A DNA stretch of 64,000 bases from Formivibrio citricus. GTDB taxonomy: Bacteria > Pseudomonadota > Gammaproteobacteria > Burkholderiales > Chitinibacteraceae. The position numbers were made by a program, and so were the translations under genes. The stretch lies in NCBI RefSeq assembly GCF_900115065.1, contig NZ_FOVE01000001.1:62001-126000 (forward strand). Reading direction: 5' to 3'. Of this stretch, positions 1-64,000 are shown one piece after another (the stretch's first letter is position 1; each line of letters opens with the position of its first letter). The notes beneath the pieces are model-generated. The model saw nothing but the letters and a program-made list of their open reading frames with translations, was not told the origin of the DNA and searched no databases.

Positions 1-107
1 ATGCGCTTGAGCATCAGCCTGAGCCGTTGCCGGCAGCGGAAGAAGCGCCAAAAACCGTACTGGGTCAAGGCGAAGTGGATTCAAGCCAGCCTCGGGTGAA
101 ACACTAG
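1..107 (+). CDS. lon: Lon protease, C-terminal end (partial)
   Basis: An open frame enters from the left edge (first full codon at 3) and stops with TAG at 105-107. The 34 visible residues begin ALEHQPEPLP and continue as an acidic, Pro/Ala-rich tail. That resembles the poorly conserved C-terminal tail of betaproteobacterial Lon, the ATP-dependent cytoplasmic protease. The identification also rests on position, because lon usually lies directly upstream of hupB in proteobacteria. No catalytic residue is inside the window, so the call is contextual. Confidence 0.55.
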   Translation, partial: ALEHQPEPLPAAEEAPKTVLGQGEVDSSQPRVKH

Positions 108-136
108 TTGACACGCGATTTTGTGGCTTGTTATAA
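108..136 (+). promoter_or_regulatory. sigma-70-type promoter of hupB
   Basis: A perfect -35 box TTGACA (108-113), a 17-base spacer and a TTATAA -10 box (131-136) lie about 60 bases before the hupB start. The -35 box begins directly after the lon stop codon. This suggests hupB has its own strong promoter as well as any readthrough from lon. Confidence 0.7.
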
Positions 137-194
137 AGCTCGGGTATTTCGTTTTACGCATCTACCCAACCAATAAATCTGAAAGGGGACGCAA

Positions 195-467
195 GTGAAT
201 AAAACAGAACTGATCGACGCGATTGCAGAATCTGCCGGCCTGACCAAGGCACAAGCAGGCAAGGCACTGGATGCTACGGTTGAAGCCGTTACCAACGCTC
301 TCAAGGCTGGTGACGAAGTAACACTGGTTGGTTTCGGTTCCTTCTACGTGGCCGATCGCGAAGCTCGCTCTGGCCGCAATCCGCGCACCGGCGAAACCAT
401 CGAGATCGCCGCAGCAAAACAGCCCAAATTCCGGGCTGGCAAAACCCTGAAAGATGCAGTACAATAA
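195..467 (+). CDS. hupB: DNA-binding protein HU (beta type)
   Basis: A 90-residue nucleoid protein that binds and bends DNA as a dimer. It begins [16 protein letters not shown]. It keeps the HU signature, [19 protein letters not shown] around residues 44-63, which forms the DNA-embracing beta arm, and ends KTLKDAVQ. The length is normal for HU. The start is GTG at 195, with a strong AAAGGGGA ribosome site eight bases upstream. It sits between lon and two tRNA genes, a common arrangement in this bacterial class. Confidence 0.97.
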
Positions 468-511
468 TCGACTTTGCTGCTTTCGATAAAGGCAGCAAGG
501 TTGTGCGATAA

Positions 512-588
512 GGGTGGTTAGCTCAGTTGGTTAGAGCGCCTGCTTCACACGCAGGAGGTCGGTGGTTCGAATCCACTACTACCCACCA
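512..588 (+). tRNA. tRNA-Val(CAC)
   Basis: A 77-nt cloverleaf. The acceptor arm GGGTGGT pairs with ACTACCC, the D-loop is AGCTCAGTTGGTTAGAGC, and the anticodon stem CCTGC/GCAGG encloses TTCACAC (anticodon CAC). The T-arm contains GGTTCGAATCC. The 3' CCA is encoded. It lies 44 bases after hupB. Confidence 0.97.
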
Positions 589-598
589 GAAAATACGG

Positions 599-626
599 TT
601 GTAATAAAAAATTTTTCTGGTAGAAT
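599..626 (+). promoter_or_regulatory. possible promoter of tRNA-Asp
   Basis: TTGTAA (599-604), a 16-base A/T-rich spacer and TAGAAT (621-626) lie about 15 bases before the mature tRNA-Asp. The two tRNA genes may also be cotranscribed, so this is a candidate only. Confidence 0.45.
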
Positions 627-641
627 GCGCAGCTCTGATCT

Positions 642-718
642 GGAGCGGTAGTTCAGTTGGTTAGAATACCGGCCTGTCACGCCGGGGGTCGCGGGTTCGA
701 GTCCCGTCCGCTCCGCCA
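642..718 (+). tRNA. tRNA-Asp(GTC)
   Basis: A 77-nt cloverleaf with acceptor GGAGCGG/CCGCTCC, anticodon stem CCGGC/GCCGG, loop CTGTCAC (anticodon GTC) and T-arm GGGTTCGAGTCCC. CCA is encoded. It lies 53 bases after tRNA-Val and directly before a strong terminator. Confidence 0.97.
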
Positions 719-726
719 GATTTCTT

Positions 727-758
727 GAAAAGGACAAGCGTAAAGCTTGTCCTTTTTT
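727..758 (+). terminator. rho-independent terminator of the tRNA unit
   Basis: The stem AAAGGACAAGC / GCTTGTCCTTT has a short GTAAA-type loop and is followed by a T-run (TTTTTT). It begins nine bases after tRNA-Asp and closes the hupB/tRNA region. From here to the hydrolase start at 921 I see no further feature. Confidence 0.85.
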
Positions 759-920
759 CATTTCAAAATTGCCAGTGATTTTCGCCTTCGCCTTGGCGTG
801 TCATCCGCGCTATCTGTGTGTCTCTGTCTCGCAAGGGTTCTGTTTGGAGCCGAAATAAATGATTGCACGACCGCCGGGCTTTGCTACGCTGAGAGTTGCT
901 TCATTTTGCCGTCAGTAACC

Positions 921-2090
921 ATGAAAAAAATCCTGCTTGGCTTGTTGTTTCTTGGTGCGTCTGTTTGTTTGCCAGCAAAAACCATTGCCCGGAACCCGAT
1001 GCTGGGTGAGCAGGTGACAAAAATTCCTGTTGTCGCGAAAGGCTTGATCGATACGACTGTATTGCTTGAGACGACCCTCTTCATTCCTCCCGGTTCCGGG
1101 CCATTTCCGATAGTTGTCATGAATCACGGCAAAGCCAGTGGAAACAATGTCTTCCAGGCCCGTTCGCGCCCTCTCCATATCGTGCTCGAGTTCCTGAGGC
1201 GCGGCTATGTCGTTGTGGTTCCCAATCGGCGGGGTTTTTCCGAGTCGGAGGGGAGTCAGCCGACGGGTATGGGGTGCGGTCTCCAGTATGAGAGCGGCCT
1301 CGACAATGCCGATGACGTGATCGGTGTGCTTGACTGGGTGGTCAAGCAATCCTGGGCGGACAAGAACAGCATTCTGGTGATGGGGCAATCACATGGCGGT
1401 TTGACGACTCTGGCGCTGGGCGCTCGTGGATATCCTGGTGTAAAGGGATTGGTCAATTTTGCTGGCGTGCTTCGCGGGTCGAACTGCAATTGGGAACCGG
1501 GCATGATTAGCGCCATGAGTCGCTATGGACGCACAAGCAACCCGCCTTCGCTCTGGTTTTACGGCGCCAATGACAGCTACACAGGCCCGGAGTTGGCCCA
1601 AAGATTCATGGATGCCTATACCAAGGCTGGTGGAAGGGCGCGGCTGGTTGCTTTTGGTGTTTTTGGGCAGGATGCACACGGCATGTCCGGGAGTGCCGAA
1701 GGCGTCAAAATCTGGCTGCCCGATGTCGAGGCTTTTTTGAGGCAAATCGGCTTGCCGGCGAAAATAGTCAATCCCATCCCGGATAGTGTCATCCGGCATG
1801 GCATCAACATTCCGCCCCCCAGTGGTTTTGCAAGGCTGGAAGATTCGGCGGCAGTCCCTTACCTTGAGGAGGTCGGTCGAAAGGGATATGCGGCGTTTCT
1901 GAAGAGGGTAAGCCCGCGTGCTTTCTCGATCAGTTCATCCGGCGGGTGGGGGTGGGCCAGTGGCACGAATGCAGCCAGCAGGTCTATCGATTTTTGTCTG
2001 AAAAAAAGCAATGGCGCGCCCTGTCAGCTCTATGCCGTAGACGATGAAGTCGTTTGGAGTGCCGGTCGGGATGGTGGCGCAAGTCGATGA
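921..2090 (+). CDS. secreted alpha/beta-hydrolase (dienelactone-hydrolase-like)
   Basis: A 389-residue protein with an N-terminal signal peptide (MKKILLGLLFLGASVCLPA). The alpha/beta-hydrolase core has a likely oxyanion region at VVMNHGK (residues 65-71), nucleophile elbow GQSHGG (Ser157), acid Asp218 in YGANDSY and catalytic His253 in DAHGM. The substrate is unknown; peptidase, carboxylesterase or dienelactone-hydrolase activity would all fit. The C-terminal ~110 residues after the catalytic His are an unrecognised extension. I chose the start at 921 because the signal peptide begins there. An upstream in-frame start at 747 would run through the tRNA terminator. It is a single gene followed by repeat element A. 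Confidence 0.75.
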   Translation: MKKILLGLLFLGASVCLPAKTIARNPMLGEQVTKIPVVAKGLIDTTVLLETTLFIPPGSGPFPIVVMNHGKASGNNVFQARSRPLHIVLEFLRRGYVVVVPNRRGFSESEGSQPTGMGCGLQYESGLDNADDVIGVLDWVVKQSWADKNSILVMGQSHGGLTTLALGARGYPGVKGLVNFAGVLRGSNCNWEPGMISAMSRYGRTSNPPSLWFYGANDSYTGPELAQRFMDAYTKAGGRARLVAFGVFGQDAHGMSGSAEGVKIWLPDVEAFLRQIGLPAKIVNPIPDSVIRHGINIPPPSGFARLEDSAAVPYLEEVGRKGYAAFLKRVSPRAFSISSSGGWGWASGTNAASRSIDFCLKKSNGAPCQLYAVDDEVVWSAGRDGGASR

Positions 2091-2168
2091 TGTCTATTGA
2101 GCATTGGGATGTTGAGGAAGGGGCAGGAAGAAAAAACCGTGCGAATGCTGACTTGCGTGCAGGCATGT

Positions 2169-2335
2169 CTAGTAGCCAGTCACACAGATTCTGCTATGTT
2201 CGTCACGCCCTGCATCCCCATGCGCTTTGTCGCTCATCCTCGCCATAGCCCTGTTATGGTTGCGGTTCACTTCGTGCGCATGGGGCGCCGATGCGCGCCT
2301 CTGCATCCACGCGAACCTGCTTGACTGACTACTAG
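2169..2335. repeat. element A, copy 1 (167 bp, terminal inverted repeats)
   Basis: A discrete 167-bp block bounded by near-perfect 14-bp inverted ends, CTAGTAGCCAGTCA on the left and the reverse complement of CTAGTAGTCAGTCA on the right. A second copy of equal length lies at 59781-59947 and differs at 7 positions. Inside are an inverted pair CCCCATGCGC/GCGCATGGGG and a small hairpin CCATAG/TTATGG. It has no convincing coding frame. It sits between the convergent hydrolase and ABC permease genes. It may be a MITE or REP-like non-autonomous element, and the terminal CTAG may be a target duplication (inference). Confidence 0.85.
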
Positions 2336-2341
2336 ATGCAC

Positions 2342-2366
2342 AAAAGGCGGCATTGCGCCGCCTTTG
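2342..2366 (-). terminator. terminator of the ABC importer operon
   Basis: The stem AAAGGCGG / CCGCCTTT has a short loop and, read on the minus strand, is followed by a T-run. It lies about 20 bases past the permease stop, so this transcript ends without an ATPase gene. Confidence 0.7.
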
Positions 2367-2386
2367 TGTATCTCCGTCGGGACGGA

Positions 2387-3187
2387 TCAGTGAATGCCGC
2401 CTGCAGCCTTGTAGCGGCTTTCCATGCGGTCTACGATGGCTGCCAGCCCCAGGGTCATGACCAGGTAGATGAGGGAGATGACCAGATAGGGTTCGCCGTA
2501 GCGCGAATAGGTGCCTGCAACCGTGCGCGCGGCAAAGGCGAGTTCTGCCAGGCCGATTGCGGAAACCAGCGAGCTGTCCTTGAGCAGCATGATGGCTTCG
2601 TTGCCCAAGGGCGGCAGCATGCGGCGGAAAGCCTGGGGTACGATCACGAAGCGCATGGTTTGCCAGTAATCCATGCCCAGCGAGCGTGAAGCTTCGAACT
2701 GCCCCTTGTGGATCGACTGAATGCCGGCGCGGAAGATTTCGGTGATGTAGGCGCCGGAATTCAGGGTTAGTGCCACGAGGCCGGATGTGAGGGCGCCGTA
2801 ATCCTGGCGTAGCGTGGCGGCCAGGTCTCCCGTGATCAGCCAGCCTTCGTCGGGGTGGATGAAGATGGGGATCACGGAGAAGTGGATCAGCAGGATCTGC
2901 ACGAACAGCGGCGTACCACGGAAGAACGTGACATAGGCGCTCGAAGGCCAGCGCACCAGAAAACGGATGGGGTATTTCCACGGGCCATGCTGGACCTCGG
3001 CAAGCCGCGCCATGCCGCAGAACAGGCCAATGAGGGTTCCCAGGATCACGGCTACCACCGTGATTCCAAGCGTCATCTTCAGGCCGTCAATGAAGAGCTC
3101 CCGGTATTCCCAGATGTTCTGCAACTGGAAATCTTCCAGGAGGGGAACGGCTTGTTGTGCGTGTTCCCAGAAAGTAATGAAATCCAT
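2387..3187 (-). CDS. polar amino-acid ABC transporter permease (HisM/GlnP family)
   Basis: A 266-residue inner-membrane permease of the His/Glu/Gln/Arg/opine (HEAT) family. It has about five to six hydrophobic segments, starting around residues 34-55. TFFRGTPLFVQ and the EAA-type loop (FEASRSLGMDYWQTMRFVIVPQ) that contacts the ATPase are both clear. It follows the binding-protein gene at 79 bases, with a hairpin between them. No second permease and no ATP-binding gene adjoin it, so the ATPase must be encoded elsewhere or shared. The substrate cannot be read from the sequence. Confidence 0.88.
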   Translation of the reverse strand: MDFITFWEHAQQAVPLLEDFQLQNIWEYRELFIDGLKMTLGITVVAVILGTLIGLFCGMARLAEVQHGPWKYPIRFLVRWPSSAYVTFFRGTPLFVQILLIHFSVIPIFIHPDEGWLITGDLAATLRQDYGALTSGLVALTLNSGAYITEIFRAGIQSIHKGQFEASRSLGMDYWQTMRFVIVPQAFRRMLPPLGNEAIMLLKDSSLVSAIGLAELAFAARTVAGTYSRYGEPYLVISLIYLVMTLGLAAIVDRMESRYKAAGGIH

Positions 3188-3212
3188 GGTCTTCTTAAAC
3201 TTTACAAGTGAA

Positions 3213-3246
3213 AAAGAAGCGGGCCCCTCGGGGCCGCGCTTCTTTG
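3213..3246 (-). terminator. intra-operon hairpin, possible attenuator
   Basis: A GC-rich stem (AAAGAAGCG...GGCCCC / GGGGCC...CGCTTCTTT) is followed on the minus strand by TTTTTC. It lies between the periplasmic-binding-protein gene and the permease gene. Such partial terminators or stabilisers keep the binding protein more abundant than the permease (known pattern; inferred here). Confidence 0.6.
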
Positions 3247-3265
3247 TATCGGGACGTCGACCGGC

Positions 3266-4018
3266 TTACTTGCCGAAATATTTCTTGTAGATCTTGTCGT
3301 AGGTGCCGTCTTTCTTGATGGCATCGAGGCCCTTGTTGATTTTTGCGAGCAGCTCCTTGTTGCCCTTCTTTACTGCGATGCCGTAGAACTCTTTTTCGAA
3401 GCTCGGGTCGTCGATGAGCTTCAGTTTGCTGTTCTTGTTGTTGGCAATGAAATTGACCACTACGCCGTTGTCTGCCACCACGGCGCGTACGCCACCGTTT
3501 TGCAGTTCCTTGATGGCCAGCGGAGTGCTTTCAAAGCGCTTGATGTTGGAGCTGGTTTTGCCTTGCAGCTTTTGGACGGCTTCGTCGCCGGTGGTGCCGG
3601 TTTGTACGCCGACCTTGACGTTCTTCAGGTCTTCGAATTTGGTGACCTTGCTCTTTTGTGAAACGGCGATCAGTTGCTTGGCTTCAAAATACGGCTTGGA
3701 GAAATCCATCGACTGGGTACGTTCCTTGGTGATGGTCACCGCAGAGATCACGATGTCGCGTTCGCCGGTGTTCAGCGTTGCGAAAATGCCTTCCCAGGGG
3801 GTGTTGATGAATTTCACTTCGAAACCGGCTTTGGCGGCAACGGCCTTGAGGATTTCTACGTCGAAGCCAACGATTTCTTTTTTCTCGTTCTGCGATTCGA
3901 ACGGGGCATAGGCAGCATCGGTACCAACCTGGTAAACCTTGGCGGCTTGTGCGGAGGTGGCAAGCAGCAAACCAGCGATCAGGCTGCCGGTGGCGGCGAG
4001 GAACTTGCGGCGAATCAT
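3266..4018 (-). CDS. amino-acid ABC transporter substrate-binding protein
   Basis: A 250-residue periplasmic binding protein of family 3 (SBP_bac_3). Its signal peptide has an RRKFLA start, which could be Tat or Sec, and ends near ...TSAQA. The mature part shows YQVGTDAAYAPFES, the GFDVEILKAVA segment and GERDIVISAVTITKERTQSMDFSKPY, all typical of polar amino-acid binders. The start at 4018 is set by the CAGGAGAACC ribosome site and the signal peptide. Longer upstream frames are spurious. It delivers ligand to the downstream permease. Confidence 0.9.
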   Translation of the reverse strand: MIRRKFLAATGSLIAGLLLATSAQAAKVYQVGTDAAYAPFESQNEKKEIVGFDVEILKAVAAKAGFEVKFINTPWEGIFATLNTGERDIVISAVTITKERTQSMDFSKPYFEAKQLIAVSQKSKVTKFEDLKNVKVGVQTGTTGDEAVQKLQGKTSSNIKRFESTPLAIKELQNGGVRAVVADNGVVVNFIANNKNSKLKLIDDPSFEKEFYGIAVKKGNKELLAKINKGLDAIKKDGTYDKIYKKYFGK

Positions 4019-4217
4019 TGGGTTCTCCTGAGTAATAGAAATCCGGACGTTTGATTGCGCCACAGCCCGGCGCGCGCTAATGATAACCGATGAGGGCGAC
4101 GATGTATCCGGATGGCGTGTGAGGGAAAACCCTAGTTTTTGTCGTTGTCGCTGACAAAACTGCGCGTGGTCAACCCAATTTGGGCTGTGTCTTGACACTT
4201 GTGTGCAACTGTGTTTT

Positions 4218-5042
4218 TTAGTTGACCAATTCTTCGATGGTGCGAGTTTCTTCAATGCCATCGGCAAGCCGGGCGGCAAATTCGGCGGGGTCGATGTTTA
4301 ATGCGGCAAGTATGTCTTGAGGCAGCGCGGCCATGATTTCTTCCGGCGCATGGGCCTGTCTGGTCAGTTTCGACAGGCTGATGGCCAGATTCAAGATCAG
4401 CCCCAGCGATCCGCATTCCGGGTGTGTCAGGGGGGCGGCCTGATGCAGGATTGCCAATCGGAACGATTCGGGGAAACTCCAGCGCCTTGCAAGCTCTGCA
4501 CCTATCTCGATGTAATCAAAACCGATATTGGCATCCTCCAGCGCTTGCCGGTCTCCGCCTTCGGCTGTCCATTTGTCGATCCTGATTGCAATGTCGGGAG
4601 CGACGACATGCAGCAGCAGTTCGCCGATGTTGTGGATCAATCCGCAAGTGAAAGCGGCTTCGGTATCTTGCTTGCACAGGCTCGCTAGCCAGCGGCAGTA
4701 AGCTGCAACCTCCAGGCTGTTGCGCCAGAACTGCCTGCGGTCGAAATTTTGTGTGGCGACGAATGCGCCCGTGATTCCGGAGGCGACAACAAGCGTGCGC
4801 AGGGTGGTGAAACCGAGCACCATGGCTGCCTCGTGGAGTGAGCCGATGCGGTGTGTGGTGGCGAAATGCGCCGAGTTCGCGAGTCGCAGTGTCTTGGCCG
4901 CAATGACCTGGTCGAGTGCAATCTTGGATGCGATATCGCCCAAGTCGATGCCCGGTTTTCCAAAACTGTCGATCAGCTCATGGACGACCTTGGGAACGGT
5001 GGGCAAACGGTGGGTTTGTTCGAATACGTCTTCCAGTTTCAT
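4218..5042 (-). CDS. HDOD-domain signalling protein
   Basis: A 274-residue cytoplasmic protein. It starts MKLEDVFEQTHRLPTVPKVV and contains one HDOD domain (about residues 10-205), an HD-like fold lacking the usual metal-binding HD pair, with the family features LRLANSAHF and HEAAMVLGF. HDOD proteins act in signalling, often with c-di-GMP or chemotaxis proteins, but their partners are rarely known. I chose the start at 5042 because the domain begins there and a GGGACG-type ribosome site precedes it. It is a single gene in the same direction as rne upstream, separated from it by rne's terminator. Confidence 0.85.
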   Translation of the reverse strand: MKLEDVFEQTHRLPTVPKVVHELIDSFGKPGIDLGDIASKIALDQVIAAKTLRLANSAHFATTHRIGSLHEAAMVLGFTTLRTLVVASGITGAFVATQNFDRRQFWRNSLEVAAYCRWLASLCKQDTEAAFTCGLIHNIGELLLHVVAPDIAIRIDKWTAEGGDRQALEDANIGFDYIEIGAELARRWSFPESFRLAILHQAAPLTHPECGSLGLILNLAISLSKLTRQAHAPEEIMAALPQDILAALNIDPAEFAARLADGIEETRTIEELVN

Positions 5043-5140
5043 TTTTCGTCCCTTTGCCCGAGTGCGAATGGCGTAAGCGGTTTTCTTGTGTGCAGTAATG
5101 CTAGGTGTCATCGACTCAAGATTCAAGCCGACCAAGGCCG

Positions 5141-5173
5141 AAAAAAAGCCGCCGGGCAGGCCGGCGGCTTTAT
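5141..5173 (-). terminator. rne terminator
   Basis: The stem AAAGCCGCCGG / CCGGCGGCTTT has a 5-base loop. On the minus strand it is followed by TTTTTTT. It lies 14 bases after the rne stop. Confidence 0.9.
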
Positions 5174-5186
5174 CGATTGAACCGGA

Positions 5187-7982
5187 TCAGTTGTTCCGGG
5201 TTTCAACCTGTTCCAGTTGCGGCGCTTCGGCGGTGGCTGGGCTGGCAGGTTTGTTGCGTCGGCGTGCGGGAGCATGGGTTTCTGTTTCCTGCGCGGTGAC
5301 AATGGCTGCAGGGGCCGGTGTATTGCTGGTTTCCACCAGTTGCAGCGGTTCTACCTCGGTTACCGCAGCGCTCTGCTTGCGTGCATCGCTGCGACGACGG
5401 CGTTGCGGAACAGCAACGGCAGGAACCTCGGCGGTGACTGTTTCTGCCGCGACTTTGGTGGCAACCATTTCCAAGCCTGCATCTTCTGGTGTGCCGATTT
5501 CGATGGCTGGGGCGACAGCGACCGGTGCGGGCGGGACGATTTCGACAGGAGTCGGTTCGATGGCAGCAGGCGCGGGCGCTTCAGCTACGGTTTCCTGCAC
5601 AACGGCTTCGGCTTGGACAGGAGCCGGTTGTACGGTCTCTTTCACTGCCGGTACGGTTTCGGCGACCGGTGCCGCTGTTTCTGCAACTGCAGGTGCGGTT
5701 ACGGCTTCTGTTGCGGCAACGACTGTTACGGCGGCAGCTGTGGCAACCAGCGCTTCGACAACCGGTGCGGCTTCGACCGGTGCGGCGACTTCCGTGGTTT
5801 CCTGTCCGGACGTTTCTGCACGTGCTTCATTGCGGTCGCGTTTGTCACCGTTGCGGCGGCGGCGGCGGCGGCGCGGTTCGGCGGTTTCTCCGGACTCGGC
5901 AGCTACGCTGACCGGGGCGGAGGCAACCGGTTCCAGGGCCTCGACGGGCTTGGTTTCCTCTGCCGGGCGAGCCTGCTTTTCGGCTTCGGCGCGGGCAGCT
6001 GCGCGTTCGGCGCGGCTGGGGCGCTCGGCGCGTTCCTGCTGTTGACGTTCGCTGCGTGTCTGCTTGGCCTGGTCTTCCTCAATGCGTGGCTTGGCGCTGC
6101 GGCGCGGCTGTTGTTCCTCGGAGCGCTCGTTACGTTCGGAGCGCTCGTTACGGTTGCGTTCCCCGCGTTCCCCGCGTTCGCGGCGCTCGCTGCGTTCCCC
6201 GCGTTCGGTGCGTTCGGTGCGTTCGGTGCGTTCGGTGCGGCGACGAGGCGCTTTCTGTTCCGGTTTCTTCTCTTCTACCACCGGTTCGGATTTGAACCAG
6301 CTCGTGATGCGTTGCCAGAGCGAGGGTGATTCATCAGCCTTTGCCTCTTTGGTCTCGCGTTTGGAAACCGGTGCGGGTTGTTCCGGCGTGACGCCCTTGA
6401 CGACGGCTTCCTGGCGCTTGGCTTGGTCTTCCTTGGCCTTGTTGGGTTGGTACCCTTCAGTCTCCGGCTGTTCAACCATGCGGTAGGAAGGGAGGATATC
6501 CTCGACCTGGTTGAGTTCGTCGTGGCGCAGGCGCAGCACGCTGTAGTTCGGCGTTTCGAGGTGCATGTTCGGGATCAGCACCACGTTGACCTTGAGACGT
6601 GCTTCAACGGCAAACAGTTCGGCACGCTTTTCGTTCAGCAGGAAAGTGGCGACGTCGACCGGAACCTGGGCATGTACGGCACCGGTGTTGTCCTTCATGG
6701 CCTCTTCCTGAATGATGCGCAGGATATGCAGGGCCGAGGATTCGATGCCGCGAATGAAGCCGGTGCCATGGCAGCGCGGGCAGGCGATGTGGCTGGTTTC
6801 TTCCAGGCTTGGCTGCAGACGCTGACGGGAGAGTTCCATCAGGCCGAAGCGGCTGATCTTGCCGGTCTGCACGCGGGCGCGGTCGTGATGCAGGGCATCG
6901 CGCACACGGTTTTCGACATCCCGCTGGTTCTTCGGGTTTTCCATGTCGATGAAGTCGATGACGATCAGGCCGCCCATGTCGCGCAGGCGCATCTGGCGTG
7001 CGATTTCGTCGGCAGCTTCGAGGTTGGTGCGCAACGCGGTTTCCTCGATGTCGCCGCCGCGGGTGGCGCGCGCCGAGTTCACGTCGATGGACCAGAGCGC
7101 TTCGGTGCGGTCGATCACGATCGCGCCGCCGGAAGGCAGCGAGACTTCACGGGCGTAGGCGGTTTCAATCTGGTGTTCGATCTGGAAACGCGAGAACAGC
7201 GGTACGTCATCCTGATAGAGCTTTACGCGGCCGACGTTGCCGGGCATGACGTGACTCATGAACTGCTGGGCTTGTTCGTAGATGCCAGCGCTGTCGATCA
7301 GGATCTCGCCGATGTCGGGCTGGAAGTAGTCGCGGATCGCGCGGATGACGAGGCTGGATTCCTGGTAGATCAGAAATGCGCCATGCTGTGCATGCGCAGC
7401 GCCGTCGATGGCGGTCCACAGTTGCAGCAGGTAGTTCAGATCCCACTGCAGTTCTTCGGCTGTGCGGCCGATGGCTGCGGTGCGGGCGATGAGGCTCATG
7501 CCGGCCGGTGTGGTGAGCTGGTCGAGTGCGGCGCGCAGTTCATTGCGCTCTTCGCCTTCGATGCGACGCGATACGCCACCGCCGCGCGGGTTGTTCGGCA
7601 TGAGCACCAGGTAACGGCCGGCAAGGCTGATGTAGGTGGTCAGCGCCGCGCCCTTGTTGCCGCGTTCGTCCTTTTCGACCTGAACGATGAGTTCCTGGCC
7701 TTCTCGCAGGTTTTCCAGCATGCGGCCGCGACCGCCTTCGCCGTCACCGAGGTAGGCGCGGGCGATTTCCTTGAAGGGAAGAAAGCCGTGCCGATCACAG
7801 CCGTAATCGACGAAACAGGCTTCGAGCGAGGGCTCGATGCGGGTGATGATACCCTTGTAGATGTTGGACTTGCGTTGTTCCTTGCCGACCGATTCGATGT
7901 CGAGGTCGATCAGCTTTTGCCCGTCCACTATGGCAACGCGCAGCTCTTCGGCTTGCGTTGCATTGAATAGCATGCGTTTCAT
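5187..7982 (-). CDS. rne: ribonuclease E
   Basis: A 931-residue endoribonuclease that initiates mRNA decay and processes rRNA and tRNA. The N-terminal half has the S1 domain (about 38-120) and the catalytic DNase-I-like region with [14 protein letters not shown] and VIDFIDM carrying the acidic metal ligands. The zinc-link CPRCHGTG joins protomers. The C-terminal ~430 residues are low-complexity: an Arg/Glu-rich stretch of RTE/RSE-type repeats, an RRRRRRR patch, and Ala/Val/Pro repeats, as expected for a degradosome and RNA-binding scaffold. The start at 7982 ([10 protein letters not shown]) matches the family. It diverges from rluC, as in many proteobacteria. Confidence 0.97.
6130..6240. repeat. 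tandem 9-bp repeats within rne
   Basis: Four exact consecutive copies of a 9-base unit (GCGTTCGGT on the plus strand, about 6201-6240) follow diverged copies in 6130-6200. They encode the ERT/ERS-rich arm of RNase E. Because the unit is a multiple of three, slippage would change arm length without a frameshift. Confidence 0.8.
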
Positions 7983-8190
7983 AAGGTCTCCTGCGCGCAC
8001 TGATACGGCAGGAAAGCGGCACAAGCCGCCAGGCCGGAGGGCCGGAACCGAGGCAGGACTCAGCCGGGTCGACGAAGTCGAAGCGGATAGGTCATGGGTC
8101 GGGCGGAGTCAAAGGGGCCGGGCGGTTTTCTCCTTGGCAATTCTCGGGGTGTGCTTGCTTTAACGGGTTCCGTACCGGGTACGTTGCCCA

Positions 8191-8333
8191 AGAACCTGTT
8201 CGTGATCTTGCTGCGAGACTGTGATCGGGGCTCATGCGCCGTTCAAAATCCTCATGTACTCCCCGTACATTCCGGTTTTGTGCTGCGCTTCACGCCGCTG
8301 ACTGTCTTTTGCGACAGACCGTGAACAAGTTCC
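8191..8333 (+). repeat. element B, copy 1 (rne/rluC intergenic)
   Basis: The core is AAAATCCTC, then hairpin ATGTAC-TCCCC-GTACAT, then TCCGGTTTT, inside an outer inverted repeat (AGAACCTGTTCGTGATCT / AGACCGTGAACAAGTTCC). It is one of four family members here. It lies 208 bases before the rne start and 309 bases before rluC, so it could be transcribed in either leader. Confidence 0.85.
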
Positions 8334-8642
8334 AAAAATTTTGTTCAGTGCGCGATTCTGGTGAATCAATTCAAATATCACTGCTCTGGTTGCGGTGAGC
8401 GAAATTAACCGCTACCCGGATCGGGTCGGCTCTGCCGGAGGCCATGGCGAGTCCCGCGCAAATTCTTCCAGCGGGTTGGCCGTGGAACGGTGCAGGTCAG
8501 GACCTGCGGCGGGATGGAAATCGCCTGCCAAATGGGCAGAGGGATGACAAAGATCGGGATAAAATTGGGAGGGCGCATTGCGCCTACCGACCTCGCGGAC
8601 TCAAAAAACCGTTCGCCGCGGGCATCCGCTGCGGTTTAACAT
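8334..8642. other. remaining rne-rluC intergenic region
   Basis: About 310 bases between element B1 and rluC show no gene. The stretch 8335-8410 is AT-richer and likely holds divergent promoters, but I could not fix convincing -35/-10 pairs. The long rne leader (7983-8190) would fit RNase E autoregulation through its 5' UTR, as known in E. coli. No specific hairpin could be matched. Confidence 0.4.
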
Positions 8643-9614
8643 ATGCGCAGCGAATTGAGAGTATATGTCAACATGACTGGCACAGGCAAAGTATCCGTAA
8701 CATTTCATTCGATCGGCCCGGACGAGGCCGGGCAGCGGTTGGACAATTTTCTGCTGCGTCTCTTGAAGGGGGTGCCGAAAAGCCATGTCTACCGCATTGT
8801 TCGTGCCGGCGAAGTGCGCGTAAACAAAGGGCGGGCGGATGTGACTTACCGGTTGGCTGATGGCGATGTGGTGCGCGTCCCTCCAGTGCGCGTTGCGGAA
8901 AAACCGGACGTTTCGACGGTGACCGCAGCCGCGCCGCATATCGAAGTTCCCGTGATTTATGAAGACGAGGCGCTGATCGCGCTCAACAAGCCGGCTGGCT
9001 TGGCCGTGCATGGCGGTTCGGGTTTGAGCTATGGTGTGATCGAGTTGTTGCGCGCCCAGCGCCCGCAAGCCAAATTCCTGGAGCTGGTACACCGGCTGGA
9101 CCGCGAAACATCCGGTATCCTGCTGGTGGCCAAGAAGCGCTCCGCGCTGACGAAACTGCACGAAATGCTGCGCGACAACCACCAGATCGACAAGCGCTAC
9201 CTGGCGCTTACTGCGGGAGTGTGGCCCAATCCGCGCAGCCATGTGCGCTTCAAGTTGTTCAAATACCTGACGGACGAGGGGGAGCGCCGGGTGCGGGTAT
9301 CCGACGAGGGCCTGACTTCGCATACCGTCATCAATCGGCGTGAAGTATGGGCCGACTGCTCGCTGGTGGAATGCGAACTCAAAACCGGACGTACTCACCA
9401 GATCCGTGTGCATCTGGCACACTCCGGTTTTCCGATCGCGGGCGACGACAAGTACGGCGATCCCTCGGCCAACAAGGTGTTTGCCAGGCGCGGCCTGCGC
9501 CGGATGTTCCTGCATGCGTGGCGTCTGGTGCTGGTTCATCCGCTGACCGGTGAGCGGCTGGAACTTGAGGCGCCGCTGCCCGTCGAATTGCAATCCTTTG
9601 TGAATACTCTTTGA
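8643..9614 (+). CDS. rluC: 23S rRNA pseudouridine synthase (RluC family)
   Basis: A 323-residue enzyme that isomerises uridines in 23S rRNA (positions 955/2504/2580 in E. coli RluC). An S4 RNA-binding domain spans about residues 28-80 (AGQRLDNFLLRLLKGVPKSHVYR). The catalytic domain carries LVHRLDRETSGIL with Asp153 as nucleophile, LKTGRTHQIRVHL, and the C-terminal region LHAWRLVLVHPLTGE. The start is uncertain: 8643 or the internal ATG at 8673, neither with a strong ribosome site. It diverges from rne and leads a run of same-strand genes. Confidence 0.93.
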   Translation: MRSELRVYVNMTGTGKVSVTFHSIGPDEAGQRLDNFLLRLLKGVPKSHVYRIVRAGEVRVNKGRADVTYRLADGDVVRVPPVRVAEKPDVSTVTAAAPHIEVPVIYEDEALIALNKPAGLAVHGGSGLSYGVIELLRAQRPQAKFLELVHRLDRETSGILLVAKKRSALTKLHEMLRDNHQIDKRYLALTAGVWPNPRSHVRFKLFKYLTDEGERRVRVSDEGLTSHTVINRREVWADCSLVECELKTGRTHQIRVHLAHSGFPIAGDDKYGDPSANKVFARRGLRRMFLHAWRLVLVHPLTGERLELEAPLPVELQSFVNTL

Positions 9615-9628
9615 AAGAAACAGCCTGA

Positions 9629-10312
9629 ATGAATCCGCAAGCCCAATGTCCGACCGGTCGCCACTACGATCTCCTTGTTTTCGATTGGGATGGAACGTTG
9701 ATGGACTCGACCTCGACGATCGTCCATGCCATCCAGGCCGCATTCCGCGATCTGGGCAAGCCCGTTCCGCCCGCGCGCGATTGCCGTTTCGTGATCGGCT
9801 ATGCGTTGAAAGAGGCGATCCATTACCTGGCGCCACATTCAGATGACGCCGAGCTGGTCCGGCTGGTCGAAGCCTACAGGCACCATTTCGTGACGGGGGA
9901 ACGGAAGCTGGAGCTGTTCGACGGCGTGCTGGAATATCTGCCGCGTCTGCGCGATGCCGGTTACATGATGGCGGTAGCAACCGGCAAGGCGCGCGGGGGG
10001 CTGAACCGCATGCTGGATCTGACCGGAATCGGTCCCTTGTTTGACGTGACGCGCTGCGCCGACGAGGCGTTCTCCAAGCCGCATCCGGCCATGCTGGAAT
10101 ACATCATCGACTTTACCGGTGCCGAGCCTTCGAGGACGCTGATGATCGGCGATACCACCCACGATCTGCAACTGGCGATCAATGCCGGGACTTGGGGCGC
10201 AGCGCTTTCCTACGGTGCGCACCCGCTTGAGGACATGCTGCACCTGAAACCAGTTGCGCATTTCGACGATTTCCCGTCGCTGGCCCGTTGGCTGCTGGAA
10301 GGAGAAAAATAA
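9629..10312 (+). CDS. HAD-family phosphatase (phosphoglycolate phosphatase-like)
   Basis: A 227-residue HAD hydrolase. Motif I is VFDWDGTLMDS (nucleophile Asp19, Asp21), motif II is the Thr in VATGK, motif III is the Lys in FSKPHP, and motif IV is MIGDTTHD. The cap is helical (C1), as in Gph/YjjG-like enzymes. The substrate cannot be assigned and may be a small phosphorylated metabolite. It follows rluC by 14 bases, an association common in proteobacteria, and its TAA stop overlaps the sppA ATG (TAATG), so translation is probably coupled. Confidence 0.85.
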   Translation: MNPQAQCPTGRHYDLLVFDWDGTLMDSTSTIVHAIQAAFRDLGKPVPPARDCRFVIGYALKEAIHYLAPHSDDAELVRLVEAYRHHFVTGERKLELFDGVLEYLPRLRDAGYMMAVATGKARGGLNRMLDLTGIGPLFDVTRCADEAFSKPHPAMLEYIIDFTGAEPSRTLMIGDTTHDLQLAINAGTWGAALSYGAHPLEDMLHLKPVAHFDDFPSLARWLLEGEK

Positions 10313-11238
10313 TGAACGACGAAGCGCAACGCCAGGTGCTGGCGGAAGTCCTGACCGCCAACCTCAAGGAGCAGCGCAGCGCGCGCCGCTGGGGGATTTT
10401 CTTCAAATCGCTGACCTTTCTTTGGCTGTTTTCCTTGCTGGTCATGCTGGGGTTGAGCGACAAAGGCACGGACGCCAAGGGTGGGCCGCATACCGCACTG
10501 GTAAACCTGGAAGGCACGATTGCTGCGGGCGGGGATGTCGATGGCGGGCGGATTCTTGAAAGCCTGCGCGCGGCATTCGAGGACAAGAACACGAAAGCGG
10601 TGATCCTGCGCGCCAACAGCCCCGGCGGCAGTCCGGTTCAGGCCGGCATCATCAACGACGAGATTCGCCGGCTGCGTCACAAGTATCCCGATGTGCCGCT
10701 GTACGCCGTGATCGGCGACATCTGCGCATCCGGATGCTATTACGTGGCCGCCGCTGCGGACCGCATCTATGCCGACAAAGCGAGCATCGTCGGATCGATC
10801 GGCGTTCTGATGGACGGTTTCGGCTTTACCGGCACCATGGAGAAATTCGGCATCGAGCGTCGTCTGGTGACTGCTGGTTCCAACAAGGGTTTTCTTGATC
10901 CGTTCTCGCCTCTGAAGCCGGAACAGCGTCAGAAGGCGCAAGTCATGCTCAATGAGGTTCATCAGCAGTTTATCGACGTGGTCAAGGCCGGGCGCGGCGA
11001 TCGGCTGGTCAACAGCCCGGAATTATTCTCAGGCTTGGTGTGGAGCGGCGCAACCGCCAAAAAAATGGGGCTGGTTGATGATCTGGGTTCGGTGGATGGC
11101 GTCGCGCGCGAAGTGGTCAAGGTCGAGGAAATCGTCGATTTCACGAGCAAACCGTCCTGGACAGACCGCGTGGCACGCCAGATCGGCGCTGCGGCAGCCG
11201 ACAGGATTTCTGCCAAACTGGATATACAGCTCAGATAG
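10312..11238 (+). CDS. sppA: signal peptide peptidase SppA (S49 family, short form)
   Basis: A 308-residue membrane-anchored serine peptidase that degrades cleaved signal peptides. One transmembrane segment lies at residues 28-48. The S49 domain has LRANSPGGSPV, a probable nucleophile Ser140 in DICASGCYY and general-base Lys192 in the SNKG segment (52 residues later, the spacing seen in single-domain SppA). The length is half that of E. coli SppA, which is normal for this subgroup. The start at 10312 has an AAGGAGAA ribosome site inside the upstream gene's end. Confidence 0.9.
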   Translation: MNDEAQRQVLAEVLTANLKEQRSARRWGIFFKSLTFLWLFSLLVMLGLSDKGTDAKGGPHTALVNLEGTIAAGGDVDGGRILESLRAAFEDKNTKAVILRANSPGGSPVQAGIINDEIRRLRHKYPDVPLYAVIGDICASGCYYVAAAADRIYADKASIVGSIGVLMDGFGFTGTMEKFGIERRLVTAGSNKGFLDPFSPLKPEQRQKAQVMLNEVHQQFIDVVKAGRGDRLVNSPELFSGLVWSGATAKKMGLVDDLGSVDGVAREVVKVEEIVDFTSKPSWTDRVARQIGAAAADRISAKLDIQLR

Positions 11239-11249
11239 GGAGAGCGCCC

Positions 11250-12029
11250 ATGGCACGCAAGCCCAGGCATGTCGAGCATGAAAACCACGAACGCTGGCTG
11301 GTGTCCTATGCCGATTTCATCACGCTGCTGTTTGCCTTTTTCGTGGTGATGTATGCGATATCCTCGGTTAACGAGGGTAAATACAAGGTGTTGTCCGATT
11401 CGCTGGTCAATGCTTTCCAGAACGTGCCGCCCACGTCCCCGAACCAGCAGCAGAGCAGGCAGCTTCTGATGGGGGCTGCGCCGAAAGAGATCAAATTGCC
11501 GACACCTTCCGCCGATCCGCAGAAACGCGATCCGAAAGCCGATGAACAGGCGCGCAAGATGCAGGGCATGGCAGGCAACATCAAGCAATCTCTCGGGCCG
11601 TTCATCGATCAGGGCAAGGTGCGGGTGACGCAATCGCGGCGCGGAATCGCCATCGAGATCAACGATTCCGTGTTGTTCAATCCGGCCAAGGCGGATCTGC
11701 AGGGCGATTCAATCGCGATGCTGCGTGCGGTGGCCGACATGGTGACGAAAACCGATAACCTGATCCAGATCGAAGGGCATACCGACAACGTGCCCATCAA
11801 CACCGCACAGTTTCCGTCGAATTGGGAGCTTTCCAGTGCCCGCGCTGCAAGCGTGGTGCGCGTATTTGCCGAAACCGGCATTGCGCCGCAGCGTCTGGTG
11901 GTGATCGGCTATGCCGACCAGCGCCCGGTGGAAAGCAACGACAAGGTCGAGGGCAGGGCGCGCAACCGGCGCGTGACGCTCAACATCCTGGCGGACAACC
12001 GGGACGAAGTGGCCGTTCTGGCACCTTGA
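11250..12029 (+). CDS. motD: MotD/MotB-type stator protein with OmpA peptidoglycan-binding domain
   Basis: A 259-residue protein. A short cytoplasmic N-terminus precedes one transmembrane helix (about 18-38) with the SYADFITLLFAFFVVMYA motif, where Asp22 is the presumed proton-binding residue. A linker precedes the OmpA-like domain (about 135-250: IEGHTDNVPI...NWELSSARA...RARNRRV). The family pairs with MotA/MotC to form flagellar stator units. Here it lies after sppA (11 bases) without a motC or flagellar neighbour, so the symbol is provisional. It could be another MotB-like energy-coupling protein. Confidence 0.75.
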   Translation: MARKPRHVEHENHERWLVSYADFITLLFAFFVVMYAISSVNEGKYKVLSDSLVNAFQNVPPTSPNQQQSRQLLMGAAPKEIKLPTPSADPQKRDPKADEQARKMQGMAGNIKQSLGPFIDQGKVRVTQSRRGIAIEINDSVLFNPAKADLQGDSIAMLRAVADMVTKTDNLIQIEGHTDNVPINTAQFPSNWELSSARAASVVRVFAETGIAPQRLVVIGYADQRPVESNDKVEGRARNRRVTLNILADNRDEVAVLAP

Positions 12030-12051
12030 TCCGTTTGCGGGAGCGAGTTTT

Positions 12052-12402
12052 ATGGTCTGGATCGTAACGAAGTATTTGATGACTGCTGCGGTCGTGGTGC
12101 TGGTGTCCGAGGTGGCCAAGCGTAGTGACAAGCTTGGCGGCCTCGTTGCTGCGCTTCCTTTGGTGACGATCCTGGCGTTGGTCTGGCTGCATGTCGAGCA
12201 GCAACCGCAGGAAAAAATTGCCAGCCATGCGTGGTACACGTTCTGGTACGTTGTGCCGACACTGCCGATGTTCCTCGCGTTTCCTTTCTTGTTGCCGCGC
12301 CTTGGGTTCTGGCCGACGTTGCTTGCCTGTGTCCTGATTACGCTGGTGTGTTTCGGAGTTTTTGCCTTGGCGGTTCGCGGCTTGGGCGTGGAATTGCTGT
12401 AA
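12052..12402 (+). CDS. DUF3147 family small membrane protein
   Basis: A 116-residue protein with about four hydrophobic helices (residues 3-20, 28-46, 60-80, 88-110) and few charged residues. It resembles the DUF3147 family, whose function is unknown. It follows the MotD-like gene by 22 bases and is the last gene before a terminator shared with the convergent guaB. I infer no function. Confidence 0.7.
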   Translation: MVWIVTKYLMTAAVVVLVSEVAKRSDKLGGLVAALPLVTILALVWLHVEQQPQEKIASHAWYTFWYVVPTLPMFLAFPFLLPRLGFWPTLLACVLITLVCFGVFALAVRGLGVELL

Positions 12403-12421
12403 CCGGCGGGTCGTGGAAATG

Positions 12422-12450
12422 AACAAAGCCGCCCGAGGGCGGCTTTGTTT
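12422..12450. terminator. bidirectional terminator
   Basis: The stem AACAAAGCCGCCC / GGGCGGCTTTGTT has a 2-base loop, with A/T runs on both sides. It lies between the convergent DUF3147 gene and guaB and can serve both. Confidence 0.85.
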
Positions 12451-12513
12451 CGATCGGCAGGTGAGCGAGCGGGCGTAGGGTGCGCCGTGCGCACCTTGCG
12501 CAGCCGCCTGCGG

Positions 12514-14031
<1,518 letters not shown>

Positions 14032-15231
14032 CTATCGTGCGTGTGCATGTGAAGATGCACGGGCAGCGGGCTTCACCCAGGCATGCAGCAGTACCATCGC
14101 CAGCCCGGCGCAGCTGGCGGAAAACACGAATGCCGCCTGCGGGGAGAAAGCATCCCACAAGACGCCAAATACGAGAGAAGCCGGTAAAAGCAGAACGCCG
14201 GAAATCAGGTTGAACCAGCCGTAGGCCGTGCCCAGTTGCTCCCTGGGCGCGAGATCGGCGACGAAAGCTTTTTCCGCACCCTCGGTCGAGGCCATGAACA
14301 ACCCGTAAGTGGCGAACAGCGGCCAGATCCAGAAGCCGTCGATGCCGTTGAATCCCAGCAGGAAATAGAACAGCGCGTAGATCAACCATCCGTCCGTGAT
14401 CAGACGGATGCGGCCAAGCTTGTCCGACAGCGCTGAAAGCGGGGTGGCAAACAGCATGGCGACCAGCGAAACCAGCCCCCATAGCAGCGGAATCTGGTAT
14501 TCCGCCACGCCCAGCGAGCGGGCGCGCAACAGCAGGAACATGTTGGACGAATTGCCCAGCGTGAACAGCGCCAGCACGATCAGGTAGCGCTTGAAAACCG
14601 GTGGCAGGCCGGAAAAGGTCCACGAAGGCTTGGGTTTGTCGGCCGGAGGAGGGGGCGTTTCCGGTTCGTGGATGCGCAGGGTTAGCAAGACAACCAGAAT
14701 GCCGGGAATCAGCGTCCAGAGAAAGACGTTCTTCAGCGGCACGCCCAGCCATAACAGGAGCGCAGCGGCCAGCGGGCCGATGACCGCGCCCGCGTTGTCC
14801 AGGCTGCGGTGTAGGCCGAAAGCCAGCCCGCGCTGGTCGGCGGAGATTGAGCGCGCGAGCAGCGCATCGCGTGGCGAACTTCGCAGGCCTTTGCCCACGC
14901 GGTCGGCAAAACGCAGGAAGCCTATCCAGTACCAGCTTGCGGCGAATGCGATCAGCGGTCGCCCGAGCGCGGCCAGGCTGTAGCCTGCCACCACCCACGG
15001 CTTGGCGCTGCGCATGCGGTCGGCAATGACGCCGGCGAAGAGCTTCAGCAGACTGCCGAGTGCTTCGGCGACGCCCTCGATCAGCCCCAGTGTGCGTGGT
15101 CCCGCCATCAGTACGGAAGCGAGATACAGCGGAACCAGGGGATAGATCAGCTCGCTGGCGCTGTCGTTGGCCAGACTGACGAACCCGAGCAACCAGACGG
15201 TGGAAGGCAGGGAGCGCAGCTTGGCGAGCAT
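14032..15231 (-). CDS. MFS transporter
   Basis: A 399-residue inner-membrane carrier with about 11-12 hydrophobic helices and a charged central loop (residues ~190-215, EPETPPPPADKPKPS). The loop after helix 2 (GVIADRMRSAKPW) and DRVGKGLRSSPRDALLA resemble the MFS signature, and SDKLGRIRLITDG repeats it in the second half. The substrate cannot be inferred. Its stop lies 54 bases from the guaB start, and it continues the minus-strand series of DUF190, crcB and the DJ-1 gene. The spacing to the DUF190 gene is 6 bases, so these may form one operon. Confidence 0.85.
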   Translation of the reverse strand: MLAKLRSLPSTVWLLGFVSLANDSASELIYPLVPLYLASVLMAGPRTLGLIEGVAEALGSLLKLFAGVIADRMRSAKPWVVAGYSLAALGRPLIAFAASWYWIGFLRFADRVGKGLRSSPRDALLARSISADQRGLAFGLHRSLDNAGAVIGPLAAALLLWLGVPLKNVFLWTLIPGILVVLLTLRIHEPETPPPPADKPKPSWTFSGLPPVFKRYLIVLALFTLGNSSNMFLLLRARSLGVAEYQIPLLWGLVSLVAMLFATPLSALSDKLGRIRLITDGWLIYALFYFLLGFNGIDGFWIWPLFATYGLFMASTEGAEKAFVADLAPREQLGTAYGWFNLISGVLLLPASLVFGVLWDAFSPQAAFVFSASCAGLAMVLLHAWVKPAARASSHAHAR

Positions 15232-15237
15232 GAGCGT

Positions 15238-15558
15238 TTACTCGCCGCCCAGCCGGTCAAACTCCGCCGGGATGGAAACATAGAAGAGTTGGAGCTTCGT
15301 ATGCCGCAGGTAATCCAGCAGCCGTGTCTTGTCGGCATCCGACAGGGCAAACACCACCTCGACCGGTTCCTCTCCCGCGAGTTCGATGAACGCGGCATCG
15401 TGCAGCACGCCGGAATGGCCGAAGCCGGCGATGGCGCGAAAGGCCGACCCGCCTGGCAATCCCAGTTTTCGGGCTTCCCTGAGCAGCCATTCATACAGCG
15501 GCAGACCCTGATGGTGTTCCTTTTCCTGCATGATGAACTTGAGGTAGTGGCCTTGCAT
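15238..15558 (-). CDS. DUF190 domain protein
   Basis: A 106-residue protein, MQGHYLKFIMQEKEHHQGLPLYEWLL..., with GGSAFRAIAGFGHSGVLHDA and a C-terminal VFALSDADKTRLLDYL. This is the DUF190 family (ferredoxin-like, PII-related fold), often encoded next to crcB and suspected to be a partner or regulator of fluoride export (association known, mechanism not). The start at 15558 is preceded by AAAGGAACT. A longer upstream frame is not needed. Confidence 0.85.
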   Translation of the reverse strand: MQGHYLKFIMQEKEHHQGLPLYEWLLREARKLGLPGGSAFRAIAGFGHSGVLHDAAFIELAGEEPVEVVFALSDADKTRLLDYLRHTKLQLFYVSIPAEFDRLGGE

Positions 15559-15582
15559 GGTGAGTTCCTTTGTCAAAGCATT

Positions 15583-15612
15583 TGAACCACAGAGACACGG
15601 AGAATGGGTGCG
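15583..15612. repeat. element D half-copy (CCACAGAGACAC)
   Basis: TTTGAACCACAGAGACACGG matches one arm of the D-type palindromes at 47771-48026 and 49272-49355. No opposing arm is present here. It lies between the DUF190 gene and crcB. Confidence 0.6.
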
Positions 15613-15650
15613 TGCTGGTTGGTGTGCGATGCCCCTCTTTAAAAGATAGC

Positions 15651-16034
15651 CTAGGCGCGGATGAACAGGCGCAGCGACTGCAGCCCCAACCACGTCATCG
15701 TCAACGAGCCGGCCAGATGCACGCCTGCGGTCGTGATGGCCCAGCCCAACTGGCCGCGCAGCAGCAATGTGACTACTTCATTGGAAAAGGTGGAAAACGT
15801 GGTCAGCGCCCCGAGAAAGCCGGTGATCATGAAGAGCCGCGCTTCGGCCGGCAGCGAGCCGAAATGGGTAAAGACTGCCACGGACACCCCGATCAGATAC
15901 CCGCCAGCCAGGTTGGCCACCAGCGTACCGATTGGTATGGTCGGAAAAACCGGGTTGAGCCACAGTCCGAGCCCCCAGCGCAGCAGCGCGCCGAGGGTGG
16001 CGCCTAACGAGATGGCGATGATTTGCGTGAGCAT
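15651..16034 (-). CDS. crcB: fluoride channel/exporter CrcB (Fluc)
   Basis: A 127-residue four-helix membrane protein that forms a dual-topology dimer and exports fluoride. It begins with LGATLGALLRWGLG. The conserved GTLVANLAGGYLIG and the pore motif GALTTFSTFSNEV (Phe-box residues and the TFSTF turn) are present. The length is typical. It lies 8 bases downstream of the DJ-1 gene and upstream of the DUF190 gene. No fluoride riboswitch was recognised before the group. Confidence 0.95.
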   Translation of the reverse strand: MLTQIIAISLGATLGALLRWGLGLWLNPVFPTIPIGTLVANLAGGYLIGVSVAVFTHFGSLPAEARLFMITGFLGALTTFSTFSNEVVTLLLRGQLGWAITTAGVHLAGSLTMTWLGLQSLRLFIRA

Positions 16035-16042
16035 GAGTGACC

Positions 16043-16594
16043 TTATGCGTACAGCATGCCGCGGGCCAGTTCATGCGCCTTGGCTTCGCCGGCCAGCAAA
16101 CGCACCAGTTCCAGCGCGAACATGCCGGCGGTTGCCGGGCCGCGCGACGTGGTCACGGGGCCGTCGGTGACGACGTTGTAGCTGCTGACGGTCGCGCCGT
16201 TCTCCACGAGCGGGCCTTCGCAGCCGGGGTAGCAACAGGCTTGGCGCCCCTTGAGGATGCCGGCCTTGGCCAGCGCCATCGGCGCAGCGCAAATCGCGGC
16301 GACCCGCTTGCCGCCGGCAAGATGGGCTTGCAGTCGTTGTGCCAGTGCCGGGCTGGCGATCATGTTCTGCGTGCCTTGCCCGCCGCCGGGCAGGATGATT
16401 GCATCGGCCAATGCGGTTGCGGCAGAGAAGGGCAGATCGGCCTGCATGGCGATGGCGTGCGCGCCATGGACGGTCAGGTTTTCCGTCAGCGAAACCAGCT
16501 TCACCTCCACGCCGGCGCGGCGCAGGATGTCGGCAATGCTGACCATTTCGATTTCTTCAAAGCCTTCGGCGAGGTAGACGTGTGCGAGTGCCAT
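16043..16594 (-). CDS. yajL: DJ-1/PfpI family protein (YajL-like)
   Basis: A 183-residue cytoplasmic protein of the DJ-1/ThiJ family. It has the AEGFEEIE motif, with Glu16 matching DJ-1 Glu18, and ILPGGGQGTQNM. The reactive Cys102 sits in the nucleophile elbow AAICAAPMAL. YajL/DJ-1 proteins protect against oxidative or electrophile damage; glyoxalase III or deglycase roles are debated. The start at 16594 has an AGGAGAG ribosome site just upstream. It probably leads the operon with crcB. Confidence 0.88.
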   Translation of the reverse strand: MALAHVYLAEGFEEIEMVSIADILRRAGVEVKLVSLTENLTVHGAHAIAMQADLPFSAATALADAIILPGGGQGTQNMIASPALAQRLQAHLAGGKRVAAICAAPMALAKAGILKGRQACCYPGCEGPLVENGATVSSYNVVTDGPVTTSRGPATAGMFALELVRLLAGEAKAHELARGMLYA

Positions 16595-16687
16595 AGCGCT
16601 CTCCTGTAATGAATTCTTCTGGATTTTACGCCGCCATTACTGAAAAATCCCGCAGAGATACCGTCTTTGTCCTCAAAAGGAGGGCGC

Positions 16688-17686
16688 ATGAAAACCGAAT
16701 CCATCCAGCCGCTGGTCTGGGAATATGAAGTTCCGCTGTTCTCCCGCGAGATGCAGATGACCTGGCTGAAAGCGATGCTGGCTACGGCGCTGATCATGGT
16801 CGGGTTGTTTGTCGTGATCATGGGATCGGGCGGGCATTGGCGGGCGCTGGGTGGAATCGTGTCGATGCTGCTGGCGGTGGTCGGCGGTCTCTATGTTCTG
16901 GGGCTGCTGGTGATGCTGCTGGTGTTCCGGGGGCACAACCGCATGCGCTTCACGCTGGATGCGGACGGCATTCTCTGCGAAATCATCGACCGCACCGTAA
17001 AGCGCAGTAACCGGCTGGCGGTACTACTGGGGACGATTCTGATGGAGCCGCGCCTGCTGGGAGCCGGGTTGTTGAGTACGGCGGCTGAATCTACCCGGGT
17101 AGCGTGGTCGGGGCGTTTTATCGTGGAAGCGGACCCGCGCCGGCGCATCCTGCGCCTGAAAAACGGCTGGCGCACGCTGCTCTGGGTGTACTGCACACCA
17201 GAGAACTACGCCGCTGTGGCGCAGATTGTGCAGGAGCAAACCTCCCGCACTGGCAGTGCCCGGCGTTTGCCGGCGCGCCCCCCGTTGCCGGGCTACCTGT
17301 TGCGGACCGCGGGCGTGGTGCTGGCCTGCCTGCCGCTGTTCCTGATGTCCAAGGAATTCCGTACCACGCTGTTCATGCCGATTTTTACGCTCTGCTTTGC
17401 GCTGGCGACGTTGTGGCTGATCCATATCTTTGGCTATGTGGTGCTGGGCGGGCTGCTGGTGCAATGGTTCCAGACCGGCACCCGCCTGCTGGAAGTGCGC
17501 CGCTCGTGGTTGCGCCCCGGCAAGACCTACCAAGCTTGGGAAGTACTGGGGGGCGACGACATCAGCCTGCTGGTGTTGGGCGGCGTGGCGACGCTGGCCT
17601 TGGGCATCTACGCCTGGCGCGCCGTGCGCGGGCGCTGCCCGGCGGTGCTGGCGCGGGATCAGGCGGATATGGATGGGGACGAGTAA
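16688..17686 (+). CDS. uncharacterised multi-pass membrane protein
   Basis: 332 residues, function not recognised. Two N-terminal helices (about 29-48 and 56-82) are followed by a soluble segment (85-195) with MRFTLDADGILCEI, an RRRILRLKNGW strand pair and WVYCTPENY. Three or more C-terminal helices follow (about 205-222, 228-258 and 290-308). The middle part resembles a PH-like or beta-rich domain between membrane segments (inference). The start at 16688 has a strong AAAAGGAGG ribosome site. It is a lone gene, divergent from the DJ-1 gene and convergent with lysA. Confidence 0.6.
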   Translation: MKTESIQPLVWEYEVPLFSREMQMTWLKAMLATALIMVGLFVVIMGSGGHWRALGGIVSMLLAVVGGLYVLGLLVMLLVFRGHNRMRFTLDADGILCEIIDRTVKRSNRLAVLLGTILMEPRLLGAGLLSTAAESTRVAWSGRFIVEADPRRRILRLKNGWRTLLWVYCTPENYAAVAQIVQEQTSRTGSARRLPARPPLPGYLLRTAGVVLACLPLFLMSKEFRTTLFMPIFTLCFALATLWLIHIFGYVVLGGLLVQWFQTGTRLLEVRRSWLRPGKTYQAWEVLGGDDISLLVLGGVATLALGIYAWRAVRGRCPAVLARDQADMDGDE

Positions 17687-17693
17687 AGCCTTG

Positions 17694-17725
17694 AAAAACC
17701 AACGCCGGCACAAGGCCGGCGTTGG
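17694..17725 (-). terminator. lysA terminator
   Basis: The 11-bp stem CCAACGCCGGC / GCCGGCGTTGG has a 5-base loop and, on the minus strand, a T-run after it. It lies 16 bases past the lysA stop. It has no T-run on the plus strand, so it mainly serves lysA. Confidence 0.85.
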
Positions 17726-17740
17726 TGTGGAGTGATTGAA

Positions 17741-18976
17741 TCAGCCGATGTTTTCCAGTGCCAGCAATTCTTCAATCGTCTGGCGACGGCGGATCAGTTT
17801 GAAGGTATCGCCATCGACCAGCACTTCCGGAATCAGCGGGCGGCTGTTGTAGTTGGACGACATCGCTGCGCCATACGCGCCGGTATCGTGGAATACCGCC
17901 AGATCGCCGATCTCGGCAGTGGGTAGTTCGCGCGGCGCCACGGTGCCGCCTTCAAGCTGGGTGAATACGTCGCCCGATTCGCACAGCGGGCCGGCGATCA
18001 CGGTCGGGCGGGTAGCGCCTTCAACTGCTTGGCCGTCGCGCACCAGCGAAACCTCGTGATGGCTGCCGTACATGGCCGGGCGCATCAGGTCGTTGAAACC
18101 GGCATCGACCAGCACGAAATGGTTGGCGCCGGCATCTTTCTTGGCGCGTACTTCGGAAACCAGCTTGCCCGATTCGGCCACGAGGAAGCGGCCGGGTTCG
18201 ATTTCCAGCGTGACCTTGTGGCCCAGGTGCGCTTCGATTTCCTTGCGCGCAGCATCCCACAGGCCGAAGTAGTGTGCGGTATCGATGCGCTCGCCACCGA
18301 TGCGGTACGGAATCGACAACCCGCCGCCCGCCGAAATGGCCTCGATGTCGCGCCCGGCGCGCTTCACCAGCGCGACCATCGCGGCGCAGACTTCCTGCAG
18401 GTGGCTGTAATCCACGCCCGAGCCGATGTGCATGTGCAGGCCGACCAGCTTCAACTGATAACGGTCGATCAGCGCCAGCGCTTCATCCAGATGCTCGTGC
18501 CAGATGCCGTGCTTGCTGTGTTCGCCGCCGGTGTTGGTTTTCTGGCTGTGACCGTGGCCGAAGCCGGGGTTGATGCGCAGCCACACGCGGTGGCCGGGAC
18601 TGGCTTGGCCGAGTTGTTCCAGCATCTGCGGCGAACCGGCGTTGACCGGTACTTTCAGTTCCACTGCACGCGCCAGCGTGGCGCGGTCGAGCAGATCGGT
18701 CGTCAGCACGATGCCGCCGTGTGCGTCATCGACCGAATACCCCGCCGCCAGTGCGCGTTCCAGCTCGCCCAGCGACACCGAATCCACGGCCACGCCTTGC
18801 TCGCGCATCAGGCGCAGGATGTGGGTGTTGGAGCACGATTTCTGCGCGAAGCGGATCACGTCGAACTGCTTGAGTTGGCTGATGCGCTCGCGGATCACGG
18901 CGGCATCGTAGAGCCAGCAGGGGGTGCCAAATTCGTTGGCAATGGCGGCAATTTGCGGGGCGTTGACGGGTTTCAT
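17741..18976 (-). CDS. lysA: diaminopimelate decarboxylase (E. coli type)
   Basis: A 411-residue PLP enzyme that converts meso-diaminopimelate to lysine. The PLP lysine is Lys46 in the RFAQKSCSNTHIL segment. NPGFGHGHSQKTNTGGEHSK, HMHIGSGVDY, ISAGGGLSIPY, EIEPGRF, GPLCESGDVF and the C-terminal MSSNYNSRP are all present. These blocks match E. coli LysA rather than the YAVKAN-type enzyme usual in Betaproteobacteria, which suggests the gene came from a gammaproteobacterial-like source (inference). The start at 18976 is preferred over 19012 by comparison with family N-termini. No lysR-type regulator adjoins. Confidence 0.95.
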   Translation of the reverse strand: MKPVNAPQIAAIANEFGTPCWLYDAAVIRERISQLKQFDVIRFAQKSCSNTHILRLMREQGVAVDSVSLGELERALAAGYSVDDAHGGIVLTTDLLDRATLARAVELKVPVNAGSPQMLEQLGQASPGHRVWLRINPGFGHGHSQKTNTGGEHSKHGIWHEHLDEALALIDRYQLKLVGLHMHIGSGVDYSHLQEVCAAMVALVKRAGRDIEAISAGGGLSIPYRIGGERIDTAHYFGLWDAARKEIEAHLGHKVTLEIEPGRFLVAESGKLVSEVRAKKDAGANHFVLVDAGFNDLMRPAMYGSHHEVSLVRDGQAVEGATRPTVIAGPLCESGDVFTQLEGGTVAPRELPTAEIGDLAVFHDTGAYGAAMSSNYNSRPLIPEVLVDGDTFKLIRRRQTIEELLALENIG

Positions 18977-19151
18977 GCGGGTTCTCGCGTTGCAATGGCG
19001 AGATTGTATCAATCCGGGCGGGGACGATGGATAAAACTGGCAAAAACTTCAATGAAATCGGCGCGGCCTCCATTTTTCCCTTGTTGGATTTGCCATGCTT
19101 CATGTCTATCCTTAAATCATCTGTTGACTTTGTTACAGCAAGAGGAAAGAC

Positions 19152-19595
19152 ATGAAGACTCTGATGCGGGGATTGTTTTTTTTGATGCTGCTATCCGCTC
19201 CGGCCATTGCCGAGCAACCCGAAATGATCGGACATGTCCGGACCCTGCAAGGAAATGCTTCGATCATACGCGGGGGCGTTGCCTTGCCTGCAGTGGTCGG
19301 GGCAGGGGTCAAGCAAGGGGATCTGATCCGTACCGACAAGCTTGGTGCCGTTGGTATCGTCTTGATCGACGATACAACTATTTCATTGGGTTCTGGCAGC
19401 GAGCTCTTGTTGAGCCAATATAACTTCGACCCCAAAGGCGGAAAGTTCAGCCTCGTCATGCGGATGGTGAAGGGAACCTTTTCCTTCCTCTCCGGAATGA
19501 TCGGCAAGCTGGCTCCGGATTCAGTGCAGTTGGCTATTCCGGAAGCGACCATTGCGGTCAGGGGTACGAAATTACTGGTTGAGATCAAGGATTAG
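19152..19595 (+). CDS. FecR-domain periplasmic protein
   Basis: A 147-residue exported protein. A signal peptide (residues 1-20, ending near APAIA) is followed by a FecR fold: IGHVRTLQGNASIIRGG, the VKQGDLIRTDKLGAVGIVLIDDT segment and ISLGSGSELLL. These are the hallmarks of the repetitive FecR beta domain. It lacks a transmembrane anti-sigma part, so it is not a classical FecR regulator. It leads a probable operon with an OmpA lipoprotein (25 bases) and a CHASE2/HD-GYP protein (13 bases). The AGAGGAAAG ribosome site fixes the start. Confidence 0.85.
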   Translation: MKTLMRGLFFLMLLSAPAIAEQPEMIGHVRTLQGNASIIRGGVALPAVVGAGVKQGDLIRTDKLGAVGIVLIDDTTISLGSGSELLLSQYNFDPKGGKFSLVMRMVKGTFSFLSGMIGKLAPDSVQLAIPEATIAVRGTKLLVEIKD

Positions 19596-19620
19596 CAATC
19601 ATGAACCCGGGAGAAAATCA

Positions 19621-20226
19621 ATGAATATCAAGGTGAATGGCCTGTTGGTCATGGTTTCGATATTGCTTGTCATCGCCGGTTGTACGCCCACACGTTCGGT
19701 TATTTTGGTCCCGGATAAAGATGGCAAGATCGGAAGGGCCGAGGTCACCACCGACGGGGGCAAACAGGTTCTGACTCAAGCCAACGACATGACGCGAGTC
19801 AAGAGTCGCGCCGCCGCCCCCGCCGCCGTTACAACGGCCGACCCTGCTTATATTGCCGCTACCTTTAGCAAGGCGCTTGCGGTGGAGCCGATGCCTGCGG
19901 AAAAGTTCGTTCTCTACTTTGAAACCGGCAAAACCGAGCTGACAGCAGAATCCCGGAAAATCATTGCAACCATTGCCCGTGCCAGTGAGCAGCGCAAAGC
20001 CATCAGGGTTGCCATCAGCGGCCATACCGATGCCGCAGGATCGGATCAACTCAATGACAGGCTGGCCCTTGAGCGGGCAGAACTGGTCAACGATCTGTTG
20101 CAGCAGCAAGGCATCAAACCCAGCCTGATTTCGGTTACGTCCCATGGCAAGGGCAACCCCGCTGTCCCCACGCCTGACGGTATTGCAGAGCCGCGCAACC
20201 GTCGAGTGGAGGTCATCATCCAGTAG
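19621..20226 (+). CDS. OmpA-family lipoprotein
   Basis: A 201-residue lipoprotein. The signal sequence ends with lipobox VIAGC (Cys21). A linker and then an OmpA/Pal-like domain follow (about 95-200), with FVLYFETGKTELT, ISGHTDAAGSDQLNDRLALERAE and EPRNRRVEVII, so it probably anchors to peptidoglycan from the outer membrane. It is the middle gene of the FecR-OmpA-CHASE2 set. The start at 19621 is preferred over an upstream frame overlapping the FecR gene, because the lipoprotein signal begins there. Confidence 0.9.
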   Translation: MNIKVNGLLVMVSILLVIAGCTPTRSVILVPDKDGKIGRAEVTTDGGKQVLTQANDMTRVKSRAAAPAAVTTADPAYIAATFSKALAVEPMPAEKFVLYFETGKTELTAESRKIIATIARASEQRKAIRVAISGHTDAAGSDQLNDRLALERAELVNDLLQQQGIKPSLISVTSHGKGNPAVPTPDGIAEPRNRRVEVIIQ

Positions 20227-20239
20227 CTTCCCATTGGCC

Positions 20240-22288
20240 ATGTCCGCAAACCTTCCCGTCAGTTACGATCCGCGCCACCTGCGCCGCTTGTGGGAAGGCA
20301 AGGTATGGCTGATCCTGACCGGCTTGTGTCTGACCCTTGGCATCGCGTCGCTGCTGTTTTTTTCTGTGCCGCCAATTCAGCAGGCCGATCTGCGACTTTA
20401 TGACTGGATGCAAAATGGCCGCCGGACGCCGCCCCGTTCCGGTCTTCCGGTGCTGGTGGGAATCGATGAAGAAAGTCTTGCTGCTTATGGCCAGTGGCCT
20501 TGGCCCCGTTATCGTCTTGCTTTGTTGATCGGACGTTTGCAGCAACAGGGGGCCGAAGTGATTGCCCTCGATTTTCTGATGCCAGAGCTGGATCGCACGT
20601 CTCCCGAGGTGATTCGGTTTGAACGGCGGCGGGATAATGTCGATCCAACCCTTCCGGCCTTGGCTGCCGGGCAGGATAGCAACTCGCAGCGACTGGCAGA
20701 GGTTCTCGGTGAAGGGAAAACCGTCCTTGGTTATTATCTGAATTTTTCCGGGGCAAACGTTTCGGCCCGCGAGCAACCGCCCCCCAAGACGCCTGAAGGC
20801 ATGGTTTTGACTCGTGCGCCAGGCAGCACCGACAAGTGGCCAAAGCCGGGCGGGGCAATCCGCAGCCTGCCGCAACTGACGGCTTCAGCCAGCGCCGAAG
20901 GGTTCACCAACGCCCTCCACGATATTGACGGTACGTTGCGGCGAGTGCCGTTGCTTCAGCCTTACAACGGCAATGTTCATCCTTCACTGGCGCTCTCTGC
21001 CTTGCTGCTTTCCTCGCCGGATCGCTCGTTGAAAATTAACAAGGAAGATTCGGAAACTTCGTTGTGGTGGAACAACAAGCGAATCCCCCTTGATGAATCC
21101 GGCAACCTGCTGGTCGATTTTCGCCAGACACAGCCGGCATTTCCCTATGTTTCGGCTCGGGATGTACTGGATGGCAGGTACGCATCTGGCAGCCTGAAAG
21201 GCAAGATCGTCTTGCTGGGCGCATGGGCCAAGGGCTTGGGAGATGCCCATTCAACCCCGTCGGGCCATGTCCTCAACGGGCTGGAAATCCATGCCACGAT
21301 CATTGACAACATTGCTGCCGGCACGTTTATCAGCCGCCCAGGCTGGGCCAGAGGTGCGGAGCTGTTTGCCGTTTTGTTTCTGGGAGCACTCTCTACCTTG
21401 TTGTTGAGCCGAGCGGGCGCTACCTTGTCACTACTTGCCGTGCTTGCCGGTACGGCAGGATGCTTCTGGGCAGGGCGGCAACTGCTGGTGAGCCAGGGCT
21501 TATACCTGTCACCGCTGCTGCCGATGCTGACCACCGTGGTGACTGCTCTCGTTTTGAGCTTGTTCAAGTACAGCATTGAAGCGCGCAAAGTTCGGCAACG
21601 CACCAAGGCGCTGGTCGAGGCGCAGGACACGATCATCCACAGCATGTCAGCCTTGGCTGAGGCTCGTGACAAAGAAACCGGTGGTCATATCCTGCGCACC
21701 CAACACTATGTGGAAATTCTGGCCAAGCAACTTGCCCACACCCCGAAATACGTTGATCTTGATGAAAGCACTATCGATCTCCTCGCCAAATCAGCTCCCT
21801 TGCATGACATTGGCAAGGTGGGTATCCCGGACAGCATCCTGCATAAGCCGGGAAAATTGACTGACGATGAGTATGCAATCATGAAGGCCCATACCCTTAT
21901 CGGCGCCGAGGCGCTGACCAAGGTTATCGGTGGCGCCTGCCACCCGGAAAACAATGACTTCCTTACTTTGGCCAAGCAAATGATCGTCTCTCACCATGAG
22001 CATTGGGATGGCACGGGTTACCCTCATGGCTTGCGAGGCGAAGAAATTCCGTTGGCTGGGCGGTTGATGGCTTTGGCTGACGTATACGATGCCCTGATCA
22101 GCCGGCGTGTCTACAAGCAGGGATATAGCCACCCGCAGGTCATGGAGTTGATACTGCAAAATTCAGGCGTTCAATTTGATCCGGATGTGGTCGCAGCGTT
22201 CATGGAAAAAAATGAAGAGTTTTTGAAAGTCAGCCAGTCTTTCAGTGACGAAGCAGAGCCCGAGGCCGAACATGTTCAACACGCTTAA
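20240..22288 (+). CDS. CHASE2 sensor with HD-GYP phosphodiesterase domain
   Basis: A 682-residue membrane protein. The N-terminal transmembrane helix (about 22-43) is followed by a periplasmic CHASE2 domain (about 45-345: VLVGIDEESLAAYGQWPWPR, LDFLMPELD, FRQTQPAFPYVSARDVL, IVLLGAWAKGLGD). Three helices (about 360-445) then lead to an HD-GYP domain with APLHDIGKVGIPDSIL, HHEHWDGTGYP and LADVYDAL. HD-GYP enzymes hydrolyse c-di-GMP, and the motifs look intact. Coupling CHASE2 with FecR and OmpA genes suggests sensing at the envelope. It overlaps the next gene by 17 bases. Confidence 0.92.
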   Translation: MSANLPVSYDPRHLRRLWEGKVWLILTGLCLTLGIASLLFFSVPPIQQADLRLYDWMQNGRRTPPRSGLPVLVGIDEESLAAYGQWPWPRYRLALLIGRLQQQGAEVIALDFLMPELDRTSPEVIRFERRRDNVDPTLPALAAGQDSNSQRLAEVLGEGKTVLGYYLNFSGANVSAREQPPPKTPEGMVLTRAPGSTDKWPKPGGAIRSLPQLTASASAEGFTNALHDIDGTLRRVPLLQPYNGNVHPSLALSALLLSSPDRSLKINKEDSETSLWWNNKRIPLDESGNLLVDFRQTQPAFPYVSARDVLDGRYASGSLKGKIVLLGAWAKGLGDAHSTPSGHVLNGLEIHATIIDNIAAGTFISRPGWARGAELFAVLFLGALSTLLLSRAGATLSLLAVLAGTAGCFWAGRQLLVSQGLYLSPLLPMLTTVVTALVLSLFKYSIEARKVRQRTKALVEAQDTIIHSMSALAEARDKETGGHILRTQHYVEILAKQLAHTPKYVDLDESTIDLLAKSAPLHDIGKVGIPDSILHKPGKLTDDEYAIMKAHTLIGAEALTKVIGGACHPENNDFLTLAKQMIVSHHEHWDGTGYPHGLRGEEIPLAGRLMALADVYDALISRRVYKQGYSHPQVMELILQNSGVQFDPDVVAAFMEKNEEFLKVSQSFSDEAEPEAEHVQHA

Positions 22289-22823
22289 AAACCTCGCCAC
22301 TTCGGCGGCTTCGTCCTTTCTGGAAAAAGACCGCCGGGTCTCCACCGAGGTGCTGAAAAGTACGTTCCAGTCGCAAGTCGAGGCGGCCGGGCTGGAAATC
22401 GCCAGCCTGATCTGTTCCGACAATCAAGTTGCCATCCAGATCAAGAAACCGGGCGCGGTACTCAAGGCCACGGCGGTGCTGGATGTCATCCTCTCCGAAC
22501 CCGCAGTAGATTGGCCCCGCCGCCAATTGATTTTCCAGTTGAGCTCCAGAACTTCGCTCGAAACCGGCCTGCTGCAACGCGTGGTCGGCGCACTGGTCAT
22601 CAGCTTGATCGAAACGGTGCATGGTGAACATGTCGTTCTGGAAAAGGCGCTGGCCGGGCGGGATGACATCCAGCTGGAGGGCAATACGGTCAAAGTCGAT
22701 CTGCGCAAACTGCCCGGCTATGACAGGCTCATAGCTGTACCGCTGATCGGCTCCAGAATCCGGCTGGATCGGGTGTATTTCAAGGATGACGGGGCGTATG
22801 TGAGGTTGGGAATGGGGGAGTAG
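22272..22823 (+). CDS. conserved protein of unknown function
   Basis: 183 residues, no family recognised. It has no signal peptide or membrane segment. The sequence alternates short hydrophobic strands (LIETVHGEHVVLEKAL, VKVDLRKLPGYDRLI, IRLDRVYFKDDGAYVRL), suggesting a mixed alpha/beta soluble fold. The start at 22272 lies inside the end of the CHASE2/HD-GYP gene, which suggests cotranscription and translational coupling. Its role may therefore relate to that sensor, but nothing in the sequence proves it. Confidence 0.6.
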   Translation: MFNTLKNLATSAASSFLEKDRRVSTEVLKSTFQSQVEAAGLEIASLICSDNQVAIQIKKPGAVLKATAVLDVILSEPAVDWPRRQLIFQLSSRTSLETGLLQRVVGALVISLIETVHGEHVVLEKALAGRDDIQLEGNTVKVDLRKLPGYDRLIAVPLIGSRIRLDRVYFKDDGAYVRLGMGE

Positions 22824-22844
22824 GCGTCATGGAGGACTGTGTGG

Positions 22845-22877
22845 AAAAAAGGGCGGAGCTCGTGCTCCGCCCTTTTT
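22845..22877. terminator. bidirectional terminator
   Basis: The stem AAAAAGGGCGGAGC / GCTCCGCCCTTTTT has a 4-base loop, with A- and T-runs on opposite sides. It separates the convergent 22272-22823 gene and mscL. Confidence 0.92.
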
Positions 22878-22894
22878 GATCGATCAAGATCGTT

Positions 22895-23326
22895 TTAGTT
22901 GTTGCCCGGTTTTTTCAGCAAATCCCGGATCTCGCGCAGCAGTTCAATGTCTTCCGGTGTGGCCGCAGGGGCGGGCGCAGCCTCTTCGCGTTTGAGCTTG
23001 TTGATGGCCTTGACCACGAGAAAGATGGCAAAGGCCACGATCATGAAGCTGATCAGGTGGTTGAGGAACATGCCGGGGTTGAGCGTAACCGCGCCGGCTT
23101 TCTGGGCCTCGGCCAAGGTGGCGTAGGGGCCGGGGATTTTTCCGTCGTTCAGCACAAAAAACAGGTTGGTGAAATCCACCTTGCCGATCAACAGGCCCAG
23201 CGGCGGCATGAGGATATCCTTGACCAGCGAATCGACAATCTTGCCAAAGGCTGCGCCGATGACCACACCGACCGCGAGGTCGATGACGTTGCCGCGCATG
23301 GCGAATTCCTTGAATTCCTTGAGCAT
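22895..23326 (-). CDS. mscL: large-conductance mechanosensitive channel
   Basis: A 143-residue homopentameric channel that releases solutes on hypo-osmotic shock. [19 protein letters not shown] gives the N-terminal amphipathic helix and the start of the first pore helix. [16 protein letters not shown] gives the periplasmic loop. The second helix follows (about 83-105), then a charged C-terminal bundle with [13 protein letters not shown]. The length fits. The start at 23326 is set by the conserved N-terminus and an AAAGGAAG ribosome site. Confidence 0.96.
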
Positions 23327-23465
23327 GTTGGCGCTTCCTTTTTTTGTTGTGGATGCTGGAGCGTAGTGCTGCCTGAGAAGGGTTGTCAACGAATTGGCAG
23401 CTCGCCACAGGAATTCTCTATCAAATCAGGTAGCATGGCGGCAATGACTTTTCTACCGGCTTGCC

Positions 23466-26400
23466 ATGCTCCATCTCTATCAGTCCAACCGTCTTGAAGT
23501 CTTGCTGGAACTGCTGCTGCAGGTCACCGAGGTGCCGCTGGCCGATGTGCTGGCACCGGAGCGCCTGATCGTGCAATCCAAGGGTATGGGGCGCTGGCTG
23601 GGGTTCGAGCTGGCGCGGCGGCAGGGGATTGCCGCCAATTTGCAGACTGAATTGCCGGCCTCGTTCGTCTGGGGGCTGATGCGCGATGTGCTGGGTGATT
23701 TGCCGGCGCGCTCCGGTTACAGCCCGCAGGTGCTGGTCTGGCGCGTGCTGGCGTGGCTGGACGGGCAGGCTGCGGCTTTTCCCCGGCTGGCCGGGTATCT
23801 GGAAAAAGGCGGGGCCAAGCGCCGCTACCAGTTGGCGAGCCGCATTGCCGACATTTTCGACCAATACCTCGTCTACCGTCCGGACTGGCTGGCGGCGTGG
23901 GAATGCAATCAAGCCCTGAACTTGGGCGAGGACGAGGCTTGGCAGGCGGCGCTGTGGCGCGATTTGTCGGCCGAAGACGGCCAGCACCGCGCTGCGTGGT
24001 TCGCCGATCTGCTCCAGCACCCGCGCTTGGCGCAATCGCTGCCGGAGCACATTACGCTGTTCGGCATCTCCAGCCTGCCGTCGGTGTATTTCGATCTGTT
24101 TGAAAAGCTGGCCGAGCGCATGGACGTGTGCCTCTTCGCGCTCAACCCGTGTGCCGAATTCTGGGGCGACGTGCGTGGGCCGGCGCGGCTGGCCGATGCC
24201 ATCGATCCGCACGACCTGCGCCTGCAACTGGCGCAGAACGGCAACCCGTTGTTGGCGGGCATGGGCCGGCAGGGGCGGGCGTTTTTCGACCGGCTGGCCG
24301 GGCAGGGCGAGTTGCACAGCCTGTTTGTGCCGCCGGAGCATGGCTCGCTGCTGCAATGCCTGCAGCAAGACGTATTTGACTGCTTCAACCGCGAACGGGC
24401 CGATGCCTTGCCGCTGCCGGAAGGCGACGATTCCCTGAGCGTGGCGATCTGCCATGGCCCGCAGCGCGAGGTCGAAGCCCTGCGCGACGAACTGCTGCGC
24501 TGCTTTGCCGCCGATGCCACGTTGCAACCCGATCAGGTCGCGGTGCTGTGCCCGGATATCGAAACCTATGCGCCCTACATCGAAGCCGTGTTTGCGCGGC
24601 GCGAGGGTGAGCCGTTCATTCCCTACGCGATTGCCGACCGCGGCGGGCATGATGCCGAACCGCTGTTCGCCGCGTTCCTGCAACTCCTGACCCTGCCGCA
24701 AAGCCGTTTTGCCGCCGAAGAGATCATGAGCCTGCTCGAAATCCCGGCCTTGCGCCGTGCGTTCGGTATCGAAGAAGCCGATCTGCCGCGCCTGACCGGC
24801 TGGGTTCAGCAGGCGGGTATCCGTTGGGGGCGCGATGCCGCGCACCGTGCCGCGCTCGGTCTGCCGAACGAAGGATTGCATACCTGGCGCTTCGGCTTGG
24901 ACCGGCTGCTGCTCGGCGTGGTGTTGCTCGATTCGCCGCCGCAGGTGTGGCAGGGCATTGCGCCGCTGCCCGGTTTGCAATGGAGCGACCATGAACTGGT
25001 GGGCTACTTCGCCGGGTTTGTCGAAACCCTGTTCCGTTATGCCGACACGCTGGCCCGCCCGCAGACAGCGGCGCAATGGCAGGCCACCTTGCTGGGCCTG
25101 CTGGACGAATGCTTTGCCGGGGAGGGCGATGAGCTGGACGTACTCGCCACCTTGCGTACTGCACTCGGCGATCTGGCCGAATGCGCGCAGATGGCCGGGT
25201 TTTCCGGCACACTGCAAGCAGTGTGGGTGCGCGAAGAAATTGCCGCACGGCTGGAGCAACCGGGCGGCGCGGGGGGCTTCCTGTCCGGCGGGGTGACGTT
25301 CTGTACGCTCACGCCGATGCGCAGCCTGCCGTTCCGCCGCATTGCCGTGCTGGGACTCAACGATGGTGCGTTTCCGCGCTCCAAACCCGCTGCGGGGTTT
25401 GACCTGATGGCGCAGCACCCGCGCGCCGGAGACCGTCTGCGCAGGCTCGACGACCGCTACCTGTTCCTTGAAACCCTGCTCTCGGCGCGCGATGGGCTGT
25501 ACCTGAGCTACACCGGACGCGATGCACGCGACAACAGCGTGCAACCGCCTTCGGTGCTGGTCGCTGATTTGCTCGACGTGATCGGCCGCAGCTTCGGGCC
25601 GGAAGCGCCGGAACGCATCCTGCAGCCACATCGCCTGCAAGCCTTCCACCCCGACTATTTCCGCCCGAGCGCCTTGCCGCAGAGCTTCGATCAGCATGCG
25701 CTGGCAGCTGCACGGGTCACAGGCGAACAGGATGCCCCACCACTCAATATCGAACTGCCCCCCACCGAATTGCCCGAAGCCGTTTCGCTCGACGAGCTGA
25801 TCCAGTGCTTTGCCAATACCTCGCGCTTTTTTCTGCGCCAGCGGCTGCGCATGCGCCTGCCGTGGGTGGGTGAGGAACTCGAAGAGGACGAACCGTTTTT
25901 CATCGACTACCGCGCCCGCGAAGCCTTGCGCCTGCTCGCCGCCGAACAGGGCTGCGAAGTGGCCGATTACGCGCGCGCCGCCGGCCAGTTGCCGCATGGC
26001 ATTCCGGGCCAACTGGCCGCACAGGATGAAATCGCCATCGGCCAGCGACTGGGCGAGGCCATATCCCGTTTGGCCGGCGATCCATTGCCGCCCCAACCGC
26101 TGCGTATCGAAATCGCCGGCATCACCTTGTCCGGTCACCTCGACCATCTCACCACGCAAGGGCGGGTGCTGCCGGTTGCCGGGGCGATCAAACCGCGCCA
26201 TCTGCTCGCTGCCTGGATCGCCCATCTGGCGCTGAATGCCGCAGCGCCGGAACGGGCTGGTTTGCAAACCCTGCTGGTCGGTCCGGAAGAAACCCTGACG
26301 CTGCCCCCGGAACCCCATGCGCAAGCCAAACTGGCAGACTGGATCGCCGCATGGAAAAGCGCCTGGAACGCGCCACTGCCGTTCTTCCCCAAATCCAGCG

Positions 26401-26618
26401 CCGCATGGGCCACTGCCATTCAGGACGGCAAGGACGAAGACGCCGCCCTCAAGGCCGCGCGCAAGGAATGGCAGCCGGTCGAATTCAAGCGTGAAGGCTG
26501 GGAAATGGGCGAAAGCGAAGACCGCTGGCACCAGTGCCTGTGGCGCGACGAAGAGCCATTCGGAGAGGCGTTTGCCGAATGGGCGGAGCAGTTGTGGCCA
26601 AGAGGGGCACAAGAATAA
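23466..26618 (+). CDS. recC: exodeoxyribonuclease V subunit gamma
   Basis: A 1050-residue subunit of the RecBCD helicase-nuclease, which repairs double-strand breaks; RecC splits the duplex and scans for Chi. The start MLHLYQSNRLEVLLELLL, the KGMGRWLGFELARRQGIAANL block, the RIADIFDQYLVYRPDWL block and the later GVTFCTLTPMRSLPFR motif are typical. Walker motifs are degenerate, as expected for RecC. recB lies 2.9 kb downstream on the same strand. A toxin-antitoxin pair, an AT-rich gene and element B4 lie between them. The last base of its stop codon is the first base of B4. Confidence 0.95.
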   Translation: MLHLYQSNRLEVLLELLLQVTEVPLADVLAPERLIVQSKGMGRWLGFELARRQGIAANLQTELPASFVWGLMRDVLGDLPARSGYSPQVLVWRVLAWLDGQAAAFPRLAGYLEKGGAKRRYQLASRIADIFDQYLVYRPDWLAAWECNQALNLGEDEAWQAALWRDLSAEDGQHRAAWFADLLQHPRLAQSLPEHITLFGISSLPSVYFDLFEKLAERMDVCLFALNPCAEFWGDVRGPARLADAIDPHDLRLQLAQNGNPLLAGMGRQGRAFFDRLAGQGELHSLFVPPEHGSLLQCLQQDVFDCFNRERADALPLPEGDDSLSVAICHGPQREVEALRDELLRCFAADATLQPDQVAVLCPDIETYAPYIEAVFARREGEPFIPYAIADRGGHDAEPLFAAFLQLLTLPQSRFAAEEIMSLLEIPALRRAFGIEEADLPRLTGWVQQAGIRWGRDAAHRAALGLPNEGLHTWRFGLDRLLLGVVLLDSPPQVWQGIAPLPGLQWSDHELVGYFAGFVETLFRYADTLARPQTAAQWQATLLGLLDECFAGEGDELDVLATLRTALGDLAECAQMAGFSGTLQAVWVREEIAARLEQPGGAGGFLSGGVTFCTLTPMRSLPFRRIAVLGLNDGAFPRSKPAAGFDLMAQHPRAGDRLRRLDDRYLFLETLLSARDGLYLSYTGRDARDNSVQPPSVLVADLLDVIGRSFGPEAPERILQPHRLQAFHPDYFRPSALPQSFDQHALAAARVTGEQDAPPLNIELPPTELPEAVSLDELIQCFANTSRFFLRQRLRMRLPWVGEELEEDEPFFIDYRAREALRLLAAEQGCEVADYARAAGQLPHGIPGQLAAQDEIAIGQRLGEAISRLAGDPLPPQPLRIEIAGITLSGHLDHLTTQGRVLPVAGAIKPRHLLAAWIAHLALNAAAPERAGLQTLLVGPEETLTLPPEPHAQAKLADWIAAWKSAWNAPLPFFPKSSAAWATAIQDGKDEDAALKAARKEWQPVEFKREGWEMGESEDRWHQCLWRDEEPFGEAFAEWAEQLWPRGAQE

Positions 26619-26763
26619 GAGTCTAATTCCAGTAGGCGGCTGCACCTTCGCATCTGGCAGTCGTGCGGTGCTCGGAATCCTCATGTACTCCGTGTACATT
26701 CCGGTTCCTGTGCTCCGTCCTCCTGCCACCTGCTTTGGCTCGCTCGCCTACTGAATAGACTCT
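26618..26763 (+). repeat. element B, copy 4 (3' of recC)
   Basis: The core is GGAATCCTC, hairpin ATGTAC-TCCGT-GTACAT, then TCCGGTTCC. The outer inverted repeat AGAGTCTAATTCC / AATAGACTCT extends through AGTAGGCG / CGCCTACT, and an inner pair TGGCAG/CTGCCA is present. Its outer stem differs in sequence from copies 1-3 but still pairs. It abuts the recC stop, so it lies in the 3' UTR of that transcript and could act as terminator, stabiliser or insertion. Confidence 0.85.
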
Positions 26764-26814
26764 AAATCGGCACGAAGCACCATTCAACGTGATTGATTTT
26801 TTGGGCGCGTCGAC

Positions 26815-26830
26815 CATAATGATCATTATG
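26815..26830. promoter_or_regulatory. 16-bp perfect palindrome before the antitoxin gene, likely operator
   Basis: CATAATGATCATTATG is fully self-complementary and ends 17 bases before the antitoxin start, overlapping the expected promoter region. Phd/YefM-type antitoxins autoregulate by binding palindromes at this place, so this is the likely operator (inference from position and symmetry). Confidence 0.7.
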
Positions 26831-26847
26831 ATTGATGGAGGTTAAAG

Positions 26848-27138
26848 ATGATTACCCAGACCAGCGCAGTGACTTTCCGGCAGAACCTTGGCGAAATGCT
26901 GAATCAGGTTCAGTACCGGCACGATAGCGTGGTGATCAACAAGGACGGCAAGCCTGTCGCCGCTTTGGTGGATGCTCGCCTGTTCGAGCGGATTCGACGC
27001 ATGCAGGCGCGTTTTGATGCGCTCAGCCAGAAAATCGAGGCAGGGTTTGCCAGCCTTCCGGAAAAAGAAGGCATGGCCGAAATTGAAGCCGCCATTGCGG
27101 AAGACCGCGCCCAGCAACGAGCCAAGACCGGTCGCTGA
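26848..27138 (+). CDS. type II antitoxin, Phd/YefM family
   Basis: A 96-residue antitoxin. The N-terminal Phd/YefM fold has TSAVTFRQNLGEMLNQVQY, then VVINKDGKPVAALVDARLF, which matches the DNA-binding beta-hairpin and helix. The C-terminal half (EKEGMAEIEAAIAEDR) is charged and likely wraps the toxin. The start at 26848 follows a GGAGG ribosome site. A palindrome lies just upstream, and the toxin gene starts 2 bases after its stop, the usual arrangement for a self-regulated pair. Confidence 0.9.
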   Translation: MITQTSAVTFRQNLGEMLNQVQYRHDSVVINKDGKPVAALVDARLFERIRRMQARFDALSQKIEAGFASLPEKEGMAEIEAAIAEDRAQQRAKTGR

Positions 27139-27140
27139 TC

Positions 27141-27575
27141 ATGTCGAACACGCTTCGGGTGGTACTGGATACGAATGTGTTGTTTTCAGGCATTGCCTAC
27201 CCCGGCAGCATTCCCGGCAAGATCATGGCCGCATGGCGGCATGGTTCGGTAGAAGTGTTGCTTTCCCCCTTTATTCTTGAAGAACTGCGACGTGTGTTGC
27301 CACGCTTGGCCAGTCGGCATGGTCTTTCCGCCTCGGAAATCGACGATCTGGTGGATATTCTCGCTATCCAGACCGAGGTGATCGAAGCTGACGCTGCTGC
27401 CGATCCAGAGCTTCGCGATGATAACGATCTGCCGGTGCTGGGAACGCTGCTGGCGGCAAGTCATTCGAGCGGTGCGGATTACCTCATTACGGGCGACAAG
27501 GACCTGCTGGCCTTGTCGGATCGCTACCCGATCATCACGCCAGCGGCATTCTGGGAACGTCACGGCGGCTTGTGA
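27141..27575 (+). CDS. PIN-domain toxin (COG1569-type)
   Basis: A 144-residue ribonuclease-type toxin. The PIN signature residues are present: Asp10 in RVVLDTNVLFSG, Glu47/48 in FILEELRRVLP, and downstream acids in ELRDDNDLPVLGTLLA and ADYLITGDKDLLAL. The family cleaves RNA with Mg2+, often tRNA or rRNA; the target is unknown here. It is paired with the antitoxin immediately upstream and lies between recC and recB. The active site looks intact, so it is probably functional. Confidence 0.88.
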   Translation: MSNTLRVVLDTNVLFSGIAYPGSIPGKIMAAWRHGSVEVLLSPFILEELRRVLPRLASRHGLSASEIDDLVDILAIQTEVIEADAAADPELRDDNDLPVLGTLLAASHSSGADYLITGDKDLLALSDRYPIITPAAFWERHGGL

Positions 27576-27751
27576 CTGGTTCTGTTGGTGGGTAATGAGC
27601 ATCGACCGAGAAAGCGGCTGGGCTGGAAAACCCCGACTCAAGAATTTTGCTGTAAGTCGTTGAATTGATTTACCAGTTGACAGTTGTACTTACTTTTTGA
27701 ATTCGCGGCGTTTTTTAATTGGCGTTGTGTTATTTTTGGATGGTTAATAAA

Positions 27752-29284
27752 ATGAGATATGTAATAAATTTTATTGTGTTTTTGTGTTTTTTTTCTTGCA
27801 TTGCTAATGCAAAAAATAAATATGAAACACGGGTTGAAAAAATACCTCTGAGTATGCAGGCGCTGTTTTTTCATGCCCAACATACGCTGGATGGTTGGGC
27901 CGGGGAGAGAAATAAGCTGGATACTGCCAGTAAGGCGATAGATGATTTTATCAAATTGGCCCCTAATTTTTTGCCGATATACATTGAAAAATCAAGGCTG
28001 ATTATTATGAATGGTGCGATGCGAGGAGGGGATTTTAAAAAGGCAAACGAAGAGGCTTTGCGTATTCTTCTTGATGTTCAGAAAAAAAATCCAAAATATG
28101 CCAAGGCATATGTTTTGGCTGGTCATGTGTATACCAATATATACAATTTCCCAAAGGCATATGAAATGCTGGGTAAGGCCGAGTCTTTAAAAACTTCAGA
28201 TCCGTGGCTTTACATAAATTATGCAACCTTGATGGCGCTAACGGGACATGCAGATAAAGGGGTGGAGTATGCAAAAAAAGGTCTGGTTGCGCCCGGGGGG
28301 GCAGCAAAATCAATTTCATCTGCTATAGGATACATTAGCAAATATTCAAAAAACAATAATATAGGGATCGAGCGTGGTGTTGTTGATGTTGTTTTTTTAA
28401 ATATAAAACGACCGCAAGATAGACTTGCTCTTGCAAATAGGCTTATTTCCTCGTATGAGGGAAGGCATGACATGCTTGTATATGCCAACGCAATACTTGA
28501 GCGGCAGAAAAAAGAGACTCCTGGACGTGGGGATGTTGATTTGACTTATGCCAAGCTGATCTTGGCTAATGGCTATCTTGTTAACAGGGGCGGTGTAAGT
28601 AGATATGATGCAGATTCCGCTAAACATGCGGAGGGTGTGCTAAATCGCATAAAATCAAATGCAAAAATTCGTGATGAAGCAATGTTTTTGTTGGTGAAAA
28701 TATGTCTTAGTAGAGATGATCGTGATGGTGCGAAAAGAATAATTGGTGAGTTGGAGAGTGCTGGTAATTCAAGTGTGGATTTTTATTATTGGAAATTTGT
28801 AATAGAATATTCTTTTGGTGATTATGCAAAATCATTAGATATTCTTTCTGATATGGGTAAGAAATATCCGGTTTATGCGTCTGAATTAATGGCTGATAAT
28901 TTTTATGTTGGAGGAAGAGAATCCAGTATTAAACAGAAGGATGAGGTGCATAAGGAGAGTGTATATAAAAACCCGAATAGTGCTTGGGTTCTTGGTAACT
29001 ATGCATCGTTTCTTCTGTATAGAAAACATGACGTAGATGCTGCCATCCAGTATGGAGAGCGCGCATTAAAACAAATGGATTATGGAGTTGCACGAGCCGA
29101 CACTAGTTTGGCTTATCTGGTTAAAGCCTCCATAGAGGAGAAAGCTGGCAATAGGGAGGTCGCCATGAAACTTTTTAATAGGGCTTCTGAAATTGGATAT
29201 TCATTTGATTATGTAAAGAAAAATTGTACTATTTACTGTAATGGTGTTTTGCCTGCCGTAAAGAAGTTTGAAGAAAGTCGATAG
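27752..29284 (+). CDS. exported TPR-like protein in AT-rich DNA
   Basis: 510 residues with no precise family recognised. A signal peptide (MRYVINFIVFLCFFSCIANA) is followed by helical-hairpin repeats resembling TPR/Sel1 units (KAYVLAGHVYTNIYNFPKAYEMLGKA, DADSAKHAEGVLNRI, AWVLGNYASFLLYRKHDVDAA, SLAYLVKASIEEKAGNREVAM). It is probably a periplasmic or outer-membrane scaffold. The DNA is strikingly A/T-rich, with many AAA, TTT and ATA codons, unlike recC and recB on either side, suggesting recent acquisition. The start at 27752 is chosen because the signal peptide begins there. Confidence 0.7.
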   Translation: MRYVINFIVFLCFFSCIANAKNKYETRVEKIPLSMQALFFHAQHTLDGWAGERNKLDTASKAIDDFIKLAPNFLPIYIEKSRLIIMNGAMRGGDFKKANEEALRILLDVQKKNPKYAKAYVLAGHVYTNIYNFPKAYEMLGKAESLKTSDPWLYINYATLMALTGHADKGVEYAKKGLVAPGGAAKSISSAIGYISKYSKNNNIGIERGVVDVVFLNIKRPQDRLALANRLISSYEGRHDMLVYANAILERQKKETPGRGDVDLTYAKLILANGYLVNRGGVSRYDADSAKHAEGVLNRIKSNAKIRDEAMFLLVKICLSRDDRDGAKRIIGELESAGNSSVDFYYWKFVIEYSFGDYAKSLDILSDMGKKYPVYASELMADNFYVGGRESSIKQKDEVHKESVYKNPNSAWVLGNYASFLLYRKHDVDAAIQYGERALKQMDYGVARADTSLAYLVKASIEEKAGNREVAMKLFNRASEIGYSFDYVKKNCTIYCNGVLPAVKKFEESR

Positions 29285-29424
29285 GGTGATTTATATTGGT
29301 TATAAGTAATGTGCAACAAAAATTGCAATATAAAAATTGTTGCATGTGTCGTGAAAATAACCCGTGAGGCAGAATCGGCGCGATAGCGACATTCCGCCAT
29401 CGCCATATTGATTGAACCTTGCCC

Positions 29425-29448
29425 GGCGGATTGCTTTGCGAATCCGCC
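29425..29448. repeat. small hairpin repeat G, copy 1
   Basis: The palindrome GGCGGATT...AATCCGCC encloses GCTTTGCG. A close copy with compensating and wobble changes lies at 48048-48072 (GGCGGGTT...AACCTGCC). The 218-base gap before recB (29285-29502) also holds an AT-rich inverted repeat TGCAACAA/TTGTTGCA (29312-29344) that might end the TPR gene transcript. Confidence 0.65.
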
Positions 29449-29502
29449 TTACGTTGATTTTCGCGGTTTGCAGCCGCTCCCACAGAAAAATAACCGCAGG
29501 CC

Positions 29503-32500
29503 ATGACCGAAAAACTCAACCTCTACACGCTGCCGCTGACCGGCATCCGCCTGATCGAAGCCAGTGCCGGAACGGGCAAGACCTGGACGATTGCCGGGCT
29601 GTATGTGCGCCTGATTCTGGAAGAGGCGGTGCCGGTCGAGCAGTTGCTGGTGGTGACCTATACCCGCGCGGCGACCGCCGAGTTGCGTGACCGGTTGCGC
29701 AAGCGGCTCGCGCTGTTGCTGGCGGCGTTTGAAGAGGGCGGCAGCGAGGATGATTTTTGCCGCGATTTCGTGGCGCGTTTTGCCGAAGGGCGCGAGCTGG
29801 CCATTGCCCGCCTGACCCGTGCCGTGGCGGCGTTCGACGAGGCGGCGATCTACACCATCCACGGCTTCTGCCAGCGCGTGCTGGCCGAGGCCGCGTTCGA
29901 GGCGGGCAGCGATTTCGATCCGGAGCTGGTCGCCGATCTGGACGACCTGTTGCATGCGGCGGCGGCCGATTGCTGGCGGCGGGAAATGCACGCAGCCGAC
30001 CCGCTCTGGGTGGCGTATCTATTGAGCCAGAAAGAAAGCCCGGCGGCGTGGGCCAAGCGCGTGCAGCCGCATCTGGGCAAGCCTTACCTGCATTATCCGG
30101 AGAGTGAAGTGTCCGATCTGGCCGGGGTGGCCGCAGACTGGCGGCGGGCGCGGTTGGGTTTGCAAAGCGCGCTGGCCGAACACGGCGCGGCGGCGTTGCA
30201 GGAATTGCTCGATCACCCCAAGCTCAACGGCCGTACCTACAAGAAGGACAACATTCCCGGCTGGTTTGAAGAACTGCATGAACTGGCCGTAGCCGATCCG
30301 ATGCCGGCGGGAGGGGGGAAGGCGCTGGAAAAACTCACCGCCACGGCGCTCGCAGCCGGGGTGACCAAGGGCGGCATTCCGCCGGAGAACCCGCTGTTCT
30401 GCGAGGTTGAGGCCGCCGCCACGGCGCTGGAGGCGCTGAAGCAGTCGCTGCAAGCCCGGCTCGCTGCGCTTAACCACTGGCTGGTGCGCGAGATCGACGC
30501 GGAACTGGCCAAGCGCAAGGTCGAGCAGGGTGTGGATGGCTTCGACGATCTGCTGACCCGCCTGGCAGCAGCCTTGCAGGGGCCGGGCGCGGCGGCGTTG
30601 CAGGCGGCGGTGCGGCAGCGTTACCGCGTGGCGCTGATCGACGAATTTCAGGATACCGATCCGGTGCAGTGGGACGTGTTCCGCAGCCTGTTTGCCGATG
30701 GCGGGCTGCCGCTGGTGCTGGTGGGCGACCCCAAGCAGGCGATCTACCGCTTCCGCGGCGCGGATCTCTTTACCTATCTCAAGGCCGGGCGGCAGGCCGA
30801 GCAAAAATATGTGCTCGATACCAATTACCGCTCGGTGCCGCCGCTGATCGACGGCATCAACGCGCTGTTCGCGCGACAGTCGAACGCGTTCATCGAGGAG
30901 ATCGACTACGAGCCGGTCGGCGCACGCGGCAAGCTGGCGCTGGTTTCGGTTGAGAACCCCGCGCCGATCCAGTTCCGCATGTTGCCGGCGCAGGTGGCCG
31001 AGAAGGGCGAAAAGCCCTGGGGCAAGACCGAGGCCGCTCAAGCCGTGATTGCCGCTACGGCAGCGGAAATCGTGCAATTGCTGGCAGGCGCGGAACTGGA
31101 AGGGGACGGCGCGCGCCGCCGTCTGCAACCCGGTGATATTGCCGTGCTGGCCAATACCCACACCGAAGCGGCGGCGATGGAAGCCGCGCTCGCCGCCATT
31201 CACGTTCCCGCCGTGCGCCAGACGCGCGAGAGCGTTTTTGCCAGTGACGAGGCGGGTGACTGGCTGCGGGTGCTGGTGGCGATGGCCAACCCGCGCGACG
31301 AGGCCGCGATCCGCGCCGCGCTCACCTCGCTTTGCATGGGCTATGGCGCGGCAGAACTCGTGGTGCTGGAGCAGGACGATGCGGGGTGGGAATCAATCCT
31401 GCAGGCATTCGCGCGCTGGCATGAGCTGTGGCAGACGCGCGGTTTCGTTGTGATGTTCCGCGCCTGGCTCGATGCCGCCGGGCCGGACGGCCTGACCGTG
31501 GCACCGCGCCTCTTGGCCCTGCCGGGCGGCGAGCGGCGCCTGACCAATCTGCAACATCTGGCGGAGCTGATGCAGACCGCCAGCCGCACCCAGCACGGCA
31601 TGGCTGCGCTCATGGCGTGGTACGAAAAACGGCTGGCTGATCCGGGCGCGGAAGGCGATGCCGCGCTGCTGCGCCTGCCCAGCGATGCCGAGCGCGTGAA
31701 GATCGTCACCATCCATGCCTCGAAAGGGCTGGAATACCCGGTGGTGTTCTGCCCGTGGTTGTGGAATGGCCGCTTGCTGCAGCAGGGCGAGAAGGCCGCG
31801 CGTTGCCATGACGAGGAAGGGCGGGTGTGGCTCGACTTCGGCTCGCCCGATCACGACGAGCGCATGGAACGCTACCGGCAAGAAACGCTCGCGGAAAAGC
31901 TGCGTCTCTTGTACGTGGCACTGACCCGCGCCAAGAGCCGGCTGGTGATCCATTGGGGCCTGATCGACCGCGCCGGCGAGTCGGCCAAGGGCGAGGAAGG
32001 CTTGCATACCTCGGCGCTGGCGTGGCTGCTGCACGGCAGCGGCTCTGTCGGCGGTTTGCGCCAGCGGCTATCAAGCATGACAAGCGCCGATCTGCTGGCC
32101 GATTTGAAGACGCTGATCGCAGCTGCGCCGGGGAGTGTGGCGGTGACGATGTTGGAAGCGGATGCCGAAATTGGGCGTTCCCCCTTTGATGAAGGGGGAG
32201 GCGATGAGCAGCCCGCATCCGGTTTTTCGCCCCCGCAACTGTCCTGCGCCCAATTCCACCGCACCTTGCATTCAGCCTGGCGGCTGTCGAGCTTCAGCCG
32301 CCTGACCAGCGGGCGGGAGCGGGAAACCGAGCGCCCCGACCACGATGCGCGCGCCGCAGCCCCGCAGCCGGTGGAATCCGCGCGCACGGTGTTCACCTTT
32401 CCGCAGGGCGAAGTGCCGGCCAACGTGGCCGGAACCTGCCTGCACGCGATCATGGAAGACTGGGCCATCGCCCCGGCCGGGCTGGGCGTGGCGGGGCTGG

Positions 32501-33132
32501 TGGAACGGCAACTCGTGCGTCATGGCATCGGCGTGCACTGGCAGCCGGTGGTTGCGCAGATGCTGGAAACCACGCTCGCCGCGCCGCTCGACGGGGGCGA
32601 TTTGCGCCTGTGCGGCCTGCCCACCGCCGCGCGCCGTGCCGAGCTGGAATTCACCTTCCCGCTGCATGCCGCCCGCATGAACGAACTGCCGGCGCTGCTG
32701 GCGCGATTCGGGCAACCGGCGGCGTTTGTCGAGGCGGCGCGCCATCTCGATGCCGACATCATGGCCGGGTTCATGAAAGGCTTTGTCGATCTGGTGTTCC
32801 AGTACGAGGGGCGCTATTACCTGCTGGATTGGAAATCGAACTGGCTCGGCCCGTCGTTCGCCGATTACGCCGCGCCGCAGCTTGAAGCCGCGATGGCGCA
32901 GCATCACTACTACCTGCAGGCGCTGATCTACACGCTGGCGCTTGACCGCTATCTGGCGCGGCGCGTGCGGGGTTACGACTATGACACGCATTTTGGCGGC
33001 AGTTATTACCTCTTCCTGCGCGGAATGCAGCCGGACAGTTCGGCAACCGGTGTGTGGTTCGGGCGGGCTCAACGGGGGCTGATCGCGGAGATGGGTCTGT
33101 TGTTATGTGGCGGTGTTCTACAATCGAATTAA
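29503..33132 (+). CDS. recB: exodeoxyribonuclease V subunit beta
   Basis: A 1209-residue helicase-nuclease subunit of RecBCD. The Walker A motif is EASAGTGKTWT (residues 19-29). Helicase motifs follow: VVTYTRAATAELRDR, TIHGFC, ALIDEFQDTDPVQW, VGDPKQAIYRFRGAD, TIHASKGLEYPVV and LLYVALTRAK. The C-terminal nuclease domain has GFVDLVFQYEGRYYLLDWKSNWLG, whose D...DxK residues are catalytic. The length is near E. coli RecB (1180). No recD follows; a diguanylate cyclase gene is next. Confidence 0.96.
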   Translation: MTEKLNLYTLPLTGIRLIEASAGTGKTWTIAGLYVRLILEEAVPVEQLLVVTYTRAATAELRDRLRKRLALLLAAFEEGGSEDDFCRDFVARFAEGRELAIARLTRAVAAFDEAAIYTIHGFCQRVLAEAAFEAGSDFDPELVADLDDLLHAAAADCWRREMHAADPLWVAYLLSQKESPAAWAKRVQPHLGKPYLHYPESEVSDLAGVAADWRRARLGLQSALAEHGAAALQELLDHPKLNGRTYKKDNIPGWFEELHELAVADPMPAGGGKALEKLTATALAAGVTKGGIPPENPLFCEVEAAATALEALKQSLQARLAALNHWLVREIDAELAKRKVEQGVDGFDDLLTRLAAALQGPGAAALQAAVRQRYRVALIDEFQDTDPVQWDVFRSLFADGGLPLVLVGDPKQAIYRFRGADLFTYLKAGRQAEQKYVLDTNYRSVPPLIDGINALFARQSNAFIEEIDYEPVGARGKLALVSVENPAPIQFRMLPAQVAEKGEKPWGKTEAAQAVIAATAAEIVQLLAGAELEGDGARRRLQPGDIAVLANTHTEAAAMEAALAAIHVPAVRQTRESVFASDEAGDWLRVLVAMANPRDEAAIRAALTSLCMGYGAAELVVLEQDDAGWESILQAFARWHELWQTRGFVVMFRAWLDAAGPDGLTVAPRLLALPGGERRLTNLQHLAELMQTASRTQHGMAALMAWYEKRLADPGAEGDAALLRLPSDAERVKIVTIHASKGLEYPVVFCPWLWNGRLLQQGEKAARCHDEEGRVWLDFGSPDHDERMERYRQETLAEKLRLLYVALTRAKSRLVIHWGLIDRAGESAKGEEGLHTSALAWLLHGSGSVGGLRQRLSSMTSADLLADLKTLIAAAPGSVAVTMLEADAEIGRSPFDEGGGDEQPASGFSPPQLSCAQFHRTLHSAWRLSSFSRLTSGRERETERPDHDARAAAPQPVESARTVFTFPQGEVPANVAGTCLHAIMEDWAIAPAGLGVAGLVERQLVRHGIGVHWQPVVAQMLETTLAAPLDGGDLRLCGLPTAARRAELEFTFPLHAARMNELPALLARFGQPAAFVEAARHLDADIMAGFMKGFVDLVFQYEGRYYLLDWKSNWLGPSFADYAAPQLEAAMAQHHYYLQALIYTLALDRYLARRVRGYDYDTHFGGSYYLFLRGMQPDSSATGVWFGRAQRGLIAEMGLLLCGGVLQSN

Positions 33133-33280
33133 ATCTCCCGTGAGAAATATGAACGCATGGGGATTTTGCCGTCATGCCTGCGCCGGGTGACGAGTTCAAA
33201 CGCAAGCGGACCGAATCCATAGTCCATGCTTCCTGAGGCGGTCAGCAACACACAGCAGAAAATACGAGAGGGCTTGTAGC

Positions 33281-34753
33281 GTGCGGACGGTGCCGATTCG
33301 CTGGGTTTCCAGCGTATTGCAAAAAGGGCTGTGGTCGATAGTTGGCCTGGCTCTGGCAACGCTATGGGTATTGGCACTGGCGTTTTCTGCTGTGTACAAG
33401 GATCGCCTGATCTCCAGCAGCACGCGCGAACTGGAACAGATGAACGGCATGGTGAGCCAGCATACCCTGGCGCTGTTCAAGGCCATCGAAGCCGATCTGC
33501 ACGTGGTGGATTATTGGCTGCGAACCTACAAAGGCAACGATCCTTTGAATGACCCCGTTTTTGTGGACATGATCAACGATCTGCGGACCATATCGGACGG
33601 GCTGTTGGATATCCGCATGGTTTCCACCGATGGCAAGCTGTATTACATCCCCAATCCACAACGTCAGGCGCTGGCAGATGTCAGTGATCGTGCCTACTAC
33701 CGGGCGCAGTTGAGCGCCGGGCCGAGAAAATTGCACATTGGCGATCCGGTGCTGAGCCGGGTGACCGGCAAATGGGGAATTCCCGTTTCATGGCGAATGC
33801 AAAAGCCGGTTGCCGGCTTGCATGTGGTTTTTGCGGTCGTAGAGCTGGATCGTCTGGTCGAGCCGCACAACCGTTGGCGCTTTCCTTCTCCGGGCAGCAT
33901 CCTGGTGCTGAGGGATGACGGTACTTTGCTTTCACGTGCACCGTTTGATCCGCACTATTTGAGCCTCAATTTCAACGAGATGCCCGGTTTTGATGAACTC
34001 TTTAAAAAGGGCAAGGGAAGCTACATCAGCGACAGCATCAGAACGGATGGCGTGAAGCGCATCGTCAGTTTGGAACGCCTGGATGGGGTGCCTTTGAGCG
34101 TGGTTGTGACGCGTGGGCTGGATGAGGCGCTGGGAAATTATTACTAGGCGCGGCGTATCGTGTTCGGCAGCATTCTGGCGATTACCCTGGCGGTATCTGG
34201 TTTTGCCGTGCTGATTTCACGGACGCAAAAATCCTTGCTGAAGGCCCGGAATGATCTTGAAAGAATGGCATCGATCGACGACCTGACGCAGGTCATGACC
34301 CGGCGGGTGTTTTTCGAACACGCCGAGCGTGAATTTGCGCGTGCCAAGCGCCAAAACGAAGTGCTGTCCGTGCTGATGCTCGATATCGACAGTTTCAAGC
34401 ATATCAACGATGTCTGCGGGCATGGCGTGGGCGATTTGGTGCTCTCCTCCTGCGCAGAAACCTGGGCAAAAGCCCTGCGCGGGCACGATTATCTAGGCCG
34501 CCTGGGGGGCGAAGAGTTCTGTGTGCTGCTGCCGGAGGCCGATGCGCAATCCGCTGTCGAGGTGGCCAATCGCTTGCGCAAATTGACCGAGGAGCTGGCG
34601 GTGTACAGTCAAAGCTGCTGCAAGCAAGTGACGGTCAGCATCGGTGTCGCATCCCTGACCGAACTGGATACCAACTGGCAAACGCTGCTCAATCGCGCCG
34701 ATCAGGCGCTATACCGGGCCAAGAATGGCGGCAGAAACCGGGTTGAAACGTAA
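33281..34753 (+). pseudogene. membrane diguanylate cyclase split by an in-frame amber codon
   Basis: Two parts lie in the same frame. The first, 33281-34147 (288 aa), has a transmembrane helix (18-38) and a periplasmic dCache-like sensor (RMVSTDGKLYYIPNPQ, SDRAYYRAQL, VLRDDGTLLSRAP), and ends ...DEALGNYY then TAG at 34145-34147. The second, 34148-34753, begins ARRIVFGS, supplies the expected second transmembrane helix and a full GGDEF domain with GGEEF and inhibitory site RGHD. Together (~490 aa) they form one normal cyclase. The amber could come from CAG by one transition. Unless the codon is suppressed, or a GTG at 34160 starts the second part, sensor and enzyme are separated. Sequencing error remains possible. 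Confidence 0.85.
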
Positions 34754-34759
34754 TCCGTG

Positions 34760-35689
34760 TCATGACTGCAGGCCAGTTTCGTCCAAACAAATCCGGTTCC
34801 GTCCCGATGTTTTGGCTGCATATAGAGCCATATCGGCAGCCTTGACGAGTGAATCCGGTTCGATTCCTGTTTGTGCCTGCCGGGCCGCAACGCCAAGACT
34901 GATGCTGACGATCAGCCCGGCGCTGGATTCTTCATGGGGAATCTGCAGCGCGAGCACGGCTTCATGGAGCTTGTGTGCCATGAGGCTTGCGCCTTCGAGA
35001 TCGGTGCCGGGCAGTAGGCAGCAAAACTCTTCGCCGCCGTAACGGGCCACGATGTCGGTTTTTCGTTGCATCTGGCCCTGCAGCGCATGGGCAACCTGTC
35101 GCAGGCAGTCGTCACCAGCAAGGTGGCCGTAGAAATCGTTGAATGCCTTGAAATGATCGAGATCGATCATGATGCAGGCAAGACTCGCGCCTTCGCGGCA
35201 GGCAGATACCCAAGCTGTTGCCAGATACTCTTCCAGGCGACGGCGATTGGCGCAGCCGGTCAACCCATCGGTATAGGATTGTTGCTCAAGAATCCCCTGA
35301 AATCGTGCCAGCTTGGCGTGGGTGCGTACCCGTGCGCGGATGATTGCCGGACTGAAGGGTTTGGTGATGTAGTCCACCGCGCCGATCCGAAGCCCTTCCA
35401 GTTCATCCTGTTCGTTGTTGCGGCTGGTGATGAAAAAGACGGGAATGTGGCTGGTTCGCTCGTCGGCCTTCAAGCGACGGCAGGTTTCATAACCGTTGAT
35501 GCCGGGCATCATGATATCCAGCAGGATCAGATCGGGCTGATCGTCCGAGCTGGCGATGGCAATGGCTTTTTCGCCATTGGTGGCTGTTCGCAGGTCATAG
35601 CTGTCCTTGAGCAGTTCCACCAGGATGCGGATGTTGGCGGGCTCATCGTCAACGATCAGGATGGTTTGTCGCTGAGATCCCGTATCCAT
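34760..35689 (-). CDS. response regulator diguanylate cyclase (REC-GGDEF)
   Basis: A 309-residue cytoplasmic protein. The receiver domain (1-125) has phospho-acceptor Asp58 in LILLDIMMPG, an acidic pocket in IVDDE and Lys in YITKPF. The GGDEF domain (about 150-300) has GGEEF and the RKTD inhibitory site five residues before it, so it should make c-di-GMP from two GTP with product inhibition. It starts 10 bases downstream of the hybrid kinase gene and is probably cotranscribed with it, making that kinase its likely phosphodonor. It converges on the split cyclase. Confidence 0.93.
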   Translation of the reverse strand: MDTGSQRQTILIVDDEPANIRILVELLKDSYDLRTATNGEKAIAIASSDDQPDLILLDIMMPGINGYETCRRLKADERTSHIPVFFITSRNNEQDELEGLRIGAVDYITKPFSPAIIRARVRTHAKLARFQGILEQQSYTDGLTGCANRRRLEEYLATAWVSACREGASLACIMIDLDHFKAFNDFYGHLAGDDCLRQVAHALQGQMQRKTDIVARYGGEEFCCLLPGTDLEGASLMAHKLHEAVLALQIPHEESSAGLIVSISLGVAARQAQTGIEPDSLVKAADMALYAAKTSGRNRICLDETGLQS

Positions 35690-35699
35690 TGCGATTTCC

Positions 35700-38144
<2,445 letters not shown>

Positions 38145-38166
38145 GAATCACCTGCAGCTGAGTGTG

Positions 38167-39825
38167 TCAGTGGTGCTGTTGCACTTCTGGTTCTTTTTCA
38201 CGATACATCGTGAACAGGTTTTCGCTGCTTTCAACTCGATTGCGACCGTAACGTTTTGCTTGTAGCAGGGCATGATCTGCCGCTTCGGTCAGGCTGGCGG
38301 CGGTATCGAAGTTCGGCCAGGCTGCGACGCCGGCACTGAAAGAGGCGAACAGCGTGCCGCTCGGGTGTGCATGGGGCAGGATGGAGAAATCGTTGCGGAT
38401 GCGGTCGATGACCTGCAGGGCTTGTTGTGGCGCGATCCCGGGCAGGGCGATCAGGAATTCTTCCCCGCCATAGCGGCCGATCAGATCGGTCGAACGCAGT
38501 CGTCCCTTGAGCAGCCACGCGAGACTACGGATTACCTGGTCGCCAACCGGATGCCCGTAGGTATCGTTGATCGATTTGAAATGGTCGATATCGATCATGG
38601 CTACGGTCAGCGAATCGGTCGGCTCGCACCTTTCCATCATCGATTTCAGCAACGATTTGGCTGCGGTGTGGTTCATCAGCCCGGTCAGGCCGTCGACGCG
38701 CGTTGAGCGTTGCATTTCGCGGAAGCGCTCGATCTTGGTTTTGACGACAGCAGTCAGCAGTACCGGGTTGAACGGTTTGCTCAGGAACTGGTCCCCTCCC
38801 AAACGCAGGGCTTCGACCTGCATGCCGATATCGGCTTCGCCGGAGAGATAGACGATGGGCAGCGATTTGTAGGCGGCCATCTGGCGCAGCACGCGGGTGG
38901 CTTCCACGCCGTTGAAGCGCGGCATGTGCATGTCCATGAGGATCAGATCCGGGCGGTAGGATTCGACTTCTTCAAGCAGCTTGCGCGGATCGAGGACGAC
39001 CTGGCTGTCCAGATTGTGCTCGGCCAGCGTGCGCTGGATCAGGGTCGCGGCGACGCGGGAATCTTCGACGACCAGCACGCGGTATTTGTCCGGTTCGTGG
39101 TTCTGGACCAGATCCAGCACGCAACTGAGTACCGTCGAGGCGCCTTCTTCTTGCGGTAGCGTGACATCAAGCCCGGCGCGCATCAGCTCCACGATGGCTT
39201 CGATATCCGAAGGCGCGCCCAGATAGATCAACTGGCTGGCCGCGCAACGGGTGCGGACTTTGGCGATGTAAGCGTGTTCTGCTGCGCTGGTGGTGTCGGG
39301 GGCCGGGATGAAAATGACCGCAAGCGGCATGTCGTCGTCCGGTTTGGCCCCGCCCCAGGGCAAGGCCAGTGTCTTGAAACCGAAAAAGCCCATTTGCCGC
39401 GTCAGCGCATCGGCCATGGACTGCATTTCGGGTGCCACGATCAACCACACGGAACGCGGTTTGACCCATTCGGCGTCCGGTGTTTCCCGAGGGGCATCGT
39501 CTGCGCGGCGTTTTTGCAGTTTGGGTTGCGAATTGGCGATGGCCCCGGCCAGCGTATCGACCTGGCGTTGCAGGGCGGCAATGACTTGCTGGCCGAGAGG
39601 GTGCGAGGCCGGTGTGCCCAGATAGGTGAGGGCGGCTTTTTCCAGACCTTCGCAAATGCGAACCAGACCCGGCAAACGCATGCGGTTGAAATGTTCGGCG
39701 AGGCTGTTGATCGCGACCGTGAATTCGATGAACTGGTCGAATGTTCCGTCGGCAACGTAGCTTTCCCAGCGAGTGCGCAAAACATGGATGCGATTCTTGA
39801 TCTCGTCACGGGCCGGCATGGACAT
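38167..39825 (-). CDS. multidomain response regulator with GGDEF domain
   Basis: 552 residues. The N-terminal helical part (about 5-100) resembles an HPt module but lacks a clear HxxKG, and is followed by a receiver-like domain without the usual acid (about 122-235). A canonical receiver (about 248-365) has Asp298 in LILMDMHMPRFNG and LSKPF. The GGDEF domain (about 385-540) has GGEEF and inhibitory site RSTD. It likely makes c-di-GMP under phosphorelay control. It lies 22 bases upstream of the hybrid kinase, so the three genes probably form one operon. The start at 39825 is tentative. The frame stays open antisense to odhA, but that part is not coding. Confidence 0.88.
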   Translation of the reverse strand: MSMPARDEIKNRIHVLRTRWESYVADGTFDQFIEFTVAINSLAEHFNRMRLPGLVRICEGLEKAALTYLGTPASHPLGQQVIAALQRQVDTLAGAIANSQPKLQKRRADDAPRETPDAEWVKPRSVWLIVAPEMQSMADALTRQMGFFGFKTLALPWGGAKPDDDMPLAVIFIPAPDTTSAAEHAYIAKVRTRCAASQLIYLGAPSDIEAIVELMRAGLDVTLPQEEGASTVLSCVLDLVQNHEPDKYRVLVVEDSRVAATLIQRTLAEHNLDSQVVLDPRKLLEEVESYRPDLILMDMHMPRFNGVEATRVLRQMAAYKSLPIVYLSGEADIGMQVEALRLGGDQFLSKPFNPVLLTAVVKTKIERFREMQRSTRVDGLTGLMNHTAAKSLLKSMMERCEPTDSLTVAMIDIDHFKSINDTYGHPVGDQVIRSLAWLLKGRLRSTDLIGRYGGEEFLIALPGIAPQQALQVIDRIRNDFSILPHAHPSGTLFASFSAGVAAWPNFDTAASLTEAADHALLQAKRYGRNRVESSENLFTMYREKEPEVQQHH

Positions 39826-39987
39826 TACCAATGCGTTGATGAGTGGTTTTTTATTATCACGGAATCCAATCCGGGGAACAATGCTTGCGATGAAGGTAAA
39901 GCGTGTTTTTTGTGCCAACGTCAACAGAACCTGGGAGCCTATGGGTAGAATGGGACTCTCTGCGGCAGACAAGGAGCAGCGACGGCG

Positions 39988-42810
39988 ATGATGAAAGAAT
40001 TCGAGGCGAATTCCTACCTGTTTGGCGGGAATGCGCCGTTCGTGGAGGAACTCTACGAGCAGTACCTGATCAATCCCAAATCCGTGGCCCCCGTCTGGCG
40101 CGAATATTTCGATTCGCTGCAACAGGCCACTTCGCAGATCGGGCGCGACATTCCGCGTGCGCCGGTCGAAGCCTCGTTCCGGGAACTCGCCAAGCAGCCG
40201 CGCCTGGCCACCCAGCGCAGCGAAACGCCGGAATCCACGCGCAAGCAGATCAGTCTGTTGCGCATGATCAATGCCTACCGGGCGCTGGGCTGCCGCCAGG
40301 CGACGCTCGATCCGTTGCGGCGCATGGACCAGACACGCATTCCCGAGCTCACCCCGGCTTTTCACGGTCTGAGCGATGCCGATGCCGCCGTGGTGTTCGG
40401 CACCAATATCACCAGCATGGAGCAGGCTTCGCTCGCCAAGGTCATGGCCTTTCTCAAGCAGACCTATTGCGGCAACATCGGCCTGGAATTCATGCACATC
40501 ACGCATTCCGAGCAGCGGCGCTGGGTGCAGGACTGGTTCGAAGACCGCCGTTCCACGCCAGCCTTCCCGAAAGAAAAGAAGCTTCGCATCCTCAAGCAGG
40601 TTACTGCCGCCGAAACGCTGGAACAGTACCTGCACAAGAAATACGTCGGCCAGAAGCGCTTCTCGCTCGAAGGCGGCGATTCGCTGATCGCCGGCCTCGA
40701 TTCGCTGATCCACGCTTCGGCGGCGCAGGGCTTGCAGGAAATCGTGATCGGCATGGCGCACCGGGGCCGGCTCAACGTGCTGGTCAATCTTCTGGGCAAA
40801 CAGCCGCGCGACCTTTTCAGCGAGTTCGAGGGTAAAACCGACACCCGGTTGTCCGCCGGCGACGTGAAGTACCACATGGGCTTCTCGTCGGACATCGCGA
40901 CCAGCCACGGCTCGATGCACCTGAGTCTTGCTTTCAACCCTTCGCATCTCGAAATCGTCAACCCGGTCGTGGAAGGCTCTACCCGCGCCCGCCAGCAGCG
41001 CCGCGGCGACCACGACGGCAGCGACGTGATGTCGGTGCTGATCCACGGCGATGCCGCCTTCATCGGGCTCGGCACCAACCAGGGCACGTTCAACCTCTCG
41101 CAGACGCGCGGCTACCGCACCGGCGGCACGCTGCATCTGGTGGTCAACAACCAGATCGGCTTCACGACTTCCGACCTGCGCGATGCGCGCTCCAGCATCT
41201 ATTGCACCGACATTGCCAAGATGATCGAAGCGCCGATCTTCCACGTGAACGGCGACGATCCGGAAGCGCTGTGCCTCGTGTTGCAGGCCGCGCTGGAATA
41301 CCGCATGAAGTTCCGCAAGGACGTGGTGATCGATCTGGTCTGCTTCCGCCGTCACGGGCACAACGAGGCCGACGATCCGTTCGTGACCCAGCCGATGATG
41401 TACAAGAAAATCGCCGCGCACCCCGGAGTGCGCAGCCGTTACGCCGAGCGGCTGGTGGCCGAAGGCGTGGTGACTGAGGCCGGCGCGAAGGCGATGATTG
41501 ATGTCTACCGCGCCGCGCTGGATCGCGGCGAACATGTCGAACTGACCGCACTGAGTGGCTACCGGCGCAAGTTCTCGGCGAATTTCGACCGCTTCATTGG
41601 AGCGGACTGGCGGCATTCGGTCGAAACCGCCGTGCCGCAAACCGACCTGATCCGCCTTGCCGACAAGTTCACGCGCAACCCGGAAGGCTTCAAGCTGCGC
41701 AACGCAGTAGAGAAACTGCTGGTCGACCGCAGCGAAATGGTACGCGGCAACCTGCCGGTGGACTGGGGCATGGCCGAGCATCTGGCCTATGCCACGCTGC
41801 TCAAGGAAGGCTACGGTGTGCGGCTGTCCGGCGAGGATGCCGGGCGCGGCACGTTCAGCCACCGCCACGCCGTGCTGCACGACCAGAACCGCGAGAAATG
41901 GGACCAGGGCGCCTATGTGCCGCTGGAGCATCTCTCGGAAAAACAGGCGCACTTCATCGTCATCGACTCGATCCTCAACGAGGAGGCGGTGCTGGCCTAC
42001 GAATACGGCTACGCCACCAGCGCGCCGGATGAGCTGGTGATCTGGGAGGCGCAGTTTGGCGACTTCGCCAACGGCGCGCAGGTCGTCATCGACCAGTTCA
42101 TCGCCGCGGGCGAGGCCAAGTGGGGGCGCCTGTGCGGGCTCGTCATGCTCTTGCCGCACGGCTACGACGGGCAGGGGCCGGAGCACTCCTCGGCGCGCGT
42201 CGAGCGTTACCTGCAGCTTTGCGCCGAGCACAATATCCAGGTGGTGATGATGTCGGAGGCCGCGCAGATGTTCCACGTGCTGCGCCGCCAGATCCTGCGC
42301 CCGGTGCGCAAGCCGCTGGTGGTCATCATGTCCAAGCGCCTGCTGCGCTACAAGGATTCGATGAGCCCGATCGGGGATTTCGCCAGCGGCGGTTTCCGCC
42401 TGGTGATCGGCGACCCGGCCAAGCCCGATCCGGCTGGCGTGAAGCGGGTGATCCTCTGCGCCGGGCAGGTCTATTACGACTTGGCCAACGCGCGCAAGGA
42501 GCGCGGCAACGACGAAATCGCCATCGTGCGCCTCGAACAACTGTACCCCTTCCCCACGCCTGAACTGCAGGCGGAGCTGGCGCAATATGCCGGCGCGCAA
42601 GAAGTGATGTGGGTGCAGGAAGAACCGCACAACCAGGGCGCGTGGTTCCAGATTCGCCACCGGCTGGAGGAATGCCTGCTGCCGGGGCAAACGCTGCGTT
42701 ACGCCGGCCGTCCGGATTCGGCCTCACCCGCCGTGGGCAGCATGGCCAAGCACAACGCGCAGCTCAAGGCGTTTCTGGATGAGGCGATGAGTGTTGATTT
42801 GGATAAGTGA
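39988..42810 (+). CDS. sucA: 2-oxoglutarate dehydrogenase E1 component
   Basis: A 940-residue thiamine-diphosphate enzyme that decarboxylates 2-oxoglutarate and succinylates the E2 lipoyl group. The N-terminal tail (FEANSYLFGGNAPFVEELYEQYL) binds E2. GMAHRGRLNVL, the ThDP-binding GDAAFIG...NNQIGFTT region, and the C-terminal pyrimidine-binding region with EFLP-like GYDGQGPEHSSARVERYLQL are intact. An AAGGAGCA ribosome site precedes the start at 39988; a second ATG follows at once. It diverges from the GGDEF regulator and heads the TCA block. Confidence 0.97.
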   Translation: MMKEFEANSYLFGGNAPFVEELYEQYLINPKSVAPVWREYFDSLQQATSQIGRDIPRAPVEASFRELAKQPRLATQRSETPESTRKQISLLRMINAYRALGCRQATLDPLRRMDQTRIPELTPAFHGLSDADAAVVFGTNITSMEQASLAKVMAFLKQTYCGNIGLEFMHITHSEQRRWVQDWFEDRRSTPAFPKEKKLRILKQVTAAETLEQYLHKKYVGQKRFSLEGGDSLIAGLDSLIHASAAQGLQEIVIGMAHRGRLNVLVNLLGKQPRDLFSEFEGKTDTRLSAGDVKYHMGFSSDIATSHGSMHLSLAFNPSHLEIVNPVVEGSTRARQQRRGDHDGSDVMSVLIHGDAAFIGLGTNQGTFNLSQTRGYRTGGTLHLVVNNQIGFTTSDLRDARSSIYCTDIAKMIEAPIFHVNGDDPEALCLVLQAALEYRMKFRKDVVIDLVCFRRHGHNEADDPFVTQPMMYKKIAAHPGVRSRYAERLVAEGVVTEAGAKAMIDVYRAALDRGEHVELTALSGYRRKFSANFDRFIGADWRHSVETAVPQTDLIRLADKFTRNPEGFKLRNAVEKLLVDRSEMVRGNLPVDWGMAEHLAYATLLKEGYGVRLSGEDAGRGTFSHRHAVLHDQNREKWDQGAYVPLEHLSEKQAHFIVIDSILNEEAVLAYEYGYATSAPDELVIWEAQFGDFANGAQVVIDQFIAAGEAKWGRLCGLVMLLPHGYDGQGPEHSSARVERYLQLCAEHNIQVVMMSEAAQMFHVLRRQILRPVRKPLVVIMSKRLLRYKDSMSPIGDFASGGFRLVIGDPAKPDPAGVKRVILCAGQVYYDLANARKERGNDEIAIVRLEQLYPFPTPELQAELAQYAGAQEVMWVQEEPHNQGAWFQIRHRLEECLLPGQTLRYAGRPDSASPAVGSMAKHNAQLKAFLDEAMSVDLDK

Positions 42811-42850
42811 GATTTGAGCCCGGATAACTTCATTTAGAGCCGAGCTTGCT

Positions 42851-42947
42851 CCTTCCCCCTCGCAGGGGGAAGGTCAGGATGGGGGTAGAGTCGTGGAATT
42901 TCACCATTTCTACCCTCTCCCTAGCCCTCCCCCTGCAAGGGGGAGGG
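42851..42947. repeat. element C, copy 1 (CCTTCCCCC type)
   Basis: Two hairpins, CCTTCCCCC...GGGGGAAGG and CCCTCCCCC...GGGGGAGGG, are joined by the pairing arms GATGGGGGTAGA / TCTACCCTCTCC, giving a cloverleaf-like palindrome. It lies 40 bases after the odhA stop. The reverse complement of this block recurs at 47862-47958. The rest of the 314-base gap before odhB shows a short palindromic stretch at 42990-43100 and no gene. Confidence 0.8.
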
Positions 42948-43124
42948 GATAAAGAGCCCAATGAATAGTCCGGGTGGAAATGGCCGTCATACCGGCGAAG
43001 GCCGGTATCCAGCACCGATACTGATTGAATAAATTTTCGTTGTTCATGCAAAGCGTTGAATCCGGAATCCTGCGGCTGGATTCCGGTTCAAGCCCGGAAT
43101 GACGAACAAAAAATGGAGCGAGAC

Positions 43125-44279
43125 ATGATCGTAGAAGTGAAAGTACCGCAGTTGCCTGAATCCGTAAGCGAAGCCACGCTGCTCGACTGGAAAAAACAGG
43201 TCGGCGAGGCGGTCGAGCGCGACGAGAACCTGATCGACATCGAAACCGACAAGGTGGTGCTGGAAGTCTGCGCGCCACAATCCGGCGTGCTGGTCGAGGT
43301 TGTGCACCAGCAGGGCGATACGGTGACGAGCCTCGATGTGATTGCCAGAATCGACGTGGCCGCTACGGCCAGCGCATCGCCGAAGCAAAGCGCAGAACAA
43401 AAGAGCGAAACCATCGCGATGCCGGCAGCAAAGAAACTGGCCGCCGAAACCGGCGTGAACCTGAATGAGGTGGCCGGCAGTGGGCGCGGCGGGCGCGTAC
43501 TCAAGGAAGACGTCGCCGCGCATGCGGCCAAGCCGGCGGCGCCGGTTGCAGCTCCCATGCCGCAAACCGTGGCCGGCGACCGCCCTGAACAGCGCGTGCC
43601 GATGAGCCGTTTGCGCCAGCGCGTGGCCGAACGCCTGATCCAGTCGCAAGCCGAAAACGCCATCCTCACCACCTTCAACGAAGTGAACATGCAGCCGGTG
43701 ATGGACCTGCGCAACAAGTACAAGGACAAATTCGAGAAAGACCACGGCGTGCGCCTCGGCTTCATGTCCTTCTTCGTCAAGGCCGTGGTGCAGGCGCTGC
43801 GCAAGTATCCGGTGGTCAACGCCTCGATCGACGGCAGCGACATCGTCTACCACGGCTACTACGACATCGGCGTCGCGGTCGGCAGCCCGCGCGGGCTGGT
43901 GGTGCCGATCATCCGCAATGCCGATCTGTTGAGCCTGGCGGATATCGAGCGCCAGATCGCCGACTTCGGCAAGCGCGCGCAGGACGGCCGCCTGACCGTC
44001 GAAGAATTGACTGGCGGCACCTACACCATCTCCAACGGCGGCCCCTATGGCTCGCTGATGTCCACCCCGATCATCAACCCCCCGCAAGCCGCCATCCTCG
44101 GCATGCACGCGATCAAGGACCGCCCCATCGTCGAAGACGGCCAGATCGTCGCCCGCCCCATGATGTACCTCGCGCAATCCTACGACCACCGCCTGATCGA
44201 TGGCCGCGAAGCAGTGTTGAGCCTGGTAGCGATCAAGGAAGCCATCGAAGACCCGACGCGGCTGTTGCTGGACGTCTGA
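43125..44279 (+). CDS. sucB: 2-oxoglutarate dehydrogenase E2 (dihydrolipoyl succinyltransferase)
   Basis: A 384-residue core subunit that transfers succinyl from E1 to CoA. The lipoyl domain (1-75) has Lys43 in [11 protein letters not shown]. The peripheral-subunit-binding domain (about 100-140) is [23 protein letters not shown]. The catalytic domain ends with [13 protein letters not shown] (His and Asp of the active site). Slightly short for the family (about 400) because the linkers are short. The start at 43125 has a GGAGCGA ribosome site. It follows odhA after element C1. lpd is displaced downstream by a MORN-repeat gene. Confidence 0.97.
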
Positions 44280-44280
44280 C

Positions 44281-44326
44281 CCAACCCCCTCTCCCTTCCA
44301 AGGAGAGGGCCGGGGTGAGGGTGAAT
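44281..44326 (+). repeat. 46-bp direct repeat, left copy (half of element C)
   Basis: This block, starting CCAACCCCCTCTCCCTTCCA and ending GGGTGAGGGTGAAT, recurs at 46163-46208 with 2 differences in 46. It forms a hairpin CCCTCTCC/GGAGAGGG. The pair brackets the AT-rich MORN gene. Confidence 0.85.
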
Positions 44327-44383
44327 TGTTTCAGTGATATTTGGTAATCAAAATTTGTGATTGATTCTGTTCTGGAGAAAAGC

Positions 44384-46030
44384 ATGAAAACTTGGCGCGG
44401 AATGAGTTTGGGGCTGTTGCTGGCTGGTGGGCTGCTGGCGCAGGGGGCTTGGGCGGGGGAGTGGATTGCCGATGCCAAGGGGTGCAAGGTTTGGAGTGAT
44501 TACCCTTTGAAAAAAGGAACGACAATTTCTTTATGGCCGGGTAATTGTGATAAAGGCATTGCATCTGGAGAGGGAAGCTTGCAGTGGTTTGAGAATGGTG
44601 TTCCAGATGGGAAGTATGAGGGGAAAATTGTTGATGGTAAATTTGATGGAAAAGGTGTTTTTTATTTCCCAAGTGGCGGACGTTATGAAGGTGATTTCGT
44701 AAAGGGTAAACGCACAGGTAAGGGTGTGTATGTTTTTGAAAGTGGTAGCCGTTATGAAGGTGATTTTGTTGATGGGTATTTCCATGGAAAAGGTGTTTTT
44801 ACATCGAAAGATGGCGATCGCTATGAAGGGAATTTTATAAAGGACAAAAAAACTGGTAAAGGCATTTACACTTTTGCAAGTGGCAGCCACTACGAAGGTG
44901 ATTTTGTAGACGGGGAGTTCCATGGAAAAGGTATCTATACATGGAAAAATGGTGGACGCTACGAAGGTGATTTCGTAAAAGGGAAGTTTACAGGTAAAGG
45001 TATTTTTGTTTCTACAAATGGTAATCGCTATGAAGGTGATTTTGTGGATGAGATTTTTCATGGGAAAGGTATTTTTACATGGAAAGATGGCAATCGCTAC
45101 GAAGGTGATTTTGTAAATGGTAAGCGCACCGGGAAAGGTATTTATACTGCCGTAAGTGGCATGCGTTATGAGGGTAATTTTGTAGATGGAAGGTTCGCAG
45201 GTAATGGTACTTCTACTTGGAAAAACGGAATTACCTATACTGGTGAGTTTATTGATGGTAAGCGGACTGGATTTGGTACGTTACGTGTGCCGCATGGCGC
45301 CTATGTTGGAAAGGAACGATCGAATAAAGGCAAGTGGAAAATGGAAGAGGGGTTCTCTTACTTTGAAGAAAGAGGCATATTTAAAAACAACGCATTTATC
45401 ATGGCATGTGAAAATAAAAATGCTTGTGAAGATATGGTGCGCGAGCCTTATCGTGCGGAATTCCGTAATGCAGCTAGTAGTAGTGAGCTGAATGGCTTTA
45501 TCGAGAAATACAAAGATAACGACCCGGATGGTCTGGTGCCACAGGCACGTAAGAAAATTCCAGCGGCTCAGAAGTACGAACGGGAGCAAGAGCGCCTTGC
45601 TGCAATCAAGCGTGCAAAAGAAGAGCGCGAGGCATATCGAACTGCGTTCAAGAATGCTTCAAGCAGCAGTGATCTGTCGGCATTTGTAGAGCGCTACAAA
45701 AACAATGATCCTGAAAAGTTGGTGCCGAAAGCGCGTCAGAAAATATCAGCCGCACAGAAACGGGAGCGCGATCAGAGTGCCAAACAAGAAAGAGAATATG
45801 CCGCCAGATTGGCGCAGGAATGTGGGCGTTTGTACCCGGGTAAATTGGTATCCTGGACAGCTAAAATGTGTGAAGGCCGTGTATTGGGCCTTTTTGGTGG
45901 TGGATGTTATGACGAGAAATTTCAAGGGATAATCGTAGGTGGAGGTAAAGGTATTGCGACAGCAAAAATTACCAAGCCTTCTCATAAAAGTGGTGAGTAT
46001 TCGGAAAGGTCTTGTTCCGATTTTAATTGA
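44384..46030 (+). CDS. exported MORN-repeat protein
   Basis: 548 residues. A signal peptide (about 1-24, ending near GAWA) is followed by ten 23-residue MORN repeats (about residues 83-312; consensus RYEGDFVxGxxxGKGxxTxxxG). Repeats of the VDGxFHGKG and VKGKRTGKG types alternate. The C-terminal part has two near-identical ~45-residue blocks (SSSxLxxFxExYKxNDP, LVPxARxKI, AAQKxER), and the last ~75 residues hold several Cys. It is probably periplasmic or surface-attached; its role is unknown. The DNA is AT-rich against its neighbours and bracketed by 46-bp direct repeats between odhB and lpd, so it is not part of the dehydrogenase. Confidence 0.85.
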   Translation: MKTWRGMSLGLLLAGGLLAQGAWAGEWIADAKGCKVWSDYPLKKGTTISLWPGNCDKGIASGEGSLQWFENGVPDGKYEGKIVDGKFDGKGVFYFPSGGRYEGDFVKGKRTGKGVYVFESGSRYEGDFVDGYFHGKGVFTSKDGDRYEGNFIKDKKTGKGIYTFASGSHYEGDFVDGEFHGKGIYTWKNGGRYEGDFVKGKFTGKGIFVSTNGNRYEGDFVDEIFHGKGIFTWKDGNRYEGDFVNGKRTGKGIYTAVSGMRYEGNFVDGRFAGNGTSTWKNGITYTGEFIDGKRTGFGTLRVPHGAYVGKERSNKGKWKMEEGFSYFEERGIFKNNAFIMACENKNACEDMVREPYRAEFRNAASSSELNGFIEKYKDNDPDGLVPQARKKIPAAQKYEREQERLAAIKRAKEEREAYRTAFKNASSSSDLSAFVERYKNNDPEKLVPKARQKISAAQKRERDQSAKQEREYAARLAQECGRLYPGKLVSWTAKMCEGRVLGLFGGGCYDEKFQGIIVGGGKGIATAKITKPSHKSGEYSERSCSDFN

Positions 46031-46162
46031 CCTAATTTGAATGCGGCGAGCTGAAGTGGGCCGGAAAAGCGAAGCGCCTTTCGACGTATGTTTGATTTTT
46101 AGTTGTTGCTACTATATGTCGGAAGGCGCTCTTTCCGAGCTTTTCCGATCCGCTTGGCCAAT

Positions 46163-46276
46163 CCAACCCCCTCTCCCTTCCAGGGAGAGGGCTGGGGTGA
46201 GGGTGAATGGCTTGATTCTTTGCTGAATTATTCAGAATTCACCCCCACCCTAACCCTCCCCCTGAAATGGGGAGGG
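46163..46276. repeat. element C, copy 3 (complete), includes right direct repeat
   Basis: The left hairpin CCCTCTCCC/GGGAGAGGG and the arm GGGGTGAGGGTGAAT pair with ATTCACCCCCACCC. The right hairpin CCCTCCCC/GGGGAGGG completes the element. The first 46 bases equal the repeat at 44281-44326. It ends 41 bases before the lpd start. Confidence 0.8.
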
Positions 46277-46317
46277 AACAATGTTCCGAAAGTGTTTCCG
46301 AGTTCACAGGAAAAACC

Positions 46318-47751
46318 ATGCCTCAAAATTTCGATGTTCTGGTCATCGGCGCCGGCCCCGGCGGTTATGTGGCGGCGATCCGCGCTGCGCAATTGGGCTT
46401 CAAGGTTGCCTGTGTGGATGAATTCAAGAATCCAGCCGGTCAGCCGAGTCTGGGCGGGACTTGCCTCAACGTCGGCTGCATTCCTTCCAAGGCGCTGCTT
46501 GAATCTTCGGAAAACTTTGCGCGTGCGGCGCACGGGTTCGCGGCGCATGGTATTGCCGTGGACGGGCTGCGTTTCGATGCCGGGCAGATGCAGGCGCGCA
46601 AGAACGAGATCGTAACCAAGCTCACGCAAGGCATCGCGTTTCTCTTCAAGAAGAACAAGATAACCAGCCTGCATGGCCATGGCCGGATGCTGGGGCGGGA
46701 AGGGGAGGTGTGGCAGGTCGAGGTCAATTGCGACGAAGCCCGCGAAGTGGCCGCCGCCCGGCATGTGATTCTGGCGACGGGCTCAAAGCCGCGCATGCTG
46801 CCCGGCGTGGAGATCGACAACGTTCGGGTGCTGGACAATGCCGGCGCGCTGGCGCTCGATGCTGTCCCTGCGCGGCTCGGCGTGATCGGCGCGGGAGTGA
46901 TCGGGTTGGAGCTGGGTTCGGTCTGGCGGCGGCTGGGTGCGGAGGTGACCTTGCTCGAAGCCATGCCGGCTTTCCTGCCCGCAGCCGATCAGGCGGTGGC
47001 GCGTGAGGCGCTGCGGCTATTTACCCGCGATCATGGGCTGAAAATCCAGACCGGGGTCGAAATCCAGTCGGTCAAGGCCGGGCAGGAAGAGGTAATTGTG
47101 CACTGGAAAAGTGCGAAGGACGGGGAACAGACCGCAACCTTTGATAAACTACTGGTTTGCGTAGGCCGCGCGCCGAACGTGGAAGGGCTGCTGGCCGATG
47201 GCGTGGCGCTTCAGCGTGACGAGCGCGGCTTTGTTGTGGTCGATGAAACGGGCCGCACCAGCCTGCCCGATGTGTGGGCGATAGGCGATGTGACACCGGG
47301 GCCGATGCTCGCGCACCGGGCCAGCGAAGAAGGCGTGGCGGTGGCCGAACGCATCGCCGGCCAAAAGCCGCACGTGGATTTCAGTTGCATTCCTTGGGTG
47401 ATGTACACCAGCCCGGAAATTGCCTGGGTCGGCAAGACCGAACAGCAGTTGCAGGCCGAAGGCGTGGACTACAAAAAGGGGCAATTCCCCTTTGCCGCCA
47501 ATGGTCGTGCGCTGGCGCTGGGCGAATCCGCCGGATTCGTGAAGATGCTGGCCTGTGCCAAAACCGACCGGATTCTGGGCGTGCATGCCATCGGGCCGAT
47601 GGCGAGCGAATTGATTGCCGAAGCGGTGGTGGCGATGGAGTTCAAGGCTTCGAGTGAGGACATCGCGCGCATCGTTCATGCGCATCCGTCGCTCTCTGAG
47701 GCGCTGCATGAGGCTGCGCTGGGTTGCGACAAGCGCGGGCTGCATTCTTGA
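46318..47751 (+). CDS. lpd: dihydrolipoyl dehydrogenase (E3)
   Basis: A 477-residue flavoenzyme that reoxidises the E2 lipoyl group with NAD+. FAD-binding GAGPGG lies at residues 11-16. The redox disulfide is Cys49/Cys54 in [13 protein letters not shown]. The NAD-binding motif is [16 protein letters not shown], the second FAD motif is VWAIGDVT, and the active-site base is His in [13 protein letters not shown]. The length is standard. It completes the odhA-odhB-lpd complex, although the MORN cassette separates it from odhB. The start at 46318 is fixed by the family N-terminus. Confidence 0.97.
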
Positions 47752-47770
47752 GCTTTGTACAAAACGGTTT

Positions 47771-48026
47771 AACCACAGAAGCACAGAGTACACAGAGAAA
47801 ATCAGGTTGTTGCGCATAGTGTACTCGGCGTCAGACCTGATGATTTGATTGGGTTTTTGTTCCCTCCCCCTTGCAGGGGGAGGGCTAGGGTGGGGGTAGA
47901 AAAGATGGAATTCCATGACGCTACCCCCATCCTGACCTTCCCCCTGCAAGGGGGAAGGAACCAGCCCGGTGCCAATGCATTTCCGGGGTGAATTTCTCCC
48001 CATCTCAGTGGCTCTGTGGTGAGAAT
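47771..48026. repeat. element D, copy 1, with element C inserted between its arms
   Basis: The left arm AACCACAGAAGCACAGAG (47771) and right arm CTCAGTGGCTCTGTGGTGAG (to 48026) are inverted, about 200 bases apart. Element C4 (47862-47958) lies between them. In copy 2 (49272-49355) the arms are close together, so copy 1 looks interrupted (inference). Confidence 0.65.
47862..47958. repeat. element C, copy 4 (inverted relative to copy 1)
   Basis: CCCTCCCCC...GGGGGAGGG, the arms TGGGGGTAG/CTACCCCCA, and CCTTCCCCC...GGGGGAAGG form a block that is almost the reverse complement of 42851-42947. Copies 1 and 4 bracket odhB, the MORN gene and lpd as inverted repeats about 4.9 kb apart. Confidence 0.8.
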
Positions 48027-48047
48027 TTGGGGTTTAAGGTTGTTCCC

Positions 48048-48072
48048 GGCGGGTTGCTTCGCGAACCTGCCC
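48048..48072. repeat. small hairpin repeat G, copy 2
   Basis: GGCGGGTTGCTTCGCGAACC and the following TGCC match the repeat at 29425-29448. It ends 18 bases before the sucC start. With D1 and C4 it fills the 339-base lpd-sucC gap, in which no gene is seen. Confidence 0.65.
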
Positions 48073-48090
48073 TACCAATGAGGAAGATAC

Positions 48091-49257
48091 ATGAATTTGC
48101 ACGAGTACCAGGCCAAGGCCCTGCTGGCGAAGTACGGCCTGCCTGTGGATCAGGGTGAACTGGCGACTACGCCGGAAGAAGCTGCAACCGCATTCAACAA
48201 GCTGGGTAAACCCAGCGCTGTGCTCAAGGCGCAGGTGCATGCCGGTGGCCGGGGCAAGGCCGGGGGCGTGAAGGTGGTGAAATCGGCGCAGGAAGCCGCC
48301 GATCTGGCTCGCGCGCTGCTGGGCACGAATCTCGTGACCTACCAGACCGATGCGCAAGGCCAGCCGGTGAACAGCGTGCTGCTGGTCGGCAACATCTATC
48401 CGGTCGAGCGCGAACTGTATCTCGGCGCGGTGGTCGATCGCGCCAGCCAGCGCGTGGTGTTCATGGCCTCGACCGAGGGCGGTGTAGAGATCGAAGAGGT
48501 CGCACAGAATACCCCCGAGAAAATCATCAAGATCGAGGTCGATCCGCTGGTCGGCATGCAGCCGTTCCAGACGCGCGATGCGGCGTTTGCACTCGGCCTC
48601 AAGGGCGACCAGATCAAGCAGTTTGAAAAGCTCATGCTCGGCGCCTACAAGGCGTTCATCGAGAACGACTTTGCGCTGTTCGAAGTCAACCCGCTCGCCG
48701 TACTCAAGGACGGTCAACTGATGTGTGTCGATGCCAAGATCAACATCGACGCCAACGCGCTCTACCGCCACGCCGATCTCGTGGCGCTGCGCGACAAGAG
48801 CCAGGAAAACGAGCGCGAGGTCAAAGCCTCCGAGTTTGACCTCAACTACGTGGCGCTCGACGGCAATATCGGCTGCATGGTCAACGGCGCCGGGCTGGCG
48901 ATGGCGACCATGGACATCATCAAACTCAAGGGCGGCAGCCCGGCCAACTTCCTCGACGTGGGCGGCGGTTCGAACAAGGAAAAGGTCATCGGTGCCTTCA
49001 AGCTGATCCTGGCCGATGATTCGGTCAAGGGCGTGCTGATCAACATCTTCGGCGGCATCGTGCGTTGCGACATGATCGCCGAAGCGATTGTCGCGGCGGT
49101 GCGCGAAGTGGGCGTCACCGTGCCGGTGGTCGTGCGCCTCGAAGGCAACAATGCCGACCTCGGTATACAGATTCTCTCCGAATCCGGTCTGCAACTGATC
49201 CCGGCGCAAGGGCTCAACGATGCGGCGGAAAAGATTGTCGCGGCTGTGGCAGCCTGA
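48091..49257 (+). CDS. sucC: succinyl-CoA synthetase beta subunit
   Basis: A 388-residue ATP-grasp subunit of the enzyme that converts succinyl-CoA to succinate with ATP/GTP formation. It starts [19 protein letters not shown]. The ATP-grasp domain has [18 protein letters not shown] and [14 protein letters not shown], and the C-terminal CoA-ligase domain has [18 protein letters not shown]. The length matches E. coli SucC (388). A GAGGAAG ribosome site precedes 48091. It lies between lpd and sucD in the TCA block. Confidence 0.98.
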
Positions 49258-49271
49258 TCGAAAGAAACTCT

Positions 49272-49355
49272 GAACCACAGAGACACAGAGATCGGGAGAA
49301 AACCGGAAGAAACCAACTCATGGTTTTCTCATTTTCTCTGTGGCTCTGTGGTGAA
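49272..49355. repeat. element D, copy 2 (sucC-sucD spacer hairpin)
   Basis: The arms GAACCACAGAGACACAGAGA and TCTCTGTGGCTCTGTGGT are inverted, with an inner pair GAGAAAACC/GGTTTTCTC. It fills most of the 112-base sucC-sucD spacer and would form a long hairpin in the cotranscript. Confidence 0.8.
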
Positions 49356-49369
49356 AAAGGATTTTTAGA

Positions 49370-50241
<872 letters not shown>

Positions 50242-50251
<10 letters not shown>

Positions 50252-50274
50252 GCGCCGCAGCGCCGTAACCCGCC
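50242..50274. repeat. hairpin repeat F, copy 1 (overlaps sucD stop)
   Basis: GGCGGGTTAGGCGCC / GGCGCTGCGG-type arms pair (GGCGGGTTA with TAACCCGCC). It covers the last three sucD codons and the stop and may act as its terminator. Confidence 0.7.
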
Positions 50275-50283
50275 GCAGGCCTG

Positions 50284-50427
50284 AGAACCTGTTCACGATC
50301 TGTCGTGAGAGGCCGTCAGCGGGGTGAAGAGCAGCGCAAAAACCGGAGTGTACAAGTAGTACATGAGGATTTTGAGCAGCACATGAGCCCCGATCACGGC
50401 TTCGCAGCAAGATCGTGAGCAGGTTCT
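50284..50427 (-). repeat. element B, copy 2 (sucD-hisN gap, inverted)
   Basis: Read on the minus strand: core AAAATCCTC, hairpin ATGTAC-TACTT-GTACAC, then TCCGGTTTTT. The outer inverted repeat AGAACCTGTTCACGATCT (50284-50301) pairs with AGATCGTGAGCAGGTTCT (to 50427) with one mismatch. Its outer stem is the same type as copy 1. Confidence 0.85.
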
Positions 50428-50442
50428 GAAATGTGGTGGCGC

Positions 50443-50472
50443 GTCGGGTTACGGCTGTTGGCCTAACCCGAC
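50443..50472. repeat. hairpin repeat F, copy 2
   Basis: GTCGGGTTACGGC / GCCTAACCCGAC pair around a short loop. It is the same GGGTTA-type family as the repeat at the sucD stop and lies 16 bases after element B2. Confidence 0.6.
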
Positions 50473-50483
50473 CTACGCGAATC

Positions 50484-50558
50484 TGTGGGAGCGGATGCAA
50501 TCCGCGAATGTTCGGTGGCAATGCCGTTGGCCAATCGCGGATTGCATCCGCTCCCACA
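50484..50558. repeat. REP-like palindrome before hisN
   Basis: Perfect 24-bp inverted arms (50484-50507 with 50535-50558), of type GTGGGAGCGG...CCGCTCCCAC, enclose 27 bases. This resembles REP/BIME elements mobilised by RAYT transposases (family knowledge). It ends 13 bases before the hisN ribosome site. With F1, B2 and F2 it makes the 328-base sucD-hisN gap almost entirely repeats. Confidence 0.85.
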
Positions 50559-50579
50559 TACCCGTTACCAGGAGAATCC

Positions 50580-51353
50580 ATGATCCCCGCCGAACTCAAA
50601 CAACTCGCCCAAGAACTCGCCGCAGCCAGCGCTGAAGTGATCCGCGGCTATTACCGCAGCGGTCTGGCAATCGACGACAAATCCGATGCCAGCCCGGTGA
50701 CTCAGGCTGACCGCGAGGCCGAGATCGTCATGCGCAAGCTGATCAATGAGCGTCGTCCGCAGGACGGTATCATCGGCGAGGAGTTTGGGCGGGAGAATGC
50801 AGAGGCCGAGTGGGTCTGGGTGCTCGATCCGGTCGATGGTACCAAGGCGTTCATCACCGGGCGGCCGTTGTTCGTGACCCTGATCGGTCTGTTGCATCAT
50901 GGTGTGCCGGTGCTGGGCGTGATCAACCAGCCGGTGACTGGCGATTGCTGGCTCGGCGTGGTGGGCGAGGGGACAACGCTCAACGGCAAGCCGGCGCAAG
51001 TCTCGCAGATAGCCGACTTGGCACGCGCGCGCATCGGCTCGACCGGGCCGCAATATTTCCAGCCGCAGGGCTTGGCGGCCTTCAATGAGCTGGCGGCGCA
51101 ATGCCGCTTTGCCGTGTGGGGCGGGGATGGCTACCAGTTTGGCCTGCTGGCTTCGGGCGGCATGGATATCGCCGTGGAATCCGGAATCAAGCTGCACGAT
51201 TTCGCCGCGCTCGCCCCGGTGGTGATCGGGGCTGGCGGCCTGATGACCGACTGGCAGGGCAAGGCGCTGGATATCAACAGCGGCGGCGACGTGGTGGCTG
51301 CAGCGACACCTGCGCTGCATACGGCGGCCCTGGATTGCCTGAATCGGGGATAA
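50580..51353 (+). CDS. hisN: histidinol-phosphatase, inositol-monophosphatase type
   Basis: A 257-residue Mg2+-dependent phosphatase of the IMPase fold. Metal-binding residues lie in GEEFG (about 62-66) and DPVDGTKAF (about 83-91), and the late Asp in GIKLHDFAAL. The AFITGRPLFVTLIGLL segment is closer to HisN than to SuhB or CysQ, so the likely reaction is histidinol phosphate to histidinol. SuhB-like activity cannot be excluded. The start at 50580 has a GGAGAATC ribosome site. A terminator follows. Confidence 0.8.
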   Translation: MIPAELKQLAQELAAASAEVIRGYYRSGLAIDDKSDASPVTQADREAEIVMRKLINERRPQDGIIGEEFGRENAEAEWVWVLDPVDGTKAFITGRPLFVTLIGLLHHGVPVLGVINQPVTGDCWLGVVGEGTTLNGKPAQVSQIADLARARIGSTGPQYFQPQGLAAFNELAAQCRFAVWGGDGYQFGLLASGGMDIAVESGIKLHDFAALAPVVIGAGGLMTDWQGKALDINSGGDVVAAATPALHTAALDCLNRG

Positions 51354-51370
51354 CAGTTTCAATTCCAAAG

Positions 51371-51400
51371 ATTGCCGGGTTTGAACCCGGCAGTTTTTTA
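51371..51400 (+). terminator. hisN terminator
   Basis: The stem TGCCGGGT / ACCCGGCA has a 4-base loop and is followed by GTTTTTTA. It starts 18 bases after the hisN stop. Confidence 0.9.
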
Positions 51401-51431
51401 TCGAGACATCCCAATAACCGAGCGCCATCCC

Positions 51432-52193
51432 ATGTTCAAACTGTTCCGGGTCGTGATCCTGCTGTTCATCCTGTTTGTTGTCGGGGCGGGAACCGTGCTG
51501 ACCAAATGGCGCAGCACCTCCTGGAAAAGGCCGCAGCAGGTCGCCGTATACCCGCTGAATGCCGACGGACGCCCGCAAACCCAGCAGTACATCGCCGGCT
51601 TGACGACAGAATCCTTCGCCCCGGTCACGGCCTTTTTCGAGCGCGAAGCCAAGCATTACCAGTTGCCGATCGGCGATCCGGTTTATCTTAAACTCGGTCC
51701 ACAGATTCAGCAGCTTCCGCCTGAGCAACCCGCGGAAGGGCGGCTCGCGATCATGCTCTACAGCCTGCAACTGCGCTGGTGGGCTTGGAAGAACGATGCC
51801 ATGCAGGGCTATCGGCCCGATATCCGCCTGTTCGTGCTGTATCACGATCCGGCCCTCAGCCCGCGATTGCCGCATTCGCTGGGGCTGGAAAAAGGCCAGA
51901 TCGGGGTGGTGCATGCCTTTGCCGACCGCGAGATGACGGGCAGCAATCAGGTCGTCATGGTTCACGAGCTCTTGCATACGCTGGGCGCCACCGACAAATA
52001 CGGCCCCGGCGGCCTGCCCAGCTATCCGGACGGCTATGCCGATCCGGAGCGCCAGCCGCGTTATCCGCAGATCCATGCCGAGATCATGGGCGGACGCATT
52101 CCGATGTCGCCGGATCAGGCCAGAACGCCCGAGAGCCTCAAGCTGGTGTTGGTGGGGGAGGTGACTGCGCGGGAAATCGGATGGCGACGCTGA
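51432..52193 (+). CDS. membrane-anchored metzincin-like metalloprotease
   Basis: 253 residues. An N-terminal membrane helix (about 5-23) is followed by a periplasmic domain. HELLHTLGATD (His178, Glu179, His182, Gly185, Asp188) is the extended zinc motif HExxHxxGxxD of metzincins whose third ligand is Asp. EIMGG (Met219) about 31 residues later fits the Met-turn. I do not recognise a named family. The catalytic layout is complete, so it is probably active. Substrates are unknown; an envelope protein is likely from its location. It sits alone between hisN's terminator and a GntR gene. Confidence 0.75.
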   Translation: MFKLFRVVILLFILFVVGAGTVLTKWRSTSWKRPQQVAVYPLNADGRPQTQQYIAGLTTESFAPVTAFFEREAKHYQLPIGDPVYLKLGPQIQQLPPEQPAEGRLAIMLYSLQLRWWAWKNDAMQGYRPDIRLFVLYHDPALSPRLPHSLGLEKGQIGVVHAFADREMTGSNQVVMVHELLHTLGATDKYGPGGLPSYPDGYADPERQPRYPQIHAEIMGGRIPMSPDQARTPESLKLVLVGEVTAREIGWRR

Positions 52194-52245
52194 ACGTGTC
52201 GCAGCATGTCTTATAATCGTCAGGCCACTTTTCGCTAACGCTTCG

Positions 52246-53148
52246 TTGAAAGACCCGATCGTGCCCCGTATTCTTGCGCCGCAACTGGCTTTGCAGATCA
52301 TCGATTACATTCGCTCCCGGCACTTGCCTGCGGGTTCGCATCTGGGTACCCAGTTCCTTGCCGATCAGTTCAAGGTGTCGCGCGCGCCGGTTCTGGCTGC
52401 GTTGAAACAACTGGCGCAGGAAGGCGTGGTGGTGGCAGAGCGCAACCGGGGGTTTTTCCTGGCCCGCGATGCGTCCCTGATCGTGCCTCCTGCCAAAACA
52501 CTGGAAGAATCTGCCGAGGATTCACTCTATTACCAATTGGCCGAAGACCGGCTGGCGGGCAAGCTGGAAGAGCGCGTCAGCGAGAACGAGCTGATGCGCT
52601 GCTACGAGGTGCCGCGGGCCACCTTGCGCAACGTGTTGCTACGGGCTGCTGACGATCTCTGGATGGAGCGTTTGCCCGGTCACGGCTGGCGTTTTCTGCC
52701 GGTTCTGACATCGCAGCAAGCCTACGAGGAAGGCTACCGCTTCCGGGCGGCAATCGAGCCCCTGGCCCTGCTGGAACCGGGTTTCAGGGTGAACCCCGTG
52801 GCGCTGCAAGCCTTGCGCGCCCAGCAGCAGGCGTTGCTCGACGGCGAGATCGATACACTCTCGCGTACCCAACTGTTCGAACGCAACTCGGAATTCCACG
52901 AAGTCCTGACCGGGTTCTCCAACAACGCTTTCTTTCTGGATGCGGTCAAGAAGGTCAACCGCGTACGGCGCTTGCTCGATTACCGCAGCACGCTGGACCG
53001 CTCCCGCCTGCCCCAGCAATGCCGCGAGCATCTGCTGATTCTGGACATGCTGGAAAGCGGGCGCATCGTCGAAGCGTCCGAGCGCCTGCGCATTCACGTG
53101 CAGGGGGCGCTGGCAAGCAAGCGCGATCTGGTCTCCGTTTTGCGTTGA
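52246..53148 (+). CDS. GntR/FadR-family transcriptional regulator with two winged helices
   Basis: 300 residues. The first winged helix-turn-helix (about 8-75) is QLALQIIDYIRSRHLPAGS...FLADQFKVSRAPVLAALKQLAQEG. A second, similar segment (about 92-150) has YQLAEDRLAGKLEERVSENEL and CYEVPRATLRNVLL...GWRF. An all-helical FCD-like ligand domain follows (about 155-290: FRAAIEPLALLEPGF, EFHEVLTGFSNN, EHLLILDMLESG). The effector is unknown. The start is uncertain: TTG at 52246 or GTG at 52261. It lies 52 bases after the metzincin gene on the same strand. Confidence 0.85.
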   Translation: MKDPIVPRILAPQLALQIIDYIRSRHLPAGSHLGTQFLADQFKVSRAPVLAALKQLAQEGVVVAERNRGFFLARDASLIVPPAKTLEESAEDSLYYQLAEDRLAGKLEERVSENELMRCYEVPRATLRNVLLRAADDLWMERLPGHGWRFLPVLTSQQAYEEGYRFRAAIEPLALLEPGFRVNPVALQALRAQQQALLDGEIDTLSRTQLFERNSEFHEVLTGFSNNAFFLDAVKKVNRVRRLLDYRSTLDRSRLPQQCREHLLILDMLESGRIVEASERLRIHVQGALASKRDLVSVLR

Positions 53149-53333
53149 GCGCGATGGATGTAGCGGGGACGAGTGCCGCGACTGAAATCCTGTGGAGGAC
53201 GGCCAGAGTGCGTTGCTGCAAATCGGAATTATTTCACCTTGGGCGGCCGGTTTTGTATTTTGCAAATGCGGGTGTGACGCTATCCTGTATATTGTAAGAA
53301 ATTATGTTCAGAACAGGTTTGTAGAGGGATGTG

Positions 53334-55652
53334 ATGGATCGGAGTGTGCTTCTCAACGCCTGCAAGGTTGATTTTTTGCGCGGTTATGCGTCCGCGCTGG
53401 AGGCGGTCCTGTCCGGTGAGCAGGTTCGCATACTGCTCCAGTCCATCCAGATGCAGTCACCCGCATGGCAAGAGGGTGTGGCGCGGGATGCAGGCAAAGT
53501 CCTGGCTCAGGAGGCGCTGGCCAGCATCGAAAAATTGCTCTCCCGTAGTCTGCAGACCGCCTACGATTCGTTTCGCCCCTCTTTTTCGATGCCTTCGACA
53601 CTCGATTCCCTGTCGCTGGTCGAGCACTCATCTGTCGAAGAGAACCTGCGCATCGATGAAATCACTGCCCGCCTAACCAATGCGGCCGAGGATGAGATCC
53701 GCGATCTCAATGCCCGGATTGCCAAACTTTTCGAGCAGGAAGAAATAAGGCCGCGTGAAAACCCTTTCCGGCCCTACCTGATTTCACGCAGCCTTGTTAC
53801 AGCTACAGGTGCACTGGGTGTCGAAGAGGACAGGACGCAGGTGTTGGCCGCGCGGATCGTCGATGCGTTGACGGAGGTTGTCTGGACTATCTACCGACCG
53901 GTCAATTCCCTGCTGGAATCCAGCGGTATCGATGCCAATATCGAACTGCGCATCAAGCATCTTCATTCTCCAGGGCTGGAGAGAAAGGCTGATGGTGCCG
54001 CCAGTCCGCTGACCGGCGCAGCCGCCCCGGCTGCTTCGGAGCGGCTTTTAGAGATGATGCTGCGCATGGGAGGCCGATTGCCTGTTGCCGGGCAGACGAG
54101 CTCCCTGGCTCTTGCGCCTGCGGAACCGGGCCATGCCCTGTTTGGCTGGCTGCCCAAAGGGCTGCAAGCGGAAGAAACCCTGCGCCAGTTCTTTGCTTCT
54201 CCACCCGCTTCCGGAAGGTGGGGTATTGGAATGCCCCCCGCTCAACTGGGGGCCGGTATGCAGGGAGGGGCATTGATCGATGCAGTACGGGCACAGATTC
54301 AGGGCAAGACGCAAGAATTGGCGGTTGATGCGGACGGTGTGATTCCGAACCGGATTCTGGAACAGCGCGATAGCCTGGTTGCGCAAGCCGGAAACGTGGC
54401 CGAACAGATGGTGCTGGATATCATCGGCATGCTGTTCGAATACATCCTGTGCGACAAAATGTTGCCCCTTGAAGTGCGGGTGCAACTGGGGCGCTTGCAG
54501 TTCGTTCTGCTGAAGGCCGCATTGGCAGATCCTTCCCTGTTTTCCCGTGCCGATCATGCCGCTTGCCTTCTGTTCAACCGCGTCAGTTCCCTGGGCTGTG
54601 GTCTGTCGCAGGACGATCCCTGGAGCGAAAAATTTCTCACGGAAATTCGCCGTGTCGTAGGGGAATTGTTGCGGGACGAGAGCGATGGAGAGCCGGCTTT
54701 TGCGTTCCATCTCCATGCCCTGGAAGCCTTTGTCGTCAAAGAGTTGCCCCTTGTCGACGAAAACGCTGAACGTGCGGTATCGGCCGTTGAAAGCGCTGAA
54801 CGACGCAGCGCCTGTTTCTTGCGCATCACCAGAAAAATGACAAGCATCCTTTTGCATATGGAGATTGACTCCTATCTGCAAGGGTTCCTGACTGGACCCT
54901 GGACGCGGGTCATTGCGCATGCCGCCCGCGACAACCAGAAGAAGGCTGAAGGCCTCTGCAATCTGGTGCCCAAGCTCGTCTGGAGCACCTACCCGAAAAT
55001 GACGCGGGAAAGCCGGCAGCAACTGCTCGGCATGATTCCCGCGCTGGTGACGGATTTGCGAGCCGGGTTGTCGGAAGCCGGTCTCGGCGAGGATGTCCAG
55101 GAAGAAGTCCTGAACTGGATGATGGGGGCACACCGGCAAGCATTGCGGCCAAATATGCAACAGCCTCAGCATGAACCGGAGTTGGCGCAGGTCAGTGGCG
55201 AGTTTTCCGTCTTGTTGCTGGCGATTGCCCCGTCACCGGACAATACCGCGCTCAAACTGGATCTTCAATACCTGAATGAGGCGTTGCAGGAATTCAAGGT
55301 CGGATTGCTCGATCTGGACCCTGTTCTGGAACCGGGTACGTTGCATTTCCCTTCGCGCCATATCGCGCAGGGGGGGCAAGCCATTTCCCTGCGCCTGCAA
55401 ACAGGTGTCAATCTCGAGCTCGAGATCGAAGGGCAGCCATGGCCTGTACGGATAATGTGGCAAAGCGCCGGAGGGGAGCGGCTGATATTGAAGGTGGACG
55501 GGAAACCGTTACCGGCCCTGATTTCGAGAGGCGTTCTGTGCAACCAGTTCTCTGTCGGCCGGTGCCGGTTTGTTGAAAACCAGCCTTTGTGCGAACGTGC
55601 GATCCAGTCTTTGATGGAGACGGTTGAAAAAGTGGAGCAATCCCGCACCTGA
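53334..55652 (+). CDS. DUF1631 family protein
   Basis: 772 residues resembling the DUF1631 family, which is common in Beta- and Gammaproteobacteria, has unknown function, and is sometimes misnamed thymidine phosphorylase. Visible parts are an N-terminal region with LLNACKVDFLRGYASALEAV, a linker (about 225-330), a helical central domain (QMVLDIIGMLFEYILCDKML, FSRADHAACLLFNRVSSLG), and a C-terminal ~100-residue beta domain resembling PilZ but with no clear RxxxR motif. No signal peptide is seen. GTG at 53331 is one codon earlier; I prefer ATG at 53334. It is a lone gene. Confidence 0.75.
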   Translation: MDRSVLLNACKVDFLRGYASALEAVLSGEQVRILLQSIQMQSPAWQEGVARDAGKVLAQEALASIEKLLSRSLQTAYDSFRPSFSMPSTLDSLSLVEHSSVEENLRIDEITARLTNAAEDEIRDLNARIAKLFEQEEIRPRENPFRPYLISRSLVTATGALGVEEDRTQVLAARIVDALTEVVWTIYRPVNSLLESSGIDANIELRIKHLHSPGLERKADGAASPLTGAAAPAASERLLEMMLRMGGRLPVAGQTSSLALAPAEPGHALFGWLPKGLQAEETLRQFFASPPASGRWGIGMPPAQLGAGMQGGALIDAVRAQIQGKTQELAVDADGVIPNRILEQRDSLVAQAGNVAEQMVLDIIGMLFEYILCDKMLPLEVRVQLGRLQFVLLKAALADPSLFSRADHAACLLFNRVSSLGCGLSQDDPWSEKFLTEIRRVVGELLRDESDGEPAFAFHLHALEAFVVKELPLVDENAERAVSAVESAERRSACFLRITRKMTSILLHMEIDSYLQGFLTGPWTRVIAHAARDNQKKAEGLCNLVPKLVWSTYPKMTRESRQQLLGMIPALVTDLRAGLSEAGLGEDVQEEVLNWMMGAHRQALRPNMQQPQHEPELAQVSGEFSVLLLAIAPSPDNTALKLDLQYLNEALQEFKVGLLDLDPVLEPGTLHFPSRHIAQGGQAISLRLQTGVNLELEIEGQPWPVRIMWQSAGGERLILKVDGKPLPALISRGVLCNQFSVGRCRFVENQPLCERAIQSLMETVEKVEQSRT

Positions 55653-55664
55653 TTGCGGGTTGCT
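55636..55664 (+). terminator. hairpin at the DUF1631 gene end
   Basis: AGCAATCCCGCA / TGCGGGTTGCT pair around 6 bases and overlap the stop codon. No T-run follows, so termination is only possible. Confidence 0.45.
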
Positions 55665-55682
55665 TGTACTACATCAGGTCAA

Positions 55683-55712
55683 TTGCGCCATGCCGGTTTG
55701 AGCGGCATGGCA
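55683..55712 (-). terminator. hairpin after the esterase gene
   Basis: TTGCGCCATGCC / GGCATGGCAA form a stem with a 9-base loop, 7 bases past the esterase stop on the minus strand. No long T-run follows. Confidence 0.45.
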
Positions 55713-55718
55713 ACAATG

Positions 55719-56390
55719 TCATGCCGCCAGGCACTGATTGATAAACCCGCCAATGGCCAGAATTTCCGGCATGCAGACCGAATGCGGCATCGGGTAGGTT
55801 TGCCAACTGATGTTGTAACCGTCTTCCTTGAGTTGGTCGTGCGCGGCCCGGCCCAGTAGCGGCGGAACGACCGTATCCATCGTGCCGTGCGCGGCAAAGA
55901 TCGGCGTGGCCTGGTTGGCGGCGGACTTGTTCCTGACCACATACTCCGGTGCGGGCATGTAGGTGGAAAGCGCCACGATGCCGGCGAGCTTTTCCGGATG
56001 GGTCAGCCCGCAACTGTAGGCAATCGCGCCGCCTTGCGAGAAACCGGCCAGAACGATGCGCTCGCTGGGAATGCCGCGTTCGTTTTCCTGCTTGATCAGC
56101 GCACGCACCGCTTCGATCGAGCGCTCGATGCCCTTGAGATCGGCCTCGCGGTTGATCTGTTCAAAAAATACGATGTCGTACCAGCCGCGCATGCGGTAGC
56201 CGTTGTTGCAGGTGATCGGGATGACCGGCGCATGCGGGAAGATGAAACGGATCGCCGGTTCGTCTTCCAGCGGCAATTCCGGCACGACCGGCACGAAGTC
56301 GTTGCCGTCCGCACCCAGACCATGCAGCCAGATCACGCTGGCGGTCGGGTTGTCGCCCGTGGCGATTTCGATGGTTTCAAGTGCGCTCAT
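55719..56390 (-). CDS. carboxylesterase/phospholipase (alpha/beta hydrolase)
   Basis: A 223-residue cytoplasmic serine hydrolase of the phospholipase/carboxylesterase family (acyl-protein-thioesterase-like). The oxyanion segment is VIWLHGLGADGNDF. The catalytic triad is Ser118 in LAGFSQGG, Asp172 in HGTMDTVVP and His203 in MPHSVCMPEI. The length is typical. The natural substrate is unknown; small acyl esters are likely. The start at 56390 lies 4 bases after the yjgA stop, so it is probably cotranscribed with yjgA. Confidence 0.9.
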   Translation of the reverse strand: MSALETIEIATGDNPTASVIWLHGLGADGNDFVPVVPELPLEDEPAIRFIFPHAPVIPITCNNGYRMRGWYDIVFFEQINREADLKGIERSIEAVRALIKQENERGIPSERIVLAGFSQGGAIAYSCGLTHPEKLAGIVALSTYMPAPEYVVRNKSAANQATPIFAAHGTMDTVVPPLLGRAAHDQLKEDGYNISWQTYPMPHSVCMPEILAIGGFINQCLAA

Positions 56391-56394
56391 GGGC

Positions 56395-56958
56395 TTACTC
56401 GCTGGTTTGTTCGTCGGTATCGGTAACTTTGGTCAGACCGGGAATCGGCGGTTCCGGGATGTATTCCTTCAATAACTGGAAGATTTCGCGGAAAGCCTTG
56501 GGCGGCTTGGTCTGCTCGCGCTCTTTCTGCGCGTTGCGTACCAGTTGGCGCATGCGCTGGATGTCCATGGTCGGGCATTCTTCCAGCAGTTTTTCGAGCG
56601 CCTTCGGGTCGGTCATCAACTGTTCGCGCAAGCGCTCCAGGCGGTGCAGCCAGGCGCTGTGGCGGTCGGAAACGCCGGCAATCTTGTCCAGCAGTTCACG
56701 GATTGGCGCCGGGTCAACATTGCGGATCAGCTTGCCGATATATTGTTTCTGGCGGCTGATGGCGCCGTGCGCGGTCAGACGCTTGGCCTCGATCAGTGCA
56801 TCGTAGAGCTTTTCCGGCAAATTGAGGGTGGCGAGCAATTTCTTGTCGAGCGGAATCAGGGCCTCGCCCAACTCCTGCAGGGCAAGCATGTCGCGTTTCA
56901 TCTCCGACTTGCTGACGTAGATGATGTCGTCCTGGTGTTCAAAGTCTTCTGCGGGCAT
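56395..56958 (-). CDS. yjgA: ribosome-associated protein YjgA/DarP (DUF615)
   Basis: A 187-residue helical protein of the DUF615/YjgA family. In E. coli it associates with late 50S precursors and aids their assembly. SKSEMKRDMLALQELGEAL, LPEKLYDALIEAKRLTAHGAISRQKQYIGKLIR and MRQLVRNAQKE are characteristic. The start at 56958 is the family start; a longer frame upstream is not supported. It diverges from pmbA, the same arrangement as in many proteobacteria. Confidence 0.93.
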   Translation of the reverse strand: MPAEDFEHQDDIIYVSKSEMKRDMLALQELGEALIPLDKKLLATLNLPEKLYDALIEAKRLTAHGAISRQKQYIGKLIRNVDPAPIRELLDKIAGVSDRHSAWLHRLERLREQLMTDPKALEKLLEECPTMDIQRMRQLVRNAQKEREQTKPPKAFREIFQLLKEYIPEPPIPGLTKVTDTDEQTSE

Positions 56959-57047
56959 GGCTGCGGCGGGTGCATGAAAAACGGTATGATACCAAATCCG
57001 TCGCATGCCCATATGGCGCATGCCTGATCAAACTTGGAAGCCAATCC

Positions 57048-58382
57048 GTGTCCGATTTCAGTTTCAGTGAATTGCAATTGCGCGATTTGTCCGCGCAGAT
57101 CCTTGAAGAAGCCGCTAGGCAAGGCGCCACCGCCTGCGAGACCGAAATTTCCGAAAGCGTGGGCAAGAACGTTTCGGTGCGTCTGGGCGAAATCGAAACC
57201 ATCGAATACAACCACGACAAGGGTATCGGCGTTACCGTTTACCTCGGCGGGCGCAAGGGTCACGCCAGCACCTCGGATTTTTCCGCTGTCGCCTTGCGCG
57301 ACACCGTACAGGCTGCGCTCGCAATTGCTCGGCATACCGCCGAAGACCCATGTGCCGGTCTGCCCGAGAAAAACCTGCTGGCGACCGGTAGCGAGCGCGA
57401 TCTCGATCTCTACCATCCCTGCGACTTGTCCGTCGAGGCCATGATCGACGTGGCGCGCGAATGCGAACAAGCCGGGCGGGCTGTCGATGCTCGCATCGAC
57501 AATTCCGAAGGCGCATCGGTATATCTGGGCTCCAGCCGTTTTGCCTTTGCCAACTCGCTCGGGTTCGTCGGCAGTGCCACGCAAAGCCGCCACAGCCTGT
57601 CGGCCACACTGATCGCCGAAGACGAATCCGGCATGCAGCGCGATTACTGGTACGACTCGGCACGCAACTGGGGCGACATGCAATCGGCCGCCGAGGTCGG
57701 GCGCATCGCTGGCGAGCGCACCGTGCGCCGCCTGGGGGCGCGCCGCATCAAGACCGGCGAATACCCGGTTCTGTTCGAAGCCCCGATGGCCGGCAGCCTG
57801 ATCGGCAACTTCATCTCTGCCGTGAGCGGCGGCAGCCTGTACCGCAAGGCAAGCTTCCTGCTCGATAGCCTCGGCCAGCCGGTACTCGCGCCGTGCGTGT
57901 CGATTCATGAAGACCCGTTCCTGCCGCGCGGGCTGGCCAGCAGCATGTTCGATGCCGAAGGAGTAACGACCCGGGCGCGTTCCGTGGTCGAAGCCGGCGT
58001 GCTGCAGGGTTATTTCCTCTCCAGTTACAGCGCGCGCAAGCTCGGCATGCAAACCACCGGCAATGCCGGCGGCGCGCACAACCTGCTGGTTCCGCCCACT
58101 GCTACCTTTGGCGATTTGTTGGCGCAACTGGGAACCGGGTTGCTGGTCACCGAACTGCTCGGCCACGGCGTGAATCAGGTCACAGGCGATTACTCGCGCG
58201 GTGCAGCCGGGTTCTGGGTGGAAAACGGCGTGATCCAGCATGCCGTGGAAGAAATCACCATTGCCGGCAATCTCAAGGACATGTTCCTCGGCATCGTCGG
58301 CGTGGGCGACGATGCGCGCAAATCGTCCAGCCGGCGCGTCGGCTCGATCCTTATCGACCGCATGAAGGTGGCGAGCGCGTGA
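57048..58382 (+). CDS. pmbA: metalloprotease subunit PmbA/TldE
   Basis: A 444-residue subunit of the TldD/TldE (PmbA) protease, which matures peptides such as microcins and degrades CcdA. The N-terminal domain has VGKNVSVRLGEIETIEYNHDKGIGVTV. The C-terminal beta-barrel domain has HEDPFLPRGLASSMFDAEGV, GVLQGYFLSSYSARKLG, NAGGAHNLLV and GHGVNQVTGDYSRGAAGFW. PmbA lacks the zinc HExxxH of TldD, as here. The start is taken as GTG at 57048 (VSDFSFSELQ) by comparison with family length (~450). It overlaps the next gene by 4 bases. Confidence 0.93.
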   Translation: MSDFSFSELQLRDLSAQILEEAARQGATACETEISESVGKNVSVRLGEIETIEYNHDKGIGVTVYLGGRKGHASTSDFSAVALRDTVQAALAIARHTAEDPCAGLPEKNLLATGSERDLDLYHPCDLSVEAMIDVARECEQAGRAVDARIDNSEGASVYLGSSRFAFANSLGFVGSATQSRHSLSATLIAEDESGMQRDYWYDSARNWGDMQSAAEVGRIAGERTVRRLGARRIKTGEYPVLFEAPMAGSLIGNFISAVSGGSLYRKASFLLDSLGQPVLAPCVSIHEDPFLPRGLASSMFDAEGVTTRARSVVEAGVLQGYFLSSYSARKLGMQTTGNAGGAHNLLVPPTATFGDLLAQLGTGLLVTELLGHGVNQVTGDYSRGAAGFWVENGVIQHAVEEITIAGNLKDMFLGIVGVGDDARKSSSRRVGSILIDRMKVASA

Positions 58383-58996
58383 AGCCGGCCTACTGGGAGC
58401 AAGCCTGCGCCGAACTGGCCGGAGCCGATCCGGTGATGGCTGAACTGATCGGTCGCTATCCCGGCATGAGCCTTGTCAGCAAGGGCGATGCGTTTCATAC
58501 GCTGGCGCGCTCCGTGGTCGGCCAGCAAATCTCGGTCAAGGCCGCCGATTCGGTCTGGAATCGCCTGGAAGCCGCGCTCGGCGGTATCGAAAGCGGCAAG
58601 GTGCTGGCAACGGGCGTGGACGAGCTGCGCGGCTGCGGACTGTCGGCACGCAAGGTTGAATACCTGAGCGATCTGGCGGCCCATCATCAGTCCGGCCGCC
58701 TCGATCCCGCACAATGGCGCGAGTGGGACGACGAAGCCATCATCAAGGAGCTGACCTCGATTCGCGGCATCGGCCGCTGGACCGCGGAAATGTTCCTGAT
58801 CTTCCACCTCATGCGCCCCGATGTGCTGCCGCTTGACGACATCGGCCTGTTGCGCGCGATTGCCGACCACTATCATGACGGAGAACGCCGCCCGCGCAAG
58901 CAGGTCCAGCAACAGGGCGAACTCTGGCGCCCGTGGCGCAGTGTGGCTACCTGGTACCTGTGGCGTAGCCTTGATCCCGTGCCTGTCGAGTACTGA
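58379..58996 (+). CDS. DNA-3-methyladenine glycosylase (AlkA-like, HhH-GPD)
   Basis: A 205-residue base-excision repair enzyme. The helix-hairpin-helix is LTSIRGIGRWTAEMFL (about 122-137). The catalytic Asp follows in VLPLDDIGLLRA, and HTLARSVVGQQISVKAADSVW is the conserved N-terminal block. It lacks the N-terminal TBP-like domain of E. coli AlkA, giving the short form. It removes alkylated purines. It starts with GTG, overlapping the pmbA stop, so it is probably translationally coupled, and speD follows after 6 bases. Confidence 0.9.
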   Translation: MKPAYWEQACAELAGADPVMAELIGRYPGMSLVSKGDAFHTLARSVVGQQISVKAADSVWNRLEAALGGIESGKVLATGVDELRGCGLSARKVEYLSDLAAHHQSGRLDPAQWREWDDEAIIKELTSIRGIGRWTAEMFLIFHLMRPDVLPLDDIGLLRAIADHYHDGERRPRKQVQQQGELWRPWRSVATWYLWRSLDPVPVEY

Positions 58997-59002
58997 AAAA
59001 TC

Positions 59003-59386
59003 ATGAGCACTGACATTCCTTCCTCCGGCGTACCCGGTCTGCACCTGATGGGCGACCTGCACGGTTGCGCCTGCCCGGTTGCAACGCTGTGTGATCGCGA
59101 TGGCCTGCTGCAAGCCTGCACGAGACTGGTGGAAGAGGCCGGGCTGACCGTGGTGGGCAACTGCTTCCACCAGTTCGGCGAAGGCGGTGGCGTGACCGGC
59201 GTGGTCGTGCTCGCCGAATCTCATCTTTCAGTGCATACCTGGCCGGAAAGCGGCTTCGTAACGCTGGATGTCTACGTCTGCAACTATTCCGGCGACAACC
59301 GCGCCAAGGCGGAAAAACTTTTTGCCGGATTGGCGGCCTTGTTTGATGCGGCCACCAGCAATGTGCGCCGGGTGGAGCGCGGATAA
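59003..59386 (+). CDS. speD: S-adenosylmethionine decarboxylase proenzyme (class 1B)
   Basis: A 127-residue pyruvoyl enzyme that makes decarboxylated SAM for spermidine synthesis. Self-cleavage occurs between Glu72 and Ser73 in LAESHLSVHTWPE. His78 and Cys93 (LDVYVCNYS) are the other processing and catalytic residues. The length fits the small prokaryotic class. It is the last gene of the pmbA-glycosylase-speD run. speE is not adjacent. Element B3 starts on the base after the stop codon. Confidence 0.95.
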   Translation: MSTDIPSSGVPGLHLMGDLHGCACPVATLCDRDGLLQACTRLVEEAGLTVVGNCFHQFGEGGGVTGVVVLAESHLSVHTWPESGFVTLDVYVCNYSGDNRAKAEKLFAGLAALFDAATSNVRRVERG

Positions 59387-59527
59387 GGAATCGCTGAACA
59401 ATTGCTGCGAAGGCGCATGGTGGCGTCGCGCGGTGCTCGAAATCCTCATGTATCCCCACATACACTGCGGTTTCTGCGCTCCGGGCTCCTTGCTCTGCGC
59501 CTTCTCGCTGACTTGTTCAGCGATTCC
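59387..59527 (+). repeat. element B, copy 3 (3' of speD)
   Basis: The core is GAAATCCTC, hairpin TGTAT-CCCCAC-ATACA, then CTGCGGTTTC. The outer 15-bp inverted repeat GGAATCGCTGAACAA / TTGTTCAGCGATTCC is perfect, and inner arms GCGAAGGCGCA / TGCGCCTTCTCGC also pair. The outer stem is unrelated in sequence to copies 1 and 2. It abuts the speD stop. Confidence 0.88.
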
Positions 59528-59547
59528 TTGGTAAACGCGTGCTGGGG

Positions 59548-59577
59548 TTGGACGGGTAGGGCGAAACGCGCTATGAT
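59548..59577 (+). promoter_or_regulatory. possible promoter of tRNA-Arg
   Basis: TTGGAC (59548-59553), an 18-base spacer and TATGAT (59572-59577) lie 12 bases before the mature tRNA. The boxes are good but the spacing is one base over the optimum. Confidence 0.5.
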
Positions 59578-59589
59578 TCGCCCCTCTTA

Positions 59590-59666
59590 GCGCCTATAGC
59601 TCAGTTGGATAGAGTGTCAGTTTCCGAAGCTGAAGGTCGCAGGTTCGATTCCTGCTGGGCGCGCCA
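59590..59666 (+). tRNA. tRNA-Arg(CCG)
   Basis: A 77-nt cloverleaf with acceptor GCGCCTA/TGGGCGC, D-loop AGCTCAGTTGGATAGAG, anticodon stem TCAGT/GCTGA enclosing TTCCGAA (anticodon CCG), and T-arm AGGTTCGATTCCT. CCA is encoded. Confidence 0.97.
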
Positions 59667-59672
59667 AAATTC

Positions 59673-59703
59673 AAGGGCCTGCAAATGCAGGCCCTTTGTT
59701 TTT
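59673..59703 (+). terminator. tRNA-Arg terminator
   Basis: The stem AAGGGCCTGC / GCAGGCCCTT has a 4-base loop and is followed by TGTTTTT, seven bases after the tRNA. Confidence 0.9.
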
Positions 59704-59780
59704 GTTGCTATTTTTGCCTGTGCCGAAATCTCTGGATATGACCGCTGGTTTATCGGGGGGGGCAATGCCAGTAACAGAGC

Positions 59781-59947
59781 CTAGTAGTCAGTCACACAGA
59801 TTCTGCTATGTTCGTCACGCCCTGCATCCCCATGCGCTTTGTCGCTCATCCTCGCCATAGCCCTGCTATGGCTGCGGTTCACTTCGTGCGCATGGGGCGC
59901 AGATGCGCGCCTCGGCATCCACGCGAACCTGAGTGACTGACTACTAG
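59781..59947. repeat. element A, copy 2 (167 bp)
   Basis: Same length and orientation as 2169-2335, with 7 differences. The ends CTAGTAGTCAGTCA...TGACTGACTACTAG are perfect inverted repeats, and the inner hairpin CCATAG/CTATGG is perfect where copy 1 has a wobble pair. Its last bases supply the TAG stop of the response-regulator gene on the minus strand. Confidence 0.88.
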
Positions 59948-60630
59948 CTTGGCACGATGTCAATGTCGGCACCAAAAATGTAGCCACGGTTACGTGCCGT
60001 CAGAATGGGAAGTTCCACATTCGCTGCGTCAAATACGGATTTGCGTAGCTGATGAATCTGAGTGTCGAGGCGACGCTGGTCGTAAGTCAGGAAATCTTCC
60101 CCCAAAGCTTCCACGATCTGCCGTCGTTTGACGGGGTCGCCCCTGCCTCTGGCTATCGAATTCAGAACAATGGCGCCTTGTGCCGTCAGCCGGACGGGTG
60201 GCCTGCCTGGGGGGGTAATCAGGCACAGTCTGGCATCCAGTTGCCAGCGCAAGCTGACTCCGCCGGTTTCGATTCGGCGAGAGAGCGCGCAGACAGTGGC
60301 GGAGAGTTCCAATAGATCGAATGGCTTGCTGAGGTAATGGTCTGCGCCGAGGGTAAACCCGCGTACTTTGTCGCTAATCGAGCTTCGCGCAGAAATAACC
60401 ACTATCCCCAACCGTTTTCCGCTTTGGCGTAACCAATCGATCAGTTCGATTCCGTCTCCATCAGGCAATCCGATGTCCACAAGGGCAATCAGGTGATCTG
60501 CCGGTGAAAATACATCACGAAAATCCTTGATGCTGCCAACGCTGTCCACGATGTGACCGAGCTCGGTCAGATATGACGCCAACTCTTTTTGGAGCGTGAT
60601 TTCGTCTTCAAGTAAGATAATGCGAGCCAT
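59944..60630 (-). CDS. OmpR/PhoB-family response regulator
   Basis: A 228-residue transcription regulator. The receiver (1-115) has acidic pocket LLEDE, phospho-acceptor Asp52 in ALVDIGLPDGDG and LSKPFD. The C-terminal winged helix (about 130-225) has LTAQGAIVLNSIA, VKRRQIVEALGEDFLTYDQRRLDTQIHQLRKSV and the wing LTARNRGYIFG. It is divergent from, and surely partnered with, the histidine kinase at 60728 (97-base gap). Its stop codon lies in the terminal repeat of element A2, so the last residues (DIDIVPS) may have been altered by that insertion. Confidence 0.93.
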   Translation of the reverse strand: MARIILLEDEITLQKELASYLTELGHIVDSVGSIKDFRDVFSPADHLIALVDIGLPDGDGIELIDWLRQSGKRLGIVVISARSSISDKVRGFTLGADHYLSKPFDLLELSATVCALSRRIETGGVSLRWQLDARLCLITPPGRPPVRLTAQGAIVLNSIARGRGDPVKRRQIVEALGEDFLTYDQRRLDTQIHQLRKSVFDAANVELPILTARNRGYIFGADIDIVPS

Positions 60631-60727
60631 AAATGAAAGTATAGCTTTGTGGTTTGTGTTGAATCTAAAGAAATCTAAGGAGTGAGGGCGTGAGCGATCT
60701 GGGCAACGAATCACTTGAAGGTCTGGA

Positions 60728-62713
60728 ATGGCAATTCGTTTGCTGAGTTTCTTGCTGTGTTTTCTGTGTTCGCTTCCGGCATGTTCGCAACTGCCGCTGG
60801 TGCTGGATTCCGGCATGCAGCATGTCGAACTGTCGCCCTATGCAAGTCTTTTGCGTGACGCCAGTGGAACCATGACGATCGATGATGTGGTAGCGGCACG
60901 CGCAGAGGTTCCGCTGCAAAAAACATTCAATGCCGGTTTCACAAAGGATGCGTTATGGGTACGTATCGAAATCACGGGAAATGAAGGACATCCTCATGAT
61001 TGGATACTGGAAGTCAATAATGCGGTCATGGATGACGTCAGGCTTTACGGTAAAAACAAGGCTGAAGGATGGAAAGAGTGGGTTTCCGGGGAGGACATTC
61101 CCAGAAGTCGGTGGCCCGTGCAATACCGCAACCCTGCGTTTCGGATCAATTTGAAGGAGCCTGGGCCTCATACGTTCTGGCTTCGTATCGCCTCACGGAA
61201 TTCAATTTCAGCCCAATTGTCACTTTGGGCGCCCGATGTATTCAGCAACAGGGCGCGTGATGAATATCTGGCGTACGGGTTATTGTTTGGCACGTATGCC
61301 ATGATAATTGTTTTTTACCTGTTCTTCTGGATTAGCACTGGAGAAATAGTCAGCGGCTGGTACACGATTTACGTGGCGAACAGTCTTTTCCAAATGCTGA
61401 TTTCATTTGGATTTCTTCAGGAGCATACCGGTTTGCCGGGGCGGATAACCGATCATGTATTGGCCTTCTTGATCTGTAGTTCGATCTGGATTGGCGCCCG
61501 GCTGTCTGCCGGTGTTCTGGAGCTGCCTCGGGTAATGCCACGGCTCAATCGTTATCTGGTCGGCGCGGCAACCGCGGGTTTCTTTGTGACGATATCGCTC
61601 GTTGCCGTAAAGGGGTATGCAGCTGGCGTTGGGCTCGCGCAAATAATTGCGGCCACGGAGGTTTTGTTCATAATCGGAATATCGACCTATCTGTGGTATC
61701 GAGGGCACCGCCCGGCCGGGCTCTATCTTCTGGCTTTCGGCTTGTTCTGTGCAGGTATTCTCGTACGGGTCATGCGGAACTTTACGCTCCTGCCCCCGAA
61801 TTTTGCGACGGATAACGGGTTCCAGATTGGCGCCGTTTTGCACATGCTCGTCATGAGCATGGTTATCATGGATCGTTATAACGCCATGAAGGCTGCAGCC
61901 GGAAGAGCTCAAGCAGAAGCCCTGCGCGTGAAGGCTGAGCGAGAGGCGTATCTCAATGTGGAAATCAAAAAACGCACGGCGTCTCTTACTCAGGAAATTA
62001 CGCGGCGCGAGTCGATGGAAATTGAGTTGCGCCAATCGCTCGACGTGGAAAAACAGGCCCGTCAGGAGCAGTTGGATTTTGTTGCGATGGTTTCGCACGA
62101 ATTCAGAACGCCGCTGGCCATTATTGACACATGTGCCCAGCGCATACTTGGCACGGTTCCTTCTGCAATAACGCAAGAGCGTTGCAGTCACATCCGCGAA
62201 GCCTCCTATCGCATGACACGGCTCATGGACGAGTTTCTTTCCCTCGATCGCATCAATGGTGATTTACGAGCCTTCTCGCCCCGTGAGGAGGAAATTGAGG
62301 CGATAGTTCAAAAGGCTGTGAGTGAATGGCACCCCGGGAGTATTGAGGTGACATATGTCGAGCGGCCACAGTCCGTGCTTTGCGATACCGCACTGTTGCA
62401 CGTTGCCTTGCGTAACCTGTTGGCGAACGCAATCAGGCATTCGCCGCAGGATAGCTCCGTGCATCTTCGAATTTCGGTGCATGAAGAGCGGGCGGTCAAG
62501 TTTGAAATCCTGAATTCGGGGCAGGAAATTCCGGCCGACGAAATTCCCAAGCTTTTCCAGAAATATTTCCGTGGCCGCGGCGCGCAGGGAAGTCCCGGTA
62601 GCGGGCTTGGCCTCTATTTGGTGGAGCGGGTAGCCAAACTGCACAATGGCTCCGTCAGTGTTCTTTCCAGTCAGGAAGGAAGTTGTTTCTCCCTGATAAT
62701 TGGCGAAGCGTGA
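60728..62713 (+). CDS. sensor histidine kinase (7TMR-DISM type)
   Basis: 661 residues. A signal-like N-terminus leads to a periplasmic 7TMR-DISMED2 domain (about 30-165: NAGFTKDALWVRIEI, WILEVNNAVMDDVRLYG, HTFWLRIASRNSIS). Seven helices follow (about 180-385), then a coiled coil, HisKA with MVSHEFRTPLA, and HATPase_c with NLLANAIRHS and GSGLGLYLV. The DISMED2 domain usually binds carbohydrate-like ligands (family knowledge); the signal here is unknown. It is divergent from the OmpR-type regulator and convergent with an RND outer-membrane channel gene. Confidence 0.93.
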   Translation: MAIRLLSFLLCFLCSLPACSQLPLVLDSGMQHVELSPYASLLRDASGTMTIDDVVAARAEVPLQKTFNAGFTKDALWVRIEITGNEGHPHDWILEVNNAVMDDVRLYGKNKAEGWKEWVSGEDIPRSRWPVQYRNPAFRINLKEPGPHTFWLRIASRNSISAQLSLWAPDVFSNRARDEYLAYGLLFGTYAMIIVFYLFFWISTGEIVSGWYTIYVANSLFQMLISFGFLQEHTGLPGRITDHVLAFLICSSIWIGARLSAGVLELPRVMPRLNRYLVGAATAGFFVTISLVAVKGYAAGVGLAQIIAATEVLFIIGISTYLWYRGHRPAGLYLLAFGLFCAGILVRVMRNFTLLPPNFATDNGFQIGAVLHMLVMSMVIMDRYNAMKAAAGRAQAEALRVKAEREAYLNVEIKKRTASLTQEITRRESMEIELRQSLDVEKQARQEQLDFVAMVSHEFRTPLAIIDTCAQRILGTVPSAITQERCSHIREASYRMTRLMDEFLSLDRINGDLRAFSPREEEIEAIVQKAVSEWHPGSIEVTYVERPQSVLCDTALLHVALRNLLANAIRHSPQDSSVHLRISVHEERAVKFEILNSGQEIPADEIPKLFQKYFRGRGAQGSPGSGLGLYLVERVAKLHNGSVSVLSSQEGSCFSLIIGEA

Positions 62714-62830
62714 GGACTGCCGGGATTTTCCATCAGACATGTCAAACCGTTCATGGCGAATGGAAAACCTCGGGCAAAGTCTATGCACTGACCGTTTTTT
62801 TACCAGCCTGCCAGCGCAATGCTGGCGAAA

Positions 62831-64000
62831 TCAGGGCCGCTTGGCATCCTCCTGCCAACCGCCCCCCAAGGCGAGATAAAGGCGGATCAAGGCTTTGCGC
62901 CTGTCTAGCAGACTTTGTGCTTCGTCCGTCTCTGCCGACAGTAGCTGGCGCTGGGCGTCGAGCACTTCGAGAAAGCTGGTCGTTCCGGCCTGGAAACGCA
63001 TCTCCGCCAAGCGCATGGCCTCGCGCGAAGACACTACGCGCCGAGCCTGGATTTCCATGACCTCGGCCGTGGTATCGAAAGCGGTCAGCGCGTTGGCCAC
63101 CTCGCCCAGCGCGCCGAGAATGGTCTTGCGATAGATCACCACGGCCTGTTCGAGGCGGGCCAGTGCAGCTTCCTGGTTGAAGTAAATGCGTCCGCCGGCA
63201 AAGAGCGGTTGCAACAGGTTCGGGCCTACCGAGGCCACGCCCGGTGCCTTCCCGTTAAGAACATCGCTCAGGCTGGTACTGACACCGCCAAAAAGGGCCG
63301 TCAACGACAAGTTGGGGAAGAACAGTGCGCGCGCCTCGCCAACCCGTGCATTGGCCGCAATCAGCCCGGCCTCTGCTTGACGGATGTCAGGTCGCCGTTC
63401 AAGTAGCGCAGAAGGCAGACCGGGTGGCACGAGATCGGGAATTTCCAGGTCGGCGGGCGCAGCAAAGGTCATGGTGCCTGGCGCTCGGCCAAGCAGGACG
63501 GATAGCGCGTTTTCAGTTTCGGCGATTTGCTGGCGCAAAACCGGTATGCGGGCTTCAGTCGCGCCCAGGGCGCTTTTTTGCTGATGCTCCTCCGCCGCCG
63601 ACGAGATGCCTGCCCTGATCTGTTGCTGAACCAGACGCAGCACATGGCGCTGGTTGTCGGCCGAGCGCTGTGTAACGGCAAGCGTTCGGCGCAAGGCAGC
63701 CAATTGGTAATAGTAATCGGCAACGCTGCCGATCAGCGAGGTGTTCAGGCCATGCCGTGCTTCCTTGCTGGCCAGCAGATCGGCTCGCCCGGCCTCGCTG
63801 GCTCGACGGTAACGCCCCCAGAGATCGACTTCCCAAGAGATGCCGACACCGCCCAGAAAGGTTGAGGTGAACCGGTCGCCCGGCGCGCGCTCCGTTGCCG
63901 AAGTGCTCAGCGACGCTTGAGCCTGGGGAAAGAGCGGTGCGCGGGCGACTCCGGCCAGTGCTTCGGCCTCGCGCACCCGCGCAGCACCCAGCAGGGCGTC
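62831..64000 (-). CDS. RND efflux outer-membrane factor (NodT/OprM family), 5' end outside the window
   Basis: 390 visible residues of a TolC-like outer-membrane channel. The frame runs off the right edge (DALLGAARVREAEALAG...), so the signal peptide and lipobox are missing. Characteristic blocks are WEVDLWGRYRRASEAG, ERRPDIRQAEAGLIAANARVGEARALFFPNLSL, LLQPLFAGGRI and MRFQAGTTSFLEVLDAQRQLLSAE. These are the two OEP repeats that form the trimeric beta-barrel and alpha tunnel. It normally works with an RND pump and an adaptor protein, which should lie just outside. The neighbouring two-component pair may regulate it (inference). Confidence 0.93.
   Translation of the reverse strand, partial: DALLGAARVREAEALAGVARAPLFPQAQASLSTSATERAPGDRFTSTFLGGVGISWEVDLWGRYRRASEAGRADLLASKEARHGLNTSLIGSVADYYYQLAALRRTLAVTQRSADNQRHVLRLVQQQIRAGISSAAEEHQQKSALGATEARIPVLRQQIAETENALSVLLGRAPGTMTFAAPADLEIPDLVPPGLPSALLERRPDIRQAEAGLIAANARVGEARALFFPNLSLTALFGGVSTSLSDVLNGKAPGVASVGPNLLQPLFAGGRIYFNQEAALARLEQAVVIYRKTILGALGEVANALTAFDTTAEVMEIQARRVVSSREAMRLAEMRFQAGTTSFLEVLDAQRQLLSAETDEAQSLLDRRKALIRLYLALGGGWQEDAKRP

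Follow-up and report, generated by a model that had tools for sequence, protein, structure and literature searches.

The window analysed here is a stretch of 64,000 nucleotides from Formivibrio citricus. Within it, a gene for a MORN-repeat protein occupies the gap between odhB and lpd in the 2-oxoglutarate dehydrogenase operon and is bracketed by two direct repeats, outside which odhB and lpd are the immediate neighbors (Table 1). The name odhB follows an earlier note on this DNA and general knowledge of the family. The MORN gene has 44% GC and 37% GC3, compared with 62–63% GC and 73–84% GC3 in odhA, odhB, lpd, and sucC.

Table 1. Features of the operon segment around the MORN gene (positions are those of the window)
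Feature	Position	Strand	Description
BoxC doublet, odhA–odhB gap	42849–42949	-	
odhB (2-oxoglutarate dehydrogenase E2), upstream neighbor	43125–44279	+	tblastn, 78% identity to two same-genus operons
Left repeat	44281–44326 (model match 44285–44327)	+	Single BoxC/PIT/TM arm, type B, CCGGGG
Lineage-specific gene, 548 aa	44384 (ATG)–46030 (stop end)	+	Signal-like N-terminus, MORN stretches, two helical modules, C-terminal tail
GTAG-type REP dimer-like hairpin	~46055–46155	+	Fold z -3.8, GTGG head
Right repeat	46163–46208	+	Type B arm of a complete BoxC inverted doublet
Partner arm of right repeat	46236–46278	-	Type A (TTAGGG), same BoxC doublet
lpd, downstream neighbor	46318–47751	+	One 100% match in the genome, next listed 37%
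BoxC doublet, lpd–sucC gap	47860–47960	+	

The encoded protein scores 190 bits against the Pfam MORN model, whose cut-off is 22.5, with nine MORN stretches at E ≤ 0.001 and ten at E ≤ 1, which identifies it as a MORN-repeat protein. A single-sequence structure model, weak as a whole (mean pLDDT 63.5), places strands at residues 77–301 and helices at residues 345–503 and reaches a pLDDT of 80–92 over much of the MORN part; residues 77–270 match solved MORN1 chains. MORN repeats are protein–protein interaction modules, according to the parts of PMC7725318 considered here. The present protein resembles those covered there in having MORN stretches far beyond the Pfam cut-off, and it differs from them in being bacterial, in its signal-like N-terminus, and in helical modules that are common to one other gene of its own genome. 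The signal-like stretch, recognized by eye, suggests that the protein is probably exported, and it may serve as an exported scaffold for protein–protein interactions, unrelated to the flanking enzymes. The gene that shares the helical modules lies on contig C26 (L011:886–2094, G000:C26 ~91950–93160) and combines an Lcl_C domain with two module copies of 86–87% identical DNA; its modules are likewise unmatched in the remaining family genomes. The second helical module of the MORN gene is identical to the C26 module at 120 of 138 nucleotides and to its own neighboring module at 87 of 138.

Among the other 42 family genomes, no match to the MORN protein was found at E ≤ 0.001 (own genome only, 1 of 43), and no full-length orthologue emerged from the family, order-wide, or named-genome searches. 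At the level of the order, 79 of 399 genomes (the one under study among them) gave matches at E ≤ 1e-10, through either the MORN repeats (up to 51%) or the helical modules. The named-genome scan yielded 34 pattern stretches, none of which was confirmed, while the phage and plasmid searches returned 2 and 25 records, respectively, all below 60% identity. NCBIfam and PADLOC searches gave no match.

The earlier note had claimed that near-identical 46-bp direct repeats flank the gene, and sequence comparison bears this out. The left and right copies agree at 44 of 46 positions in direct orientation, with a start-to-start distance of 1882 bp, and at 47 of 51 when the alignment is lengthened to 44331 and 46213. 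Shuffling the window 100 times by dinucleotide never produced a match to the 35-base pattern common to both copies (at most three mismatches). The accompanying claim that only an AT-rich MORN gene lies between the repeats held for the composition but not for the content, as the REP-type hairpin is also inside. By their sequence, both repeats are members of the widespread and already described BoxC/PIT/TM family of potential intrastrand-triplex elements (Holder et al. 2015, PMC4666352). This rules out private 46-bp recombination sites, since the repeat belongs to a multi-copy family. The assignment follows from sequence, fold, and core likeness: the repeats contain a hairpin of CCCTCTCCC and GGGAGAGGG with a short loop, followed by a third purine block, and they agree in this with the core CCCTCTCCC-loop-GGGAGAGGG-short loop-GGGGTGAGGG given in the parts of PMC4666352 considered here. 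Arms of types A and B that pair as inverted repeats are likewise described there and are found here in the right doublet, which spans 46163–46278 (model place 46167–46278) and folds with a z-score of -5.1 over 46160–46280; the left repeat has no partner arm. Further points in common with that description are the many, mostly intergenic copies and a number that varies among close relatives, whereas two same-direction copies that flank one lineage-specific gene set this locus apart from it. A search of 42600–48200 against Rfam gave no match.

Genome-wide, the 35-base form (at most three mismatches) had 8 matches versus 0 for the reversed control, and the 21-base core had 35 versus 9. Seventeen copies were used to build a model of 43 positions, which gave 71 matches in the 3.07-Mb genome. 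Of these, 48 were full-length and occupied 33 places, 15 with an inverted doublet and 18 with a single arm; the other 23 cover only positions 3–25 or 3–26 and were left out as opposite-strand shadows of the palindrome. Matches to this model occurred in 22 of the 43 family genomes, with 71 in the genome under study, one in the same-genus genome G002, and none in the same-genus genome G001. Separately, a family relative with a 5.1-Mb genome (G008) had 140 matches, and the two other searched genomes of its genus had none. A search of E. coli with the doublet at a permissive E ≤ 1 matched at least some part of it in 4351 of 5426 genomes, with more than 80% of the doublet covered in only 8. One further doublet of the genome, at L160:3817–3930 (G000:C12:21816–21929), lies inside an uninterrupted 754-aa frame and appears to be a repeat that inserted in frame into a coding gene. 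By its reading, this frame is a putative glutamine-dependent NAD synthetase. Copies in E. coli K-12, by comparison, are always intergenic according to the parts of PMC4666352 considered here.

Four of the 33 BoxC places sit in this one operon: the doublets at either end of Table 1, the left repeat, and the right doublet. Its gaps are far longer than those of both same-genus genomes (~314 versus 37–40, 2038 versus 112–126, 339 versus 99–100, and 112 versus 21–29 bp), and repeats are present in each of the four. The three gaps other than that of the MORN gene (42811–43124, 47752–48090, and 49258–49369) are thus also enlarged, and two of them hold BoxC; further repeat types were seen in them by eye, namely ACCACAGAG...CTCTGTGGTGA pairs and one CGTCATACCGG...CCGGAATGACG pair. 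A simulation in which the 33 places were distributed at random, and which took account neither of contig ends nor of the intergenic preference, produced at least one pair of neighboring copies in the same direction and no more than 1.9 kb apart in 27% of 5000 trials. The actual genome has four adjacent pairs that are this close (three in this operon, the fourth on C31); under uniform placement, 0.24% of 5000 trials reached four or more. BoxC is gathered locally. The repeats probably flank the gene because BoxC elements have gathered in the gaps of this operon, rather than as dedicated excision sites.

The comparison with relatives that the earlier note had proposed gave a divided answer. In the 29 of 36 family relatives with loci, the odhB–lpd gap measures 51–161 bp (112 and 126 bp in the two same-genus genomes) and lacks the gene, but these loci contain no BoxC-model match either, nor do the operon stretches fetched from both same-genus genomes. 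The absence of BoxC from the 29 loci contradicts the idea that one complete element between odhB and lpd is the older state. A different purine-rich inverted repeat (GTGAGGAGTGAGGAG ... CACCTCAC), unmatched by the BoxC model, was seen by eye in the gaps of L043, L061, L064, and L070. Beyond the family, gap sizes were obtained for 76 of 80 named loci, the other four having no odhB end just upstream: 65 gaps measured 2–221 bp, 10 measured 363–465 bp, and one measured 957 bp. No match to the MORN protein was found among the 80 loci. Compared with these relatives, the MORN gene is, on the sequence evidence, a lineage-specific addition. The 11 long gaps (363–957 bp) contain open frames; among the 363–465-bp gaps, the frames as printed show a PspC pattern in five cases, and one was confirmed by Pfam. 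No BoxC match was found in these 11 loci, so the odhB–lpd gap also accepts genes without BoxC. The 957-bp gap, in an uncultured member of the Burkholderiaceae (L218, ~140–1096), holds an unrelated open stretch of 254 residues with a signal-like part. A search for a second repeat-flanked gene at this place found no direct repeats around the stretch.

The hairpin inside the insert bears on where the added DNA came from. It is a GTRG-headed, paired palindrome, as are the GTAG-type REP dimers described in the parts of PMC3733652 considered here and REPINs (compare PMC3116915). Matches to it number six in its own genome (itself included), seven in G001, three in G002, and one in G020, so that both same-genus genomes contain matches. 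Given the REP dimer and the C26-like module, at least the 3' part of the insert looks home-grown, and a purely foreign insert was rejected on these two observations. Judging from these likenesses, the insert was at least partly shaped in this lineage, irrespective of where the AT-rich MORN part originated. BoxC doublets are inverted pairs, like REPINs, but unlike GTAG-type REP elements, BoxC arms have no GTAG head at the palindrome when inspected by eye. RAYT-like genes are represented by six PF01797 matches at five places in the genome, one of them below the cut-off; BoxC was found in one of the five stretches around them (L165), and no RAYT-like gene was found in or beside the odhB–lpd locus. 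Mobilization of BoxC as a REPIN by a RAYT was not favored, as BoxC lacks the GTAG head and the RAYT-like genes lie elsewhere.

The close likeness of the two repeats could point to a linked origin. In a 51-base comparison of 32 genome copies, left and right are mutual best matches (47 identical positions; next best 39 for the left and 42 for the right), although two further pairs, each across different contigs, likewise reach 47 of 51. This comparison and that of the core took 32 of the 35 hits of the 21-base search, leaving out L038, which overlaps L037, and two hits without a locus. Both repeats also share CCAA, four bases outside the usual element. Over the 36-base core, the two agree at 34 positions; within the genome, the right copy is tied at 34 between the left copy and a copy on C23, and the second best for the left copy is 32. 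Two E. coli chromosomal copies show the same 34 of 36 to the left and to the right alike, so the likeness of left and right is weak evidence of duplication; these copies came from the top of the search with the right doublet, which makes them a lenient control. Of the 23 E. coli copies in Table 1 of PMC4666352, as far as that source was used, four were transcribed and the three of 36 letters compared: 35, 33, and 34 positions are identical to the right repeat and 33, 33, and 34 to the left. Identity at 44 of 46 positions therefore falls within the usual likeness of the BoxC family, and very similar doublets on different contigs (C12b/C14) indicate that close likeness needs no linked event. The argument that sister copies prove a duplication is weakened by the E. 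coli copies, the C23 tie, and these doublets. Nevertheless, a linked origin of the two copies is possible, given the mutual-best likeness over 51 bases, the shared CCAA, and the leniency of the E. coli control.

Such a link would arise if DNA carrying the MORN gene and BoxC had recombined with a resident BoxC in the odhB–lpd gap, through either a single crossover of a circle or a double crossover with a donor that had BoxC on both sides. The mutual-best pairing and the common CCAA would fit this route, as would a gene-free form with a gap of ~156 bp, like that of relatives. However, the core is equally near to the two E. coli copies and, on the right, to the C23 copy, comparably similar doublets sit on separate contigs, and no donor locus was found. 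We therefore regard repeat-linked insertion as unlikely.

The earlier note had also raised a possible excisable cassette. In this reading, taken here to include an on/off switch, a crossover between the 46-bp repeats would regularly remove the gene. The arithmetic is right: a crossover would remove the gene and leave ~156 bp, inside the 51–161 bp range of relatives. Direct repeats of suitable geometry do exist, and the MORN protein is unmatched in the rest of the family. Beyond this geometry, the proposal found no support. The repeats are two copies of widespread BoxC and not specific to the MORN gene, and so provide no good evidence for a special cassette. No recombinase was found between them: the insert is largely taken up by the MORN frame, and four overlapping frames (101–176 aa) matched no recombinase family, although one showed a match, below the cut-off, to an insect eggshell family. 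Additionally, the 29 empty gaps of relatives lack the BoxC match that deletion products would carry, and the assembly, a type of data that cannot reveal a minority form, holds one arrangement only (a single 100% lpd). We thus consider a dedicated cassette or switch very improbable. An integron gene cassette was also rejected, as no GTTRRRY was seen at the 3' end of the hairpin (46031–46162, by eye only). The ends of attC sites are paired RYYYAAC and GTTRRRY.

A broader version treats direct BoxC copies as natural deletion or capture points. Replication stalling at two putatively triplex-forming copies would drive gain and loss of the accessory gene, and lpd would alternate between being closely coupled to odhB and standing apart from it behind 2 kb of inserted DNA that forms strong hairpins. 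In the parts of PMC4666352 considered here, a link between the motif and genome variability is reported, with a mechanism that its authors call unclear. For this locus, we give the stalling idea very little credence. An original presence of the MORN gene in the operon, followed by its loss from every relative, is scarcely credible; this idea has nothing in its favor beyond possibility and is opposed by the missing protein match at the 29 measured family loci and the 80 named loci and by a composition unlike that of the neighbors.

The arrangement is best explained, with a probability of about 70%, as an accessory MORN gene in a repeat-filled odhB–lpd gap, bracketed by common repeats and not by dedicated excision sites. 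A gene for a probably exported MORN protein would have entered this gap, co-oriented with the 2-oxoglutarate dehydrogenase operon, most likely by illegitimate or ectopic recombination at the repeat-rich gap. BoxC copies would have gathered on both sides before or after the addition, and loss of the gene would occur only at the low rate typical of any short direct repeat. The variable stretch around E. coli TM loci, which averages 2966 nt in the parts of PMC4666352 considered here, was counted in favor of this explanation, and the mutual-best likeness of the repeats, their shared CCAA, and the BoxC clustering (0.24% of trials) were counted against it.

Among the matches listed in a literature search on genes bracketed by REP-type direct repeats, the arrangement described here is absent, which is no proof that it has gone unreported. 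With an accessory gene among common repeats as the preferred reading, a striking-looking cassette becomes a concrete case in which copies of a known repeat family have gathered within a single operon. Furthermore, if deletion between direct BoxC copies proved frequent, it would offer a mechanism for the link between the motif and genome variability reported in the parts of PMC4666352 considered here.
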